Origin: Candidatus Bathyarchaeota archaeon
Lineage (GTDB): Archaea > Thermoproteota > Bathyarchaeia > Bathyarchaeales > Bathycorpusculaceae
Direction of reading: 5' to 3'
Assembly (NCBI GenBank): GCA_013388905.1
Contig: JACAEI010000031.1
Location: 62,001 to 126,000 of the forward strand
DNA: 64,000 nucleotides
The position numbers and the translations under genes were made by a program. How positions within the stretch are numbered: position 1 is the first letter of the stretch; each line of letters starts with the position of its first letter. The notes beneath the pieces were generated by a model that did no database searches, was not told the DNA's origin, and saw only the letters and a list, made by a program, of their open reading frames with translations. This document shows, one piece after another, positions 1 to 64,000 of the stretch.

Positions 1-1740
1 AGTCTTATTAACAGCTTTTCCCTTGTATGGTCCCGAAGGTAGTGGTTCATAAAATCTTGGCGGATTTTCATCGTGAATTTTAGGTTTCCATTTCACGTCT
101 GGACCACCTAAAAGCAGCATTGCCCTCTGTAACTGCAATATGCGCAAAGCTTTTGTTTTATACCATTCTTCTTGTGTTAATTCTATGTCAGTTATTGCCT
201 TGTAAAAGTCGAATTTAACTTTGCGCGGGACACCGAAAACGTTAAAGTTGCAGTGGACACCTGAATCGTTGAAAATTTCGCCCAACTCGCTTCCTGGTCC
301 ATCTAACGGTAAAGCAGTCGTGGATGTGTGGTCTCCACCTTGAACTGAACAAGTATAGGAAATTGGTTCAGGGTAGTCTTTTCCGCTACGGATTCCGTGG
401 GCACCAATGCCAATTCCCTTAGACTGAACAGCGTATTTTAGAACGTCTGTTTTTTTCTTTTCTCCGATTTTCAACGCTGCGCGATATGTTCCCTCCGCTA
501 ATAAGTCACCTATGCCCTCTCTATAAGCAATTTTTTTGGCTAAGACAGCAAAAACTTCTGCGTCCCCCCAATGAAGTTCTATTCCATCTAAATCTTCCTT
601 TGTCAATATTCCTCTTTGAAAGAGCTCAGCGGCAAATCCCATCACATTTCCTGTCTGTATGCCACAAAATCCTAAATCGTCAGCAAGCGATGAGAGAAAC
701 ACGTTTTCTTCGGGAGTAAAAATTCCCAAGTTTGGACCCAAATATGCTTGCATTTCATAATCTGGATTGTCTGTTATCGCTCCTTTAAATTTTCCAGTCT
801 TAACCATAGCTATCTTTAAGCAACAGGTTGGACAGCCAAAATCGCTCCAAGACTGTTTTATCCATACTCTATTTTCAAATTGGTCTACGCCGTAACTTTT
901 TTCGTCGTGCCACTCATCCTGCCAATTCCGAACTGGCTCAGAGCTTGTTTTCGCTCCAACCTCGTAGCCACCTGAACCTGTTCCCCAGCGTCGCCACAAA
1001 ACATTTTCATATACATTATCATTTACTGCTTTAATTAGTCGTTTTATTTCCTTTATGTTTGCCACTTCTGGCAATGGTCCGGTGCCTTTAACTGCTATTG
1101 CTTTTAATTTTTTGGAACCCATTACTGCGCCATAGCCACCATAGCCCGCAGCATGTGTCCATTTTGCTGCAACCACAGCGGTGCGCACCCTATTCTCTCC
1201 AGCAGGTCCGATATACAGAAATGCTGGTTCTTTCAATTCGCCAAATTTTGGATAACGTTTTCTCAAAAATTCTTTGCTGTCGTTTGTAAGCATTGCTACT
1301 GTTTGCTTTGCATCTTTCCCCCATATATGACGAGCATCTTTAATTTCGACATCAGAATCCTTAATAAAAAGGTAAACAGGCGTTTCTGATTCACCAGTCA
1401 CTATGACACCATCATACCCTGCACATCTTAGCTCAACGCCAAATTCTCCAGCAACAGTTGATCCTACGACACCGTTGCTTTGCGGCGATTTGCCTGAAAC
1501 ACAAATTCTTCCACCTGGGTAATATCCTGTTAATGGACCAGTTAAGAATAGAAGAATGTTTTCTGATTTTAAAGGGTCTATTGTTTCCCATTTTTTGCCA
1601 AGTCTGTCCCAAAGAATTTTTGTTGCTAGACCTCTGCCGCCAATGTAGTCTTTTAGGATGCCATCTTCAATTTTTGTTTCTTTGATTGTTTCTGTTGAGA
1701 GGTTAACTTCTAAAATTTTTCCGGCATATCCCAGAATCAT
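1..1740 (-). CDS. aor: Aldehyde:ferredoxin oxidoreductase, tungsten/molybdenum pterin enzyme (C-terminus beyond left edge)
   Basis: AOR-family enzymes oxidise aldehydes to acids, using a bis-pterin W/Mo centre and a [4Fe-4S] cluster and passing electrons to ferredoxin. 580 codons are present, so only a few dozen C-terminal residues lie outside (family about 605-620). The N-terminus MILGYAGKILEVNL and the GGRGLATKILWD and GAHGIRSG stretches are typical. The cluster motif is odd. The usual C-x2-C-x3-C reads D300-F-G-C303-P-T-C-C307, with the distal fourth Cys at 497, so Asp replaces the first ligand. The start ATG overlaps the stop of the upstream ferredoxin gene (ATGA), so the two are translationally coupled. 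The substrate cannot be told from sequence. Confidence 0.93.
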   Translation of the reverse strand, partial: MILGYAGKILEVNLSTETIKETKIEDGILKDYIGGRGLATKILWDRLGKKWETIDPLKSENILLFLTGPLTGYYPGGRICVSGKSPQSNGVVGSTVAGEFGVELRCAGYDGVIVTGESETPVYLFIKDSDVEIKDARHIWGKDAKQTVAMLTNDSKEFLRKRYPKFGELKEPAFLYIGPAGENRVRTAVVAAKWTHAAGYGGYGAVMGSKKLKAIAVKGTGPLPEVANIKEIKRLIKAVNDNVYENVLWRRWGTGSGGYEVGAKTSSEPVRNWQDEWHDEKSYGVDQFENRVWIKQSWSDFGCPTCCLKIAMVKTGKFKGAITDNPDYEMQAYLGPNLGIFTPEENVFLSSLADDLGFCGIQTGNVMGFAAELFQRGILTKEDLDGIELHWGDAEVFAVLAKKIAYREGIGDLLAEGTYRAALKIGEKKKTDVLKYAVQSKGIGIGAHGIRSGKDYPEPISYTCSVQGGDHTSTTALPLDGPGSELGEIFNDSGVHCNFNVFGVPRKVKFDFYKAITDIELTQEEWYKTKALRILQLQRAMLLLGGPDVKWKPKIHDENPPRFYEPLPSGPYKGKAVNKT

Positions 1741-2264
1741 AAGTATTCCTCTGCTTGTTCGCCGTACATTTTGGTAGCCAAATCTTTTGCTATTTGCTCT
1801 GGCGTGCGCGCATAAAGTTTGTATGGACGTGTTCTTCTATGAACCATGGTTAGCACATTCCAGCCGCCTTCTTGGCATACTTTTACACATTGAGGATTGC
1901 CATTACACAAATCACAAATTACAACATGATTTTCCGTAGGATGCATGTGGGGGATTCTGCCTGGGCAAGCGTCTATGCATTTTCCACATGCAATGCAGGC
2001 TTTTGTTTTCACTAGAACTGCACCTGTTTTTTTACTTATTGATAAAGCGTTGACTGGGCATGCTTTTACACACGGATAGTCCTCGCATTGAGTGCAGAAA
2101 TGTGGAAAATCTGCTCCGGGAACGGGCATAAATACTCTTATTCTTGATGCTTCTGGCCATATGTGGTTCTCATGATAAAGCGAGCATGCTATTTCGCATT
2201 TTCTGCAACCACTGCATTTGATTAGATCTCTTGCTATCCAGATGGGTTCTTTTTTGGTTGGCAA
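1737..2264 (-). CDS. Four-cluster [4Fe-4S] ferredoxin, AOR electron-transfer partner
   Basis: This 175-residue polyferredoxin has sixteen cysteines in four cluster groups: 17/20/23/27, 57/60/65/69, 90/93/96/100 and 117/120/126/130. The pattern resembles HycB/DmsB-type electron-transfer subunits. No signal peptide or membrane segment is seen, so it should be cytoplasmic. It lies directly upstream of the oxidoreductase gene with a 4-base overlap and probably accepts its electrons. The start is TTG: an in-frame stop lies shortly upstream with no ATG after it, and a GGAAAGG ribosome-binding-like sequence precedes it. The role is inferred from context; the cluster pattern is read directly. Confidence 0.88.
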   Translation of the reverse strand: MPTKKEPIWIARDLIKCSGCRKCEIACSLYHENHIWPEASRIRVFMPVPGADFPHFCTQCEDYPCVKACPVNALSISKKTGAVLVKTKACIACGKCIDACPGRIPHMHPTENHVVICDLCNGNPQCVKVCQEGGWNVLTMVHRRTRPYKLYARTPEQIAKDLATKMYGEQAEEYL

Positions 2265-2398
2265 CTTGTAGCCTTTCCTAGAAGATTAGAGAATTCTTTT
2301 GAATATGCTCTGATTTAAACGTGACGCTTATATGCAAATTATGGCAATCTCTTTAAGTTTGATGTTTCTAATCAATTGGAAAGGAGAAGCCCTCAAAT
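2265..2398. promoter_or_regulatory. Divergent intergenic region between the AOR operon and the DedA gene
   Basis: The 134 bases separate two divergent transcription units and hold A+T-rich TATA-like stretches, TTTAAAT near 2312-2320 (read for the minus strand) and TTATATG near 2329-2335. An AAGGAGAAG ribosome-binding sequence lies about 9 bases before the DedA TTG start. No clear operator is seen. Confidence 0.4.
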
Positions 2399-3046
2399 TT
2401 GGATTTTTCAGAAATCTTTAGGCAACTAGTCGAGTGGATGGAAAACATGGCGCGTCAGTATGGTTATTTTGGCATTTTTATTATTAGCCTTGCCGGCGCT
2501 ATGTCAATTATTTTTCCTGTTCCCTATACTGTTATTATTTTTACTCTTGGGGGACTTACTGTAAATGGTATATGGGCTTTTGAACCTTTACTGATTGCGA
2601 CGGCAGCTGGTCTCGGCTCAGCAGTTGGCGAATTTTCGGGATACTTACTCGGTATCGGGGGAAGAAAAATCATTAGCGAAAAATATAAGCGGAAAATGGA
2701 TTTTTTAGTGAAACTTTTTAACAAGTATGGATCAATCACGATTTTTCTCTTTGCCTTAACGCCACTGCCTGATGATTTGCTTTTTATTCCGTTGGGTGTC
2801 ATGCGTTATAGTCTCATCAAAGCCTTTATACCAGCACTGGTCGGAAAGTTTTGCATGAATTTGATTGTTGCTTATAGTGGTCGTTATTCGATACACATCA
2901 TCCGAGACATTTTTGGTGTAGAAAGCGATTGGGCATCTGTGTTAATTGGAATGATTCTTGCGATAGTTTTACTAATTATAGTGTTTGTCATAATGTTTAA
3001 AGTAGACTGGGAAAAGCATCTCGATAAGTATGTAACCATGGAATAA
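2399..3046 (+). CDS. DedA/VTT-domain membrane protein
   Basis: A 215-residue integral membrane protein of the DedA (SNARE-associated, VTT) family, whose members are implicated in lipid scrambling and membrane homeostasis. Hydrophobic segments fall at about 20-45, 50-75, 110-150 and 180-205. The glycine-rich GYLLGIGGRK segment and FALTPLPDD match the re-entrant region of the family. The start is TTG, supported by AAGGAGAAG upstream. It ends 4 bases before the EndoQ gene and is probably co-transcribed with it. The lipid substrate is unknown. Confidence 0.85.
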   Translation: MDFSEIFRQLVEWMENMARQYGYFGIFIISLAGAMSIIFPVPYTVIIFTLGGLTVNGIWAFEPLLIATAAGLGSAVGEFSGYLLGIGGRKIISEKYKRKMDFLVKLFNKYGSITIFLFALTPLPDDLLFIPLGVMRYSLIKAFIPALVGKFCMNLIVAYSGRYSIHIIRDIFGVESDWASVLIGMILAIVLLIIVFVIMFKVDWEKHLDKYVTME

Positions 3047-3050
3047 CACA

Positions 3051-4349
3051 GTGGCGAAAAACTTGAGAGCGATAGCTGATCTGCATATTCACGGGCGTTA
3101 TAGCCGTGCTACTAGCCAAAGAATGTGTATAGAAGAAATCGCTCGCTTTGCAAAGGTTAAGGGCTTAAACATCGTTGGCACTGGAGATTTTACACACCCA
3201 AAGTGGCTTAGGGAATTGCAAGAAACCCTCGCTCCGGAATCTGATTCAGGCTTGTATAAGGTTGTAAATTCTCCTAATTCATCCATATTTTTTGTCATAA
3301 CAACAGAGGTAAGTACAATATTCACTTTTGAAAAGGATGTTAAGAAGATTCACCATGTTATTTTAACGCCAAGCATAGAAACTGCAGTTCAAATAAATGA
3401 TAGATTAGCAAACTATGGTGATTTGGCTGTTGATGGTAGACCAACGTTAAATATGAATGCGGCGCAGTTGGTCGAAGAAGTTATGGAAGCTTCAAGCGAA
3501 AACATGGTTTTTCCAGCTCACGCTTGGACACCATGGTTCAGCATTTTCGGCGCTTTCAGCGGTTTCAACGGTGTCGAAGAATGTTATCAAGATATGACGA
3601 AACATATTCACGCTTTAGAAACCGGTCTATCTTCAGATCCACCTATGAACTGGCGCCTAAGTAAGCTCGATGATTTTGCTCTAGTTTCTAATAGTGACAG
3701 TCACAGTTTTTGGCCTTGGCGTATCGGCAGGGAAGCTAACGTATTCGAACTGCGAAAGTTAAGCTATCACGAAATTTTAGATGCAATTGGCTCTCGAGAA
3801 AAAGAAAAATTCCGGTTTACAATTGAAACGAACCCAGCTTACGGAAAATATCATTGGACTGGACACCGGAACTGTCATATCGCGCTTTCTCCGCAGGAAG
3901 CGATTAAGTTTGGGAATATTTGTCCTATTTGTCGAAGAACGCTTACTAAAGGTGTTGAGCAACGTGTTGAAGAATTGGCTGATCGCCCTGCTGGCTTTAA
4001 GCCTGAAGCAGCTTCCGGTTTTGTGCATTTGCTTCCGCTTTCTGAGATAATAGCAACCGTTTTAGGTGTTGATTCACCTTCCCCTCAAAACGTGTGGAAT
4101 GTTTACAATTTGTTAGTTGGAAAATTTGGCGATGAGTACACTGTCTTACTTGATTCTTCCCAAGAAGCGTTGAGCAAAACAGTGGAAGAGAAAATTGCCG
4201 AAGCGATAATTAGAGTTAGAGAAGGTCACGTCAAAGTAGTGCCGGGGTATGATGGGGTTTATGGGCGGCTCGAAATTTTTGATGAATCTTTCACTGAAAA
4301 AGTTTCGCGACAAAGAGTTCAACAGATGAATCTTACTGATTTCATATAA
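3051..4349 (+). CDS. endQ: Endonuclease Q (PHP-domain DNA repair endonuclease)
   Basis: EndoQ nicks DNA 5' of deaminated bases (hypoxanthine, uracil) and abasic sites. The 432-residue length fits the family. The PHP domain shows H12-I-H14 near the N-terminus, H157 in PAHAWTPW, and D216-S-H218. A zinc-binding insertion follows, with GHRNC275 and C291-P-I-C294 and then the VEELADRP block typical of EndoQ. The start is GTG, 4 bases after the DedA stop, so coupling is likely. A T-rich stretch just after the stop could end the transcript. UvrD-linked PHP proteins are the nearest alternative, but there is no helicase domain. Confidence 0.9.
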   Translation: MAKNLRAIADLHIHGRYSRATSQRMCIEEIARFAKVKGLNIVGTGDFTHPKWLRELQETLAPESDSGLYKVVNSPNSSIFFVITTEVSTIFTFEKDVKKIHHVILTPSIETAVQINDRLANYGDLAVDGRPTLNMNAAQLVEEVMEASSENMVFPAHAWTPWFSIFGAFSGFNGVEECYQDMTKHIHALETGLSSDPPMNWRLSKLDDFALVSNSDSHSFWPWRIGREANVFELRKLSYHEILDAIGSREKEKFRFTIETNPAYGKYHWTGHRNCHIALSPQEAIKFGNICPICRRTLTKGVEQRVEELADRPAGFKPEAASGFVHLLPLSEIIATVLGVDSPSPQNVWNVYNLLVGKFGDEYTVLLDSSQEALSKTVEEKIAEAIIRVREGHVKVVPGYDGVYGRLEIFDESFTEKVSRQRVQQMNLTDFI

Positions 4350-4418
4350 CTGCTTTTTCATGGTTTTTAACTGTGTATGTGTTAAGCGGGTATACGAGAA
4401 GACTTATTAAGTCGTAAT

Positions 4419-4787
4419 ATGCAAGATATACTTCGAGGCTTGAGAAGAATGGAAAATCTAACTCGGCAAGTAGGCGGGAAAGAGGACAAGATTTCAAGGA
4501 TTATTAATAAGGTTTTGAATCAGATTTTTGGTGCGGAGGCTACTCATTTAATTTATAGGCATTTGGAGAGTAAGTATGCACTTAGACGTGACGAGATCGC
4601 TGAGAAGATTGATGTGTTTGCTGTGGGTTTGGAGGAGTTTTTGAGGTCTGGTGCTTACGTCATTGAACGTAAGATTCTAGAGGATATATACTCCAGTTAT
4701 GGTTTGCTACGTCGGTTAGAATTGGAAAGAACACAAGAAGAATGTGACTTTGCCAGTCAAGTTAAGTTGCTCTTGCGAAGAGCTTAA
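4419..4787 (+). CDS. Small helical protein of unknown function
   Basis: 122 residues, predicted mostly alpha-helical, with no membrane segment and no metal motif. The central part (IINKVLNQIFG...HLIYRHLESKYAL) resembles small archaeal helical modules such as NitrOD5-type output domains, but that is recollection and was not tested. It has its own upstream A+T-rich region and is followed by a 257-base gap. An alternative start is the Met at 4449. I do not recognise a function. Confidence 0.55.
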   Translation: MQDILRGLRRMENLTRQVGGKEDKISRIINKVLNQIFGAEATHLIYRHLESKYALRRDEIAEKIDVFAVGLEEFLRSGAYVIERKILEDIYSSYGLLRRLELERTQEECDFASQVKLLLRRA

Positions 4788-5044
4788 TAGCGCAAGCCCA
4801 CTTTTTAACATGCTCTCTTCTTTGTGCTTTTGTTCTGAATAGACTCTAGCCTCTCCATTATATTTAGATAAGACAGAAAATTTCTGTGTTATATATAGGT
4901 TGAACTTCTACTTCTCTATCACAAGTCTGTGAATCTGCTGAATTTGGTGATTTTGGAAAAACTATTAAATTGGCGATTTGGATACATTTTACTCTTTGAT
5001 TTGATTCGATATATAGCAAGTTTAAAAATTGTAGGAATGCGATT

Positions 5045-5582
5045 ATGAAAGAAGTTGAGTTGAAGCTTATTTCTGAACTTATGAAAAATAGCCGAAGAAG
5101 TGATAGAGACTTAGCAAAGGCAATTGGAGTATCTCAGCCTACTGTTACTAGGGTTAGATCTAGGCTGGAGAAAGAAGGCTATGTTAAAGAGTATACTATG
5201 ATACCTGATTTCTCCAGACTTGGATATGAAATCCCAGCCTTAACATTCATAAACTCAAAAAGGCGCTTAGCCCGAAAGAAATGGAAAAAACGAGAGAAAT
5301 CACTAAACAAAGGTTAAGTGAAAGTCGTTTTGGCATAATTATGCTTGAAAGAGATATGGGCTTAGGATATGACGGTGTCATGATTGCTTTTTACAGAAAC
5401 TACTCTAACTATATGGAGCATATTAACGCGATAAAGAATATCTTTTTGTAGGAATATCAGAGATTGACAGTTTCCTCATCAATCTTAAAGACGAAGTTCG
5501 CTATCGCCCAATAACCTTTTCATTCTTGGCAAATCTTCTACTTAAAAAACAAGAGAAAGAGAAGAAACAAAAGTCACATTAG
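5045..5582 (+). pseudogene. Lrp/AsnC-type transcriptional regulator broken by two single-base deletions
   Basis: The first frame gives a winged-helix domain (DRDLAKAIGVSQPTVTRVR) and the start of an RAM-like domain. The reading then continues in the next frame (KKALSPKEMEKTREITKQRL...) from about 5251, and in the third frame (VGISEIDSFLINLKDEV...) from about 5443 to the TAG at 5580-5582. Each shift is repaired by adding one base, an A in the A-run at 5251-5253 and a T in the T-run at 5443-5447. The restored protein would be about 178 residues, a normal single-gene regulator length. Both breaks sit in homopolymers, so sequencing error is a real alternative to decay. The end overlaps the convergent gene by 4 bases. 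Confidence 0.8.
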
Positions 5583-6115
5583 ATTTTGAAATTTTTTAGG
5601 TATTTATTCCAAATTATTGCTGCAATGTAGCCAGCCACAGCTCCACTAAAGAATCCTATAAGAAGTATACCTATTTCCATTGTAAAATTTCTTAGAATTA
5701 AACCCATCCATAAAGTCATGAAATAGCTCATAAGCCCAACTAGAGCAGTACTTAAAGTCATTGTAACTATCAATCTCCAAGCGTCTATCTTTCTATTTGA
5801 AGGGTTGACTTTGAAGATGATATTGAATCCGTCTACAAGCAAGCCATATACAACTGCAAATAGAAAACTAACGGGTGCTAAGGCTACATTCCAAACAGCC
5901 GTCAAGATGCCACCAACAACTGAGACATAGGTAGCACCTATCTTTCCTAAAAGCAAGGCTCCTAAGGCAAGTAGAAAAGCATGTATGACAATGACTATCT
6001 TATTTATTGGAGCTGGCAGAACAGTCTTCGTTACAAAAATTAACATGCCAAAAACTATGGCTAAAGCCAGTCTTTTCGAAGTTGTCATTTTTTCACAATT
6101 CTTCCTGATTGTCAT
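5579..6115 (-). CDS. Multi-pass membrane protein, possibly an ECF transporter S component
   Basis: 178 residues with about five or six hydrophobic helices and little else, similar in size and layout to substrate-binding S components of ECF vitamin/metal transporters. TM1 (LALAIVFGMLIFVTK) and the conserved-looking GFFSGAVAGYIAAI at the C-terminus are visible. No ATPase adjoins it, but an ECF A-A'-T module lies at 49.3-51.7 kb and could serve it. The start is uncertain: Met10 at 6088 begins MTTSKRL and is equally good. The S-component idea is an inference from architecture. Confidence 0.6.
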   Translation of the reverse strand: MTIRKNCEKMTTSKRLALAIVFGMLIFVTKTVLPAPINKIVIVIHAFLLALGALLLGKIGATYVSVVGGILTAVWNVALAPVSFLFAVVYGLLVDGFNIIFKVNPSNRKIDAWRLIVTMTLSTALVGLMSYFMTLWMGLILRNFTMEIGILLIGFFSGAVAGYIAAIIWNKYLKNFKI

Positions 6116-6251
6116 CTAAACTATGCTAAACTGTTATTCTAAAATTTATCCCTAACATTTTGCTTAAAGCTATTGCAAAACAAAAGAAGTTTAAAGAATG
6201 CAAGAAGCTAATACAATTTTGGGCGCAAATCTCGTTTATGCGTGAAAGCTT

Positions 6252-7466
6252 ATGTGTACAGAGAATATAAAACAAGAAGAATTTTCGAAGAAGGCTGTTA
6301 GGCACTTTCTTGTTTTGAGGCAAGGTTTTCTTCAAAAAAGGGGCAAGAATGGAACATGGGACGCCATAAAACAGCTTGAATGCATCCAAATTGACCCAAT
6401 CAGCGTCATCCATCCCAATCATCATCTAGTTCTCCATAATAGAGTTGTTGATTACAAGCCATCTTACTTGGAAGAGTTACTTTACAAGGACAGAGTCGCA
6501 TTCGAGTACTGGTGTAATGAAAAATCCATAATCCCAATAGAAGATTTTCCTTATTTCAGATATCGAATGCAAAATCCAACGCAATTTCATTCGCCATTCT
6601 ATGAACGCATAAAAGCCCAAAGCAAAGAATTAGCTAGCGAAATTCGCTATGTTCTCTCGGAAATCAAAAAATACGGGCCATTATCTTCAGGAGAATTTGA
6701 ACGAAAAGGAAAAATCAAAGGCAAACTTGCAACAAAAGTTCTAAACCTTCTATGGGACTGTGGCGACTTAATGATTAGTCACATAGATGGAAATCGCCGA
6801 TACTACGACCTCACAGAGCGTCTGCTTCCACCCAACAAAAGCAAGATAGTAGCAAGTCGTGAAGAATATGAGCAGTTCATGATTCGAAAATACATGAGAG
6901 CCTACGGACTTGTAGACACGCGGGACTGGCGCTTCGGCTGGCTTCCACTAAAAACCTATCAAAGAAAAGCCATAATTAAAACAATGATAGAAGAGGACAA
7001 GCTATGCCCAATCAAAATAGAAGGCGTCAAGCATACATATTGTGTGTTAAGTGAATATTTGCCGCTTCTTAAAAATTCTAATGCACAAATAAACCAAAAT
7101 GTTCTCTTTATTGCACCATTAGACAATCTTTTATGGAACCGCAAAATGGTTTCCGAAATCTTCGAATTTGACTATGCTTGGGAAGTTTACAAGGTTCCTG
7201 AAAAAAGAATCTATGGCTACTATGTTATGCCAATTTTATATGGCACAAACTTCATCGGAAGAATTGACCCGAAGCTTGATAGACAAAACAAGAAAATGAT
7301 AATTCACTCGCTGCTTCTGGACGAAAAAACTTTCAGCAGAAGACTTGTCAAGGAACTTGCTGGGGCTTTGCTCAGGTTCCTAAAATTTCACAATGTCTCA
7401 CAAGTTTGTATAGAAAAAACTAAACCAAAAGAATTGAAAAATGTGCTGACGCGCGAGTTAAGTTAG
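6252..7466 (+). CDS. AlkZ/YcaQ-family winged-helix DNA glycosylase
   Basis: The AlkZ/YcaQ (HTH_42) family unhooks interstrand crosslinks and removes bulky alkyl adducts by base excision. The 404-residue length is normal. The signature QxD catalytic motif appears as Q46-I-D48-P, followed by HHLVLHNR, and tandem winged-helix segments span about 130-260. The gene stands alone between its own promoter region and convergent arsC. It joins EndoQ and an endonuclease IV-like gene as base-excision functions in the window. Adduct specificity cannot be told. Confidence 0.82.
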   Translation: MCTENIKQEEFSKKAVRHFLVLRQGFLQKRGKNGTWDAIKQLECIQIDPISVIHPNHHLVLHNRVVDYKPSYLEELLYKDRVAFEYWCNEKSIIPIEDFPYFRYRMQNPTQFHSPFYERIKAQSKELASEIRYVLSEIKKYGPLSSGEFERKGKIKGKLATKVLNLLWDCGDLMISHIDGNRRYYDLTERLLPPNKSKIVASREEYEQFMIRKYMRAYGLVDTRDWRFGWLPLKTYQRKAIIKTMIEEDKLCPIKIEGVKHTYCVLSEYLPLLKNSNAQINQNVLFIAPLDNLLWNRKMVSEIFEFDYAWEVYKVPEKRIYGYYVMPILYGTNFIGRIDPKLDRQNKKMIIHSLLLDEKTFSRRLVKELAGALLRFLKFHNVSQVCIEKTKPKELKNVLTRELS

Positions 7467-7489
7467 GGTAAAATTTTGTTATAGGGCGC

Positions 7490-7882
7490 TTACTGTTTCA
7501 GTTTCTCTATTAGATTTAACACTTTACTTTTTATGGCGTTTCTGATTTTTCTTGCCTCTTCAAGCGACATTTTCGCAGGGTCAGGCATATCCCAACTTTC
7601 AACATGCTTAGCATAAACCACTGGACATTCTGCACTTCCGCAAACAATTACAGCTACGTCAGCTTTTACTTGAAGCTCGGCGGTTAAAATCTGTGGTTTT
7701 TTGTCGCTGATGTCTATTCCTTCCTCCCTCATAAGCAAAACAGCGTTTGGATGAACTCTAGCCGCAGGTTTAATTCCCGCGCTAAGGGCTAACCACTCTT
7801 CTGGAGCAAATTTCTTGAAATAAGCTTCTGCTATTTGACTTCTGAAACTGTTTTCAACACAAGCGAATAGCACGGTTTTCAA
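7490..7882 (-). CDS. arsC: Low-molecular-weight phosphatase-type arsenate reductase
   Basis: 130 residues with the LMW-PTP P-loop C8-V-E-N-S-F-R14 (C-x5-R), followed by SQIAEAYF. A second Cys pair occurs in IVCGSAECPV, and the WDMPDP segment supplies the general acid Asp. This matches thioredoxin-coupled arsenate reductases that reduce As(V) through a Cys relay. No arsenite pump or ArsR adjoins it, so a tyrosine-phosphatase role remains possible. It lies at the left end of the metal island, about 90 bases downstream of the YHS gene and on the same strand. Confidence 0.82.
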   Translation of the reverse strand: MKTVLFACVENSFRSQIAEAYFKKFAPEEWLALSAGIKPAARVHPNAVLLMREEGIDISDKKPQILTAELQVKADVAVIVCGSAECPVVYAKHVESWDMPDPAKMSLEEARKIRNAIKSKVLNLIEKLKQ

Positions 7883-7975
7883 AACATTTCCTCTTCATGG
7901 TTTATGCTGAGTATTTGTTTGAGTTAGTCTTAAGTTTTGCTTATTTTCATGCTGAATATTAGCTATTCATTGATT

Positions 7976-8167
7976 CTAGTGGCAACAATGCCCTGAATGC
8001 ATGGAATGTTCAGAATGCCTGCCACCGTATTTTACTGGATTCTTATCGAATGTTGTCTTGCACATCTGGCTACAGAAGTAGTAGGTTTTGCCCATGTATT
8101 CTGATTTGAACTTGGCAGTTTTCTCGTCCACATTCATACCGCAAATTGGGTCTTTAGCCATATTCAT
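7976..8167 (-). CDS. Small YHS-domain metal-binding protein with His/Cys tail
   Basis: 63 residues: one YHS/TRASH-like domain (KDPICGMNV with C9, and YYFC32SQMC36) and a C-terminal tail rich in His and Cys (HSEHSMHSGHCCH). This looks like a soluble copper carrier or chelator. The gene follows copA by 22 bases on the same strand and is preceded by a strong AGGAGGTGA ribosome-binding sequence, so high translation from the copA transcript is likely. Met1 and Met3 are both possible starts; spacing favours Met1. The metal is inferred from context. Confidence 0.82.
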   Translation of the reverse strand: MNMAKDPICGMNVDEKTAKFKSEYMGKTYYFCSQMCKTTFDKNPVKYGGRHSEHSMHSGHCCH

Positions 8168-8189
8168 ATTTCACCTCCTGTGTATTCGC

Positions 8190-10265
8190 TTACAATTTGA
8201 GCAGTTTGAGAGTTGCTGAGTTGCTGACAACGAACAGGGAACTGAAAGCCATGGCTCCAGCCGCGATTATTGGGCTTAGCAAACCGATGGCGGCAATTGG
8301 AATTGAGACAGTGTTGTATATGAACGCCCAGAAGAGATTCTGTTTAATCTTCTTCATAGTAGCCCTGCTAAGTATTATTCCCCTTGCAACGTCACGCAAA
8401 TCGTCTTTGATGAGGACAATGCCGCCAGTTTCTTTAGCAATGTCGGTTCCGCTACCTATGGCTATGCCAATATGCGCCTGAGCGAGGGCAGGAGCGTCGT
8501 TTATACCATCGCCCACCATAGCGACAACTTTGCCTTCGCTTTGCAGTCTTTTGACGACGTCGACTTTTTCCCATGGCAAAACATTCGCAATAACAGTGTC
8601 AATGTTCAATTGTTCGGCTATTGCTTTGGCAGTTCGTTCATTATCTCCAGTTAACATGGCAATTTCTAATCTCATATCTTTTAGTTGTTTTATGGCTTCA
8701 GCCGCGTTGTCTTTAGGTGTGTCCATAACCGCTACTATTCCAGCAATTTTTCCGTCAACAGCAAGAAGCACAGCAGTTTTGCCTTGCTCTTCAAGTCTCG
8801 CAAGTTTTTCCTCAACGCTTCCAATATCAACGTTGTTTATGCGCATTAGTTTTCGGTTTCCAAGCAGAATCCGCTGTTTTTTATAGGAAGCTTGGACTCC
8901 ATGTCCTGGAACAGCTTCAAATGAATCGGCGTCTGCGGCTTTCAGTTTAGCTTTGCTTGCTGCTTTAGTGATAGCCTCAGCTAATGGATGCTCTGAACCC
9001 TTTTCCGCAATGGCGGCGAAGCCTAAAACTTTGCCTTCATCATAACCGTTAAAAGCAATGATATCTGTGACTGACGGCTCTCCTTTAGTCAAAGTTCCAG
9101 TTTTATCAAATACTACTGTCGTTAGTTTTCTGGCGTTTTCGACATATTCGCCTCCTCTGAGTAAAACTCCATATTCGGCGCCTTTACCAACCCCAGCCAA
9201 AATGGCTGTAGGCGTAGCAATGCCTAAAGCGCATGGGCAAGCAATGAGAAGAATCGCTAGTAATACAAGAAAAGCGAATGAGAAGCCAGTAGTGACAAAC
9301 CAGAACGCAAATGCAATTGCTGCAATAGTGAATACAACTGGAACAAAATATTTGACAACGCGGTCTGCATATTTCTGAACTGGTGCACTTGAAGCTTGCG
9401 CTTCTTCCACTAAATGCACAATCTGCATTAGAGCAGTGTCTTCGCCGACTTTAGTCGCCTTAACTTTTAGCAAGCCGGTTTTGTTTATTGTAGCGCCTAT
9501 GACTTCGCTGCCCACGTTCTTTTCTACAGGTATGCTTTCTCCAGTGATGATTTTTTCGTCAACCGAAGAGTAACCAGCCACTACTATGCCATCCGTAGGA
9601 ATCTTTTCGCCTGGTTTAACAACAATTACGTCGCCAACTTGCAAATCGTCTATTGGAACTTCCACTTCCTGCCCATCTTTCAGAACTCGTGCAATTGTGG
9701 GCTGAAGCTCCAACAGTTTCCGAATCGCTGCAGCGGATTTCCTCCTTATAGTTTCTTCAATAAACTTGCCCAACAAAACGAAAGCCAGAATTGCAATGGC
9801 GACTTCCATGTAGCCGAAACCTTCGGTGCCCAACCATGGAAAGAACGTGCTTACAGCACCATATCCCCACCCAGCTAAAACGCCAGTAGTTATGAGTACG
9901 TCCATGTTTATGGTTCGGCTTTTGAGCGCGTTATACGCTCCGTAATGGATGCTCCATCCGGCTATCCAAACAATTGGAGTTGAAAAAATGAAAAAGGCTA
10001 GATCCCATGCAGAGATTCCAATTATTCGGAATGACATGATGGCCACTGCAAGACCTAACATAGCAACTACACGCAAGGCAGCTACGCTTATTACGCCTGC
10101 GAGTGCCAAAGCGACTCTCCGCTTCATGGCTTTTAATTCCTGTTCAGGCTGTTCATATGTTCGAGCGCAGGTTTCGCTGCAGAAATAGTAGGTTCTGTCT
10201 CCAATCTTGCGTTTGATAGAATTTTCCTTATCTACAGTCATTCCGCATACAGGATCTCTTGGCAT
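8190..10265 (-). CDS. copA: Copper-translocating P1B-type ATPase with N-terminal YHS domain
   Basis: Exports Cu(I) across the membrane at the cost of ATP. Counted from the ATG, it has a YHS domain with C7, C29 and C33 in place of the usual CxxC heavy-metal domain, TGES at about 242, the TM6 CPC at 343-345, and the phosphorylated D387 in [14 protein letters not shown] follows in the nucleotide-binding domain, and YN and MAFSS in TM7/TM8 mark the Cu(I) class. I chose ATG at 10265, which begins MPRDPVCGM like other YHS domains. A TTG at 10283 would add six residues and instead looks like part of a TTGGAG ribosome-binding site. Its promoter carries the palindrome at 10299-10318. Confidence 0.95.
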
Positions 10266-10298
10266 GTTTATTGTACGCTCCAATTTATATTGGCGTGT

Positions 10299-10338
10299 AG
10301 ATATATTTAAATATATCTATAAAAAATATATCTTAAAA
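10299..10338 (-). promoter_or_regulatory. copA promoter with perfect palindrome and repeated operator-like motif
   Basis: AGATATATTTAAATATATCT at 10299-10318 is a perfect 20-bp palindrome that contains the likely TATA element of copA. Just beyond it, 10324-10338 reads AAATATATCTTAAAA, which matches 13156-13170 in the PadR-TRASH promoter (AAATATATCGTAAAA) with one mismatch. The AAATATATC core occurs twice here. Placement over the TATA box fits repression by promoter occlusion. The assignment to the PadR-TRASH protein is inference. Confidence 0.6.
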
Positions 10339-10369
10339 CGCTACATATATCCTTTTTGCGTCAAAACAA

Positions 10370-12760
10370 TCATTTCTTGAAGTATGAGCGACCAATAAGA
10401 AAAATTAGGAGATATGTCACTCCGCCCAGTAGCAATACAATGCTAAAGCCAAAAGACAGGGCAATAACAACTGCCAAAGTTGACCCAAGCAACGAGTACA
10501 AACCGTTTATACCCCACATCCAACTAATGTCACCACTGTCAAACTGTTGATTCATGATTTTCACGCCGCTTGGAAAGGGGATACCCAATAAAAACCCCAC
10601 TGGAAACGCTAAAACGAAAGATACTGTTAAGCGCATGTTTATATCGTAGCCAAGAAAGGCATCAAATATTGCTGGCAGTGTGAAAATGTAGGAAATTATG
10701 ATAACGCCGATGAGTAGAGAAACCTTCAAAGCAAGATTCGTAGGTTCTTTCCATTTTTTACTGAAGAAGCCACCAATGCCCATCGAAAGAAGCAAGGAAA
10801 AAAGCACTATAGAAATTGCCAATGTAGGCGGGCCCAAGAACAATATAAATTTCTGAACCAGCGCTATCTCAACTAACATAAAACCCAAGCCTAAAGACGC
10901 AAAATAGAAGGGCATAAAAGCCGAAAACTTTTCTGCCAACAAATGCTTCACTTTTTTCGATGCTAGACTGATACGTCGCCCCCAGAAGAGTAAATAGACA
11001 ATAGTTACGAAAACCGCTAGGAAAGCAGCGCCTGCTAATGATAATATTAACATAAATGGTAAGCCAACTTCAAATTTATAGAAAAATGGTCTATCATCTG
11101 TTGGAGGTTCGATATCTACAGAGTTAAGCGACGCCGCAGCAATTAATGCATTTAAATCCTTTTTGCCATCCGCTAGTTCGACTAAAGTCTGATCCAACTC
11201 TTGTTTTAATACTGTGTCGGTGTTTGGGAAGTACACTGGTATAAGGCTAAGCTGCAGCGACTTTTCAAGCATTTGGCTTGTTTCTATAAAAGTGAAAGCA
11301 GTTCTCTTCAAGATCAGCACTGGAAACATGGAATGATGCATACTTTCTGCCACAACTATTTGGCGCATGCTTTCCTGAATTGATTTCCCTTCGCTTTTTA
11401 GAGCTTCGAGGGCAGTTGCCACAAGTTTGTAAATTTCAAGACGCTCATGAGCCACTATTATAAGTTGTCCATTGTCGGTTAGATGGTTCCAATAGTCTTT
11501 GAAGGAATCTGTTGTAAACAAGTAATTTTCTGCAAGTGAATATCCAGTGCTTCCCTGAATTGTTTTGGTGACTGGTATGTTGAGCATTATAGTATCATAC
11601 TTCGTTGCGTTACGTTTAAGGAAGCTTCTCCCTTCATCGACGTGGACATGAACATTGGCGTAGTTAGTGTAAATGCCACCGTTATAGTCGGAATAATCCC
11701 GTACAATGTTGACAGTATTCTGGTTTATTTCAACCGCATGAATGTGGCTAACATTAAACATCAATGTAATTAAGACATCTTTCCCGCCTCCCGGTCCTAT
11801 GATCAGTGCATTTTCATTATTCATAAAATAAAATGGGTATGCGGCTGTGGAAAATCTTAAGCTGTAAACTGCGCTGTTGGAGTTTGTGAAGTTGCCGTCA
11901 AAACGATACATTTCTGTCCCTGCTCCGCCATCAATAAATATCACTTTGGAGTCTAACGCATTTTCAAATTCGACAAGGTCTGTTCGTCCGAATGCGTTCC
12001 ACCTAGACTCTACAATTCTTGCGTCCATTGCGGGGTTATTAAGATATTCGACAAGCTCTTTGCCTTGATTACTTCCAAGCGGAACATCTTTTGCAGAATA
12101 AATCGTCCAAAGATGTGCGGACAATATTATAAGAAGTACTAATATGGCTGCACTTAGAACTTTTTTCTTGGAAGAAACAAGCGCTATAAAAATTGATGCA
12201 ATTGATAGTACACTTGATACTAAAAGAACTGTGGTTATTGGATTAAAACCGTTAAGAAAAGTTATAACAGCGATGGACCCTAGAGAGGTCCCAACGATGT
12301 CTGAACCATATATGACGTTGTTATATGACGCAAAGAATCTATAAACTGTTGCCAAAAAAACGCCGGAAGGTATGAATGAAAGGAAAAAAAGAAATGTGAC
12401 CGCAAAGAAGTTAGGCGATGGAGAACTTACAGTTGCTATAGTGAAAAGCGAAGTTAGTAGGCTGAAGAGTGAATAAACTATGGTTAAGCTGGCAAACAGT
12501 TCTTTTTTGGGAGTTTTTGGAAAAATCAAATATGCCAATATTCCGCCTATTCCCAATCCCGCAAATGTTGTGGCTATAGCGAGAAAAGCGTAATGATACG
12601 CAAACATCACTGCAAACATGCGGGTTAACGAAATCTCGAAAGTTAAAACGGCAAAACTAATCATGAAAATGCTAAGCAGCAAAATTATTGCCTCATGTCT
12701 TTTGAGGCTCGCATGCTCGATTCTTTGCATACCAGTTTCTGCTTTCTTCAACTGCCTCAA
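10370..12760 (-). CDS. Multi-pass membrane protein with spermidine-synthase-like SAM-fold domain
   Basis: 796 residues. An N-terminal block of about six membrane helices (residues 20-215) is followed by a soluble SAM-binding Rossmann domain with IGPGGGKDVL, an acidic VEIN after strand 2, and DEGRSFL. A second membrane block of about six helices fills residues 600-796. Membrane-embedded spermidine-synthase-like proteins are widespread, but few have known substrates. The gate motif DSSDP of true aminopropyltransferases is replaced by LNIPVT, so ordinary spermidine synthesis is unlikely. The gene sits 6 bases from the glycine-zipper YHS gene, inside the copper island. Met11 at 12730 is an alternative start. 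Confidence 0.75.
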   Translation of the reverse strand: MRQLKKAETGMQRIEHASLKRHEAIILLLSIFMISFAVLTFEISLTRMFAVMFAYHYAFLAIATTFAGLGIGGILAYLIFPKTPKKELFASLTIVYSLFSLLTSLFTIATVSSPSPNFFAVTFLFFLSFIPSGVFLATVYRFFASYNNVIYGSDIVGTSLGSIAVITFLNGFNPITTVLLVSSVLSIASIFIALVSSKKKVLSAAILVLLIILSAHLWTIYSAKDVPLGSNQGKELVEYLNNPAMDARIVESRWNAFGRTDLVEFENALDSKVIFIDGGAGTEMYRFDGNFTNSNSAVYSLRFSTAAYPFYFMNNENALIIGPGGGKDVLITLMFNVSHIHAVEINQNTVNIVRDYSDYNGGIYTNYANVHVHVDEGRSFLKRNATKYDTIMLNIPVTKTIQGSTGYSLAENYLFTTDSFKDYWNHLTDNGQLIIVAHERLEIYKLVATALEALKSEGKSIQESMRQIVVAESMHHSMFPVLILKRTAFTFIETSQMLEKSLQLSLIPVYFPNTDTVLKQELDQTLVELADGKKDLNALIAAASLNSVDIEPPTDDRPFFYKFEVGLPFMLILSLAGAAFLAVFVTIVYLLFWGRRISLASKKVKHLLAEKFSAFMPFYFASLGLGFMLVEIALVQKFILFLGPPTLAISIVLFSLLLSMGIGGFFSKKWKEPTNLALKVSLLIGVIIISYIFTLPAIFDAFLGYDINMRLTVSFVLAFPVGFLLGIPFPSGVKIMNQQFDSGDISWMWGINGLYSLLGSTLAVVIALSFGFSIVLLLGGVTYLLIFLIGRSYFKK

Positions 12761-12766
12761 TCCTCA

Positions 12767-13117
12767 TTAGTTTTTGACGTAAATCTCTGGATTTTGATTA
12801 AATGCGGACTCGCATGCAGAGGTACAGAAATAATATGTTTTTCCACGAAACTCTGTCTTGTGTTTTGACGTTTTCTCGTTCACACTCATGCCGCAAACTG
12901 GGTCTTTAGCAGTTCCTTCAATATTCTCATGTGGCGCATGCCCCCTTCCATGGCATCCGTCTGCAGGTATTCCATGTCTTTTATAGAAACCATGCAATGA
13001 TTTTGTGTCACCAATAAGTCCAACAACAAAGCCAACACTAGGGCCGATAAACGTCCATGGTCCACCAAGTATTGCGCCAAGGGCGGAACCGGCCAAAAGC
13101 CCAAGACAGCAAAGCAT
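12767..13117 (-). CDS. Glycine-zipper membrane segment fused to a YHS metal-binding domain
   Basis: 116 residues. The first 35 residues form a hydrophobic, glycine-rich stretch (LLAGSALGAILGG...GFVVGLIG) resembling a glycine zipper, and a short His-containing linker follows. A YHS domain with C75, C98 and C102 ends the protein. It could hold a metal-binding domain at the membrane surface. The start is secure: GGAGG lies about 8 bases upstream of the ATG. It is the first gene of the unit that includes the SAM-fold membrane protein and shares its upstream region with the divergent PadR-TRASH gene. Confidence 0.78.
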   Translation of the reverse strand: MLCCLGLLAGSALGAILGGPWTFIGPSVGFVVGLIGDTKSLHGFYKRHGIPADGCHGRGHAPHENIEGTAKDPVCGMSVNEKTSKHKTEFRGKTYYFCTSACESAFNQNPEIYVKN

Positions 13118-13145
13118 TTATTTTCCTCCACAACTATTATATTTG

Positions 13146-13177
13146 TGTATCATATAAATATATCGTAAAAAGATACA
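13146..13177. promoter_or_regulatory. Divergent promoter/operator of the PadR-TRASH gene and the YHS operon
   Basis: The arms TGTATC (13146-13151) and GATACA (13172-13177) form an inverted repeat around an A+T-rich centre that contains the TATA-like ATATAAATATAT. 13156-13170 repeats, with one change, the motif in the copA promoter. The PadR-TRASH start lies about 30 bases past the TATA centre, which suggests a nearly leaderless transcript. The layout fits autoregulation together with control of the divergent YHS gene. Confidence 0.58.
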
Positions 13178-13189
13178 TCTGGTTTGACT

Positions 13190-13639
13190 ATGTCTTCAAA
13201 AGAAATAGACGAAATAGTTTCCGACTTCTCACGGTTTTACATACTAACAATACTATATGAAGGACCAAGCCACGGCTACAGCATAATCAGCAAATTCAAA
13301 AAGCGAATAGGAAAGGAGATAAGCCCAAGTCTAATTTACCCCTTTCTCAAACAGCTCGAACAAAAAGGAATGGTGAGATATTCACTTAAGCCTGTAGGCG
13401 CAAAGAAAAAGAAAGTGTTCGAGCTGACAAAAAAAGGCAAGGAACTTTGCACACAACTGTTCAAACGTTTTTCTGCTTTAGTTTCTGTTGCTATTGAACC
13501 AACCATGTCAATTTGCGCAAACTGTGGCTGCAAAGTCTATGAAGGTGGATACAGCGAAGTCATCGACAACAAGAAAATGGCTTTTTGCTGTGTGCATTGC
13601 GCAGAATCATACAAGCAAGAAAGACTGGAGAAGCATTAG
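13190..13639 (+). CDS. PadR-type winged-helix regulator fused to a TRASH metal-sensing domain
   Basis: 149 residues. Residues 10-90 are a PadR-like winged helix (ILTILYEGPSHGYSII, SLIYPFLKQLEQKGMV). The C-terminal 40 residues are a TRASH domain with C109-A-N-C112-G-C114 and C133-C-V-H-C137. TRASH domains bind copper or related soft metals. The known archaeal copper regulators carry TRASH on an Lrp-type helix-turn-helix, so the PadR pairing is unusual. I use the ATG at 13190; TTG at 13184 would add two residues. The gene is divergent from the YHS operon, and its promoter shares a motif with copA, so I infer that it senses copper for the island. Confidence 0.85.
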   Translation: MSSKEIDEIVSDFSRFYILTILYEGPSHGYSIISKFKKRIGKEISPSLIYPFLKQLEQKGMVRYSLKPVGAKKKKVFELTKKGKELCTQLFKRFSALVSVAIEPTMSICANCGCKVYEGGYSEVIDNKKMAFCCVHCAESYKQERLEKH

Positions 13640-13665
13640 AATTAAGTTGAATTAAGTGAATAGCC

Positions 13666-14508
13666 TTGTTAGGTCAATATTTAATAGTATTCAGAGAAAT
13701 TCTTGAAGCGGCACTCATAACAGCGATAGTACTATCTTATTTGTTTAGGTCTGGCAGACACCATTTGATTCGCTACGTCTGGTACGGCGTCTTTCTAGCA
13801 ATAATCGCCAGTTTAAGCTTAAGCGTCGTTATCCAACTCGCGTATGGCAGTTTAGCTAAAACTTCGCAATTACTGTTCGAGGCTTTAGCCGCGTTCATCG
13901 CCGTTGCAGTTTTATCTTCAATGATATATTGGATGGCTATAAAAGGAAAATACATTAAACAAGAAATGGAACACCGAGTCGACGTGGCAACAACGCATAG
14001 CACAATCATTGGGCTAATGGCAATTGCGTTCGTCGTAGTATTTAGAGAAGGGCTTGAAACTGTGCTTTTTCTAACTCCACTTTTGTTTCAAGACGCAATA
14101 GGAACATTGGTTGGAACCGCTATCGGAACGTTAACCGCAATTGTGCTATCTTATGCTATATTCAAAGCAGGCATGAAAATTAACCTGCAAAAATTTTTCT
14201 ACTTCACCAGCATACTGTTGATTCTTTTAGCTGCTGGATTAGCTGGCTACGGAACACATGAAGCGATAGAGTATGTCGAAGAGACAGGAATCCAATTGGG
14301 ATGGCTCTCTCAATCTGCCTACTCATTAGGCATACCAAGCGATAGCCCGTTTCATCATAAAGGCGTAATCGGTTCTGTTTTCGCAGTGATGTTCGGTTAT
14401 ACAGTGAATCCTGAATGGGCCAGGGTGATTGTGCATGTTATATATTTAGTGATTATGCTTCCAGTAGTTATTTGGATTTATAAGAGGAAAAATAGATGGA
14501 TTTTGTAG
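13666..14508 (+). CDS. FTR1-family high-affinity iron permease
   Basis: 280 residues with seven or so membrane helices and the two REGLE-type iron-translocation motifs of the FTR1/EfeU family: R10-E-I-L-E14 in TM1 and R127-E-G-L-E131 in TM4. In other organisms FTR1 works with a multicopper or periplasmic oxidase, which could explain its place next to copper genes. No oxidase is seen here. The start is TTG at 13666, giving a membrane-proximal N-terminus of normal length. It lies 26 bases after the PadR-TRASH gene and is likely co-transcribed. Confidence 0.88.
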   Translation: MLGQYLIVFREILEAALITAIVLSYLFRSGRHHLIRYVWYGVFLAIIASLSLSVVIQLAYGSLAKTSQLLFEALAAFIAVAVLSSMIYWMAIKGKYIKQEMEHRVDVATTHSTIIGLMAIAFVVVFREGLETVLFLTPLLFQDAIGTLVGTAIGTLTAIVLSYAIFKAGMKINLQKFFYFTSILLILLAAGLAGYGTHEAIEYVEETGIQLGWLSQSAYSLGIPSDSPFHHKGVIGSVFAVMFGYTVNPEWARVIVHVIYLVIMLPVVIWIYKRKNRWIL

Positions 14509-14509
14509 G

Positions 14510-14794
14510 ATGTGTGATATTATGGCAGTTGAAATTTTGGATATTGTTGTACGTGTGGGCTTAACATTAGCCACAGCGTTTCTCTTTGGAATTGTTTTTT
14601 CAGCTTATCTTCGTCTAAAAAACAGCAAGATGCTACTTATCTCTATTGGCTTCGGAATTTTTTTGGCACACGCACTCATCACCATTCCCGAATTAATCAG
14701 TGAAACCTATCAGATTGCATTAAACGAAAACATACATCTACTCATTCACCTAGTTGCGTTGATCTTCATACTGTTCGGCATATTGAAGGATTAA
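14510..14794 (+). CDS. Small three-helix membrane protein
   Basis: 94 residues with three hydrophobic segments (about 6-33, 40-60 and 72-92) and no recognised motif. The spacing after FTR1 is 1 base and before the next regulator 6 bases, so it belongs to the same transcript. Met5 at 14522 is an alternative start. It could be an accessory subunit of the iron permease or a membrane partner of the downstream regulator; neither can be shown from sequence. Confidence 0.6.
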   Translation: MCDIMAVEILDIVVRVGLTLATAFLFGIVFSAYLRLKNSKMLLISIGFGIFLAHALITIPELISETYQIALNENIHLLIHLVALIFILFGILKD

Positions 14795-14800
14795 GAGCCA

Positions 14801-15349
14801 ATGTTCAAAGATGAAATCCTGGAAAACGAAAGAAGGAGAAAAATTTTCAAAGTCATAGAGACAAATCCAGGTATCCACTTACGTGAACTTCAAAGAGCTT
14901 TAAATATTCCGCTAGCCACGCTTGAATACCATCTAGGCTACATGACAAGAAAGAAAATTATCTATAGCGAAGCAGCAGGGCACCGTAAAAGGTATTATGC
15001 GAAACCGCTTGATCCAGAAGATAGAAAAATTCTGTCTGTCTTGAGACAAAAAAGAATGAGAGAAATAGTTCTCACAATTCTAGCCAATAAGAAGGTGCGT
15101 TATCAATCTTTATCGGAACATCTTAAATTGCCTCGTTCAACCCTTTCTTTTTATCTTAAATACCTAGTTGACAACAAAATTCTTTTGAAAGAAAAAATCG
15201 GCTACGAAAATCTTTACGCAGTCCAAGGCGAAGATAGAGTCGTAAAAGTGCTAACAGCATACAAATCAAGCTTCTTAGATACACTTGTGGACAAAGCACT
15301 AAACGCATGGATGGAAACCCAGTTCCGTAAAGAAACAAACAAGTTTTAA
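14801..15349 (+). CDS. Tandem winged-helix transcriptional regulator
   Basis: 182 residues with two ArsR/MarR-like winged helices in series: residues 12-65 (NPGIHLRELQRALNIPLATL) and 85-145 (QSLSEHLKLPRSTLSFYLKYL). This layout is common in archaeal regulators of membrane and stress functions. No metal-binding cysteines are present, so it is not obviously a metal sensor. It is the last gene of the run starting at the PadR-TRASH gene. Its target is unknown. Confidence 0.78.
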   Translation: MFKDEILENERRRKIFKVIETNPGIHLRELQRALNIPLATLEYHLGYMTRKKIIYSEAAGHRKRYYAKPLDPEDRKILSVLRQKRMREIVLTILANKKVRYQSLSEHLKLPRSTLSFYLKYLVDNKILLKEKIGYENLYAVQGEDRVVKVLTAYKSSFLDTLVDKALNAWMETQFRKETNKF

Positions 15350-15689
15350 CAAATCTACTTCCATTTTTGTTCTAGTCCTATGCATAATTTGTCCGACGAA
15401 TTTTATAAACATGGAATCAACGTCTAATTTTGGAGGCTGAAAATAGGCCAAAGAGAGCATCTTAAAGATGACCGCCAAGGTCTGGAGCACCTTAAAATCC
15501 CCCATAAAATTCCTTTTCACTCTCTCCCCTCCAGACCATTGAAAGAATTAAAGAGAGTGAAAAGGGATTGGAGCCAGGATAGGATTTAAATCCACGTAAG
15601 CAGCTCTGCAGACCGTGTCTGGTACTAATGTCAGATGATATGTTCAAGGTGTAGTGTGTGGCAGCTTCAATGATTTGTTGTAGGTTAAT
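15350..15689. other. 340-base noncoding region with strong secondary structure
   Basis: No credible gene lies here. The region holds an 18-bp hairpin and an interleaved 9-bp pairing (15479-15569), a short hairpin CAGAC-CGT-GTCTG at 15609-15621, and a stretch on the minus strand (about 15567-15617) that looks like the 3' half of a tRNA. It ends with the upstream region of the PepSY-like gene. Confidence 0.6.
15479..15569. repeat. Interleaved inverted repeats with pseudoknot-like order
   Basis: Arm A, GGTCTGGAG (15479-15487), is complementary to A', CTCCAGACC (15529-15537). Arm B (15508-15525, core CCTTTTCACTCTCT) is complementary to B' (15552-15569, core AGAGAGTGAAAAGG): 18 pairs with one G-U. 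The order A-B-A'-B' places A' inside the 26-base loop of the B hairpin, the layout of an H-type pseudoknot or a kissing interaction. It may be a structured RNA, a regulatory element or a small mobile-element remnant. Confidence 0.65.
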
Positions 15690-16367
15690 ATGAGAGTGGT
15701 CAGAATCATGAGTTTAGATAAAAACAGAATAGTTATAATTTTTATTGTTGCTGTTTTGGCTGTGCTGTTAATTTTCTCCTCTTTATTGTTTGCGAGAGGT
15801 GTTAGCTTCTGGAGTTCATGGAGAAGATCGCTCACTATGGACCAAGCTGCGAAACTTGCTGAAGACTATTTAAAATCGCTAAATTTTGCGGATTTGGCAA
15901 TAGATGAAATCATGGAATTTGAGTACAACTTTTACATTGTTTATTATGAGAAGAGTACAAATATCGGAGCTTTCGAAGCGATTATCAATAAAGGAGGCAA
16001 TAGAATTGGTGGAATGATGCAAATGATGATGGGCTACGGCGGTGTCCGCCCAGAGCAAGGGCCTAATATGATGTGGAACACTAAGTATGGAATGCATGGT
16101 GGGATGGGCTGGATGCATAGAAGCGGCGCCGTTTATGCCAATAATGCATCAGTTACAGAGGAACAGGCAAAGGGCTATGCGCAAAAATATCTAGACAAAT
16201 ATTTTTCGGGCATAATTGCTGAGGACGTTCATCCTTTCTACGGCTACTACACAATTCATATCATGAAAGAAAACACAATATTTGGTATGCTTAGCGTTAA
16301 CAGTGCTACTGGAGAAGTGTGGTATCATAACTGGCATGGAGCCTACATTCAAACTCTAGAGTTTTAG
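15690..16367 (+). CDS. Membrane-anchored Met-rich protein with PepSY-like repeats
   Basis: 225 residues. A single N-terminal hydrophobic segment (about 15-38) should anchor it with the rest outside. Two PepSY-like modules (TMDQAAKLAEDYLKS... and TEEQAKGYAQKYLDK...) flank a middle part rich in Met, Gly and His (GMMQMMMGYGG, MHGGMGWMHR). Such Met clusters bind Cu(I) in copper-resistance proteins. Position at the end of the metal island supports an extracytoplasmic copper-binding role, but this is inference. Met7 at 15708 is an alternative start. Confidence 0.72.
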   Translation: MRVVRIMSLDKNRIVIIFIVAVLAVLLIFSSLLFARGVSFWSSWRRSLTMDQAAKLAEDYLKSLNFADLAIDEIMEFEYNFYIVYYEKSTNIGAFEAIINKGGNRIGGMMQMMMGYGGVRPEQGPNMMWNTKYGMHGGMGWMHRSGAVYANNASVTEEQAKGYAQKYLDKYFSGIIAEDVHPFYGYYTIHIMKENTIFGMLSVNSATGEVWYHNWHGAYIQTLEF

Positions 16368-16381
16368 GATAAGAAAAATCG

Positions 16382-17617
16382 CTACTCTTTCCAGTCAAGA
16401 AGTTTTTGTTCGCCCTCAATTTTCTTGATGTCAGTTATATCTTGCGTCACTTCCATGGTTCCCAAATACTTTCCATTCTTGTCTCTGACTGCGAAGTATC
16501 TGATGTGGATTAGGTGGTTGTTCATGTTAATCCAGAATTCAGCTGCGTCTTTTCTACCTGCTTTGAAGGCGTCAAGAATGCGATTTACTATGTGTATGCT
16601 TTTTTGCGGATGGCATAGTTGCACTTTTCTTCCAATAACCGATTTCGTCCGAACGAAGACTCTTTTTTCTGCTTTGTTGAAGTATTTCACGGAATCGTTT
16701 TTGTCAACAAAAGTAATATCTATGGGAAGCGAATCTAACAAAGCCTCAAGCTCTTCCTTTGAGAGGCTTCCAGTCTCAAACTGCAGTAGTCCTTCAGCCA
16801 CAGTGGCTACTTCTTCCTTGACTTCTATTTCTGGCGCAGTGGTCAAAAGTTGCGGAGTGAAGCAGCAATATCCAATTTCGTCAAATTCTCCTCTGGATTC
16901 TTTCCATTCTTCTTCTGTAACGACTCGTAGCGCTGTGGGGAAAAGTATGTTATTCTCTTTAAAGAAGTGGTTTGAGAGAAGATTGCTTAAAGCTTCTGCA
17001 GTCTCGGCCAATTGTTCTTTGAAATCTTGGAAGTTTGTTGAATTATAATCTTCCACTAGTTTTCTAAGCTGTTTTTTCTTTTCTCTTATTTGGTTGTGTT
17101 CCATCCACATTATGGCTGGTGGTTCTGTAATTCCATGTTTTTCCAGATAAGGGAAGAGAGCGTTTTCTTCTCTCAGATAATGTTTTTCTGAATCGCGAAA
17201 GTCTTCGGATATGTGCTCGATATCATGTATTTCCTTGCCGACGTAGGTTTTGTCGCTGATTTTTTGAAGCTTGTTTGCAATTGTGGTAAGCTTCTTGGCG
17301 ATTTGTAGCATTATTCTGTGTTCTTCCATAAGAATGTTAATTGGATGTCCAGTGGGGATTTCGAGTTTTTGTTTTCCTAATTGTTCTCTGAAGACTTCCA
17401 TGTGTACGTCACATAGTCTTTGGATTTCTTCTCTAGGCGTTCCTTCCTTTATGAGCTCTTGCTCAATTTTTGCAATTTCTGTTGAACTTACGTTTTCCAG
17501 CATGCGTCCAAACTTTTCTTTTACTTCTTCTGGTGACACACCTGCATGCAACTGCCTGATTATCTCTTTCAACATTCGCTTTTTGTCTTCCGGTATCCCA
17601 CTCGTTCTTCTCACCAC
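16382..17617 (-). CDS. DUF438-hemerythrin-PAS protein
   Basis: 411 residues. A DUF438 domain (about 15-78, ending C69-D-V-H72) is followed by a hemerythrin-like HHE domain (about 90-235) and a C-terminal PAS domain (about 300-400, with the conserved-looking LCHPQKSIHIV). In the HHE domain H91, EEH100, SEKHYLREE, WMEH and NHFFKEN supply di-iron ligands. Relatives are linked to sensing or handling O2 and NO or to repairing damaged iron-sulfur clusters. It is the last gene of the unit led by the flavodiiron protein gene, with 32 bases between it and dsrE. No output domain is present, so it may signal through protein contacts. Confidence 0.85.
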   Translation of the reverse strand: MVRRTSGIPEDKKRMLKEIIRQLHAGVSPEEVKEKFGRMLENVSSTEIAKIEQELIKEGTPREEIQRLCDVHMEVFREQLGKQKLEIPTGHPINILMEEHRIMLQIAKKLTTIANKLQKISDKTYVGKEIHDIEHISEDFRDSEKHYLREENALFPYLEKHGITEPPAIMWMEHNQIREKKKQLRKLVEDYNSTNFQDFKEQLAETAEALSNLLSNHFFKENNILFPTALRVVTEEEWKESRGEFDEIGYCCFTPQLLTTAPEIEVKEEVATVAEGLLQFETGSLSKEELEALLDSLPIDITFVDKNDSVKYFNKAEKRVFVRTKSVIGRKVQLCHPQKSIHIVNRILDAFKAGRKDAAEFWINMNNHLIHIRYFAVRDKNGKYLGTMEVTQDITDIKKIEGEQKLLDWKE

Positions 17618-17649
17618 TTCTTAGCTTGAAAGATAGCAGTTATCATATA

Positions 17650-18006
17650 TTAAAATGATAAGATTTTTTGACTTTCCTTAATCCACTGTGCAAGCTGCAT
17701 CATTGTTCCTATGCGCACGTCCTTAAGAAGCTCTTCTTTAGATAGTCCTCTAGCAGCGACACATGTACCACAAGCAATAACCTCTACGCCCTGCTCAATC
17801 AGTTCTTTAAGCATCTGCTGTAAGTTGTAATAGCCTTCAGGAGTTTTCTGTCCTTTTTTAGCGCTGCTTACAGCGTCCCCAAGAAGGAAAATATTCACTT
17901 TCATTTTTACAGTGGCAGAAGTGAGTGCTTTTGCTAGTCTTAGGGCATTCCAGACTTTTTCATTTCCATATGGAGCGTCATTGAGAATTATTGTCAATGT
18001 TTCCAT
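17650..18006 (-). CDS. DsrE/DsrF-like sulfur-relay protein
   Basis: 118 residues in the DsrE/DsrF fold: an N-terminal TLTILNDAPYGNEKVWNALRLAKAL helix-strand pattern and a conserved-looking Cys pair in VIACGTCVAARGL. Family members carry persulfide sulfur or act in redox relays. The ATG at 18006 overlaps the stop of the flavodiiron gene, so translation is probably coupled; a GTG one codon earlier is possible. Association with an O2/NO-reducing flavoprotein suggests sulfide or polysulfide handling during oxidative stress. Confidence 0.8.
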   Translation of the reverse strand: METLTIILNDAPYGNEKVWNALRLAKALTSATVKMKVNIFLLGDAVSSAKKGQKTPEGYYNLQQMLKELIEQGVEVIACGTCVAARGLSKEELLKDVRIGTMMQLAQWIKESQKILSF

Positions 18007-19193
18007 CACGTTTCCTCTTTGATTTTTTTAGCTAGGTTTTTTCCTAATTCTGTTATTTGTTTAATGTTAGTTTCGGAGGGTGGACCATTAATTTCCATTG
18101 CTCCAACAATCTCAAGCTTTGTTTGTCCCAAGATTTCTTGAACGTGTTTTATTGCGCCTCCGCCCCAACCGTAAGAGCTTAGGATAACACCGAATTTTAG
18201 TGGAGGACGTAGAGCTTTAACTAGGTAAGTAGCATAAACGCCTAAGGGATGAATTCCGCCCAGCACTGTTGGTGCGCCTAGCACGATGGCTTTAGAATCC
18301 ACTAAATCTTTTGCTATGTTGCCTATGTCTGCTGAAGCTAAATTGTGTAGTGCGATTTCGATGCCTTCAGAAGCTAGTATGTCAACAATAGGTTGAATCA
18401 TTTTTTCTGTGCTCTCCCACATAGTCGCATAAACTATTATGGATTTTTGCTTAGTCTTGCCGTTCACCCATTTTCTGTATGCGTTTAGAATGCGTTCAGT
18501 GTTTCGATGTATCGGTCCATGGCTTGGCGCTATCATTTCAATCTTTAAATTGCTAATTTTTTCCATCGCTTTTTGTCCCATAATCCGAAAAGGCATCATT
18601 ATTTCGCCAAAATATCTCTGAACATGAACTAACAAGTCGTCCACCTCGTCATCATATAATCCATTTGCTATGTGCGCGCCAAAAAAGTCGCAAGGAAACA
18701 GAATCTTGTTTTCTTCCAGATATGTGAACATTGTTTCTGGCCAGTGAAGCATCGGCGCTTCAATAAATCGTAAGGTTCTGCCGCCAAGATCAATAGTTTC
18801 TTGGTCTTTAATTGCGATTATACGGTTTTCTGGCACTTTGTAGAATGTTTGGGCCATGTTTGCGCCTTTATTTGAAGTCACCAGCTTAGCTTTCTTATTG
18901 ATTGCCATCATGTAAGGGATTGCTCCAGCATGGTCTGGTTCAGCATGATTCATTATTATATAATCAATTTTGCTTGGGTTAGCGACGATCTTAATTTTCT
19001 CTTCTAGTTCTTTTTCAAAGCCTGGGTTTACCGTGTCAATTAACGCTTTTTTGCTGTTGCCGATTACGAGATATGCATTGTAGGTTGTTCCGTGTGGAAG
19101 CGTAATTAAGGCATCGAAAAGTTTGCGGTTCCAGTCTCGAATGCCAACCCAGTAAACGTTTTCTGAGATTTGAGCTATGTTTCTCCAGCTCAT
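18006..19193 (-). CDS. fprA: Flavodiiron protein (FprA-type O2/NO reductase)
   Basis: 395 residues. The metallo-beta-lactamase-fold di-iron domain shows H83-A-E85-P-D87-H88, MLHWPET, the CDFFGAH segment and SHGPIHR, which supply the iron ligands. A C-terminal flavodoxin domain begins near residue 250 (IIVYATMWESTEKMI, SSYGWGGGAIK). In methanogens such proteins reduce O2 to water with F420H2; others reduce NO. The gene leads a minus-strand unit with dsrE and the DUF438-hemerythrin gene. Its promoter carries the perfect palindrome at 19211-19228 and faces the Cys-rich XRE regulator. Confidence 0.93.
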   Translation of the reverse strand: MSWRNIAQISENVYWVGIRDWNRKLFDALITLPHGTTYNAYLVIGNSKKALIDTVNPGFEKELEEKIKIVANPSKIDYIIMNHAEPDHAGAIPYMMAINKKAKLVTSNKGANMAQTFYKVPENRIIAIKDQETIDLGGRTLRFIEAPMLHWPETMFTYLEENKILFPCDFFGAHIANGLYDDEVDDLLVHVQRYFGEIMMPFRIMGQKAMEKISNLKIEMIAPSHGPIHRNTERILNAYRKWVNGKTKQKSIIVYATMWESTEKMIQPIVDILASEGIEIALHNLASADIGNIAKDLVDSKAIVLGAPTVLGGIHPLGVYATYLVKALRPPLKFGVILSSYGWGGGAIKHVQEILGQTKLEIVGAMEINGPPSETNIKQITELGKNLAKKIKEET

Positions 19194-19210
19194 TTGTTTC
19201 CCTCAACTTT

Positions 19211-19228
19211 TTATTACAATTGTAATAA
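19211..19228. promoter_or_regulatory. 18-bp perfect palindromic operator in the divergent fprA/XRE promoter
   Basis: TTATTACAATTGTAATAA is its own reverse complement. It lies 18 bases upstream of the fprA start and directly beside the TATATTTATA element (19231-19240) that would serve the divergent regulator gene at 19275. A dimeric regulator bound here could control both directions; the neighbouring XRE protein is the obvious candidate. Confidence 0.68.
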
Positions 19229-19274
19229 AGTATATTTATACCTTTCTACAAACTATAACACGAAGGCAACATAA

Positions 19275-19685
19275 ATGTTAGCCCCTTGCGAAGTTACAAT
19301 AAAATGCGTCTTGCCCTCAATTCGGGCAATGATAGCCAAAGAACTCATAGCAAAATACAACCTAAAACAAACGGAAGCAGCAAAAATTCTGGGGTTAAGC
19401 CAACCAGCCATAAGCTTATACAACAGAAAAATGCGTGGAAAAGCAATTGACATAGAAAATGATAAAGACGTTAGAATTTTGATCGAAAACCTGACAGAAT
19501 CATTAGCTAAAGGCAATTTAGCGCATAAAGACTTCATCCCCATGTTTTGCGAGGTTTGCAGAACAATAAGAACTAAAGGTTTGATGTGTGAACTGCATAA
19601 GGCATTCGAGCCTACTGTGGACCTTGAGGGATGCGAACTTTGCAAAACTGTAGCAACTAAGTGTATTGGGTTAGGCTCAATCTGA
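19275..19685 (+). CDS. XRE-type regulator with C-terminal cysteine cluster
   Basis: 136 residues. An XRE helix-turn-helix spans about 18-55 (KYNLKQTEAAKILGLSQPAISLY). Eight cysteines fall at 5, 11, 92, 95, 105, 120, 123 and 130, in FCEVC- and GCELC-type pairs that could hold an iron-sulfur cluster or zinc. The family is common in archaea next to metabolic operons it controls. Divergence from fprA across a perfect palindrome suggests a redox-responsive repressor or activator of the O2/NO defence genes. The cluster type is not provable from sequence. Confidence 0.78.
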   Translation: MLAPCEVTIKCVLPSIRAMIAKELIAKYNLKQTEAAKILGLSQPAISLYNRKMRGKAIDIENDKDVRILIENLTESLAKGNLAHKDFIPMFCEVCRTIRTKGLMCELHKAFEPTVDLEGCELCKTVATKCIGLGSI

Positions 19686-19704
19686 AATGATTAGATTAGC
19701 CTCC

Positions 19705-20050
19705 TTACTGTTTTTGAAGGATAAGGCTGAGAGCAACAGCATTGTTATATTCTCTGTTCTTTGCTGAATACAGAAGGGTAACAACTCTTTTTTCTTTCTC
19801 AATCTGTCTGATTTTACTGAGCAGATGTGTTTTATGTTTTAACTCTTCTTTATATTTTCTTTTGAAAGCTTTCCATTTTTCTGGATCATGAGAAAACTAT
19901 CTTCGCAATTCGTTGCTGGGCGCAATATCTTTCAACCACAAGTCAATTTTGGCTTTATCTTTGGACAAGCCTCTAGGCAAGTCTGTCTACAAGAATTCTA
20001 AAGCCATCCTCGCTGTTCGAAGAATCATAAACCCTCTTCATTTTAATCAT
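19705..20050 (-). pseudogene. DUF488-family gene with frameshift and nonsense mutation
   Basis: Reading back from ATG at 20050 gives MIKMKRVYDSSNSEDGFRIL and then a two-base loss at the expected RLWPRG motif: the W codon is reduced to a single base. The frame then resumes as PRGLSKDKAKIDLW and LKDIAPSNELRR, with the next W codon changed to TAG, followed by FSHDPEKWKAFK and on to the TAA at 19705-19707. The repaired length of about 115 residues is normal for DUF488. It is not translatable as it stands. Confidence 0.85.
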
Positions 20051-20124
20051 ATAAACCTCGCTCCTTCTTTGCCACTAGACTTATAAAAAGAAAATAAAAA
20101 ATATTTCATTTTTGAGGTGATTGC

Positions 20125-20400
20125 ATGCCTCCACATTGTAATACGATGGATGGACCAGTCGTTAAAGCTGCAAAAATGGCTTTGGAAACAGGAAACGTCA
20201 ACCTGATTCTCCCTTGGGTGCCAAAAAAGGCTGAAATGGAACTGAAGAAGGCTTTTGAAAAGATGCTTCGTGCAAGAAAACTTGGCAAGGAAGCGGCAGA
20301 AGTCGCAGACTATTGGTTCTTCGAAACTGCTGTTCGTTTGCACAGAGAAGGTGAGGGTGCGCCTCATACTGGATTGAAGCTAGCGAATTCCAAAATCTAA
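20125..20400 (+). pseudogene. DUF6448-family gene truncated at the 3' side
   Basis: The N-terminus MPPHCNTMDGPVVKAAKMA and the ADYWFFETAVRLHREGEGAP segment match DUF6448 proteins as I recall them. Those continue well beyond the point where this frame ends at a stop after TGLKLANSKI. Immediately downstream, in another frame, begins a 5'-truncated cation transporter. A deletion that joined the two genes explains both ends. The 91-residue product could still be made but would lack the rest of the protein. Confidence 0.7.
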
Positions 20401-20408
20401 ACCTTGCT

Positions 20409-20927
20409 TTGATAGTAATTTTAGCTGGCATGTTTGTAGTTGCAGTTCCAACAATTGATATTTTAAGAATAAAAACAAGAGGCGCATCCATGAAAACGCA
20501 ACTCGTGGCACTTTTCAAAGACGAGATTTCTTACGTGGCTGCGCTTATAGCCGTAATTTTAGTCGCACAAGAATATTACTTAGCAGACCCAATAGCATCC
20601 ACATTTTTAGCTGCTATAATCGCATTCAGCGGCATGTACCTATTGAAGGATAACGTGCATTACCTTGTGGGTAAAGCCCCTAGCAAAGAGTTTATAGAAA
20701 AAATAGAGTTAATTGCAAAATCAGTGAAGGGAGTTTTAGGCGTTCAGGATTTGAAAGCCGGATACATAGGACCTGGAATCACCGATTTTCCCATTAAGGT
20801 GAAGAAAGGCACGCTGATAGAAGAAGCAGACAGAATAGCGGAAGAAGTTAAAGAGAAAGTTAGCCGAGAGACAGGCTGTCAACACTGCGTAATCTATATC
20901 GATCCAGCAAACAATACAGTTAAATAA
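20409..20927 (+). pseudogene. C-terminal remnant of a cation diffusion facilitator transporter
   Basis: The frame, open from about 20370, gives the last three or so membrane helices and the cytoplasmic domain of a CDF efflux protein (LKDNVHYLVGKAPSKEF, VLGVQDLKAGYIGPG, EEADRIAEEVKEKV, ending CQHCVIYIDP). The first hundred or more residues, including the first metal-binding helix, are missing. The substrate was probably a divalent metal. TTG at 20409 is only the first possible start and has no family support. Its 5' junction abuts the truncated DUF6448 gene. Confidence 0.75.
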
Positions 20928-20946
20928 AATGCAGGAGGCGAGAAAC

Positions 20947-21273
20947 ATGTTTGTAAATTTAGTTGAATTTCCACCTATAAAGAAGGGAAAAGATAAGAAA
21001 TTCAAAGAATGGTTTGAATGGTCAAACACGGTATATAAGAAATTTGACGGGTTTATTTCAAGACGACTAATTAAATCCACAAAAGGTAAGAAAAATTATG
21101 CCGCAATAGTGGAGCATGAAAGTGAAGAGACTTTTATGGTTATGCATTTGAGCGACAAGCGACAAAAGGCATGGGCGAAAGTGTAACCGTTGCTAGATGG
21201 GTTGCCAACGCCGCATTTCTACCAAGTAATAATTAGTTCAGAGAAGAAAAGAAAAATGAGTAACTGTTCATGA
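20947..21273 (+). pseudogene. Antibiotic-biosynthesis-monooxygenase-like (ABM) gene with an in-frame stop
   Basis: The start is ATG at 20947, preceded by AGGAGG at good spacing. The protein MFVNLVEFPPIKKG...RQKAWAKV is interrupted by TAA at 21184-21186 where Glu is expected. The same frame continues PLLDGLPTPHFYQVIISSE to TGA at 21273, the usual C-terminus of this ferredoxin-like family. The 79-residue truncated product lacks the last strand. One base change (GAA to TAA) would account for it. Confidence 0.78.
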
Positions 21274-21363
21274 AAACAACAAAACTGTTTCAGAGTTATC
21301 GTTCACAATAGGAAACGCACTTATTTCAGTGACGCTGAAACTTTAATCTCAAAGGTGCGCTCT

Positions 21364-21648
21364 ATGGGTAAGCTTAAAACCTTAGAAGTAATCATCCGTG
21401 GAGACCTCATTGAAAAGAATATTATCCTAAAGCTTGGACAAATGTTAAGCGAAACCAATTTGAGGGTAGATTTTAGTGCTTCCATAGCTATTCCGCCATT
21501 TATAAAAAAGGCTGTAGAAAAGCGCTATCCGTCTGTATGCGTTTTGCATGTAACGGTAGACAGAGAAGACCGCTTCCAATTTGAAAAACTCTTGAAAGAA
21601 TGTGCGTGTGTAGAAGGCTGTGAAGTAGTTTCGATTCACGAGTTTTAA
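21364..21648 (+). CDS. Small conserved-looking protein upstream of the DASS transporter
   Basis: 94 residues starting MGKLKTLEVIIRGDL, with alternating strand-helix character like a ferredoxin-like or NIL/ACT fold, and a Cys cluster near the end (CACVEGC). I chose ATG at 21364, with AAGGTG upstream; GTG at 21355 would add three residues. It lies 22 bases before the transporter gene and is probably co-transcribed, perhaps as a regulatory or metal-binding partner. I do not recognise the family. Confidence 0.6.
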   Translation: MGKLKTLEVIIRGDLIEKNIILKLGQMLSETNLRVDFSASIAIPPFIKKAVEKRYPSVCVLHVTVDREDRFQFEKLLKECACVEGCEVVSIHEF

Positions 21649-21670
21649 ATGTTAACTGGGCGTCGCGCGC

Positions 21671-23059
21671 ATGACGTTTGGAAAAGCACTAAAGTTTGTA
21701 GTTGTGGTTGTTTTGGCGTTACTAGCCTACTTCATGACGGCTCCACTCGAAAGTGAGATGCGCGTGACTTTTGCTTTATTGGCTATGGCTTCAGCATTAT
21801 GGATTACAGAAGCCTTACCGTTAGGAGTAACAGCCCTTATTATTGCTCTGGCGCAACCATTGCTAGGCATTCAGCCTTTTCGAGATGCTTTAGAACCGTT
21901 TTTTGACCCGATAATTGCCCTTTTTTTAGGCGCACTCTTTTTGGCAATAGCCTTCGAGAAACAAGATTTAGACGAGATTTTGGCTCAGCGTATTTTAGAG
22001 CGGCTTGGCGACAACGCTAAGACTCTGGTTTTGGGAATGATGTTTATTGCAGCTTTTCTAGCTATGTGGATGACTATCACAGCCACAGCTGCACTAATGA
22101 TTCCATTAGCCCTACGTTTGACCATTGAAGCAAAACGAGAAAAAGACAAAGAGAACTTTTCTAAAATAATGGTTCTGAGCATGGCATATGCTGCTAGCGC
22201 TGGCGCCATCGCTTCACTTGTGGGAACCCCACCTAACCTAATAGCCGCAGGACTCCTTCAACGTATTGTTGGCTATAATTTGACTTTTGTAAGATGGGGG
22301 CTTTACGGGCTACCCATATCGATTGTTTTGATTCTGCTAATTTGGGTCTTGCTCTTCAGGTTTTTCCCCATTGAAGCAAAGAAAGTTCAAAAACCAAAAG
22401 AGAGATTCACCAGCTTGAACAAGAAACAGAAATTGACTCTGGCAATTTTTGTTTTAGCTGTAGTTTTGTGGGTTACACGTCAGCTTCCCGACCCTATTGC
22501 AGCGTTTATTGGTTGGCAAGGTCATGGAATCTCGGAAAGTATGGTAGCCATATTCATAGCTGTGCTTCTCTTTTTGCCAGGGCTTCTAGGTCAAAATGAC
22601 ATAGCAAAGATTGACTGGAATACCTTACTACTTTTTGGCGGTGGACTAAGCTTAGGCTCTGCATTGGAAGTTTCTGGGCTGACCGATTGGATAGGACTAA
22701 ACTTGACGAATGCCGTGGGAACAGGTTCCTACATCACTCTGTTCGTTATTTTGGGTTTTTCCACACTTGTTTTTACCATGATTGCCAGCAACACAGCTTG
22801 CGCAAACATACTTGTGCCCATAGCAATATCAGTTGGTCTTACAACAGGAATAAGTCCCGCAATTCTTGCAGTTTTCACAGCCATAGTCTCTACTCTCGAT
22901 TTCATGTTGCCTATCGGAACGCCTGCAAATGCTATAGCTTATAGCACTGGAAAAGTAAAAATGAGAGAAATGGTTAAAACAGGACTACTTTTGGACATTG
23001 TGGGGGTCTTAGTGACCATTGCCTTCGCTCTAACGATTTGGACGCTAGTTCCTACATGA
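21671..23059 (+). CDS. DASS/SLC13-family sodium-anion symporter
   Basis: 462 residues with about eleven membrane helices and the duplicated DASS signature: GTPPNLIAAG in the first half, and SNTACANILVPIA plus LPIGTPANAI in the second. These hairpins bind Na+ and anionic substrates such as dicarboxylates, sulfate or phosphate. Specificity cannot be set from sequence. A small Cys-containing protein gene precedes it by 22 bases. It is the first clearly intact transporter after the decayed segment. Confidence 0.88.
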   Translation: MTFGKALKFVVVVVLALLAYFMTAPLESEMRVTFALLAMASALWITEALPLGVTALIIALAQPLLGIQPFRDALEPFFDPIIALFLGALFLAIAFEKQDLDEILAQRILERLGDNAKTLVLGMMFIAAFLAMWMTITATAALMIPLALRLTIEAKREKDKENFSKIMVLSMAYAASAGAIASLVGTPPNLIAAGLLQRIVGYNLTFVRWGLYGLPISIVLILLIWVLLFRFFPIEAKKVQKPKERFTSLNKKQKLTLAIFVLAVVLWVTRQLPDPIAAFIGWQGHGISESMVAIFIAVLLFLPGLLGQNDIAKIDWNTLLLFGGGLSLGSALEVSGLTDWIGLNLTNAVGTGSYITLFVILGFSTLVFTMIASNTACANILVPIAISVGLTTGISPAILAVFTAIVSTLDFMLPIGTPANAIAYSTGKVKMREMVKTGLLLDIVGVLVTIAFALTIWTLVPT

Positions 23060-23111
23060 CAACTTTTTATAACATCCTCATGCTAATTCAAAATTGTGGT
23101 GAATCACGGCG

Positions 23112-23639
23112 ATGGGCTATTTAACTGCATGGAAAGTTTTAGAGCAAATGATAGCGGATCTCCGCAAAAGAGGAATAGCCATTCCAGCAGACATTATGAA
23201 CGATTTAAAATCTGCAAAAATTCTAATCAACATCTTGAAGGCTGACCCGTGCCATATAGAAACGAGTCAAAAGGTTGAAGGCTACCTTCTCAATATAGAG
23301 TCTTACCTAGTTTCTCAAGGACAAAAAAGGTTTGGCGCCAACTATGTTGAGGAATGGCTTAGGCGATTAGACGAGGCAAGCCAGAGACCACACGAAGAAG
23401 AAGTGGCGGAGGAAGAAAAAATCCGATTTATTCCTGGACTTCCGCGCGAACAAAAATGGATTCGCGTAAAACCCACTGCAGAATTTACTCTTGAAAGAAT
23501 AAAGGCATTAGCAAAAGAGGCGAATCTTTTGTTTAATGTTCAAAGCGATGGCTATCTGCTTGTTTATGGTGAAGACGAGCGCATAAAAGAGTTTGTCAAG
23601 AAAATGGCTACAAAATATGGATTAAAAGAGGAAAAGTAG
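23112..23639 (+). CDS. DUF2096-family archaeal protein
   Basis: 175 residues with the typical opening MGYLTAWKVLEQMI and LRKRGIAIPADIMNDLKSAK, and an acidic central linker (HEEEVAEEEK). The C-terminal half (about 115-175) has strand-helix character. No membrane segment is present. The family is confined to archaea and uncharacterised. It lies upstream of smc on the same strand but is separated from it by 117 bases with a separate leader. Confidence 0.8.
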   Translation: MGYLTAWKVLEQMIADLRKRGIAIPADIMNDLKSAKILINILKADPCHIETSQKVEGYLLNIESYLVSQGQKRFGANYVEEWLRRLDEASQRPHEEEVAEEEKIRFIPGLPREQKWIRVKPTAEFTLERIKALAKEANLLFNVQSDGYLLVYGEDERIKEFVKKMATKYGLKEEK

Positions 23640-23720
23640 GTTAAAAAGTACATAACCGTTAAAGCTTTGAAATGTAATATTTTTATAGAAAAATCTTTCA
23701 GAAGTATCTTTAATAAGATA

Positions 23721-23754
23721 AGTCTATCTTCCGCGGAAGGTGAGGGCGTAGACT
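23721..23754 (+). promoter_or_regulatory. Nested hairpin in the smc leader
   Basis: The outer arms AGTCTA (23721-23726) and TAGACT (23749-23754) enclose the perfect 12-bp palindrome CTTCCGCGGAAG (23728-23739). The GGAAGGTGAGG ribosome-binding stretch lies inside, and the smc ATG follows two bases after the outer arm. If transcribed, folding would hide the ribosome-binding site. The palindrome could alternatively be a protein-binding site. Confidence 0.5.
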
Positions 23755-23756
23755 GA

Positions 23757-26700
23757 ATGCCCTACATAAAAAAAATTGAGCTTAAGGGTTTCAAATCCTT
23801 TGGACCGCAAACCGTTAAAGTAGTCCTAGATAAAGGCTTTACAGCCATCACGGGACCAAATGGAAGCGGAAAAACAAACATCATAGATGCAGTTCTATTC
23901 GCTCTATGCGAATTAAGCACAAAGAGGCTACGAGCGGAAAATGCCGCTAAACTAATTTTTCATGGCTCCGAGAAGGCTGGACTAGAAAGAGCCAAAGTAG
24001 CTAAAGTCATAATACAATTTGACAACACAGACGGGCGCATGCCGGTTGACACAACAACTGTTACTGTCTCTCGAGAAGTCTATAGAAATGGCCAAAGTGT
24101 TTACAGGCTTAATGGTCGAAGAATCTCGCGGACGCATGTTTTAGACGTTCTCTCCATGGCGGGAATCAGCTCCACCAGTCAAAACATAATCTTACAAGGA
24201 ACAATCACACGTCTAGCGGACATATCTCCTATGGAACGTAGAAAAATAATTGAAGACTTGGTTGGAATAGCCCAATATGACACTGAAAAAGCTGAGGCTG
24301 AGGAGAAACTCCGCGCTGCAGACTTATCTATACGCACAGCTATGGGCAGAATAGACGAGGTCCAAAAGCGAGTAGACGACTTAGAAAGAGAACGCAATGA
24401 ACTATTAAGAAGCAACTTCATTCAAAACGAGATAAAAAAATTTGAGGCAGTTAAAATTTCGCATGAGATGGCTGAGATTCAAGAGAAAGTAGAGGAAGTG
24501 TCCGCTCAAGCAGATAAGATCAGAAGTAGAGTCGAAAAACTAAGGCATTTGCGTGAGGACTATAGGTCAAAGAGAAGAGAAGTTGAAGGTGAATGGCGCA
24601 AACTGAGCTCAGAAATAGTAGAAGAAGGTGGCTCCCAAGTATTAAAGGTTCAAATAAGAATTGGGGAGCTAAAATCGAAATTAACAGAATTAACAACAAA
24701 AATCACTTCGGGGAAAACCAGTCTTGAGGGCTTAAAAAGGGTTAGAGAAAACAATTTTCAGCAATATCAAACTATTCGAAAAGAAATCCGCGAAAACCGA
24801 CTGAAAATCAAAAAATTACGAAGCGAACACGAAGAAATTTCGCGTCAAATAGCTATAAAACAAGCCGAGCATGACACTTTAGCAAGCGAGACAGCTCAAC
24901 TTTGGGAGAACCTAGGCGAAAACAGCAAAAGAATACGTGAAATCGAGCAGCAGCTTGACAATCATTATAAACGGCTTACATTCTTAAGGTCAGAACACGT
25001 AAAAAATCAAACAGCCATCAAACTACGCGCAAGGCGCCTAAAAGACTTAACCGACCGCTACGAAAGATTCGAAGCAACAAAAAATGAGTTGGAAAAATCC
25101 TTTGCAGACCTTGAAAAAGTGCAGAAAGAACAGAAAACACAGTTAAAAAATCTAGAGCGCATGCTTGAACGTAGAATAGCACAAAAAGAAGCCATAGAAA
25201 AAGAGATAACAGAAGCAGGAAAAATAGCTGACTCTGCCCGAACAGCAGTCATTGAATTTTTGACGCAAAGGGAACTTGCAGAAACCGTGGCTGCAGAAGA
25301 AAAGGCTCTAAGAAGCATAGAAGAACTCGGCGAGTTAGGCGTGATTCCCGGCATCTATGGTAGACTTCGCAACCTTATAAAAATAGACAAAACTTATCAA
25401 CGCGCAATAGAAGCTACAGCAGCCGGATGGCTCGACGCCATAGTCGTCAAAGATTTTGATGCTGCCTTCACGTGCACAGAAACATTACGTAGAATGAAGC
25501 TTGGAAGAATAAAAATAATCCCACTTCAAGGAACCTCAAATCCTAAATCATTCAAAATTCCCCAAAAAGAGGGCATAAACGGCGCCGCTTCTGTCTTTAT
25601 GAAGTACGAAAAGCATTATGAATCTGCAGTTCATTTTGTTTTTGGCGACACACTAGTTGTTACGGATGACAAAACCGCTTTTGCATTGTCCAATGAAGGC
25701 TATCGCGCAGTTACTGTCAACGGAGACCTTTATGAGGTAGGCGGAGCCTTCGAAAGCGGCTACTATCGTGCTCCAATAGATTTTTCTACAATTATCCCCA
25801 GTGAAGCAGCCATAAAAAGTCTTGATGAAGCCGTTAAAGCTTTACAGCAGCATCTTTCAAGAAGAGACAGTGATGTAATCTCTTTTGAGGAAGAAATTGC
25901 CAAAACTCGAGTTGAAATTGCTCATTTGTCTGAAGCCATAACGACACTCGATAGAGAATTGGTCAGGGTCAAAAGAAGTGTTAAAAGAACAAAAGCTAAC
26001 ATAAGACGGGTTAACAGTTCCATTGAACGGCTGAAGAAGGAAGTGGATTACGAAAAGACACAGATGTGGCTCCACAAGGCTGAGCGAAACGCAATACAGA
26101 GAGAAATGCGAAAACTCCAAAACGAATTAGCCGCTTTAAGGAGAAAAACAGACCCTTCACACATTCAGGAGATGGAGGTTAAAAGGGAAAGACTTGCCGA
26201 AGAAATAATCACTTTGAGGCAGAAACTCGGTGCAATCCAGACGGAAATGTCAACATTGCAGTCCCAATTTGACAACGTTCTAAGGATTGGATATCAAAAT
26301 GCAAAAATCCAACTTGCCAAAGTTGAACAACAACTGAGAAAAGTTGAGAAAGAAGTGGAAGAAGCGCTTCAACAACGGGAAACACTAAAACAAGAAATTG
26401 GCGAATTGGAAAAAAGCAGAGTTCAACTTTCCAAAACAGTCTTATCCGCTAGAGACGAAGCCAAAAAATTCACAGCCCAAATAGATGACATAGACAAAGA
26501 ACTCCGCAATCTTGATTCAGAATATGAACAGACAGATCGCCTGCTAAGCCAACTTCAACTGAACATTCAAACGTCCATGCTTCAGCTTCAACAACATCGA
26601 AGTCAACTCAGACAATTTGGCTACGAGCACCCATTAGAAGTCACGCCAAAACAGGTTGAGGAGGCTGAAACTTCCATTAATATGATGCAGTTTGAACTAG

Positions 26701-27308
26701 AAAGAATAGGCGCAGTAAATCAGCTCGCTCTATCCCATTATGCGGAACAAATTTCACGATATAAGGAGCTTTCGCTAAGAATGAACGAGCTAGAGCGGGA
26801 AAAACAAGCTATAGTGCAGTTTATGAACGAAATCGAAGACAAAAAACGCAAAGTGTTTGTAGAAGCCTTCGAAAAAATCAACACTAACCTAGAGAAATAT
26901 TTCTCAAAACTCACAGGAGGCGGAACTACCACATTAAAACTTGAAAATCCAGATGAGCCTTTTTCAGGCGGCATAGAAATGCTTGTCCAATTTCCACGCA
27001 AGCCCTCAATAGTTGTAAGCGGAGCCAGCGGCGGCGAACGTTCAGTCGCAGCTGTCGCCTTCTTATTCGCGTTACAAGAGTTTACGCCCGCATCATTCTA
27101 CATTCTCGACGAAATAGACGCCCACTTAGACGCTTTCCACGTAGCAAAACTCGCTGATCTCCTTCTTGAGGAATCAGAAAAAACCCAATTTATAGTTATT
27201 ACATTAAAGCCTGAAATGGTGAATAAAGCGCAAAAAGTTTATGGAGTTTACGAACGCAACGGAGTTTCAAACGTTATATCTGCCAAGTTCTTGGAGGTAC
27301 AAGGCTAA
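23757..27308 (+). CDS. smc: SMC chromosome segregation ATPase
   Basis: 1183 residues, the normal SMC length. Head: Walker A G33-P-N-G-S-G-K39-T and the LKGFKSFGP start. Two long coiled coils (about 170-500 and 680-1010) flank the hinge at about 510-670 (GVIPGIYGRLRNLI, GGAFESGYYRAPI). The C-terminal head carries the SGASGGERS signature and the ILDEIDAHLD Walker B. With ScpA and ScpB directly downstream it forms condensin for chromosome organisation. A nested hairpin lies in its leader. Confidence 0.97.
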   Translation: MPYIKKIELKGFKSFGPQTVKVVLDKGFTAITGPNGSGKTNIIDAVLFALCELSTKRLRAENAAKLIFHGSEKAGLERAKVAKVIIQFDNTDGRMPVDTTTVTVSREVYRNGQSVYRLNGRRISRTHVLDVLSMAGISSTSQNIILQGTITRLADISPMERRKIIEDLVGIAQYDTEKAEAEEKLRAADLSIRTAMGRIDEVQKRVDDLERERNELLRSNFIQNEIKKFEAVKISHEMAEIQEKVEEVSAQADKIRSRVEKLRHLREDYRSKRREVEGEWRKLSSEIVEEGGSQVLKVQIRIGELKSKLTELTTKITSGKTSLEGLKRVRENNFQQYQTIRKEIRENRLKIKKLRSEHEEISRQIAIKQAEHDTLASETAQLWENLGENSKRIREIEQQLDNHYKRLTFLRSEHVKNQTAIKLRARRLKDLTDRYERFEATKNELEKSFADLEKVQKEQKTQLKNLERMLERRIAQKEAIEKEITEAGKIADSARTAVIEFLTQRELAETVAAEEKALRSIEELGELGVIPGIYGRLRNLIKIDKTYQRAIEATAAGWLDAIVVKDFDAAFTCTETLRRMKLGRIKIIPLQGTSNPKSFKIPQKEGINGAASVFMKYEKHYESAVHFVFGDTLVVTDDKTAFALSNEGYRAVTVNGDLYEVGGAFESGYYRAPIDFSTIIPSEAAIKSLDEAVKALQQHLSRRDSDVISFEEEIAKTRVEIAHLSEAITTLDRELVRVKRSVKRTKANIRRVNSSIERLKKEVDYEKTQMWLHKAERNAIQREMRKLQNELAALRRKTDPSHIQEMEVKRERLAEEIITLRQKLGAIQTEMSTLQSQFDNVLRIGYQNAKIQLAKVEQQLRKVEKEVEEALQQRETLKQEIGELEKSRVQLSKTVLSARDEAKKFTAQIDDIDKELRNLDSEYEQTDRLLSQLQLNIQTSMLQLQQHRSQLRQFGYEHPLEVTPKQVEEAETSINMMQFELERIGAVNQLALSHYAEQISRYKELSLRMNELEREKQAIVQFMNEIEDKKRKVFVEAFEKINTNLEKYFSKLTGGGTTTLKLENPDEPFSGGIEMLVQFPRKPSIVVSGASGGERSVAAVAFLFALQEFTPASFYILDEIDAHLDAFHVAKLADLLLEESEKTQFIVITLKPEMVNKAQKVYGVYERNGVSNVISAKFLEVQG

Positions 27309-28010
27309 ATGGCGTCTGCAGTTATCAAAAGACCTTTTTATCTACGCCCTCCATGGAATATTCTCTTCGATTTTCACAAACTTGAAAAACTTACTCCATG
27401 GAACGTTAACATTGCCTATCTGCTCTCGTCTTTTCTCGAGGAAATGGAAAGGAGTGGGCAAGTGGATTTTAGGGCGTCAGGTGTAGCGCTTGATTCTTCA
27501 GCTCTCATATACCTTATGAAATCTAAGCTTTTGCTTAAGCTTGAAGAACCACCGCCTCCGCCTAAGCCTCCGCAAGATTTTCTTCCTCCACCATTGTTTT
27601 TGCCGCTTAGACACGAATTAACTTCAACAACCATAAAGCATCTCCTAGAAGTGTTAGACGATGTCTTAAGAGGAGAGAAATTAATCAATTTAGAAAAAGC
27701 TGTTGCAGAACCTATTCTTCCTACGCCTTCTGAGATTCTGCCGCAGCTTGACGCTTTTCTAGTTGAAATTGAGCTTCAGATGGAAAGGCTTTACTCTTAT
27801 CTTTCTGAGAAGGTCAAAGGCACCGGAATAATAGAATTTTCAACTTTAATAAAAGACGCAGTGCGCTTAGATGTCATTCGCACTTTCATCCTTTTGCTTT
27901 TCTTAGCGCAAGAAGGAAAAGTAAGCCTATGGCAAAATGAAGAAACTGAAGAAATATATGTAACAATTGGAGAATTGAAAATTGCAGAGAGCGGAAAAGC
28001 AAACAGTTGA
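27309..28010 (+). CDS. scpA: ScpA-like kleisin
   Basis: 233 residues. ScpA kleisins bridge SMC heads. The N-terminal helical part (NILFDFHKLEKLTPWNVNIAYLLSSFLEEM) would bind the SMC neck, a proline-rich acidic linker follows (about 80-100), and the C-terminal winged helix (FILLLFLAQEGKVSLWQNE) would bind the SMC cap. It starts directly after the smc stop and overlaps scpB by 29 bases, so the three are one unit. Confidence 0.9.
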   Translation: MASAVIKRPFYLRPPWNILFDFHKLEKLTPWNVNIAYLLSSFLEEMERSGQVDFRASGVALDSSALIYLMKSKLLLKLEEPPPPPKPPQDFLPPPLFLPLRHELTSTTIKHLLEVLDDVLRGEKLINLEKAVAEPILPTPSEILPQLDAFLVEIELQMERLYSYLSEKVKGTGIIEFSTLIKDAVRLDVIRTFILLLFLAQEGKVSLWQNEETEEIYVTIGELKIAESGKANS

Positions 28011-28584
28011 TTTGGCTGGAAGCCCTCCTGAAAAGCCTTCTACAGAAAGAATACAGCGAAATTTAGCTCTTTTAGAAGCCGCCTTATACGTTGCTGGACG
28101 CCCATTAGACCTAAACGAGTTATGCTCTGTCTTGAAAACGCGCTCAAAAAATAAGACAAAAAAGTTCATAAAAATATTGGCGAGTGAATATGCGGACAGA
28201 AACACAGCCCTCGAAATTTTGGAGTTGAAAGATGAGCGATATGTTTTACAGTTAAAGGCTGAGTACACTCCTCTCGTCAAAAGGCTTGTCAATAGACCTT
28301 TGCTTTCTACTGGTCCGTTGAAAACACTTTCTTACATAGCCTATAGACAGCCAATTTCTCAAAAAAGGGTCGTTGATGTGCGTGGGCATCACGTATACAG
28401 TCACATTAAACTGTTAAAAGAAATGGGCTTAGTCGTTGCTGAAAGAAGCGGACGCTCACTTGTGCTTAGAACAAGTGAATATTTTGCAGATTATTTCGGT
28501 TTAAGCCATGATTTAGCAACTATGAAAAGAGAACTGGCAAATGTTTTCAAAGATTTCGCAAAGCAAGAAAAGCTCAGCTCTTAG
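27982..28584 (+). CDS. scpB: ScpB-like condensin subunit
   Basis: 200 residues with two winged helices, about 28-105 and 110-180 (LEAALYVAGRPLDLNEL, PLKTLSYIAYRQPISQKRVVDVRG). ScpB dimers bind ScpA and regulate SMC. The TTG start at 27982 lies inside the scpA end; no better-supported in-frame start is seen and the N-terminal tail is short. It is the last gene of smc-scpA-scpB. Confidence 0.9.
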   Translation: MQRAEKQTVDLAGSPPEKPSTERIQRNLALLEAALYVAGRPLDLNELCSVLKTRSKNKTKKFIKILASEYADRNTALEILELKDERYVLQLKAEYTPLVKRLVNRPLLSTGPLKTLSYIAYRQPISQKRVVDVRGHHVYSHIKLLKEMGLVVAERSGRSLVLRTSEYFADYFGLSHDLATMKRELANVFKDFAKQEKLSS

Positions 28585-28648
28585 ACGGATAGGTTTATAT
28601 TTAAAATGTCGGTGATAGTGAACATCAAATTTAAAAGGTAAATCAATC

Positions 28649-29047
28649 ATGTCAGTTTGGCATGGTCACTCCCACAAGAAAAAACCTTCAGGCGGCAGAA
28701 AAAGAGCCTACAGAGGAAAAAGAAAGTTTGAACAAGGCTCATTCCCAGTAGAAACGATACTGGGAGAATCTAAACTGAAAATTGAAATAGGAAGAGGCAG
28801 AACTACGAAAATCAAAGTTTTAGCCTCCAAATATGCTGTTGTGACCGACCAAAAAAGTGGAAAAACAGAAAAAGTCGAAATAATGCGAGTAGTCAGAAAC
28901 CCAGCAAATATAGACTACGATCGCAGAGGAGTAATAACCAAAGGCGCAGTGATAGAAACTCCACTTGGATTAGCACGCGTCACTTCACGTCCAGGACAAC
29001 ACGGCATAATAAATGCTGTTCTAATGGGCGAGAAAGAAGAAAGCTAA
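28649..29047 (+). CDS. rps8e: Ribosomal protein eS8
   Basis: 132 residues. The basic N-terminus (SVWHGHSHKKKPSGGRKRAYRGKRKFEQG) and the ending VTSRPGQHGIINAVL are diagnostic of archaeal/eukaryotic S8e, a small-subunit protein. The upstream 64 bases hold a TTTATATTTAAAA promoter-like stretch, so it appears separately transcribed. Its 3' end overlaps the convergent SRP19 gene by 4 bases. Confidence 0.96.
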   Translation: MSVWHGHSHKKKPSGGRKRAYRGKRKFEQGSFPVETILGESKLKIEIGRGRTTKIKVLASKYAVVTDQKSGKTEKVEIMRVVRNPANIDYDRRGVITKGAVIETPLGLARVTSRPGQHGIINAVLMGEKEES

Positions 29048-29346
29048 TCCTTTTTCAGATTAACGCTTCGAATTTTTATTAGCTGCTTTGCAATCTTTTT
29101 AATCGTCTTATCTTTTGCCTCATTCTTCTTCACGAGAAGCATGCCCGTTTTCAGCCAAGGTGTCTTCGAGTAACCCGCATTCTCAACAAGTTCACATTTC
29201 AGACCGAGTCTTTCTGCAGCATCTTTCACCTCTAAGATTTTTGGCAAAGGCACAGCTAAACTTTTTGGGATTTGCCGCCCTTCCTTTCTAGTTCTCGTCG
29301 AGTCAAAGTAGGCTGGCCATAATATTATTTTGTCTTGTTTGCGCAT
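29044..29346 (-). CDS. srp19: Signal recognition particle protein SRP19
   Basis: 100 residues. SRP19 binds the tips of 7S RNA helices 6 and 8 and prepares the site for SRP54. IILWPAYFDSTRTRKEGRQIPKSLAV is diagnostic, and the GRQIP segment contacts RNA. Basic residues end the protein. It is the last gene of the long minus-strand run, 12 bases after gltX. Confidence 0.94.
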   Translation of the reverse strand: MRKQDKIILWPAYFDSTRTRKEGRQIPKSLAVPLPKILEVKDAAERLGLKCELVENAGYSKTPWLKTGMLLVKKNEAKDKTIKKIAKQLIKIRSVNLKKD

Positions 29347-29358
29347 GGATAGTTCTCC

Positions 29359-31149
29359 TTATTTATGAGCATAATAGGCTGTTAATTTTGTGTTAATTTT
29401 GTCGATTCTAACGAAACCGAACCTTTCGAACTGTATTATATTATTTGGCTTTAACTTTTTACAAGCATTTTCAGCGATTCCTTCAGCTACCGTTGCGTCT
29501 GGCATAACAACTCGGCAAGGCATGTCCTCTCCCACCGGTATCCAATGGATTAACTGCGCCTTAGCTTTTCTCGCCTCCTCGTAAGATTCACTTATGAAGA
29601 ATGCCTCAGCCGAATAAACGCTTGTGCTTTCGATTTTTATGTTGAAAAGCTCCATTAGCCTAATTACATTTCCAGACGTGAATACTTCCATGTCTTTCTT
29701 TGAAACCCAGAAAATGCCAGAGCCGTCTTTTTCAGGCTTTACTGTATATTCTCTGTATCCTCTTTCAGGTTTTTCTGGATGCAAATGCAGCTTCACCGTG
29801 AACGTTTTCGGAATCTGCTTCACTTTCAGTTCTATAGGATTGTTCACGAAGAAGTACCTGTCAGCTGTTGGATCCAAGATTTTGCGGTTGTAAGCGTAGA
29901 GGTTCTCCCAGCTTAAAATAACGTCCGACGTTTTAGGTCCGACATCAATAATCATCTTCTTTATCGCTTCTGGCATTATTCCACGCCTTCTTAAGGCTGC
30001 AAAAGTCGCTAACCGCGGGTCATCCCAATCCTCGTATACGCCTTCTCTTATTCCTTGAACAATTTTCGACTTGCTTAGAGATGCTCCAGTAATTTTTAGT
30101 CTGCCGTAATGGATGGCTTCAGGATATTTCCAGCCAAAGTGTTTATACATGTACTCTTGTCGAACCATGTTTGTCAAGTGTTCTTTTCCACGGATTATGT
30201 GCGTTATCCCCATCAAATGGTCGTCTACACCGCACGCCAGATTGTACAAGGGCCAAGCGTGATATTTGCTTCCGACCCGTGGATGCGGATATTTCTCTAC
30301 GTCAATGACTCGTAGAGCAGGCCAATCTCTAACTGCTGGATTTGGGTGGTTCAAATCTGTTTTCACACGGTATACAGCCTCGCCTTCCCAATAGGCGCCT
30401 TCAAGCATGCGCTGCCATCTGTTAAGCTGCTCTTTTATTGGCAGATTGCGGCATTCACATGGTTTACCTGCTAATATTTTCTTTCGAAACGCCTCTGGCT
30501 GACATGTGCAAATGTAGGCATTGCCTTCTTTTAATAAACGCTCTGCATACTCGTAGTATATGGGAATCCTATCACTTTGAACATATTCTTCGTCGGATTT
30601 GCATCCAAGCCAAGCTAGATCCTCTCTGATGTGGTCGTAAAACTCCAACACTGGCCTTTTCAATTTGGGGTCTGTGTCCTCGAAACGTAAAATGAATTTG
30701 CCCTTATACATCCGTGCATATTCGTGGCATAATATTATGGCTCTTGCCGAACCTAAGTGTAGAACGCAGTCGGGGTTAGGAGAAAACCGCGTAATAACCT
30801 GCGCATATTTGTCTGTGTTTGGCAAAGGTGGCAGGCGCTTTTCCTCATCCACTTTTTCTTTTATAAGAGATTCTGGCCATTCATTGGCAACAATACGTTG
30901 CTGTTCACCTAATGAGAGATTATTAACTTCCTCAATGATTTCATTGACCAGCGCTGATAATTCCTTGACTTTTGTTCTAAACTCGGGTTTTTCGCCTAAA
31001 ATTTTTCCTATAACTGAACCAGACTGCGCTTTGCCACCATGCTTAACAGCGTTTAACAAGGCAATTTTTCGAATAATTTCCTTAAGCTCAACGTTTTCTT
31101 TAGTCGGCAACAGCTTTACACTCTTTATAGGCTTAGATTTTCCTTTCAA
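29359..31149 (-). CDS. gltX: Glutamyl-tRNA synthetase, archaeal type
   Basis: 596 residues. An archaeal N-terminal extension (about 1-100) precedes the class I catalytic core with the HIGH-type motif in TRFSPNPDCVLHLGSARA and the KMSKS-type SLSKSK. The C-terminal anticodon-binding part (about 440-596) looks like the beta-barrel GlnRS-like type of archaea, not the bacterial helical type. It charges tRNA-Glu, probably also tRNA-Gln if GatDE is present elsewhere. It overlaps the upstream prenyl synthase gene by 17 bases. Confidence 0.95.
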   Translation of the reverse strand: MKGKSKPIKSVKLLPTKENVELKEIIRKIALLNAVKHGGKAQSGSVIGKILGEKPEFRTKVKELSALVNEIIEEVNNLSLGEQQRIVANEWPESLIKEKVDEEKRLPPLPNTDKYAQVITRFSPNPDCVLHLGSARAIILCHEYARMYKGKFILRFEDTDPKLKRPVLEFYDHIREDLAWLGCKSDEEYVQSDRIPIYYEYAERLLKEGNAYICTCQPEAFRKKILAGKPCECRNLPIKEQLNRWQRMLEGAYWEGEAVYRVKTDLNHPNPAVRDWPALRVIDVEKYPHPRVGSKYHAWPLYNLACGVDDHLMGITHIIRGKEHLTNMVRQEYMYKHFGWKYPEAIHYGRLKITGASLSKSKIVQGIREGVYEDWDDPRLATFAALRRRGIMPEAIKKMIIDVGPKTSDVILSWENLYAYNRKILDPTADRYFFVNNPIELKVKQIPKTFTVKLHLHPEKPERGYREYTVKPEKDGSGIFWVSKKDMEVFTSGNVIRLMELFNIKIESTSVYSAEAFFISESYEEARKAKAQLIHWIPVGEDMPCRVVMPDATVAEGIAENACKKLKPNNIIQFERFGFVRIDKINTKLTAYYAHK

Positions 31150-32203
31150 TTAAGAAGCGTGCAAACGCATTTAGTTTTTCCTTCGCATCTGATTTTGACA
31201 AAAGTTTTTCAGCTTCACTCCAACTCTCTTCAACAATTTTCCTAGCAAACCGTTTTACATATTCTACGGAACCATATTTTTTCATAATAGCTATAGCTTC
31301 ATCTTTCAGTTTTTGGTCTGAAGTGTGCATGTTAAGAATTTCAACAATACGCTTTTTATCCTCAACTTTTGCAATCTTCAACGTGTGGATGACTATTAGG
31401 CTTCGTTTTCCTTCCGTTATATCTTGTCCATATCCACCTTTCTTTTCTACAAACTCTTTGCTTGTAATGTCTAGAATATCATCTTGCATTTGGAAGGCTA
31501 TGCCTATGCTTTCAGCAAAGCTTCCAAGTTTTTCTACAAGCTCATCATTTGCATCTGCCAACACAGCAGCAATTTTTGCAGCCATTCGCGCCAAAGTCCC
31601 TGTTTTATAAGCGCACATCTGTAGATAGTCCTTCTCATCAATTTTATCGGCATTTGCTAAGCCTCTATGCCACGCAATGTCCATTGCTTGACCTAGGCTT
31701 AGGCTAATCATTTCTTGCACGTAAATTTCGTAAACTTTGTGCAGTTTTTCCGAGGGAATTTCATCTCTTTTTTCTATTAGTGGCAGAAGTGGCAGATAGT
31801 ACATGGCATTTCCAGCGTTTATGGCTGTGTCTAAGCCATAGATTTTGTATGTGCAAGGTTTTCCTCTGCGAAATTCTGAAGAGTCCTCTATGTCGTCCAC
31901 CATCAATGTTCCGTTATGGATTACTTCTGGGATTATCGCAAAATCCACAAAATCCTCTGATCTTTTACCTAATGCTTCACATATTAACAGAAATAGAGCA
32001 GGACGCCATCTTTTTCCGCCTCGGTCAAGAAACTCCCAAATTGGCTCTGCAATTGTCTTGTTTAACGCGTCTAAATTATATGTGTACTGCGGCGGATTTA
32101 GCTTGAATAGAATGGCTTTTTCGGAAAATTTTCTTGGGATATATTTTTCGATAACTTTATCTATCAAAGCGGCTTTCTTTTCAAGAAATCTCTCTATGTC
32201 CAA
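31133..32203 (-). CDS. idsA: Polyprenyl (geranylgeranyl) diphosphate synthase
   Basis: 356 residues. The first Asp-rich motif is D-D-I-E-D in MVDDIEDSSEFRRGKP and the second is QMQDDILDIT; both chelate Mg2+ for chain elongation from IPP. Such enzymes make farnesyl or geranylgeranyl diphosphate for archaeal ether lipids. The product length is not certain from sequence. It lies 3 bases downstream of the IPP isomerase gene, matching the pathway order. Confidence 0.92.
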   Translation of the reverse strand: MDIERFLEKKAALIDKVIEKYIPRKFSEKAILFKLNPPQYTYNLDALNKTIAEPIWEFLDRGGKRWRPALFLLICEALGKRSEDFVDFAIIPEVIHNGTLMVDDIEDSSEFRRGKPCTYKIYGLDTAINAGNAMYYLPLLPLIEKRDEIPSEKLHKVYEIYVQEMISLSLGQAMDIAWHRGLANADKIDEKDYLQMCAYKTGTLARMAAKIAAVLADANDELVEKLGSFAESIGIAFQMQDDILDITSKEFVEKKGGYGQDITEGKRSLIVIHTLKIAKVEDKKRIVEILNMHTSDQKLKDEAIAIMKKYGSVEYVKRFARKIVEESWSEAEKLLSKSDAKEKLNAFARFLIERKI

Positions 32204-32206
32204 GGT

Positions 32207-33310
32207 TTATTTTCTCCCTCTGCGCCCATAGATCTCTACATCAAAACCTCTCATTCTTAGCCATTCTGTTGTCTTACCAGTTATCACGAGTGGAATTTTT
32301 TGTAAGGCTTGAACTGAACCAGCTCCGACAAGAAACATGGTGTTTTTCAGTTCTTCCATCAAAAGTGAAAGCACATTTTTCGTCTCTTTTACGCCTTTAA
32401 TTGCCGTCTGTAACACTGGTTGTGAAAGACTGGTTAGATTTGCACCTAAAGATAGAGCCTTAGCAATTTCAACTCCGTCGCGGATTCCTCCAGAAGCAAT
32501 TACTGGAATATTTACTGATCGGGATACTTCTGCTATGCTGATGGCTGTTGGAATCCCCCAATCCCAGAAAACGTCACTTAATCTACGTTGAAAACTGTTT
32601 TTTTGTTTTTTTGCACGGTAATATTCAACTGCTGCCCAGCTTGTGCCACCCGCGCCGCTCACATCTATACCACTTACGCCTATTGCCTCGAGTTTTTTGG
32701 CCTCTTCTGCAGCTATGCCAGCGCCTGTTTCCTTTACAATAATGGGCTTGTGCAGTTCTTTTGCAACTTCACCTATTTTTTCCAGCACACCCTTAAAGTT
32801 TGTTTGCCCTTCGGGTTGAGTGGTCTCTTGGAGCGGGTTCAAGTGTATCGCTAAAGCATCTGCTTCAATCATTTCCACAACTTTTTCTATCTCTTTTAGG
32901 CTGTAACCATGCACAAGTTGCACTCCGCCTATGTTGGCGATTAGGAATGCTGTTGGCGCTTTTTTACGAGCTATCGTGAATGTCTTTTCGAGTTTTTTGT
33001 CTTCTATCGCGGCTCGTTGACTTCCAACTCCCATACCTAAGCCTAACTCTTCTATAGCTTCTGCGATTGTGGCGTTGATTTTTGTGGCTTCGACTGTTCC
33101 ACCAGTTATGGCGCCTACAATCAATGGTGCAGCAAATCTATGACCAAAAACGGTTGTGGATAAGTCTATTTTCTGCCTGTCAAGTTCTGGCAGCGCACGG
33201 TGGATAAAATGTATATCCTCAAAACCAGTTGTAATTCTTCTAGCTTGAACATTTTGATTCAAAGAAATCTGGATGTGCTCTGCTTTGCGTTTTCGTGTTT
33301 CTTTTGACAA
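32207..33310 (-). CDS. fni: Type 2 isopentenyl-diphosphate delta-isomerase
   Basis: 367 residues, a TIM-barrel FMN enzyme that interconverts IPP and DMAPP. Signature parts include RITTGFEDIHFIHRALPE, PLIVGAITGGT, GVGSQRAAIED, the HLNPLQE acid-base segment, and the C-terminal GGIRDGVEIAKAL FMN-phosphate site. It stands 2 bases from the IPK gene and 3 bases from the prenyl synthase gene, so these pathway steps are co-expressed. Confidence 0.95.
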   Translation of the reverse strand: MSKETRKRKAEHIQISLNQNVQARRITTGFEDIHFIHRALPELDRQKIDLSTTVFGHRFAAPLIVGAITGGTVEATKINATIAEAIEELGLGMGVGSQRAAIEDKKLEKTFTIARKKAPTAFLIANIGGVQLVHGYSLKEIEKVVEMIEADALAIHLNPLQETTQPEGQTNFKGVLEKIGEVAKELHKPIIVKETGAGIAAEEAKKLEAIGVSGIDVSGAGGTSWAAVEYYRAKKQKNSFQRRLSDVFWDWGIPTAISIAEVSRSVNIPVIASGGIRDGVEIAKALSLGANLTSLSQPVLQTAIKGVKETKNVLSLLMEELKNTMFLVGAGSVQALQKIPLVITGKTTEWLRMRGFDVEIYGRRGRK

Positions 33311-33312
33311 TT

Positions 33313-34128
33313 CTATTCCTTCTCTATTAAAGTGCCTTCCACTTTTTCTCCTTTCAGAGCTTTGTAAATATAATTTGCTTTTGTGGCGTTTACGATTGTC
33401 ACGGAAATCCCTTTTTCTACAGCGGGTATAAGCTCTAACATTTTGCCGAACATGCCGCCGGTTACATCACAAGCTGAAGGCTTGCCAAGCTTATCCTTGA
33501 ACGTTTTCAACTCTTCTAATGTTAAATGACTGTAAAGTTTCGCGTTTTTCTCAATTTTAGGGTCATCATCACACAATCCATCCACATCGACGCCCATTAT
33601 GATTCGCTCTGCATTAAACTTTGTAGCAATATATGAAACAAGCTGATCACCAGATAATATTGTAAAGCCTAATTCCATGTCGAAAACTGCGTCGCCATAT
33701 GTCACAGGGAGAAAGCCCATATTTAATAGCATTTTTAATGTTGTTTCTTCGAAATGTTGAATTCTGCCCTTTTTCGTTATTATGCATGAAGATGGAGTTA
33801 TGCTTACAGCGGGAATCTTACGCCAAATCAACGCGTCCATGAATAAGCCGTTAAGCATAGTCATAGCATAGTGAGTTTCTGCGAAACCAATTTTTTGGCT
33901 TTCTTCTTTGAATCCATCTTTTATAGCGTATTGTTGTGCGCTTGGGTGTCCGAAGCTTCCGCCACCATGGACGACGAATAAATCCTTGAGATTTGCTTCC
34001 TTTATTTCCTTTGCTAGACGCCTTATATTTTCCATCCGCGCTGTGAATTCTCCATTTTTGTCTGTGATTACGGAGCCACCGATTTTTAATATCGTAAGTT
34101 TAATTTTGCTCAATTCTGACACCTTCAT
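33313..34128 (-). CDS. ipk: Isopentenyl phosphate kinase
   Basis: 271 residues of the amino-acid-kinase fold. It phosphorylates isopentenyl phosphate to IPP in the archaeal mevalonate pathway. The N-terminal KIGGSVITDK holds phosphate and HGGGSFGHP carries the family's catalytic His; GVDVDGLCDDDP and DVTGGMFGK follow. It overlaps the mevalonate kinase gene by 29 bases. Its presence points to the archaeal route through isopentenyl phosphate rather than the eukaryotic diphosphomevalonate route. Confidence 0.95.
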   Translation of the reverse strand: MKVSELSKIKLTILKIGGSVITDKNGEFTARMENIRRLAKEIKEANLKDLFVVHGGGSFGHPSAQQYAIKDGFKEESQKIGFAETHYAMTMLNGLFMDALIWRKIPAVSITPSSCIITKKGRIQHFEETTLKMLLNMGFLPVTYGDAVFDMELGFTILSGDQLVSYIATKFNAERIIMGVDVDGLCDDDPKIEKNAKLYSHLTLEELKTFKDKLGKPSACDVTGGMFGKMLELIPAVEKGISVTIVNATKANYIYKALKGEKVEGTLIEKE

Positions 34129-35083
34129 CCGTTTTTCTAGCTACAAAAGGTCTTCCGCCAGCTCTTTGAATGGCTTCCAAGATATCTTCAAGTTTCTCAT
34201 TTTTACTTAGTGCAATCATGCAGCCTCCGCCTCCAGCACCAGTCAATTTTGCGCCTAGTGCTCCAGCTTTTCGAGCCGCATTTATGAGCCATTCTAGAGA
34301 TTCATCTGAAACGCCCACGCCATAAAGCAACGCATGATTAATGTTCATTAACTCTCCCAGAGTCTCCAAGTCATTCTCCTTCAACGCGTCCACAGCTCTT
34401 AAAACAACTTCACGAGCTGCCCACATAATGTGGTCGACAATCTGCGAATGTTTTTCTCGTAAATTCCTTACTTTTTCAACTTGCAGGCGAGTGGATCTTT
34501 CTACGCCTGTGTTTCCAATTATGAGCGGTATGTCCATGCTAACTTCTAACGGCTTAAACCCTGTATCTGTTTGAAACAAGAGCGCCCCACCGAATGTTGC
34601 GATCGCAGGATCTATTCCAGAAGGCGTACCATGCACAGTTTTTTCTGCTTCAAAGGAGACGCGTAGAATGTCTTCTTTTGTCATTTTCACACCTACTAAT
34701 TCTCCTACTGCTGCTGCCACGGCTGCTGCTACAGCTGCTGAAGAACCTAAGCCAGCGGCAACAGGCACTGTCGAGTTGATTTCAATGTTTAAGCCGACTC
34801 TTTCTCCATATTTTTCTAGGATTTTATCGACTGCTAGTTTGACTGGTTCAAATCGTGATTTGGCTTCTTTAGCGTCGCCTTGTTCGATTCTGAGGATTCC
34901 GTTTTCGAAACATCCAGAGAGATTCAGGTTTGCTGAGCGCATGTAGAGGCGTTTGTCTTTGCGGCTTTCCACATTTGCGTAGGCTCTTTTGTCTATGGCT
35001 AAAACTATGGCTGGTTCGCCGTAAACAACGAAGTGTTCTCCGAAAAGTATTACTTTAGCTGGAGCTGACGCAACAACCCCCAT
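34100..35083 (-). CDS. mvk: Mevalonate kinase
   Basis: 327-residue GHMP kinase. ASAPAKVILFGEHFVVYGEP opens the protein, the phosphate-binding loop is PVAAGLGSSAAVAAA, and the C-terminal motif is KLTGAGGGGCMIAL. It phosphorylates mevalonate at the 5-hydroxyl. The order MEMO-mvk-ipk-fni-prenyl synthase on one strand is a conserved archaeal isoprenoid block and continues directly into gltX. Confidence 0.95.
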   Translation of the reverse strand: MGVVASAPAKVILFGEHFVVYGEPAIVLAIDKRAYANVESRKDKRLYMRSANLNLSGCFENGILRIEQGDAKEAKSRFEPVKLAVDKILEKYGERVGLNIEINSTVPVAAGLGSSAAVAAAVAAAVGELVGVKMTKEDILRVSFEAEKTVHGTPSGIDPAIATFGGALLFQTDTGFKPLEVSMDIPLIIGNTGVERSTRLQVEKVRNLREKHSQIVDHIMWAAREVVLRAVDALKENDLETLGELMNINHALLYGVGVSDESLEWLINAARKAGALGAKLTGAGGGGCMIALSKNEKLEDILEAIQRAGGRPFVARKTDEGVRIEQN

Positions 35084-35092
35084 GATATATCA

Positions 35093-35944
35093 CTATTTTG
35101 TGAAACAGACGGCGGCATACCCTACGACACTTGAGTAGTCGCCAATAACATCTCCACTAGTTTTATAGCTTAATAATTTTGCCTCTTTCACTCCCAAACT
35201 TTTCGCAGCACTAATCAAGGCAACTATAGGACCATAACCGCAAGCACTAACATGTTGAAGTTCAATAACAGAATAGAATTTGTCTTCATCTATTGCTCCA
35301 ACAGCCTCAAGAGCTTGCCTATCTTTTTTCGCCGCTCTTTCTTGAGGCTCATAGTGCGTCATATCAGAAGAAGCAATAATAACAGCGTTTTTTCCAACTA
35401 AAACTTTAGCCACAGCTTTTCCAACTTCTTTGGCTGAAGTCAAGTCCTGCATAAGGAAGCAGATGGGTACAATTTTAAATTCTGAACCATAAAGATATTG
35501 AAGAAATGGAAGCTGAACTTCAATTGAGTGTTCAAAACGGTGGGCAGAATCGTCAACGTCAATTATACGTGATTCCTTCACAATTTTATTTGCTGTTTCA
35601 CCGTCTATTTCCACATCGCCCAAAGGTGTTCGCCAAAAACCTTCATTCATCACAGCCAAAGCACTGCCATAACCAGTATGATTTGGGCCGAAGATGACAG
35701 CAATGTTTGGTTTGCCATCTGAAGCAAGTCTATAATAAGCGTGGGCTGCTATAGGCCCGGAAAACATGTATCCTGCATGTGGACAAATCAAACCAGCAAC
35801 ATTTTTTAGGCTTGTCTTGGCAACTTCAGGAATTTTTCCTGGTCCAAGTGCGTTTAGAAAGCATTCTTCTATTTGTCTTTTTAATGATTCGGCGTCTGCT
35901 TCGTAGAATGCCCCTGCTTGTGTTGGACGCCGAATTTTGCTCAT
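35093..35944 (-). CDS. MEMO1-family protein (AmmeMemoRadiSam protein B)
   Basis: 283 residues with the family opening RRPTQAGAFYEADAESL, then LICPHAGYMFSGPIAAHAY, IFGPNHTGYG and IIASSDMTHYEPQERA. The conserved His and Cys residues resemble the non-haem dioxygenase site of the fold. Human MEMO1 binds copper; the archaeal role is unknown. It lies between rps2 and mvk, its usual archaeal place, 4 bases from rps2. Confidence 0.92.
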   Translation of the reverse strand: MSKIRRPTQAGAFYEADAESLKRQIEECFLNALGPGKIPEVAKTSLKNVAGLICPHAGYMFSGPIAAHAYYRLASDGKPNIAVIFGPNHTGYGSALAVMNEGFWRTPLGDVEIDGETANKIVKESRIIDVDDSAHRFEHSIEVQLPFLQYLYGSEFKIVPICFLMQDLTSAKEVGKAVAKVLVGKNAVIIASSDMTHYEPQERAAKKDRQALEAVGAIDEDKFYSVIELQHVSACGYGPIVALISAAKSLGVKEAKLLSYKTSGDVIGDYSSVVGYAAVCFTK

Positions 35945-35948
35945 TCCT

Positions 35949-36650
35949 TTAGGTTTCCTCCTCCTCTCTTGTGATTTTGGCTTCGAAATCGTCTATTGTC
36001 AAGGGCATGTCTTTGTCTGGTGACAGTTCTCCTCTTTCCCGCAATATTTGTCTTGCTAAAAGCCAATAGATGACCGCCAAGGCGCGTCTACCTTTATTGT
36101 TTGTGGGGATTACAAGGTCTACGTCCAAAAATTCGTTGTCTGTGCTGCAAAGGGCTATTACTGGTATACCAACCGAGGATGCTTCTTTGACTGCTTGGAA
36201 ATCAGCTTTAGGGTCGGACACAATCAGCACTTCTGGTTCAATACGATTTGGATAAAGCGGATTTGACAAAAGTCCAGGGATGAAACGCCCAATCACAGGG
36301 GTTGCTCCGGTTATTTCACAGAATTTTTTAGCCGGCTCTTGTGCATAAAGCCTAGAGGCCGCAACAGCAATCTTTGCGGGTTCAAATCTAGCTAGGAATT
36401 TAGCAGTTACCCTTATTCGATCATCTGTTTTTTTGACGTCTAACACGAATAAGCCGTCGGGTCTAACGCGGTATATGAATTGTTGCATGTCGCCTGTTTT
36501 CATTCTTGTTCCAATGTGGATGCCCGCAGACAGAAGTGTGTCTCTAGGCAGTAGAAGCTCTTCCTCTATGGCAGTAGGTGTTTCTTCATCAGATTTTCCC
36601 TCTCCTTTTGTTTCTTTGATTTCTTCATCTGACAAATTTTTCATCTCCAT
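35949..36650 (-). CDS. rps2: Ribosomal protein uS2
   Basis: 233 residues with an acidic N-terminal tail of about 30 residues and the archaeal S2 core (LLSAGIHIGTRMKTGDMQQFIY, DVKKTDDRIRVTAKFLA, FIPGLLSNPLYPN, IALCSTDNEFLDVDLVIPTNNKGRRALAVIYW). The start ATG shares one base with the enolase stop (36650). It is part of the small-subunit assembly and sits in the conserved rpoN-eno-rps2-MEMO order. Confidence 0.96.
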   Translation of the reverse strand: MEMKNLSDEEIKETKGEGKSDEETPTAIEEELLLPRDTLLSAGIHIGTRMKTGDMQQFIYRVRPDGLFVLDVKKTDDRIRVTAKFLARFEPAKIAVAASRLYAQEPAKKFCEITGATPVIGRFIPGLLSNPLYPNRIEPEVLIVSDPKADFQAVKEASSVGIPVIALCSTDNEFLDVDLVIPTNNKGRRALAVIYWLLARQILRERGELSPDKDMPLTIDDFEAKITREEEET

Positions 36651-37903
36651 TAAACGATTTTAAGCTCAGCCATTCTGGCTTTTTCTCCCAAGAACTGCTC
36701 AATCCTTATCAGCTCGTTTATTTTTGCTATACGTGTGCCTTCCACTATTCCCGTCTTTATGATAGGGCATTTTGAGGCCACAGCTAAATGTGCTATATGC
36801 CAATCACATGTGTCGCCTGAACGATGCGCCATCACAGGCACATATCCATTTCTTTTTGCCATTTCAATTGTTTCCCAAGCATCAGTCAGCGTGCCAACTT
36901 GATTCACTTTAATTATCACCGCGTTGGCTGCACCCATTTTTATTCCATGATTCAACCTTTCCACGTTGGTGGTAAAAAGGTCATCGCCACAAATCAGACA
37001 ACTTTTAGCCTTCTTTGTTAATTCTGCAAATCCTTCAAAATCTCTTTCGTGCAAGGGATCCTCAACATAGACTGGATGATACTTCTTAATAAGTCCTAAA
37101 ATAAACTCTATTTGTTCGCCAGAATCTCGGTTCTTTCCTTCCTTCTGGTAAATGTACGTTTCTTCCTTTTCACTCCACATTGAAGACGCAGCAACATCAA
37201 GACCGAAACCGCATTCAAAACCCAACTCATTTCCTACTTCAGCACATGCATCAGCTAAAATCTCTACTGCATCTAAATTTCCAACGTTTGCAACCCAAGC
37301 TCCTTCGTCGCTTCTTCCACCCCCAAAAAGCTTATCCTTTTTTTTCAAGGCAACGCCGATTCGGCGATGAACCAAGATATTGGCTTCAGCAGCTTCAAGA
37401 AAAGACTCAGCTTCGTAAGGTATGGATAGGAACTCTTGTATGTCTGGAGATTTTCCAAGCGCATGTTTTCCACCGCTTATTGTATTTCCAAGCGGGTATG
37501 GGAGCTCACGCGTAACCTGTCCTCCTAGAAATTGGAAAAGGAGTATGCCAAGAGAATTTGCAGCTGCCTCCGCATTTGCCAGGGATATAGCACAGGCTGT
37601 ATTACCGCCTATAACTCTAAAATCTTTTGAACCGTCAATTTCATGCAATATTCGATCTAATTCTTCTTGGGAATCAGCATTTAACCCAACAATTTCTGGA
37701 GCTATAAGCTCCTCAACTTTTTTTATTGCTTGATCCACTCCGCCTTGTGGATAATAAACCACTTCGGCTTTTCCGCGGCTTTCTCCAGCTGGTGCAGAGG
37801 CTCTTCCGAAACCTGAATTTGTTGTTATATCTACTTCTATGGTTTCTTGTCCTCTCGTGTTGAAAACTTTGCGAGCGATTATGTCTTCAATAACTGCGGA
37901 CAT
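36650..37903 (-). CDS. eno: Enolase
   Basis: 417 residues. It converts 2-phosphoglycerate to phosphoenolpyruvate in glycolysis and gluconeogenesis. Family motifs include VFNTRGQETIEVD, the Mg2+ ligands D and E in GLDVAASSMW, YVEDPLHERDFEGFAEL and ICGDDLFTTN, the catalytic Lys in AVIIKVNQVGTLTDAWE, and MAHRSGDTCDWHIAHLAVA, where bacteria have SHRSGET. The gene lies within the ribosomal protein/RNA polymerase operon, a common archaeal arrangement. Confidence 0.96.
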   Translation of the reverse strand: MSAVIEDIIARKVFNTRGQETIEVDITTNSGFGRASAPAGESRGKAEVVYYPQGGVDQAIKKVEELIAPEIVGLNADSQEELDRILHEIDGSKDFRVIGGNTACAISLANAEAAANSLGILLFQFLGGQVTRELPYPLGNTISGGKHALGKSPDIQEFLSIPYEAESFLEAAEANILVHRRIGVALKKKDKLFGGGRSDEGAWVANVGNLDAVEILADACAEVGNELGFECGFGLDVAASSMWSEKEETYIYQKEGKNRDSGEQIEFILGLIKKYHPVYVEDPLHERDFEGFAELTKKAKSCLICGDDLFTTNVERLNHGIKMGAANAVIIKVNQVGTLTDAWETIEMAKRNGYVPVMAHRSGDTCDWHIAHLAVASKCPIIKTGIVEGTRIAKINELIRIEQFLGEKARMAELKIV

Positions 37904-37924
37904 GTTTTTCTCCTATTTGCTCCT

Positions 37925-38155
37925 CTAATAATAGTTTCTCGCTTCCTTTCTTTTTTCAGCTTCTTCATAAAAGCGTAAAACTTCATCAATAATTTCCACA
38001 TGTGACAACAACATACGCCTGCAGCAATATCGCTTAATTCCTAAACTATCTAAAACGTCTGAAGCCTTTTCTCCAGCTTTAACTCTTGTAGCGAACTCTT
38101 CCCATGCGTCTCCAATTAGTTTGCCACATGTAAAACATCTTACTGGTATAATCAT
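37925..38155 (-). CDS. rpoN: RNA polymerase subunit N (Rpo10)
   Basis: 76 residues with zinc ligands in RCFTCGK near the N-terminus and the CC pair in [16 protein letters not shown]; these make the atypical zinc site of Rpb10/RpoN. It is required for assembly of the D-L-N-P platform. It lies between S9 and enolase, with 12 and 21 bases on either side. The usual downstream rpoK is not present here. Confidence 0.96.
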
Positions 38156-38167
38156 GTCAATTCTTCC

Positions 38168-38578
38168 TTATCTGTAGCTTTTCTGATCTCTAGCGCGCGC
38201 ACCAGGGCCTCCAAATTTTTTAGACTCTTTTTTCCTGGAATCGCCAACAATCATCGCCCTATCATATTCGGTGAAAACCGTGCGCAAGTGTGTGCTTTTA
38301 GTCCACTTCAATAAAGCGTTAGCAACTGCCATTCTTGCAGCTTCTGCTTGCCCCATGAAACCTCCTCCAGATACTTTAATATCCATGTCTAACTGTTTCC
38401 AGACTTCATCTCCCGCTTGCAAAAGCGGCTCCATAATTTTTTCGCGGGCGATTTCAGGGTCAAAAATTTCTATTGGAATTCTGTTGATGTATACTTTTCC
38501 CGTTCCAGGTTTGACAACAGCCCTTGCTATAGCTGTTTTTCTTTTTCCGCTAATAACTAAAACTTTTTTAGTTGGCAT
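38168..38578 (-). CDS. rps9: Ribosomal protein uS9
   Basis: 136 residues with the core of S9 (SGKRKTAIARAVVKPGTGKVYIN, VSGGGFMGQAEAARMAVANALL) and the basic tail (RKKESKKFGGPGARARDQKSYR) that reaches the decoding centre. It lies 2 bases after L13 in the conserved L18e-L13-S9-RpoN order. Confidence 0.97.
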   Translation of the reverse strand: MPTKKVLVISGKRKTAIARAVVKPGTGKVYINRIPIEIFDPEIAREKIMEPLLQAGDEVWKQLDMDIKVSGGGFMGQAEAARMAVANALLKWTKSTHLRTVFTEYDRAMIVGDSRKKESKKFGGPGARARDQKSYR

Positions 38579-38580
38579 AA

Positions 38581-39024
38581 CTATTCACCCGGGTTCCATC
38601 CCACTTCTTTGGCTAGTTCACTAACCGTAAAGTAAGGACACTTTAGTTTTTGGGCATGGGCGTCTGCTAATGTTTCCGTTTTATGTTCCTTTAACTCTTC
38701 TGGCATACCAATAAACACCTTAAGACGTTTGTAAGCTTGTTTACCCTTTGGTTGTCTGTATGGAAGCATACCTCGCACAGTTCTTCTGACTATTCTGTCT
38801 GGCCTTTTATAGTGGAGTGGTCCTTTTTCTGGGTAGCCTACTTCCAAAAATTCTTTAGCTTCTATAACCTTGCTTTTCTTTTTCCCGGAAATTACAGCTT
38901 TTTCGGCGTTCACGATTATTATTTCTTCACCATTTAGTAAGCGCTTGGCAATTATGCTTGCCATTCTGCCAATGATAAGTCCTTCAGCATTTATTATTGA
39001 TGCTGACTTGTTTATAGATTTCAT
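38581..39024 (-). CDS. rpl13: Ribosomal protein uL13
   Basis: 147 residues from the ATG at 39024. The core includes IINAEGLIIGRMASIIAKRLL, GPLHYKRPDRIVRRTVRGMLPYRQPKG and KRLKVFIGMPEEL, all typical of L13. TTG at 39036 would add four residues but overlaps the L18e stop, and GGTGAGAG looks like the ribosome-binding site for the ATG. It is a large-subunit assembly protein. Confidence 0.95.
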   Translation of the reverse strand: MKSINKSASIINAEGLIIGRMASIIAKRLLNGEEIIIVNAEKAVISGKKKSKVIEAKEFLEVGYPEKGPLHYKRPDRIVRRTVRGMLPYRQPKGKQAYKRLKVFIGMPEELKEHKTETLADAHAQKLKCPYFTVSELAKEVGWNPGE

Positions 39025-39028
39025 TCTC

Positions 39029-39391
39029 TCACCCAATTATCTTGATATTCGAGCCTTTTGGATTTTTCTTGATAAGCTCAGAAAATGACAGATGTTTGCC
39101 CTTAGCCGCCTTTATTTTCTCCTTTGCTTTTCCCGAGAGAGCGAAAGCTGTTACTGTTATTGGATGGTTTATTTCACCTGCACCTAGCACCTTACCCGGA
39201 ACAACCACCATCTCATTCTTTTGTGTGTATCTGTTTAAGCGGCTTAAATTTACAGCTACACGTTTCCTCCTCGGCTTGGCTAGGCGTTCAGCAATGTCTC
39301 TCCAAATTTCAGCCTTATTTTCTTTGCTTTGCTTTTTTAGAAAATGAATAAGATCTAGAAGTTCTGGATTTGTCGCTTTAGCTTTCCTCAA
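39029..39391 (-). CDS. rpl18e: Ribosomal protein eL18
   Basis: 120 residues with the archaeal L18e pattern (ATNPELLDLIHFLKKQSKENKAEIWRDIAERLAKPRR, VVVPGKVLGAGEINHPITVTAFALSGKAKEKI). It overlaps the end of rpoD by 14 bases and precedes L13 by 4 bases, so it is translationally linked on both sides. Confidence 0.96.
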   Translation of the reverse strand: MRKAKATNPELLDLIHFLKKQSKENKAEIWRDIAERLAKPRRKRVAVNLSRLNRYTQKNEMVVVPGKVLGAGEINHPITVTAFALSGKAKEKIKAAKGKHLSFSELIKKNPKGSNIKIIG

Positions 39392-40199
39392 CCTTCTTCA
39401 CCTTAATTTGAGTTTCAAATTCTTTTAGCTGTTTATCCAAAATTTTAACGGCTTCTGAAAGTATTCGCTCGGGAGGAAGCACTCCTGATGATTCAAGACT
39501 AAATATGAACATGTCTTTTTCCCAAGTAACTTCTATTGATGGTGGATTTTGCGTGCAAGCTTTAACACAATCCATACAAAGAATACAAGCCATTAAATTG
39601 CGAACTTCTATTTTGTTGCCTGTTTTGGCGAAAACATTTCTGGGGCAAATGTCCGCGCATTTTCCACAGTTATCACAGTTTTTGGAAATTTTTATTTTCG
39701 GCACATATTTATATGTGCACATTGAGACTGGTTGCCATTTCGCATGATTCTTTCCCTTCCCAAGTCTTACATAGGCTTCAAGCCTAATTTTCTGCTCTTT
39801 CGCCAATTTCATTATCGGAATCTTTTCGCTTACCGGCATTATATCAGGGTTTTCCGATTTCAACTCGCCTGAGTAAACAGTCTTTGTCCCTTCCTTTGCT
39901 TCCACATCTAACGTAAGTGTAACCCTACAAAGGTTGCATCCAAACTCGCTTTTGCATGGACATTCTTCGGGCAAATTATAACTATCCAAATCGGTTTTAA
40001 GAGGGATAAGACCCAGTCTATGCGCTATAACTTCATCTTGTAGTATGGAAGAGTTTTCAAGCATTACAATTTCATCTACAGCCATACATGGAACTTCAGT
40101 CAGTATTACCCTTCTCAAAGCATTTACATATGGAACATCAACTCCGCGAATGAGTAGACGCATGCTTTTATCGTCTTTTTCGAGCACTTCAATTTCCAC
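39378..40199 (-). CDS. rpoD: RNA polymerase subunit D (Rpo3) with two [4Fe-4S] motifs
   Basis: 273 residues. The Rpb3/alpha-like part opens with the DVPYVNALRRVILTEVPCMA dimerisation segment. An inserted ferredoxin-like domain has complete ligand sets C175/C178/C181 with C215, and C205/C208/C211 with C185, so two [4Fe-4S] clusters are possible. C80, C82, C88 and C91 add a further Cys group. D pairs with L to nucleate the polymerase. The start is GTG. A 103-base gap separates it from S11. Confidence 0.96.
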   Translation of the reverse strand: MEIEVLEKDDKSMRLLIRGVDVPYVNALRRVILTEVPCMAVDEIVMLENSSILQDEVIAHRLGLIPLKTDLDSYNLPEECPCKSEFGCNLCRVTLTLDVEAKEGTKTVYSGELKSENPDIMPVSEKIPIMKLAKEQKIRLEAYVRLGKGKNHAKWQPVSMCTYKYVPKIKISKNCDNCGKCADICPRNVFAKTGNKIEVRNLMACILCMDCVKACTQNPPSIEVTWEKDMFIFSLESSGVLPPERILSEAVKILDKQLKEFETQIKVKKVEES

Positions 40200-40302
40200 T
40201 TAATATGACACTCCACAATAGGCTACGATAACCTGTGCCGTTCAATAGAATACTAGTGGATTATTTCAATTTTTCTGTTAAAAGAAGAATAACATAAATC
40301 AG

Positions 40303-40707
40303 CTAGACTCTTCTTCCCCTTCTACCGCCTGGTCTTCTCGTACCATCATGGGGGATAGGCGTAACTTCCTCAATGCGTCCTATTTGGAAACCAACTCTGG
40401 CTAAGGCTCTTATAGCTGCTTGGGCGCCTGGACCTGGGGTTCTTGGTCTTGAGCCTCCTGGTGCGCGCACTTTGATGTGTATGGCTGTTATTCCCTTGTC
40501 TTTGGCTATTTCCGCTACTGCATTTGCTGAACGCATGGCGGCATAAGGTGAAGATTCCATCCTATCCGCTTTAACGAACATTCCGCCAGACGCTCTAGCT
40601 ATTGTCTCTGCACCTGAAATGTCCGTTATGTGAATTAACGTATTATTGTAGGAACTGTAAATATGAACAACTGCCCATTTCTCTGCTTTCTTGCCTGAAC
40701 TGCTCAT
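40303..40707 (-). CDS. rps11: Ribosomal protein uS11
   Basis: 134 residues with [24 protein letters not shown], the [17 protein letters not shown] stretch, [23 protein letters not shown], and the basic end [18 protein letters not shown]. Together these identify S11 of the platform. ATGA overlap with the S4 gene indicates coupling. Confidence 0.98.
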
Positions 40708-41273
40708 TGCTCTTTCTCCTTCGTTTCGCTTGATTTAGCCTCGGTTGATGGCGCAATGGTTATTGTTTGGCGTAATGGGTGACTTGGATTTGAAAAGGGG
40801 CTTTTAGGCGTATATGCTATCTGGTTTTCTTCTTCTCTAGTCACAATATAGCTTGGTGTAGTCACCTTTCTATTTCCTACTGTTATATGTCCGTGAGTTA
40901 TGAGTTGACGCGTCTGATAGATGCTTTTGGCTAACCCCTTACGGAAAACAATAGTTTGAAGTCTCCTCTCAAGAATATCCTCTATAGTCAAGTCTAAAAC
41001 ATCATCCAAAACCGCGTTTTCATTAAGCACGCCTAGTTTCTTTAAGTGCGCAAGAAGTTCTCTTTCCATTTTTTCCCGTTCCTTAGGTGATTTACCTATA
41101 AGTGAACGGGCTATTCCTCTAAACTTTGATAACATGGTTTCGTGGCGCCATAATTCATGCTTGTTTCTGAGACCGTATTGACCTAAAAATTTGAGTTCGT
41201 CTTTAAGAATGTCGCTTCGCCATGGAAAACGCGGTGTCACATATTTTTTTCTCTGCTTTTTAATGTCGCCCAT
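40704..41273 (-). CDS. rps4: Ribosomal protein uS4
   Basis: 189 residues with [29 protein letters not shown], the S4 RNA-binding domain ([42 protein letters not shown]), and an acidic/Ser-rich tail. It is a primary 16S binder and lies between S13 and S11 with 2- and 4-base junctions. Confidence 0.98.
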
Positions 41274-41275
41274 GG

Positions 41276-41752
41276 CTACCCACCTTCAGGCGCTGCTGGC
41301 CTAACAAGTGCTTTCTTCTTAACTCCGAGAGCCTTTCCGGATCTGCCCGTGGTTTTGGTTCGTTGTCCCCGTACTTTCAATCCATAAGCGTGGCGGTATC
41401 CACGCCACGATTTCATTACTTTCATTTGCTCAATATCAGTTTTAGTTTTTAAAACAAGATCTGCGCTAATTAGGTGTTGATCTTTACCCGTTTCCAAATC
41501 TTTTCTTCTGTTTAAAAACCAGTTGGGAATTCCATGCTTCACAGGGTCTTCAATTATTTCTTCTATCTTTTCAACGTCTGCTTCCGTTAAAAATCCGGCT
41601 CTCGTGTGGGGATCAATTCCTGCTTTCTTTAATATTGCGTTTGCGAGGTTTAGGCTTATTCCCTTAATTTTTCTTAGGGCGAAAGATACTTTTAGAGTGC
41701 CGTCTACGTCAGCGTCTGTTATTCGGAGGATATGGCGGAATTCTTTTGACAT
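41276..41752 (-). CDS. rps13: Ribosomal protein uS13
   Basis: 158 residues. FRHILRITDADVDGTLKVSFALRKIKGIS and the C-terminal SWRGYRHAYGLKVRGQRTKTTGRSG are diagnostic. It is the first gene of the long minus-strand run; the promoter is read at 41798-41807. No strong ribosome-binding sequence precedes it, in keeping with a short leader. Confidence 0.98.
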   Translation of the reverse strand: MSKEFRHILRITDADVDGTLKVSFALRKIKGISLNLANAILKKAGIDPHTRAGFLTEADVEKIEEIIEDPVKHGIPNWFLNRRKDLETGKDQHLISADLVLKTKTDIEQMKVMKSWRGYRHAYGLKVRGQRTKTTGRSGKALGVKKKALVRPAAPEGG

Positions 41753-41797
41753 TATTGTCGCCCTATAGTCTAAAGCTAACTACGAAATAAATTAGAG

Positions 41798-41807
41798 TTT
41801 ATTTAAA
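41798..41807 (-). promoter_or_regulatory. TATA element of the S13 ribosomal operon
   Basis: On the minus strand the region reads AAGG followed by TTTAAATAAA, a BRE-plus-TATA arrangement. A start site about 25 bases downstream, near 41776, would leave a leader of about 24 bases before the S13 ATG. This would drive the S13-to-RpoD part and perhaps the whole run to SRP19. The rest of 41808-42048 shows nothing clear. Confidence 0.6.
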
Positions 41808-42048
41808 CCTTACTGGTTGTTAACTGTCATATGCGTTAAAGAGAAAACCATTGAACCGAACCATAAGTAGTTAAACCGAAAGTTGGAGATGTCTACAGTA
41901 AGGCTATTTTTTCTGTTGCGAGATTCGAATATATGCTTAAATTAGAGTCTCCTTCATAGTTTGAAAAGGCGAGCAATTGTCAAATAATGAACGCAGTTTC
42001 CTTTCAAAGCCAATATTACTTGTATGATTCTAAATAATAAAACAGAGG

Positions 42049-42348
42049 ATGCCCTTTAAAGCGCTCAGCGATTTTTACAGAGTCGATGCTCCCTATTTGA
42101 AAGTTGTGTTGCCTAAAAAATATAGCAAAAGCGTTGGATGCTATGTTTCCAAAACCAATACAATTCATTTAAGTAGTGGAGAAAAACTTGAAGATCCGTT
42201 TGTGATTCTTCACGAGTTTTGTCATCATCTTCGGACGCATGACAGAAAACATCGGGGAACAGAAAAGTATGCCAACAAATTTGCAATGGATTTCATAGAA
42301 GCTTTCAAACCTTCTCGCAAGCATTCCTCCCATGTTTCCTACAAGTAA
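42049..42348 (+). CDS. Minimal zinc metallopeptidase-like protein (ImmA/IrrE-like)
   Basis: 99 residues with H55-E-F-C-H59 (HExxH) and a downstream E72-K-Y-A-N-K-F-A, the E..AN.FA pattern of ImmA/IrrE-type gluzincins, where the Glu is the third zinc ligand. There is no helix-turn-helix and no signal peptide. Members cut repressors or other regulators, but the target here is unknown. It stands alone 168 bases upstream of the proteasome gene. The protein is close to the smallest size expected for the fold. Confidence 0.7.
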   Translation: MPFKALSDFYRVDAPYLKVVLPKKYSKSVGCYVSKTNTIHLSSGEKLEDPFVILHEFCHHLRTHDRKHRGTEKYANKFAMDFIEAFKPSRKHSSHVSYK

Positions 42349-42516
42349 TGACGAGTGACACATCTAAAAATTCCATAATGATTGACCATGTTTTCAATAT
42401 AATGTCAAGGAACAATGTAACTTGCTAAAAGCATGGATTAATAGGAAAAGGTTTTTAGTTTAGTTGTTATATGAAAGTCTGCAAACGTATTTAGAATATT
42501 GTGAGGATGATAAGTG

Positions 42517-43227
42517 ATGTCTGTGTTTGCAGCACCAGGTGCATATGACCGTGCCATAACCGTTTTCTCACCAGATGGAAGGCTTTTCCAAGTAGAATAT
42601 GCCATGGAATTGGTTAATCGTGGAGCAACAATTTTGGGTATAAGATGCGCTGAAGGCGTAGTTATTGGAGCAGAAGAAAACGTTGAGCCTCTCGAAGAGG
42701 CGGAATACTCATGGAAAATTTTCAAAGTTGACGAACACATAGGCGTGGCAATAGTAGGCTTAAGCTCAGACGCCCGCATGCTCATAGATCAAGCACGCGT
42801 GTACGCTCAAAGTAACAAGCTGACTTATGATGAGCCCATAGATACAGAAGTTGTTACCAAAAGAATATGCGACATAAAACAGCTTTACACACAACATGCA
42901 GGCGTAAGACCCTTCGGAGTCTCGCTGATATTTGGCGGCGTAGACAAAGCAGGAACCCGCCTTTTCGGAACACACCCAAGCGGAACTTATAGAGGTTTCA
43001 AGGCAACAGCCCAAGGAGCAGGAAGAGAAACAGTACTCGCCATATTGAAGGAAGAATACCGTGAAGACATGAACCTTGAAGAAACCATAAAACTTGCAGT
43101 AAAATGCCTAACAAAAGCCTTAGAAGCAAGACAACTGCCGCCGCGAATAAAAATAGCAGTAATTCCTTCTGAAACAAAGAAAATGGAAATGTTAAGCGAC
43201 GATAAAATTGAACGTTACATGAAATAG
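42517..43227 (+). CDS. psmA: Proteasome subunit alpha
   Basis: 236 residues from the ATG at 42517 (GTG one codon earlier is less likely). AYDRAITVFSPDGRLFQVEYAMELV forms the gating N-terminus and helix H0 of alpha subunits, and GVRPFGVSLIFGGVD is typical. The outer rings it makes admit substrates from PAN or CDC48. It opens the conserved archaeal order psmA-SBDS-rrp4-rrp41-rrp42-L37Ae. Confidence 0.96.
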   Translation: MSVFAAPGAYDRAITVFSPDGRLFQVEYAMELVNRGATILGIRCAEGVVIGAEENVEPLEEAEYSWKIFKVDEHIGVAIVGLSSDARMLIDQARVYAQSNKLTYDEPIDTEVVTKRICDIKQLYTQHAGVRPFGVSLIFGGVDKAGTRLFGTHPSGTYRGFKATAQGAGRETVLAILKEEYREDMNLEETIKLAVKCLTKALEARQLPPRIKIAVIPSETKKMEMLSDDKIERYMK

Positions 43228-43254
43228 CTACAGACTTGAGCAAGTGAAGAAGTA

Positions 43255-43944
43255 ATGAGTGATAAATACACTGTCGCACGCATAATAAAAGACAATGAAC
43301 GCTACGAGGTTCTCGTAAAACCCCAAAAAGCTTTAGATTACCGTATGGGGAAGCTAGCTGCAATAACCGAAGCCTTAGTTACAGAAACCATATTTTCAGA
43401 TGCAAACAAAGGTACAAAAGTGTCAGAAGAAAATCTGCGCAAAGCCTTCGGAATCGTAGATCAATTAAAGATAGCGGAAATAATACTGCGAAAAGGAACA
43501 TTACAGTTGACAACAGAACAACGAAGAAAAATGATAGAAGAAAAGCGAAAGCAAATAATTGATTTCATAGCGAGGCAATGTGTGGATCCTAAAACAAATT
43601 TGCCACATCCGCCGTCACGCATAGAAAACGCCATGGAACAAATTCACTATCCAATAGAACCCTTTAAATCGTTAGAAGAACAAGCGCGAGACATAATCAA
43701 ACTGTTACGTCCAATTTTGCCACTAAAAATGGAACAAGTAGCTGTTGGCGTGCGTATACCTGCAGAATACGCGGCAAAGGCTTACGGAACGGTCAAAGGG
43801 TTCGGAACAATAAAGAGAGAAGAGTGGCGCGCAGACGGTTCATGGTACGGAGTTTTGGAAATGCCAGCAGGCTTATACGCTCCATTCCTAGAAAAGCTTG
43901 GAGAAATAACAAAAGGAGCAGGCGAAGCAAAAATCACCTCTTAA
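43255..43944 (+). CDS. sdo1: SBDS-type ribosome maturation protein
   Basis: 229 residues in three domains: the FYSH domain (YTVARIIKDNERYEVLVKPQKALDYRMGK), a helical middle domain (TTEQRRKMIEEKRKQIIDFIARQCVDP), and a C-terminal ferredoxin-like domain. SBDS works with EF-2-like GTPases to release anti-association factors from the large subunit. It lies 27 bases after psmA and 37 bases before rrp4. Confidence 0.95.
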   Translation: MSDKYTVARIIKDNERYEVLVKPQKALDYRMGKLAAITEALVTETIFSDANKGTKVSEENLRKAFGIVDQLKIAEIILRKGTLQLTTEQRRKMIEEKRKQIIDFIARQCVDPKTNLPHPPSRIENAMEQIHYPIEPFKSLEEQARDIIKLLRPILPLKMEQVAVGVRIPAEYAAKAYGTVKGFGTIKREEWRADGSWYGVLEMPAGLYAPFLEKLGEITKGAGEAKITS

Positions 43945-43981
43945 TGGTTTGTTTGTTATGAATGGTTAGGATGGGAGAAAT

Positions 43982-44698
43982 ATGCCAACATTTTTTGAGA
44001 GAAGACAGATTGTAACGCCAGGAGACTTGATTGCAGAAGGCGACTACATAACAGGCGAAAACACATACGCGGAAGGAAACAGAATTTACGCATCGCGAAT
44101 TGGAATTGTGGAGTATGATAACAAAAAAATAAATGTGGTAGCGCTACGGGCGTTTTACATTCCCAGAGTGGGAGACATTGTTATAGGAACAGTTGTGGAA
44201 GTGGGATTCAACGGATGGACAGTGTACATTAACGCGCCTTACGAAGCCCTTTTAAGAGCATCCGAAGTTCTAAGCAGACCTTTCAAACCGCAAAAAGACG
44301 AGCTATCTCAATTTCTTAACGTAGGAGATTTAGTTGTTGCAAAAATAAGTGCTTATGATCGAGCCCATAATCCGCAACTGTCAGTCAGTGAACCAGGACT
44401 GGGAAAGATAACTCGTGGACAAATAATAAAAATTACATCCACAAAAATTCCCCGTGTTATCGGTAGAAAAGGCTCAATGGTGTCCATGATAACTCAGGAA
44501 ACAGGTTGCCAAATAATTCTTGGTTTAAACGGGGTCATATTAGTCACTGGCAAAAATCCGGAAGATGAGGAGTTGGCTTTAATGGCGATTCGCAAAATTG
44601 AAGAAGAATCTCATATAAGCGGTTTAACTGACCGCGTAACCCAGATGTTAAAAGAAGAAAAAAAGGGAGGAAAAATAAAAAATGAGTCAAAAAACTGA
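43982..44698 (+). CDS. rrp4: Exosome RNA-binding subunit Rrp4
   Basis: 238 residues. The N-terminal domain has [19 protein letters not shown], an S1 domain spans about 60-135 ([20 protein letters not shown]), and a KH domain carries [15 protein letters not shown]. Rrp4 forms part of the cap that threads RNA into the phosphorolytic ring. The tail is lysine-rich. It overlaps rrp41 by 17 bases. Confidence 0.96.
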
Positions 44699-45416
44699 AA
44701 AATTAATTGATAAGAAAGGATTAAGACTTGATGGTAGAAAACCAGATGAGTTAAGACCAATAAAAATGGAAGTAGGCATCTTATCCAACGCTGAGGGTTC
44801 AGCCTATATCGAGCAAGGAAAAAACAAGATTTTGGCTGCAGTATTTGGTCCAAAAGAGATGCATCCAAAACATTTGGCACTTCCAGACCGCATGGTTATA
44901 AGATGCCGCTATCACATGGCGCCTTTCTCTGTTCAAGAACGCAAATCCCCTTCACCTTCAAGAAGAGAGATAGAGCTTTCAAAAGTTATAAGAGAATCCC
45001 TCGAACCAACAGTTTTCATGGAATACTATCCACGTACAGGCATAGACGTTTTCATTGAAGTTTTGCAAGCCGATGGAAGCACAAGATGTGCCAGCATAAC
45101 AGCCGCATCCGTGGCTATGGCTGACGCTGGGATTCCAATGCGCGATTTGGTTGCAGCATGCTCTGCAGGAAAAGTAGACGACACAATAATTTTGGATTTG
45201 ATGGATGCTGAAGACAAACTGGGTTCAGCGGACGTTCCAGTTGCTCTAATGCCAAATCATAATGCCGTAACGCTACTACAAATGGACGGAATATTAACAG
45301 CAGAAGAGTTCGAGAAAACTGTAAGTCTAGCCCTCGAAGGATGTCAAAAAATCTACGCAATGCAAAAAGAAGCACTAAAAACTAGGTACGTGAGCGTGAA
45401 GGAGGTTGAAGAATAA
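44682..45416 (+). CDS. rrp41: Exosome catalytic subunit Rrp41
   Basis: 244 residues of the RNase PH fold with [25 protein letters not shown]-type ([12 protein letters not shown]) and the [21 protein letters not shown] segment, which supplies phosphate- and catalysis-related residues. It forms the active sites of the hexameric ring with Rrp42 and degrades RNA 3' to 5' with phosphate. TAATG junction with rrp42. Confidence 0.97.
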
Positions 45417-46207
45417 TGTCATCAGTAATAACACGCGTAAAACAGAAACAGATTGCACAAGCAATTGCTAAAGGAAAACGTTTAGATGGCAGAGACTTAG
45501 CAGACTATCGCGAAATAAAAATTGAGCAAGGAATAATAGAACGTGCAGAAGGCTCAGCTAGAATACTGCTTGGTAAAACAGAAGTTTTAGTTGGGACAAA
45601 AATCGAACTGGGCGAACCATTTCCCGACACACCAAACGAAGGTGTTCTAACAGTAAACGCTGAACTTGTGCCTTTAGCTTCCTCAACATTCGAGCCTGGG
45701 CCTCCAGACGAAAACTCTATAGAATTAGCCCGCATCGTTGACAGAGGAATAAGAGAATCAAAAGCAATCGACACAGAAAAGCTCTGTATTGAACCTGGAA
45801 AGAAAGTGTTTGTTATTTTCGTGGATGTTTACGTGCTGAACCACGATGGCAATCTAATTGACGCTTCCGCTCTTGCGGCAGTAGCTGCTTTACTTAACAC
45901 CAAAATGCCTAACTACGAGATTAAAGAGGGAGAAGTAAAACTCAAACCGGGTTATACTCCACTACCAATGAGAAAGCGCCCCATAACTGTTACTTTTGCT
46001 AAGATAAGCGACAAACTTGTTGTTGACGCGTGGCTAGAAGAAGAACAGGTGATGGATGCCCGACTTTCAATGGCAATTGATGACGACGGCAACATATGCG
46101 CAATACAGAAAGGGGGAAGTGGCTACTTTACGGTGCAAGAAATATTGGATGCTGCGAAAATGGCTAGAGAAAAGTCTGAGGAAATACGCAAGAAACTGAA
46201 GTGGTAA
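45416..46207 (+). CDS. rrp42: Exosome subunit Rrp42
   Basis: 263 residues of the RNase PH fold with KRLDGRDLADYREIKIEQG, ILLGKTEVLVGTKIELGEPFPDTPNEG, and a C-terminal MDARLSMAIDDDGNICAIQKGG. Rrp42 is not catalytic by itself but is required for ring assembly and RNA binding. Its start shares one base with the rrp41 stop. Confidence 0.97.
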   Translation: MSSVITRVKQKQIAQAIAKGKRLDGRDLADYREIKIEQGIIERAEGSARILLGKTEVLVGTKIELGEPFPDTPNEGVLTVNAELVPLASSTFEPGPPDENSIELARIVDRGIRESKAIDTEKLCIEPGKKVFVIFVDVYVLNHDGNLIDASALAAVAALLNTKMPNYEIKEGEVKLKPGYTPLPMRKRPITVTFAKISDKLVVDAWLEEEQVMDARLSMAIDDDGNICAIQKGGSGYFTVQEILDAAKMAREKSEEIRKKLKW

Positions 46208-46210
46208 TTG

Positions 46211-46504
46211 ATGGGTAGGACAAAAAAAGTAGGACCAACACGTGGTTTAGGAGTCCGTTATGGGTCTACTGTTAGAAAACGATACATCAAAGTAGTAACA
46301 GAAATGAAGAAACCCCACAGATGCCCGCAATGTGGATTTACACGTGTGAAACGGGCGAGTGTTGGTGTTTGGAAATGTGGAAAATGTGGATTCACGTTCA
46401 CTGGTGGCGCTTATGTTCCAACAACAAAGTTGGGAATTGTTGCGAGGCGCGTGGCTAAAGGTGCACCTATAGAAGAGGCAATCAAGACTGAAGAAACTGA
46501 ATAA
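46211..46504 (+). CDS. rpl37ae: Ribosomal protein eL43 (L37Ae)
   Basis: 97 residues with GRTKKVGPTRGLGVRYGSTVRKRY and a C-x2-C...C-x2-C zinc ribbon (CPQCGF, KCGKCG). I use ATG at 46211; TTG one codon earlier is possible. It follows rrp42 by 3 bases. The rpoP gene often found next in archaea is absent: only 16 bases separate it from the Brix gene. Confidence 0.96.
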   Translation: MGRTKKVGPTRGLGVRYGSTVRKRYIKVVTEMKKPHRCPQCGFTRVKRASVGVWKCGKCGFTFTGGAYVPTTKLGIVARRVAKGAPIEEAIKTEETE

Positions 46505-46520
46505 TGCTTCGCGCTTAGTT

Positions 46521-47114
46521 TTGAGTGATCTAATATTGGTTAAAAGACAATCCGTGCTTTTGACGACTTCAAGAAGACCAACAGTAAACGTAAGAACGCT
46601 GTGCAAAGATCTCTCTTACGTTTTCCCGAATATTGTGCGTGTAAATCGGGGTAAATTAAGCCTTGAAGAAGTAGCTGAAAAAGCGATGGAGTTTAACGCT
46701 GAAAAACTGATAATAGTTGATCGTTGGGAAAAAGGCTTCGGAAAGATAGAGTTCTTTGAAGTTAGACGTGATGGTTTAAGGAAAGTTTTGCCAATAGTTT
46801 ATCTGCGTAATGCGAAGTTCCGAAGGGATTTCGAAGAACAAAAGCATAGAAGAGAAAAAATAAAGTCTGTTCTGGTTGCTACCGTTTCGAATGGGAACTT
46901 CGAAATCAAAAAATTTGAAGATTTTTTTGCCAGTTTTTTCAACGTTCCAGCTCTTTCATTCGAAGACGCTGTGAACAGCAATTGTGATGCTATTATGCAG
47001 GTTCTAGTGGACTACCTAAAACGAATGGCAATTACGTTTAGGCTTATTCCTGAACTAGTTGAAGTTGGTTCACGAATAGAGATAGCGCATTTAGCTTGGA
47101 AGGCAACACAATGA
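46521..47114 (+). CDS. Brix-domain ribosome biogenesis protein
   Basis: 197 residues, the minimal archaeal Brix/IMP4-like size. The opening VLLTTSRRPTVNVRTLCKDLSYVFPN and the IVDRWEKGFGKIEFFEV stretch fit the family, which works in rRNA processing and large-subunit assembly. The start is TTG with no clear ribosome-binding sequence. ATGA overlap with pcc1 indicates coupling. Confidence 0.88.
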   Translation: MSDLILVKRQSVLLTTSRRPTVNVRTLCKDLSYVFPNIVRVNRGKLSLEEVAEKAMEFNAEKLIIVDRWEKGFGKIEFFEVRRDGLRKVLPIVYLRNAKFRRDFEEQKHRREKIKSVLVATVSNGNFEIKKFEDFFASFFNVPALSFEDAVNSNCDAIMQVLVDYLKRMAITFRLIPELVEVGSRIEIAHLAWKATQ

Positions 47115-47362
47115 AGGCGAAGGCTGTCATACACCTCAAGTTTCCTTCAAAAAGGTATTTGAGAATAGTTTTTAAGGCTTTAAAGCCGGAAGTTGTTAAA
47201 CATGCTGCGATGCGTTCTGTGGCAAATTTGAAACAAGAGGACAGGTTTTTAGTTTTGACAGTTGAAGCCAAGGATACTGTCGCTTTACGAGCTGCATTAA
47301 ATGCTTACTTAAGATGGGTAAACTCGATTTTAACCGTTTTAGATGTTCTGAAAACACAATAA
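47111..47362 (+). CDS. pcc1: KEOPS complex subunit Pcc1
   Basis: 83 residues starting MKAKAVIHLKFPSKRYL; the segments ALKPEVVKHAAMRSV and ALRAALNAYLRWVNSILTVLD fit Pcc1. Pcc1 dimerises KEOPS, which makes the N6-threonylcarbamoyladenosine modification of tRNA with Kae1 and Bud32. The ATG at 47111 overlaps the Brix stop. Its place between Brix and prefoldin beta is usual in archaea. Confidence 0.88.
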   Translation: MKAKAVIHLKFPSKRYLRIVFKALKPEVVKHAAMRSVANLKQEDRFLVLTVEAKDTVALRAALNAYLRWVNSILTVLDVLKTQ

Positions 47363-47538
47363 ATGGTAGCTGTCATCTTTGCTGAGCTTAGCTCCCCCCT
47401 CATATAACATGGATTGAATCTCCAGTGACAACTCAACTTTTCAAAACATAAAGAGTATGTTAAGAAAGGAATAGATACCTTTTAGAAAATGCTTTATTAA
47501 CAGCTGTGCTTATTGCTGTGCAGAATGGAAGGATAAAA

Positions 47539-47904
47539 TTGAGTGAAGAAATGTCGAAGCTTCCGCCCCAAGTCCAGGAACGATTATTAAGGTACCAACA
47601 ACTTCAACAAACGCTGCAAACAGTTCTAGCGCAAAAGCAGCAAGTTGAAATCGAGCTAACAGAAATTGAACAAGCTTTAAGTGAAATGCAGAAAACAGCT
47701 GACGACACACCCATATACAAAGGTATAGGCACACTTTTAGTTAAAACAGAAAAAACAAAAGTAACAGCTGATTTAAACGAGCGAAAAGAATTGCTTAACA
47801 CGCGCGCCACAGTTTTGGGAAAACAAGAAGAACGCTTACGCACGCAAATGAAGGATTTACAGACTAAACTCCAACAAGATCTAAGCCCGGTTTCGCCATC
47901 ATAG
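47539..47904 (+). CDS. pfdB: Prefoldin subunit beta
   Basis: About 121 residues of two long coiled coils joined by a short beta hairpin (TPIYKGIGTLLVKTEK). The jellyfish-shaped prefoldin hexamer passes unfolded proteins to the thermosome. I chose TTG at 47539, with GGAAGGAT upstream; ATG at 47551 (MSKLPPQVQERLLR) is nearly as good. It is followed after 12 bases by the DUF3194 gene, a common archaeal pair. Confidence 0.92.
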   Translation: MSEEMSKLPPQVQERLLRYQQLQQTLQTVLAQKQQVEIELTEIEQALSEMQKTADDTPIYKGIGTLLVKTEKTKVTADLNERKELLNTRATVLGKQEERLRTQMKDLQTKLQQDLSPVSPS

Positions 47905-47916
47905 CCGTAGCTTATC

Positions 47917-48231
47917 ATGGTGGAAACTGTGGAAGAGTTAGGCTTATCAGACTTAACCACTAAACAAATCGAAGAAATATGCACCCTTGCAGAGGAAACT
48001 GCAAGGCAGTATGTTCTATCAAAAATAGCTTCAAAAAGAATTGAAACTTTAAACATAAGCGTAGAAGCTGAAGGAATAAACCCTGTTACATTAACAGTTG
48101 ACATAGATATTGCTTTATCACCATTAATGAAAGGTTTCGATGCACAAAAGCTCGTTAACGATGCCATAAAAGAAGCTTTCAAATCCGCCGAGACGTATTT
48201 GAGGAAACTGAAATGTCGTTCAAAGAAATAA
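47917..48231 (+). CDS. DUF3194-family protein
   Basis: 104 residues, predicted alpha/beta, with GLSDLTTKQIEEICTLAEETARQYVLSKI and a hydrophobic strand pattern VTLTVDIDIALSP. The family is archaeal, regularly found beside prefoldin beta, and has no known function. It overlaps the DHH gene by 19 bases. Confidence 0.78.
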   Translation: MVETVEELGLSDLTTKQIEEICTLAEETARQYVLSKIASKRIETLNISVEAEGINPVTLTVDIDIALSPLMKGFDAQKLVNDAIKEAFKSAETYLRKLKCRSKK

Positions 48232-49205
48232 CTAGAATACTAGACGAAATAGGCACAAAACTAGTTGTCTTGTTGTGTCATCATAATGCTGACCCTGACG
48301 CAGTATGCTCAGCCTACGCCTTTGCAAATCTGCTTAAGCAGTTAAGACCAAATTTCGAAGTTGAAATTGGAGTAGCGCAAGGAGTAAGTCGCCTTTCAAA
48401 ACATCTTCTGAAATTTTTGCCAATAGAAGTGAAAACACAGCCAAGCATAGAAAAGGCAGACGTTATGGTGCTGCTTGACACTAACACAATTCAACAACTT
48501 GATAACTTGACTGAAAAAGTGAAAAATTCAAAGGCACCAATAATCGTAGTTGATCATCATGCAACTCATCCGGAAACAGAACAAATAGCAAGGCTTTGCA
48601 TAACCAATGAGGAATCATCTTCGACTTGCGAGATTGTCTATAACTTCTACAAGGAAATGGGTGTCAAACCAAATGAAAACGAGGCTAAAGCTTTATTCCT
48701 GGGCATAGCTTTTGACACACGCCATTTTGTTTTGGCAAATTCCTCCACACTGAAAACTGTTGCGGAACTGATTGATGTTAGCGTAAACGCTCAAGAGACA
48801 TTGTCGATGCTTTCGTTGCCTATGGATTTTTCGGAGCGTGTTGCAAGGTTAAAGGCTTGCAGAAGAGCAAGAATTTTCAAGGTTGGTGACTGGATAATCG
48901 CGTTCTCTCATGTCAGCGCTTTTCAAGCGTCAGCGGCGAGGGCAATTGTGGATTTAGGTGCTCATGTAGGTGTTGTAGCTGGTCAAAAAAATGATAAAAT
49001 AGAAATTAGCCTTCGCTGCGCCCGAGAATTTTACGAGAAAACGGGCATACACTTAGGCAAAGATATTGCTAAACCTTTAGGCGAATATCTCCACGGCATG
49101 GGTGGCGGACACGCTACAGCAGCAGGAGTAAATGGCACTGGAGAGATTAAAACTGGACTGAAGCGTTGTTTACGACTTTTGAAAGAAAAACTAGTTAATC
49201 AATAG
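48213..49205 (+). CDS. DHH-family phosphoesterase (NrnA/RecJ-like)
   Basis: 330 residues. The DHH domain shows CHHNADPDAV (motif I), an LLDTN Asp, and VDHHATHPE (the DHH motif). The C-terminal DHHA1 domain ends with MGGGHATAAG, a nucleic-acid binding loop. The family includes nanoRNases and single-strand exonucleases and uses Mn2+. The size matches NrnA-like enzymes better than full RecJ. The substrate is not certain. It closes the exosome-prefoldin gene run. Confidence 0.85.
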   Translation: MSFKEITRILDEIGTKLVVLLCHHNADPDAVCSAYAFANLLKQLRPNFEVEIGVAQGVSRLSKHLLKFLPIEVKTQPSIEKADVMVLLDTNTIQQLDNLTEKVKNSKAPIIVVDHHATHPETEQIARLCITNEESSSTCEIVYNFYKEMGVKPNENEAKALFLGIAFDTRHFVLANSSTLKTVAELIDVSVNAQETLSMLSLPMDFSERVARLKACRRARIFKVGDWIIAFSHVSAFQASAARAIVDLGAHVGVVAGQKNDKIEISLRCAREFYEKTGIHLGKDIAKPLGEYLHGMGGGHATAAGVNGTGEIKTGLKRCLRLLKEKLVNQ

Positions 49206-49265
49206 TAAGTAGTTACTCTTAAATGAAGCGATAGCTCGCTTAAGACTAGGCAGGGCAACACTGGA

Positions 49266-50114
49266 ATGGCAATCATCAAAACAAAAAACCTCACATACAC
49301 ATATCCAGGCAGCACAAAAGCGTCAATTAGCGATGTTTTCATAAAAATAGAAAAAGGAGAATTCACACTAATCACTGGACCAAGCGGGTGTGGAAAAACA
49401 ACTCTCTGTAGGTGCTTCAACGGGTTAATTCCGCATTTCTATCAAGGCGAGCTTAAAGGTGAAATCACTGTTCAAGGACTTAACGTTGCAGAGCACCCAA
49501 TTCATGAATTAGCAAAACGTGTTGGACTTGTTTTTCAGAACCCTGAGAATCAGCTTTTCGCTTTATCTGTTGAGAAAGATGTGGCTTTTGGACTGGAAAA
49601 CCTTGGAATCCCAAGAGAAGAAATGCGCCAAAGAGTAGACTGGGCATTGCAACTAGCGGGCATTTATGATTTGAGAGAAAGAGCACCGCATGAGCTTTCA
49701 GGCGGTCAACAGCAACGTGCCGCAATCGCGTCAGTTCTAGCTATGCAGCCAGAAGTAATAGTGCTTGACGAGCCCACCTCTTTCCTCGACCCATTAGGCG
49801 CAAAAAAAATTTTTGAAGTAATCTACGATTTGAACAGAAAACTCGGGTTAACTATAATTCTTGTTGAACATAGGCTTGATTTAACGGCAAAATATGCAAG
49901 CCACATAATTATAATGGACGAAGGAAAAGTCGTGTTAGACGGTGAGCCTCATCAAATCTTGAGTTCTGAAGAAACTCGTCTAATCGGTGTTGGCATACCA
50001 AAGGCAACACAACTTTACCATATTTTGAGAAAAGATGGAGCAAAACTTGCCAATACTATTCCTTTGTCTTCAGACGAGATGGCAACTTTGCTTAGGGAGG
50101 CGTTTAAGGGTTAA
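49266..50114 (+). CDS. ecfA1: ECF transporter ATPase, first copy
   Basis: 282 residues of an ABC ATPase. Walker A is GPSGCGKTTLCRC, the Q-loop VGLVFQNPENQLFA is the ECF/CbiO type, the signature is LSGGQQQRAAIAS, Walker B is VIVLDEPTS, and the switch His is in VEHRLDL. It would energise vitamin or metal uptake with ecfA2 and ecfT. The stop shares one base with the ecfA2 start (TAATG). Confidence 0.92.
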   Translation: MAIIKTKNLTYTYPGSTKASISDVFIKIEKGEFTLITGPSGCGKTTLCRCFNGLIPHFYQGELKGEITVQGLNVAEHPIHELAKRVGLVFQNPENQLFALSVEKDVAFGLENLGIPREEMRQRVDWALQLAGIYDLRERAPHELSGGQQQRAAIASVLAMQPEVIVLDEPTSFLDPLGAKKIFEVIYDLNRKLGLTIILVEHRLDLTAKYASHIIIMDEGKVVLDGEPHQILSSEETRLIGVGIPKATQLYHILRKDGAKLANTIPLSSDEMATLLREAFKG

Positions 50115-50938
50115 TGATTGAAGTTCAAGACGTCTACTTCACCTATCCAAGTGGTGTAGAAGCATTGAAAGGCATACAATTGACCATTAGAAATGGCGAG
50201 TTTGTAGCAGTAATGGGACAAAACGGTGCTGGAAAAACGACCCTCGTCAAACATTTCAACGGCTTACTGAAGCCGACAAAGGGAAAAGTGCTCATTGACG
50301 GTGTTGAAACAACGAAGGTGAGTGTGGCAAGCCTAGCCAGAAATGTAGGATTTGTTTTTCAAAATCCAGACCATCAACTTTTCAGCGAAACAGTCGAAGA
50401 CGAGATAGCCTTCGCACTAAAAAACTTCGGGTTCAAAGAATCCATCACAAAAAGAAGAGTAACATGGGCACTGAACCTGTTAGGCTTAACTCAGTACAAA
50501 AAAACTTCGCCTTTCATGCTGAGTGGTGGAGAAAGGAAACGTGTAGCCCTCGCCTCAGTGTTAGCCTGGAACCCTAAAATATTGATTTTGGATGAGCCTA
50601 CCATAGGGCAAGATTATCAACAAAAAGAGAAACTGCGGCAGTTTATTCTGCAAATGAAAGCTCAGCGAAAAACAGTAATCATCGTGACACATGATGTAGA
50701 GTTTGTAGCTGAATGCAATCCAAGAGTATTGCTAATGCGCGAAGGAAAAATCATAGTTGACAGCGAAGCAAGAAAAGTTCTCACGAATTCTGAGGTTTTA
50801 ACCCAAGCATCCATTGTTCCACCCCAGATAGCTCAAATCTTTCTGCAACTATACGATTTCGAGCTGCCGCAAAACATCATTGATGTTTACGAAGCCCATC
50901 AAATATTGCTTAAAGCTTTGGAGAAAAAGGCTAAATGA
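50114..50938 (+). CDS. ecfA2: ECF transporter ATPase, second copy
   Basis: 274 residues with Walker A GQNGAGKTTLVKH, Q-loop VGFVFQNPDHQLFSETVEDEIAF, signature LSGGERKRVALAS, Walker B ILILDEPTIGQD and switch VTHDVEFV. Together with ecfA1 it forms the heterodimeric motor. ATGA overlap links it to ecfT. Confidence 0.92.
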   Translation: MIEVQDVYFTYPSGVEALKGIQLTIRNGEFVAVMGQNGAGKTTLVKHFNGLLKPTKGKVLIDGVETTKVSVASLARNVGFVFQNPDHQLFSETVEDEIAFALKNFGFKESITKRRVTWALNLLGLTQYKKTSPFMLSGGERKRVALASVLAWNPKILILDEPTIGQDYQQKEKLRQFILQMKAQRKTVIIVTHDVEFVAECNPRVLLMREGKIIVDSEARKVLTNSEVLTQASIVPPQIAQIFLQLYDFELPQNIIDVYEAHQILLKALEKKAK

Positions 50939-51729
50939 GTGTTTTTGAAGGGCTCAAATTTCGCAAAGTCTATTCACCGATTCACAATTTAGACCCGAGA
51001 ATAAAATTTGTCTACGTCTGCGCTATCTTTGGCGTAGCAATAATTTTCTGGGAACTCTTACCTTTGATAACACTTTTTGTTTTGCAACTTCCATTCGTTT
51101 TTTTGGCTGGTGTTAGGCGTCAATGGCTCCGCTCAATGCGAGGAGCAGCTTTCCTAGCTACGATAATTTTCTTAACAAACTTCATCTTTTCATTCATTGG
51201 AGCAGGCTATATAGTTACAGCAAAAAACCTTGAAAATGCCGTTGCATTGACATTGCGCTTCATAGTGCTTGTTGAATCTTTCTCCGTTTTCTTCTTAACA
51301 ACTTCACCAGACCATTTAGGATTAGCCCTAGAACAGACACGCATACCATACGAGTTTTGCTTCGCCTTCACAACCGCAGTGCGTTTTGTCCCAGTTTTAG
51401 CAGAAGAGGCGCAGACTATAATGGATGCTCAAAAAGCAAGAGGCTTAGAGCTTGAACGTGGAAACTTTCTAAAAAGGATTAGAAACTATATTCCAATTCT
51501 AATTCCCCTAATAGTGAGTGCCATCCGAAGAAGCCTCGAATTAGCTGAAGCAATGGAATCCCGCGCATGGGGAGCAACCAAAAAACGCACAAACCTATAC
51601 ATGTTAAAATTGCATCGAAGTGACTTTGCTCTAATCGTCATAACCATCGGAATCATAGCAGTAGCGCTCTACGTTCGATTTTACGTTGCGATTCCTTCAT
51701 TGAATGAGCTTCTAATGGGTTCATCTTAA
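50935..51729 (+). CDS. ecfT: ECF transporter transmembrane protein EcfT
   Basis: 264 residues with about five membrane helices and the two coupling motifs of EcfT: KARGLE in the first coupling helix and ESRAWGA in the second. These contact the ATPase grooves. No S component is adjacent, so this looks like a group II module shared by S components elsewhere; the membrane protein at 5.6-6.1 kb is one candidate. Confidence 0.9.
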   Translation: MSVFEGLKFRKVYSPIHNLDPRIKFVYVCAIFGVAIIFWELLPLITLFVLQLPFVFLAGVRRQWLRSMRGAAFLATIIFLTNFIFSFIGAGYIVTAKNLENAVALTLRFIVLVESFSVFFLTTSPDHLGLALEQTRIPYEFCFAFTTAVRFVPVLAEEAQTIMDAQKARGLELERGNFLKRIRNYIPILIPLIVSAIRRSLELAEAMESRAWGATKKRTNLYMLKLHRSDFALIVITIGIIAVALYVRFYVAIPSLNELLMGSS

Positions 51730-51754
51730 ACCGCAAGACTTTTAATTTAGTCAT

Positions 51755-52387
51755 ATGTGTAATGGACTTTCGGGAGTTTGGAAAAATTTGAAATGGCTGA
51801 AGGCTGCGGCAGAAGAAATAATCACCGGCATCAAAAGTTGCTTCGAAGAACTCAACATGAACGAAGTTGAACAGTTAATCCAGCTATTGCTTGACGCAAA
51901 AGACAAAAAAATCTTCATTGTCGGCATGGGAAGAAGCGGATTCGTCGCCAGAGCCTTCGCATTGCGCCTCATGAATTTGGGTTTTAATGTTTACTTTCTA
52001 GGCGAGACTATCACGCCAGCAGCAGAAAAAGGAGACATATTAATCGCCATTTCCGGAACAGGCGCCACAAAAATGGTTTTAACAGCGAGCACAGCGGCAA
52101 AAGAAATCGGTGCAACCGTCATCGCTCTAACGTCCTTTTCGGAATCACCCCTAGGACAGACTGCAGACCTTATTGTAACGATCAAAGGAAGAACTAAAAC
52201 AGGTTGGCCAAAGGAAGAAGATTATTTGGCTAGGCAAATCATAGGCGAACGCGAACCATTAACCCCGCTTGGAAGCGTCTTCGAGAACAACTGCATGGTT
52301 TTTCTAGACAGCCTAGTCGTAGAACTAATGCACAGAATGGGACGAACGGAAGCAGATTTAAAACGAAGACACGCCACAATAGAATAG
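51755..52387 (+). CDS. hxlB: 6-phospho-3-hexuloisomerase
   Basis: 210 residues with a SIS domain (KIFIVGMGRSGFVARAFALRLMNLGF, IAISGTGATKMVLTA, and the FENNCMVFLDSLVVELM helix). It interconverts hexulose 6-phosphate and fructose 6-phosphate, which in archaea makes ribulose 5-phosphate with HPS. No hps or fae lies nearby. TTG at 51788 is a possible shorter start. The eL41 gene begins 27 bases after it. Confidence 0.9.
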   Translation: MCNGLSGVWKNLKWLKAAAEEIITGIKSCFEELNMNEVEQLIQLLLDAKDKKIFIVGMGRSGFVARAFALRLMNLGFNVYFLGETITPAAEKGDILIAISGTGATKMVLTASTAAKEIGATVIALTSFSESPLGQTADLIVTIKGRTKTGWPKEEDYLARQIIGEREPLTPLGSVFENNCMVFLDSLVVELMHRMGRTEADLKRRHATIE

Positions 52388-52414
52388 CATATGAATAGGG
52401 AGCGACGGACAAAA

Positions 52415-52492
52415 ATGCGCGCAAAATGGAAAAAGAAACGCATGCGCCGAGAAAAAAAGAAACGACAAAAACGGCGCAAGCGATATAAGTAA
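52415..52492 (+). CDS. rpl41e: Ribosomal protein eL41 (25 residues)
   Basis: The ATG at 52415 gives MRAKWKKKRMRR followed by EKKKRQKRRKRYK and TAA, exactly 25 residues. The first 12 differ from human eL41 by a single Arg/Lys exchange. eL41 is a single basic helix that bridges the two ribosomal subunits. An in-frame ATG at 52391 would add eight residues (MNRERRTK). It lies 27 bases after hxlB and is easily missed because of its size. The A+T-rich stretch after it may end the transcript. Confidence 0.88.
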   Translation: MRAKWKKKRMRREKKKRQKRRKRYK

Positions 52493-52700
52493 TCTTTTCC
52501 ATGTCTTCATTTTTTGGCATTTTCTAATGAAACATTATTTCAAAGCTTCAAATGTGTTGCATTTTGTATATGGTCGTTAGTTTTAAGCATGCTCAAGATT
52601 AAGAGTGCATATAACTTATTAAGACTCACTACACACTATATTTAATGGAAAAAATCACTAACCGCTCTAAATAAAAAAGGTTCACTGGTGAGAAAACACT
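52493..52700 (+). promoter_or_regulatory. Upstream region of the type IV pilus operon
   Basis: The 208 bases hold a T-rich stretch at the left that could end the previous transcript, and a CTATATTTAA element near 52636-52645 that could be the TATA box. A GGTGAG ribosome-binding sequence lies 8 bases before the ATPase start. No clear operator is seen. Confidence 0.45.
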
Positions 52701-54254
52701 ATGCCAAAAACCTCTTCCGAAACCACAGAACAGACTGAAGTAGGCGTAATATTAAAAGAAGAGGGAAGAAAACCAGCCGTTTTCAGAGAAGCCTACCCAA
52801 TAAAAGAGCCTTATGTCTACGCTGCAATCGTCAAAGACCCAAAAACACAGAAGATATTGTATGAAGTTATAGAGCCAACGCTTCAAAAAGAAGAAGAGAA
52901 ACGGCTTAAAGAAATAAAGACTTTCCTAATGGAAGAGGTAGATGTAAACTTAAAAGACATAGAAACCAAGGAAAAAGCAGAAAATTATCTAAAAGAGAAA
53001 ATAAACGCAATAATCAAGAAATATCGCATCAATGTTCCATCGGAATCAGTTGACAAACTAACATACTACATAGTTAGGGATTTCATAGGCTACAGCAAAA
53101 TAGACCCCTTAATGAAGGATCATCTTATAGAAGACATATCGGGAGACGGCGTAAACATCCCAATCTACATTTGGCATAGACTTTACGAATCGTTACCAAC
53201 AAACATCATATTCAAGGATGAAACAGAGCTTAACTCTTTCATAATCCGCCTTGCATACTTGGCGGAGAAAAACATCTCTATTGCTTCTCCAATTCTGGAT
53301 GCGTCACTTCCAGATGGCAGCCGAATACAGTTAACTTATGGCAATGAAGTTACAAGAAGAGGTTCAACATTCACCATCCGACGTTTCAGAGTAGATCCAC
53401 TGACCATTTCAGATTTAATTGCTTTTAACACTATTTCCTCGGAGATGGCTGCTTATCTATGGTACATTATAGAAAACAGAGCCTCAGTTCTCGTAGCAGG
53501 AGGCGTAGCTTCTGGAAAAACAACCATGCTGAATTGCCTATCAATGTTCATTAAACCAGAAATGAAGATAGTAAGCGTTGAAGATACACAGGAGCTTAAT
53601 CTTCCCCATGAAAACTGGATACCCTCAGTTGTAAGATTAGGATTTGGACACGAAGATAAAAAAGGCGGTTCGATAACGCTGTTTGACTTATTGAAGGCCG
53701 CAGTTAGACAAAGACCCGACTACATAATTGTTGGCGAAGTTCGCGGAGAAGAGGCCTATACGCTATTTCAGGCAATGGCAACAGGACACCTGGGCTTAAG
53801 CACAATACATGCAGAATCGGTTGAAGCTGTAATAAACCGTCTCGAATCTGAACCAATGAACATTCCAAAAGCGCTCATAGCTATGACAAACGTCATTATG
53901 GTCATGACAAGAACCGAAATCGACGGAAAACCAGCAAGAAGAATCAACACAACAACAGAAATTATAGAGTTTGAACCAAAAAAGAAAAGCATAGTTACTG
54001 AAGAAATCTTCCGCTGGAACCCCAAAGAAGACGAATTCACCTTTTCAGGGCACAGCGCAATCTTGGAAAAACACTTAAAAAAGCTGGACATTGATGAGGA
54101 AAATATCAAAGCCGAATTGAATCGTCGCAAGATTGTTCTAGAATGGATGGTACGCAAAGGTATTCGACGTTACATGGATGTTGCAAACGTAATCCGAGAA
54201 TACTACACTAATCCAAGCAGAGTTTTCCAAAAAGCCAGGGTGGGATTAAAATGA
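52701..54254 (+). CDS. Type IV pilus/archaellum-type secretion ATPase (TadA/FlaI-like)
   Basis: 517 residues. An N-terminal domain (about 1-260) precedes the RecA-like ATPase core with Walker A VAGGVASGKTTML, the Asp box VEDTQELNLPHENW, Walker B DYIIVGEVRGEEAY, and the His box GHLGLSTIHAES. It powers pilin assembly at the cytoplasmic membrane. ATGA overlap links it to the first TadC-like gene. With two separate membrane platform genes, the layout is closer to Tad-like archaeal pili than to the archaellum; no FlaH or other archaellum genes follow. Confidence 0.93.
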   Translation: MPKTSSETTEQTEVGVILKEEGRKPAVFREAYPIKEPYVYAAIVKDPKTQKILYEVIEPTLQKEEEKRLKEIKTFLMEEVDVNLKDIETKEKAENYLKEKINAIIKKYRINVPSESVDKLTYYIVRDFIGYSKIDPLMKDHLIEDISGDGVNIPIYIWHRLYESLPTNIIFKDETELNSFIIRLAYLAEKNISIASPILDASLPDGSRIQLTYGNEVTRRGSTFTIRRFRVDPLTISDLIAFNTISSEMAAYLWYIIENRASVLVAGGVASGKTTMLNCLSMFIKPEMKIVSVEDTQELNLPHENWIPSVVRLGFGHEDKKGGSITLFDLLKAAVRQRPDYIIVGEVRGEEAYTLFQAMATGHLGLSTIHAESVEAVINRLESEPMNIPKALIAMTNVIMVMTRTEIDGKPARRINTTTEIIEFEPKKKSIVTEEIFRWNPKEDEFTFSGHSAILEKHLKKLDIDEENIKAELNRRKIVLEWMVRKGIRRYMDVANVIREYYTNPSRVFQKARVGLK

Positions 54255-55255
54255 CAAGCAACAAGGCTATTGAAAAAGTCAAACTGCTATACAAACGCAT
54301 TATTGCATATTTTAGAAACCTGTCCAAAAAATTCCTGCATCTTAAACCTGAAATACGGCAAAAAAATGAACTTGTCTTCAAAAGCCCTCATTCAATAGCT
54401 TATCAGCTTATCGGAGAAAGAACAGAGCGTATTCTACCGTTCTTTAGAGACTTGGACGCAAACTTGCAAAGAGCAGGATTAAAGGTTAGCTTCAAGGCTT
54501 ACGTGAGCTTGACATTATTTGCCACGATGTTAATCTCTTTCATTACAGTAGCGTTAATTTCTTCATTGCTGATTTTTGCATTTAGAATGCCGTATCTGCC
54601 ATCAATCATGTTTGGCATTGGTGGCAGCCTATTCGCTTGCGCCTTCTCAATTATTGGATTTTATGTGTATCCAGTTTATCGTGCTGACAAGCTTAAGAGA
54701 GAATTGGAAGACGAGTTGCCCTTCACAACTGGTTACATGGCTATTCTCACAAGCGCCGGCGTTTCCCCAGAAAAAATCTTTTACTCGCTCTCAAATCTGA
54801 GTGTGCAGTTGACTGTTTCTCAAGAGGCTAAAAATGTTACAAGAGATGTGAATCTTTTTGGGTCAGACATAATCTCTGCCTTGGAAGAAATGTCGAAGCG
54901 GACGCCATCGGAAAGATTCCGTGAAATGCTTGAGGGTTTCATTTCCACAATACATTCCGGCGGAAACTTGCCAGCCTATCTTCGAGAAAAATCTAGACAA
55001 TACATGAAGTTAAAACGAATAAATCTACGCAAATTTGCTGATACGCTCTCTACGTTGTCAGAGTTTTATGTGGCTTTGCTTGTAACTGGTCCTCTACTCA
55101 TGGTAATTATGTTTGCAGTCATGACCATGTTAGGTGGAGGCAATTTGGGTGCGCTTAGTCCTGAATTGTTGCTTCAAATACTTGCTTACATTGGAATACC
55201 GTTAGGCTCTGTGATGTTTTTGATTATTTTGGATGCTGTTTCACCAAAGTGGTAA
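54251..55255 (+). CDS. Pilus assembly platform membrane protein 1 (TadB/C, type II secretion F-like)
   Basis: 334 residues: a basic N-terminal cytoplasmic part, two hydrophobic helices at about 85-145, a cytoplasmic T2SF domain (TGYMAILTSAGVSPEKIFYSLS, FREMLEGFISTIHSGGNLPAYL), and two helices near the end. Platform proteins couple ATPase motion to pilin polymerisation. It overlaps the ATPase gene by 4 bases and ends 7 bases before the next platform gene. Confidence 0.88.
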   Translation: MTSNKAIEKVKLLYKRIIAYFRNLSKKFLHLKPEIRQKNELVFKSPHSIAYQLIGERTERILPFFRDLDANLQRAGLKVSFKAYVSLTLFATMLISFITVALISSLLIFAFRMPYLPSIMFGIGGSLFACAFSIIGFYVYPVYRADKLKRELEDELPFTTGYMAILTSAGVSPEKIFYSLSNLSVQLTVSQEAKNVTRDVNLFGSDIISALEEMSKRTPSERFREMLEGFISTIHSGGNLPAYLREKSRQYMKLKRINLRKFADTLSTLSEFYVALLVTGPLLMVIMFAVMTMLGGGNLGALSPELLLQILAYIGIPLGSVMFLIILDAVSPKW

Positions 55256-55262
55256 GATAAAA

Positions 55263-56078
55263 ATGCCAAAAATTGAAAAGCACATTAAAAAAATTGTGTG
55301 GATTGCTTCGGTTTTGTTAGCTGCAGCAATAATTCTTTTTGCGTATTTCATGTTTTGGGGATCCTCAACATTTGATGAATTCATATTTTTTGCGTTTATA
55401 GCAGGTGTTTTTCCGCCGGCAGTTTTGAACTATGTGGATTATAGATGGAGAAAAGCCATAGACGAACATCTACCGGATCTTTTCAGAAGCGTGGTTCAAG
55501 CGCAAGAGACTGGCATGACGCTTCCGCAGGCTTTGGAGGAGGCATCAAAAAGAAATTATGGACAATTGACGCCTGAATTGAGGAAAATGACAGCGCAGAT
55601 TTCTTGGGGTCTAACCTTTGAGGAGGCTCTTTTGGCTTTTAGGAGACGCGTCAACACGATGCTTGTGCAGAGAACTGTGCCGCTTATTATTGAAGCAAGT
55701 CGTTCAGGTGGACGCGTAGAGAAGGTTTTCGATCCTTTGGGCAAGTTTATACAGACAACACTTCTGCTAGATAAGGAGAGGCGTAATCAGACAAGACCGT
55801 ACATTGCAATAATTTATGTAGCATTCTTTGTGTTTCTCTTTACTGTGATACTGCTTTTCAAATCCTTCTTCGTAAGCATAGAAGGCTTACCAATCCTTGG
55901 AACCGGAGTAATGTCGCCTAGAGAAATGCAGCGTATATTCTTCCACATGACATTAATCCAAGCTTTTTTTGGAGGCTTAGTTGCTGGTAAAATGGGAGAA
56001 GGAACAATAAACACAGGACTAAAACATAGTTTAATCATGATGTTCTGCGGCTACATAGCCCTAAAACTATTCTTGTAA
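55263..56078 (+). CDS. Pilus assembly platform membrane protein 2 (TadC-like)
   Basis: 271 residues from ATG at 55263, just after the previous stop; an upstream ATG at 55233 overlaps it and adds ten residues. Two N-terminal helices (about 10-60) precede a T2SF domain (LPDLFRSVVQAQETGMTLPQALEEASKRNYG, TVPLIIEASRSGGRVEKVFDPLG), and membrane helices follow at about 175-200 and 225-270. It probably forms a heteromer with platform protein 1. Confidence 0.87.
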   Translation: MPKIEKHIKKIVWIASVLLAAAIILFAYFMFWGSSTFDEFIFFAFIAGVFPPAVLNYVDYRWRKAIDEHLPDLFRSVVQAQETGMTLPQALEEASKRNYGQLTPELRKMTAQISWGLTFEEALLAFRRRVNTMLVQRTVPLIIEASRSGGRVEKVFDPLGKFIQTTLLLDKERRNQTRPYIAIIYVAFFVFLFTVILLFKSFFVSIEGLPILGTGVMSPREMQRIFFHMTLIQAFFGGLVAGKMGEGTINTGLKHSLIMMFCGYIALKLFL

Positions 56079-56088
56079 GGTGAAAAGC

Positions 56089-56505
56089 ATGAGAAAGACG
56101 CCTAAAAGATTTCTTCAAGATAAACGGGCTATAACTCCAGTGTTAAGTAATCTTTTGCTCACAGTCGTAGCTGTAGCTGCCATGGCTATCGCTACCACGG
56201 CGACCTACGTAATAACAACAAACCTGCGAGAAACAATGAGCGAACGCATCATCGTCGAAGATTTGTGGTTTAACAATTCAACAGGCATAAGTATCTATCT
56301 TCGCAATGTTGGAAAAGTTGCTGTTCACATTTCAGCCGTCTACATCAATCACACTTCTCAGTCCTTTGCTTCTCCGTTTAGTTTGGAGATAGGTCAGCAT
56401 GGTTGGCTTAATATTTCGTATGCTTGGGCTTCTGGTAGCCTATATTATGTGGATATTGTTACGACTAGGGGGACCCATGTTGCAGACTATTACAAAGCGT
56501 CTTAA
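56089..56505 (+). CDS. Type IV pilin-like protein
   Basis: 138 residues from ATG at 56089, preceded by AGGTGA at good spacing. The class III signal peptide ends KRA before the hydrophobic helix ITPVLSNLLLTVVAVAAM, the archaeal pilin pattern, so a prepilin peptidase would cut after the Ala. The soluble part is a small beta-rich domain with several N-x-S/T sites (NNST, NHTS, NIS). It is probably the major or an adaptor pilin. No peptidase gene is present in the window. Confidence 0.85.
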   Translation: MRKTPKRFLQDKRAITPVLSNLLLTVVAVAAMAIATTATYVITTNLRETMSERIIVEDLWFNNSTGISIYLRNVGKVAVHISAVYINHTSQSFASPFSLEIGQHGWLNISYAWASGSLYYVDIVTTRGTHVADYYKAS

Positions 56506-58954
56506 ACGCTTTTTGCATGCGAAGCGTGGCATCAGCAATGTAATAGTCATAATGCTAAGTCTAATCCTCATAGTGATTATAGTCTCAAACGTGGTGCTTT
56601 GGAGCTATCAAATGAACCAGCTGGACTGGGAGAAAATGCAAGAAAACATAGCTATAACCAATGTTGAATCAGTGAAAAATGTTTGGTTCTATAATCCCTA
56701 TGCGTATTCTCCTTGGGGCGCAACAAGCTGGCTTTCAGGAAGTATTTCTGACCTGGCTGCAAATGATGGTAATTATATGGCTTTTAAAAGCTATTACTCT
56801 GGAACAAACACGTTAGATTTTGTAGATAACAACACTTCAGACGTAGACTCTTTTAGAAACATAGGAACACATGGCAGTTTTCCGGCGCAACAGGCTGGTC
56901 CAGACAGCGTTTTTGATATATTAACGGAAGAAAGTACAGGTATTGTTTTCAGACAAGTCACTGTTTCTTCCGAACAAACAACGACTAATACGGAGTGGAC
57001 AGCTGTCTCAGGAGCAAGCGTAAGTTTCACGCCAAGAGCTTTGACAGAAGAATGGCTGATACTTGTCACTGCAGACATAAGAAGCAGCTCATCCTCGGAA
57101 AACCGAGCAAGATTCAGGTACACTATTAACGGAGTACCCAGAGGGGAAACTGGTGTTCAGCAAGGAACAACTAGCACTACTCCTATTGAACCTTATAATG
57201 TCTATTTCCATTTTAGTAGGATAACTGGAGTAGCATCTCAGCAGACTGTGTCATTTCAGTTTCAAGCTTCTCTCGGAAGCACAGCTTATGCCAGGAACAT
57301 TCACATTCTCTGCATCAGACTAGACGAGGCTGGTTTAGAATATACTGAGATTAATGGAGATACATCCATAACATCAACCGCAGCTCAAACTTTAGCCACA
57401 CTTCAATTCACTCCACCATCTTCAGGCGATTACATAGTAACTTACTGCACCTTGGTTTCTGAGTTGCCAACAGGTCCAGGAGGAGCAGAAACATGGCTGG
57501 ATTATGACGCAGGAACGAATATTTATCCAGTAGCTTGGTCAACGCCTAATACTAGAAGAATTCATTCAGATAGAAGTCAATTCGAGCCACATGGATTATT
57601 CACTAAAATTAACTTGAATACAACACAGCACACGCTTATGGTGCAAGCAAGGCTACGAACCGCTGGAGAGACCAGCACAGCAAGAGACATTAGGATAGCT
57701 GCTTTTCGAGTGGACGCATTTGACTTTCTAGAATTTGACGAGGACACTGCAGTAAATAGTACGACAGCTGCCAGCACTGTAAGAAGCGTCGTAAACGTAG
57801 CGAATCCAAGTGAACAAAGCGACTATTTGATTTTAGCTGGGATTCATACTATTTCAAGCGGAACATCAAGCAGAGAATCCGGTGGAATAGAAATAGATGA
57901 TGTTTCTGTTCAAATGAAAGGCGACAGAAGGCTTTCCTATGCGGAAATAGCTAGAATAGCAGCACATTATGCTTATGTTAAGACAAGCTCCGCAGGCTTC
58001 AAAGTAGAAACAACATTCGGCACCGGAGGAGTTGGCACCAACACCATCTATAGCAAACAATCCGTAATTTATGTTCTCAAAATTCCTAAAAATTACGAGT
58101 TAGATTTAGAGGTTCAATGGACAAATGTAACATACGACTTGCCAAATGAGGAGCTTTGCATATTTGGAGGAGCAATGGCGTTAGAAAACCTTCAAGTAGA
58201 TGTATGGAATGGTTCAATATGGAGCAACGTGTTTGCTAATTTGTCAAGTGGATGGAACAACGTTTCTGTCTCCGCCTATCTTACATCTTCAACTTTCACA
58301 ATCAGATTTAAAGCTACAAATGAAACAAACGACACCACTCAAGACCGTTGGAATATTGACGCTGTCTTGTTACATTTTTGGCATAATGAATACACTGCAG
58401 AAGTCGTGTTCTTAGGTTCAAGCAATACTGCAATCTGGGGTCAACTCAACTGGACCGTTGGCAGTGCGTGGACGGTAGGCTCCGTGAACGTTACACTTCA
58501 ACTATACAATTATACGTTAGATGACTATTCGACAAGCGGAAACGGCTACATAGCTTACACTTCCAACAGCACACCAAACATCAACGAAAATAAGAATCAA
58601 ACAATAACTGTTAACCCGGCTCATTTTAGAAATGCCACTGGGCAGTGGAGAATGAAAATCAGGGGAGTCAAGGCAACCGATACACAGTTTGATTTAAGAG
58701 TTGACTTGATAGAGTATAAAGTCACAGAAATCGCAACACGTTTCACTTTCAAAAACAAGGGTTCGCTGACCACTCATTTGGTTTCATTGTGGATAATTAA
58801 TTCCACAGTTCACAAACATTACAACATTAACGTTTTCGTAAACTCTGGAGAAATTCTTTCATATGACGATGTCAACACGGTTTTGCCCAATGGAGAATAT
58901 ATAGCAAAAGTTGTTACTCAACGGGGAAACATAGCGGTCTTCACAAATGCCTGA
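56477..58954 (+). CDS. Giant pilin-like surface protein
   Basis: 825 residues from ATG at 56477, overlapping the pilin end by 29 bases. The class III signal peptide AKRG is followed by the hydrophobic helix ISNVIVIMLSLILIVIIVSNVVLW and a pilin-like WSYQMNQLDWEKMQ. The remainder is Ser/Thr- and Asn-rich, with many N-x-S/T sites and beta-sandwich-like repeats (about 160-290, 300-410, 420-500 and 530-660). It ends in a small domain like that of the upstream pilin (GEYIAKVVTQRGNIAVF). This fits an adhesin or tip pilin. An earlier start at 56399 would add 26 residues and is unlikely. Confidence 0.82.
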   Translation: MLQTITKRLKRFLHAKRGISNVIVIMLSLILIVIIVSNVVLWSYQMNQLDWEKMQENIAITNVESVKNVWFYNPYAYSPWGATSWLSGSISDLAANDGNYMAFKSYYSGTNTLDFVDNNTSDVDSFRNIGTHGSFPAQQAGPDSVFDILTEESTGIVFRQVTVSSEQTTTNTEWTAVSGASVSFTPRALTEEWLILVTADIRSSSSSENRARFRYTINGVPRGETGVQQGTTSTTPIEPYNVYFHFSRITGVASQQTVSFQFQASLGSTAYARNIHILCIRLDEAGLEYTEINGDTSITSTAAQTLATLQFTPPSSGDYIVTYCTLVSELPTGPGGAETWLDYDAGTNIYPVAWSTPNTRRIHSDRSQFEPHGLFTKINLNTTQHTLMVQARLRTAGETSTARDIRIAAFRVDAFDFLEFDEDTAVNSTTAASTVRSVVNVANPSEQSDYLILAGIHTISSGTSSRESGGIEIDDVSVQMKGDRRLSYAEIARIAAHYAYVKTSSAGFKVETTFGTGGVGTNTIYSKQSVIYVLKIPKNYELDLEVQWTNVTYDLPNEELCIFGGAMALENLQVDVWNGSIWSNVFANLSSGWNNVSVSAYLTSSTFTIRFKATNETNDTTQDRWNIDAVLLHFWHNEYTAEVVFLGSSNTAIWGQLNWTVGSAWTVGSVNVTLQLYNYTLDDYSTSGNGYIAYTSNSTPNINENKNQTITVNPAHFRNATGQWRMKIRGVKATDTQFDLRVDLIEYKVTEIATRFTFKNKGSLTTHLVSLWIINSTVHKHYNINVFVNSGEILSYDDVNTVLPNGEYIAKVVTQRGNIAVFTNA

Positions 58955-58970
58955 ACACCTAAAAACACAA

Positions 58971-59954
58971 TTATTTCTTCATCAATGTTGCCAAAGCTTT
59001 TATGGCTTCTTTTTGATTTTTAGCTTCTATCAGTTTTATGTTGTATAATTCCGCCATTTTTTTTCCATTTTCGCTCATTTTCGGAATCGCAATCAAATAG
59101 GCGCTTTCAGGCAAAACATCATAGGTTTTAGCAAAAAGTGCGATGACTGGTTGTTCAGACACCGTGTTTTCAGAAGATGTTGCCAAGTCTATCACTGTAG
59201 TTTTTTGTGCATTTTCTCCTTTTTTTCTGTAGGCTACGATGTCGAATGTGTGGTTTGCTCCAGATTTGCCCTTTATAAAGGCGGGGCTTTCCACTTCAAA
59301 TCCGTTTTCCACGAGGAAATCCCTTATTGGGGCAATTACTATCCAGCCTACAGAAACTTCTTTCGCCTCTTTTTTCAGTTTATAAGCATAAACGTCTTTG
59401 ATGACTGCGTCTTCGAAAGTGAAGTTTGCATGACAGTTTCTACAGAAATGCGCAGTTACTGGAATGTCGAAGCTTTTGCCACAATCCTTGCATGTACACC
59501 ACATTCCAGCTTTTCTATAATCCATATCAAGCTTTCTTAATTCCTCATGACATTTTGGGCAGACAAGCTTGTTGCCTTTCGCAAAGTTTTCTTCAATATC
59601 CATGTAACCGCATTTGACATGCTCAATCAAAGCGCTACGCTTAATATCAAATGATTTGCAGAAAGAACAGCAGTAGCGAATTGAAATGTTTGCGGAACCG
59701 CATGTTGAGCAATGAACAACTTTGTCGTAAAGCCTCCTTTCCAAAATGCCAGTTTCATACAGCCTGTTTAAAAATTCCTCTACATTTGAGACGTCGCCCA
59801 CAATTGCTTCGACAGGTGGATAACGATATCCGATTTTAGGGTCGTAGACTGGTTCAAGCTCAGTTAGTTCACCACTCAGAAATTTACTTAAGAAAATCTG
59901 CGTATCTCGATTCTTGTAAAGCTCTAATCTCTCTGTCTTGTCCGTCTTCAACAT
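58971..59954 (-). CDS. TackOD1-type zinc-binding protein with nuclease-fold-like C-terminus
   Basis: 327 residues. Residues about 80-180 carry four pairs of Cys-x2-Cys (CSTC, CSFC, CPKC, CKDC and FCRNC) in the arrangement of the TackOD1 output domain found in TACK archaea. The C-terminal 130 residues resemble a restriction-endonuclease-like fold (FDIVAYRKKG, KTTVIDLA), but the expected Lys of the active site is not clear. It is convergent with the pilus operon, 16 bases apart. A regulatory role linked to pili is only a guess. Confidence 0.65.
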   Translation of the reverse strand: MLKTDKTERLELYKNRDTQIFLSKFLSGELTELEPVYDPKIGYRYPPVEAIVGDVSNVEEFLNRLYETGILERRLYDKVVHCSTCGSANISIRYCCSFCKSFDIKRSALIEHVKCGYMDIEENFAKGNKLVCPKCHEELRKLDMDYRKAGMWCTCKDCGKSFDIPVTAHFCRNCHANFTFEDAVIKDVYAYKLKKEAKEVSVGWIVIAPIRDFLVENGFEVESPAFIKGKSGANHTFDIVAYRKKGENAQKTTVIDLATSSENTVSEQPVIALFAKTYDVLPESAYLIAIPKMSENGKKMAELYNIKLIEAKNQKEAIKALATLMKK

Positions 59955-60061
59955 TCTTTTCCCAGATTTAATTCATCTTTTCTAAACAAAACTTTATTTT
60001 CCAAATTGAATATTTAATTGTTTTTAAGGGTGTTGAAATTTCTGCACAAAATATATAGAAA

Positions 60062-60095
60062 TCGTTCAGAAAAGTTTTTAAAATTTCGTTCAGAA
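60062..60095 (+). promoter_or_regulatory. Direct repeats flanking a TATA element
   Basis: TCGTTCAGAA occurs at 60062-60071 and again at 60086-60095, 24 bases apart, with TTTTTAAAAT between them. The second copy is 25 bases before the ATG of the small zinc protein. The arrangement looks like a regulator site bracketing the core promoter. Confidence 0.45.
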
Positions 60096-60120
60096 GGTGT
60101 TTTAAGGAAATTAAAATAGT

Positions 60121-60279
60121 ATGAATGCGCAATCGAGACATGTTGTGAAATGCCCGAAATGTGGCTTCGCTTTTGACATTACATATGGCAGAGCATTCGC
60201 ATGTTCCGGTTGTCCATCCACAGTGCATTGTGGAATGGCGAAATGTCCGAAGTGCGGACACGAATTTCCAATCTCGTAA
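60121..60279 (+). CDS. Small zinc-ribbon protein (52 residues)
   Basis: 52 residues with seven cysteines: C11-P-K-C14, C28-S-G-C31, C37 and C42-P-K-C45. The KCPKCG start and end pairs suggest a duplicated knuckle binding one or two zinc ions. I recall similar short archaeal proteins near ferrous iron transport genes, but none are here. It has its own promoter-like region with direct repeats. The gene is isolated and below the size usually reported. Confidence 0.7.
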   Translation: MNAQSRHVVKCPKCGFAFDITYGRAFACSGCPSTVHCGMAKCPKCGHEFPIS

Positions 60280-60452
60280 CAATAAGAGCCATCTCATATC
60301 ATGTCGCCTAAAATTCTTTAATTCTTGAAAATAAAGAGTTTAAGGTTTAACAATTCAGAGTCGAGGTTCATATACGCTCTCCACAGTCACGTTTTTTAAT
60401 AAGAACTTCTATATTCCAAGCACACCTTTAGCATAAAACAACAAGAACTATA

Positions 60453-61277
60453 GTGAATAATTTGACAACCCAAACACCTACTAAACGCCTTATGATTCGC
60501 TGGACAACACTGAAAGGCTTAGTAGCAATAATACTATTTCTAATAATTGCAGCGGTGACTGAATACGTAATTGTGTTATATGCTATGAACCTTGGAGTCG
60601 AAGATACAGCTCCATTGCAATGGATCAACCAACTTCTAACTATAACAATTAGCCCACTATTTCACTTAGTTCCTATAGCTGTCATAATCACGTTGCTATT
60701 CTGTTGGACTTATCTAACGCGGCACATAGCCATAAGACCTCATGAGACAGGAAAACCAAAAGCTGGAACAGTTGCTAAACGCGGCAAAGAAACAGGATCC
60801 AGAAGATTCTTTGGCAAAGTAAAGTCTGGATTACTAAAAGTAAAAGGCATTGCATACGTCTGGCAAAAGATACACTTCGCAAGAACCACAATAAAAAGCG
60901 CGTTGACGATTCTCTTAGTCTTTGGAACGTTCATTCTAATATTCTCCGTCATAGTATTTCCAAAATTGATTCCTCAAACAATAGCAGGACTATATCAAAA
61001 CAACCCAGTATTTCTTAACTTTCTGAAAGGCGCATCAGAAACTTTGGCGCCAGTTGGCAACATTTTCTCTGGCATAAACAATGCCTTGTTAGGTACTGCA
61101 CCGGGCTTCGGAAGTTTTGTTTCGGGTTTAGGAGATATTCTTAAACCTCTGACGGGTTTGAATGGCGCTGGAAAATATCTAGTTTTCCAAAATGCTGCAG
61201 CTTGGATTGCTGCTCTAGCAGTTCTGTTCTATGGAGAACTTCGTAAAAGCTATAGATATAAGAAAAGCAAACGCTAA
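60453..61277 (+). CDS. Membrane protein of unknown function
   Basis: 274 residues. Hydrophobic helices are at about 22-47, 62-88, 150-172 and 250-268, with a basic cytoplasmic loop at about 95-140 and a glycine-rich segment at about 200-240 (PGFGSFVSGLGDIL). The start is GTG; the 173-base upstream gap holds a promoter. It ends 9 bases before the endonuclease IV-like gene and may be co-transcribed with it. I do not recognise the family. Confidence 0.65.
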   Translation: MNNLTTQTPTKRLMIRWTTLKGLVAIILFLIIAAVTEYVIVLYAMNLGVEDTAPLQWINQLLTITISPLFHLVPIAVIITLLFCWTYLTRHIAIRPHETGKPKAGTVAKRGKETGSRRFFGKVKSGLLKVKGIAYVWQKIHFARTTIKSALTILLVFGTFILIFSVIVFPKLIPQTIAGLYQNNPVFLNFLKGASETLAPVGNIFSGINNALLGTAPGFGSFVSGLGDILKPLTGLNGAGKYLVFQNAAAWIAALAVLFYGELRKSYRYKKSKR

Positions 61278-61286
61278 GGGAGCCCT

Positions 61287-62150
61287 ATGGCTGACCACCC
61301 CAGATTTGGTCCAGCAGGCGTTCCTCCACTTTTTAGAATACTTAAAGCAACATTAGCTGATGTTCCCAAACTTTTGCGAGAGGAAGGACTTGATGCCTTT
61401 GAATATCAAGCAGTTCGCTGGGGCACAAAACCGCAAATGAAGATGGAAGATGCGGAAAAACTTGCCTTAGAGGCAAACAAAAATGATGTTTTACTTAGTC
61501 TTCACGGCTCATATTTCATAAATTTCTGCGGAGAAAAAGCCATAGTTGAGGCAAGCAAGAAGCGTCTAATCGCGTGTGCCGTTGCGGCTGAGTGGATGAA
61601 AGCATATGTTGTGGTTTTTCATCCTGGGTTTTATGGTAAAAAATTGAAGAGAGAAGCCTTAGCCAGTTGTGCGAAAGCGCTGAAAGAAACAGTTGTTGGT
61701 ATGAAGGGTCTAGGAATTGAGGATGTTAAAATTGGTCCAGAAGTGATGGGAAAACATGCACAGCTTGGAAGCCTAGATGAGGTTTTGAGCCTATGCGAAA
61801 AAGTTGAGCAGACACAGCCAGTAATTGATTGGGCACATTTACATGCAAGAGACAAGGGACGCCTTAGAACAGCTGACGATTTCCGCAGAATTGTTGATGA
61901 GATTGAGAAGAGGCTCGGAGCAGAAGTTGTTAAAGACCTACATTGTCACTTCACAAAAATCGAGTTTACGAGCAAGGGCGAAAGACGCCATCACATATTG
62001 GATGAAAAGCGTTATGGGCCAGACTTTCGAATGCTTGCGAAAGTCATAGCTGAATATCACCTTAAGCCAGTTATCATAAGCGAAAGCCCTATTCTAGATT
62101 TGGACGCCATTAAAATGCGAGACATCGTCAAAAAAGAGTTAATGAATTAG
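61287..62150 (+). CDS. nfo: Endonuclease IV-like TIM-barrel protein
   Basis: 287 residues of the xylose-isomerase-like/AP endonuclease 2 fold. The metal-site residues LSLHGSYFINF, VVFHPGFYG, IGPEVMGK, VIDWAHLHAR and HCHF match the three-zinc endonuclease IV order (His, His, Glu, Asp-His, His). This would cut abasic sites in base-excision repair. A related sugar-phosphate isomerase role is less likely but not excluded. A potential partner of the AlkZ-type glycosylase and EndoQ. Confidence 0.82.
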   Translation: MADHPRFGPAGVPPLFRILKATLADVPKLLREEGLDAFEYQAVRWGTKPQMKMEDAEKLALEANKNDVLLSLHGSYFINFCGEKAIVEASKKRLIACAVAAEWMKAYVVVFHPGFYGKKLKREALASCAKALKETVVGMKGLGIEDVKIGPEVMGKHAQLGSLDEVLSLCEKVEQTQPVIDWAHLHARDKGRLRTADDFRRIVDEIEKRLGAEVVKDLHCHFTKIEFTSKGERRHHILDEKRYGPDFRMLAKVIAEYHLKPVIISESPILDLDAIKMRDIVKKELMN

Positions 62151-62208
62151 GCTTTAATGCGATACATTTTTTATACAGCTCACTATGCCTTTTTATGGGT
62201 AAACGGTT

Positions 62209-63447
62209 TTGGTAAGGCTTAAAGGATTTCAAAAATTAACATCGGTTGATGAAGCCCAACGTGTCTTCTTCAGCAAAATACACATAAAAAAATTGAAGAC
62301 TACCTGTGTTCCCTTACATTCTGCTTTGAACCGAATTCTAGCAGAAGATGTCATAGCAAGAGAAGATTTGCCAAAATTTAACAGGTCCGCCGTTGATGGA
62401 TATGCCGTTAGAGCCGAAGACACGTTTAAAGCATCACAGTTCAAGCCTAAAATCATTCAAATAATAGATAAAGGTGAGATAGGCGAAAAACAAGCAAAGA
62501 AAGTGTGGACTGGGAATCCCATTCCAAAGGGTGCTAACGCTGTAATCATGCTTGAAAATGCTAAGTCTGTTGGCGATCAAATTGAGGTATGGGTTTCACT
62601 AACACCAGGAGAGAACGTTTCTCAGAAGGGTGAAGACATTCGAAAGGACGAAGTTGCTGTAGAAGCTGGAACCCGCTTAAAACCACATCATTTAGGATTA
62701 ATAGCCGCTTTAGGAATCAGCAAAATCCAAGTGTTTGAAAAACCAAAAATTGCTATTTTAGCCACTGGAAACGAACTCGTAGAACTTGGTAGTAAACCAC
62801 GAGAAGACCAAGTGTTTGAGGTTAATAAGCTCGTTATCTCTGCTTTATGCCATGAGCTAATCGCTGAGCCGTTAGATTTAGGAATTGCAGAAGACGACCT
62901 TAACGAAATATGCAGAAAATTGAGAACAGGCTTAGAAATGGCTGATATGGTGATTACTACGGGTGGAACAAGCGTAGGAGTCTCAGATCTAGTTCCAGAA
63001 GCTGTTAACAAAATTGGAAAACCAGGCGTTATAGTTCATGGCGTAGCAATGCGCCCAGCCATGCCCACAGCCCTTGGAGTGGCAAATGAAAAGCCGATAA
63101 TTATTCTGTCAGGTAACCCTGTTGCTGCAATGTTTGGGTTTGAAGTCTTTGCCAGACCATTAATATGCAAACTGTTGGGACTTAAACACGAAGAAACACG
63201 CCCCATAATTAAGGCAAAAATATCCAAGAAAGTCACATCAGCTCTTGGAAGAAAAACCTTCGTTCGCGTTCATGTTTTCCAAAGCAATGGAGAGTTTTTT
63301 GCAGAACCCGTCAGCGCTCGAGGCTCCGGCATAATTTCTACCATGACGAGGGCTAATGGTTATGTTGTTGTTCCTGAAAATCGTGAAGGCTTAGCAGAAG
63401 GCGAATCTGTTTCTGTGCGCCTCTTTGATACTGTTGAAACGAGTTGA
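62209..63447 (+). CDS. moeA: Molybdopterin molybdenumtransferase MoeA, first copy
   Basis: 412 residues with the MoeA domain order. LPKFNRSAVDGYAVRAEDT and GNPIPKGANAVIMLE lie in the N-terminal domains, the MogA-like domain has ATGNELVELG and TTGGTSVGVSDLVPEA, and ILSGNPVAAMFGFEVF precedes the C-terminal domain IV. MoeA inserts Mo or W into the pterin dithiolene. The AOR at the left edge is a plausible client. TTG start, with TATA about 40 bases upstream. The second copy starts 5 bases after the stop. Confidence 0.95.
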   Translation: MVRLKGFQKLTSVDEAQRVFFSKIHIKKLKTTCVPLHSALNRILAEDVIAREDLPKFNRSAVDGYAVRAEDTFKASQFKPKIIQIIDKGEIGEKQAKKVWTGNPIPKGANAVIMLENAKSVGDQIEVWVSLTPGENVSQKGEDIRKDEVAVEAGTRLKPHHLGLIAALGISKIQVFEKPKIAILATGNELVELGSKPREDQVFEVNKLVISALCHELIAEPLDLGIAEDDLNEICRKLRTGLEMADMVITTGGTSVGVSDLVPEAVNKIGKPGVIVHGVAMRPAMPTALGVANEKPIIILSGNPVAAMFGFEVFARPLICKLLGLKHEETRPIIKAKISKKVTSALGRKTFVRVHVFQSNGEFFAEPVSARGSGIISTMTRANGYVVVPENREGLAEGESVSVRLFDTVETS

Positions 63448-63452
63448 TAGTA

Positions 63453-64000
63453 GTGTTTAGGAAACTGCTAACCTTAGATGAGGCACAACAAGCCATAAAC
63501 AAACATTCTACTCCTAAGCCTTTAGGTGTTGAAAAAATTCCACTTTTAAAAGCCCACAATCGTGTTCTTGCAGAGGATATAATCGCGCTTATGGACATTC
63601 CACCTTTCAGCCGTTCAACAGTTGATGGTTACGCGGTAAAGGCAGAAGACACATACGGCGCAGAAGAAAACAAGCCAATAAAACTGACGATTTGCGGGTC
63701 TGCTAATGTGGGCGAACCACCAAAAATAGTTGTCAAACGAGGCGAAGCAGCGGAAATAGTCACTGGTGCACCAATGCCGGAAGGCGCAGATGCGGTTGTG
63801 ATGATTGAATACACGGAGCGAAAAGACGATGCGCTTTATGTTTATAGGGCTATAGCTAAAGATGGCAATGTTATGAAGGCGGGGTCGGACATAAAGAAGG
63901 GTGAAAAAATTTTAAAAGCTGGACAATTACTAGGGTCAAGTGAAATTGGAGTTTTAGCTGCTTTAGGCTTAGCAAAAGCGGCAGTCTATGTTGTTCCACG
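63453..64000 (+). CDS. moeA: MoeA, second copy (C-terminus beyond right edge)
   Basis: 182 codons and two bases are present. The start is GTG at 63453 ([18 protein letters not shown]); a TTG at 63444 overlaps the first copy. Visible motifs are [37 protein letters not shown] and [16 protein letters not shown]. Archaea often have two moeA copies, one with an extra C-terminal domain; whether this is so here lies outside the window. The copies may serve molybdenum and tungsten separately. Confidence 0.93.

Follow-up and report, generated by a model that had tools for sequence, protein, structure and literature searches.

The window, the whole stretch of 64,000 nucleotides of Candidatus Bathyarchaeota DNA that we analyzed, contains a gene for a copper pump, copA, and, separated from it by two other genes, a gene (padR) for a probable copper-sensing regulator that we call PadR-TRASH (Table 1). 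The copA product scored 560.8 bits against the copper-translocating P-type ATPase model TIGR01511 (cut-off, 397) and matched the Pfam domains E1-E2_ATPase, Hydrolase, and, weakly, YHS; its CPC motif occurs as ACPCALG in the translation. In PadR-TRASH, the winged helix matched PF03551 with an E-value of 1.8e-15 (57.1 bits, above the cut-off of 27), and the TRASH region matched PF24273 at 25.9 bits, just under the cut-off of 27. The residues C109, C112, C133, C134, and C137 are invariant in 23 orthologues, and C114 and H136 are nearly so. A domain search of PadR-TRASH gave no Lrp/AsnC match and the PadR domain instead. The top fold matches were PadR structures, and the comparison of the model with the PadR-operator complex 5x11 covered 79 columns at 1.8 Å.

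The genes for a YHS-domain membrane protein and for a membrane protein with a spermidine-synthase-like domain (together, 10370–13117) separate copA from padR. The YHS gene is probably under the same predicted operator as PadR-TRASH, and the spermidine-synthase-like gene is probably co-transcribed with it. A YHS gene also adjoins the site in genome G072 and apparently at locus L196. In the sister genome G056, neither gene was found between copA and padR; copA and PadR-TRASH are directly divergent there and have one common intergenic region, which aligns with the upstream region of copA in the window. As this region is still single in G056, common descent, with the boxes retained, accounts for some of the resemblance between the window's two promoters.

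An FTR1/EfeU-type iron permease gene begins 27 bp after PadR-TRASH and directly follows the regulator at locus L041 too. Because of this position, the handling of iron and copper is possibly linked.

Table 1. Genes and putative promoter elements of the copA–padR locus (window coordinates)
Feature	Position	Strand	Description
copA	8193–10265	−	Start codon ATG at 10265; P1B ATPase of the Cu(I) type with YHS N-terminus and CPC motif
20-bp palindrome AGATATATTTAAATATATCT	10299–10318		Perfect; copA box 2 fused to putative TATA element TTTAAATA, plus mirror copy
First 15-mer AAATATATCTTAAAA	10324–10338		copA promoter
Predicted copA operator box 1, AGATATATTT on copA strand	10324–10333		Lies 15 bp from the 10309 box; within first 15-mer
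Spermidine-synthase-like gene	10370–12760	−	796-aa membrane protein; PF01564, E 1.8e-7
YHS-domain membrane protein gene	12767–13117	−	PF04945, E 4.5e-16; divergent from PadR-TRASH
TGTATC	13146–13151		PadR-TRASH promoter
Putative TATA element TATAAATA	13153–13160	+	PadR-TRASH promoter; overlaps box A
Second 15-mer AAATATATCGTAAAA	13156–13170		PadR-TRASH promoter
Predicted padR box A AAATATATCG	13156–13165		Two mismatches; within second 15-mer
Predicted padR box B AGATACATCT	13171–13180		15 bp after box A; includes GATACA; conserved
GATACA	13172–13177		PadR-TRASH promoter
PadR-TRASH	13190–13639	+	149 aa; PadR winged helix, 18–86; putative C-terminal Cys-rich TRASH domain, 109–144
Iron permease gene	13666–14508		FTR1/EfeU-type

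A tandem palindrome in the two promoters

An earlier note on this DNA, made from the sequence alone, had proposed that copA and PadR-TRASH share an operator, defined by two 15-mers with one difference. Both 15-mers were confirmed. They are identical at 14 of 15 positions, and a match this good between the two promoters arose in 0.7% of dinucleotide shuffles. The top 25-mer match (21/25), which spans two boxes, was equaled in none of 300 shuffles. The sequence check also bore out the perfect 20-bp palindrome at copA, and the boxes overlap or adjoin the TATA element at both copA and padR, as had been stated.

A genome-wide count of the 15-mer, which the same note had suggested, was less informative. 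At up to one mismatch, it gave two matches in the 1.50-Mb genome, both at the named promoters; the reversed control gave three, and thus the count alone is not decisive. The two-box pattern AATATATCN7RATAYATC, also at up to one mismatch, gave exactly two matches in the 1.50 Mb, one at the copA promoter and one at the PadR-TRASH promoter (75157–75179 of contig C24), and none in the control. Exact matches to this pattern numbered seven in 14 genomes, all at PadR-TRASH or copA promoters. A single palindrome with one mismatch occurred at 42 places in the window's own genome versus 54 in the control, that is, without genome-wide enrichment; therefore, only clustering and conservation are informative.

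When the upstream regions of PadR-TRASH genes from 84 loci were compared with no motif presupposed, the commonest 10-mer was AGATATATCT, and the most frequent spacing from box to box was 15 bp. Among 46 upstream regions of PadR-TRASH orthologues (150 bp each), AGATATATCT was present exactly in 26 and with up to one mismatch in 41, compared with means of 0.015 and 0.57, respectively, in shuffled controls. The palindrome sits near the TATA element in these promoters: in those of class A, box 1 lies just upstream of the BRE, and in those of class B, one box lies downstream of TATA. The predicted operator unit is the 10-bp palindrome AGATATATCT, with tandem copies 15 bp apart that overlap or adjoin the TATA box, and the 15-mer is a single degenerate repeat period of this array. 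The relatives thus support a putative operator common to copA and PadR-TRASH, with the 10-bp palindrome in place of the 15-base definition.

In the window, the copA boxes start at 10299, 10309, and 10324, and every box has one or two mismatches to AGATATATCT. At the position of the PadR-TRASH TATA element, TATAAATATATC is kept in relatives. The strings TGTATC and GATACA, which had been described as arms bracketing the padR site, are present; however, the TGTATC arm is absent in the close relatives L196 and G072, and GATACA is part of box B. We rejected them as bracketing arms, since the arm is not conserved in relatives.

No box with up to one mismatch was present in several distant members, namely termite-gut Bathycorpusculum-type genomes and certain Loki- and Thorarchaeota. 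The regulator promoters at the termite-gut loci L051, L052, L054, L055, and L056 carry the diverged boxes GGATACATATCT, GGATATATCT, and CGATATGTCT, possibly an operator that drifted alongside the protein.

Sites at copA promoters across genomes

The copA promoters of relatives have the arrangement AGATATATCT-N5-AGATAYATTTATA or AGATATATCT-N5-AGATATATTTAAATA, in which the second box runs into the TATA element (rows G004 and G015 of the copA alignment, in the wrong orientation, were disregarded). At 42 of 76 loci, including those in Thor- and Lokiarchaeota records, copA and the regulator are no more than 3 kb apart. The palindrome was also found at copA promoters unlinked to the regulator. At up to one mismatch, the best copA had the site in 17 of 19 regulator-bearing genomes versus 2 of 27 in which no regulator was found, the absence of the regulator being uncertain in incomplete MAGs (G019 has the site, and no regulator was found there). 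The site was present at none of nine paralogous P-type ATPases. Fisher's test gave p = 1.5e-8 for 17/19 versus 2/27 and p = 8e-6 for a second comparison in the site counts that include the paralogous pumps, but these values overstate independence and are indicative only, because the genomes share ancestry and the copA clades were unmatched.

Exact copies of AGATATATCT are few, with at most eight in each genome of 1–3.5 Mb. G016, G020, G027, and G038 have exactly two each: the first marks PadR-TRASH, and the second marks a copA gene unlinked to it. We inspected the other exact copies for further regulon members and found them mostly within ORFs or before unrelated genes, with no obvious recurrent target; in essence, the predicted regulon consists of copA and the regulator gene. 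In G061, PadR-TRASH is a multi-stop pseudogene (locus L303; contig C11, 76823–77176) beside an intact copA (74689–76755), and a search of the shared promoter between them found no box. G061 is a natural case of the loss of both regulator and operator box.

These comparisons make the proposed copper regulon very probable: the conserved palindrome AGATATATCT, as a 15-base repeat of which the window has degenerate copies, marks the promoters of the copper-export pump and of the probable copper-sensing switch in Bathyarchaeia and some relatives.

Proposed mechanism and relation to known systems

Comparative sequence evidence supports the predicted operator, its spacing and positions, and its link to PadR-TRASH, and we consider it highly likely that both sites in the window are the operator of PadR-TRASH, at copA and padR. 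A PadR dimer of this protein would bind the 10-bp palindrome and, because tandem boxes 15 bp apart cover or adjoin BRE/TATA, obstruct TBP/TFB or polymerase both at copA and at the regulator's own gene; the divergent YHS gene would probably be blocked as well. Upon binding of Cu(I) to the TRASH cysteines, PadR-TRASH would release the DNA, allowing the expression of copA as well as autoregulation. Steric repression fits the boxes because these adjoin or overlap TATA on its upstream as well as its downstream side. We infer that PadR-TRASH physically binds the sites, that it represses rather than activates, and that Cu(I) is the signal; this full scheme appears reasonably likely.

The boxes might instead bind PadR-TRASH as a copper-dependent activator of copA, or as a dual regulator that represses its own gene and activates copA. 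We regard this as rather unlikely, given that characterized PadR proteins are mostly repressors, that copA box 2 overlaps TATA, and that class B padR promoters have a box on the downstream side of TATA. An activating or dual role is nevertheless conceivable because many copA box 1 sites lie directly upstream of BRE/TATA, like the motif of Pyrococcus furiosus CopR, for which activation at copA has been proposed (PMC7830388).

It is very unlikely that a different factor binds AGATATATCT at both genes: the site tracks the presence of PadR-TRASH, is missing from the genome with the PadR-TRASH pseudogene at the promoter in question, and lies at the promoter of the regulator itself, the usual pattern in autoregulation. 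Some room is left for such a factor by the several PadR paralogues in these genomes, and association is no proof of binding. Almost no likelihood attaches to the idea that the similarity has no regulatory meaning and came from an ancestral divergent copA/padR promoter, split by the insertion of two genes, together with A+T-rich TATA composition. The alignment of the single G056 intergenic region with the window's copA upstream region agrees with such a history; the occurrence of the palindrome at copA and padR promoters of other genomes, where the two genes are unlinked, largely refutes it as the whole explanation, and the 15-bp spacing and a site found mostly only where the regulator is present also speak against it.

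The closest known system to the proposed PadR-TRASH switch is that of Pyrococcus CopR. The Lrp/AsnC-TRASH protein of P. furiosus recognizes a semi-palindromic operator, TTNNCAWWWTGNNAA, beside BRE/TATA and regulates its own gene and copA (PMC7830388). The two systems are alike in that the gene of a regulator with a TRASH domain, a probable one here, is divergent from or near copA and that a predicted operator lies at copA and at the regulator's own promoter, here as sequence sites only. They differ in the DNA-binding domain, which is PadR here and Lrp/AsnC in CopR, and in the operator, AGATATATCT at 15-bp spacing here instead of TTNNCAWWWTGNNAA. The PF03551 winged helix is common to PadR-TRASH and the regulators Bacillus subtilis PadR, LmrR, and Rv3488; unlike these, PadR-TRASH has a C-terminal Cys-rich, probable TRASH domain, a presumed metal sensor, and an archaeal TATA/BRE context. 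In Sulfolobus CopT/CopR, a TRASH regulator is likewise linked to copper ATPase genes, but it is described as having an Lrp-like HTH. These differences suggest that archaea differ in the DNA-binding domain to which the TRASH copper sensor became joined. Our search covered open-access literature and only a minority of subscription-journal papers and preprints; within that scope, it found no paper mentioning both PadR and the TRASH domain, and nothing relevant on archaeal PadR operators, copper regulators of Bathyarchaeota, or the palindrome itself.

Relatives of PadR-TRASH occur across the order, in 65 of 163 genomes, and in records labeled Bathyarchaeota, Brockarchaeota, Freyarchaeota, and Heimdall-, Thor-, and Lokiarchaeota (individual MAG labels may be wrong). 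Some Asgard-labeled records have boxes, for example GGATATATCT or TGATATATCT, ahead of the regulator gene. We lean toward a PadR-based second lineage of copper sensors among archaea, present in Bathyarchaeia and Asgard-labeled records, which would have acquired TRASH independently of the Lrp-type CopR/CopT and would have its own tandem AGATATATCT operator with 15-bp spacing. Sequence analysis alone predicted regulator, operator, and target for lineages with almost no cultured members, and the operator consensus makes direct tests with purified protein possible. Genome G033 has several diverged PadR-TRASH copies (L055, L057, L058, and L059), one of them with an internal stop.
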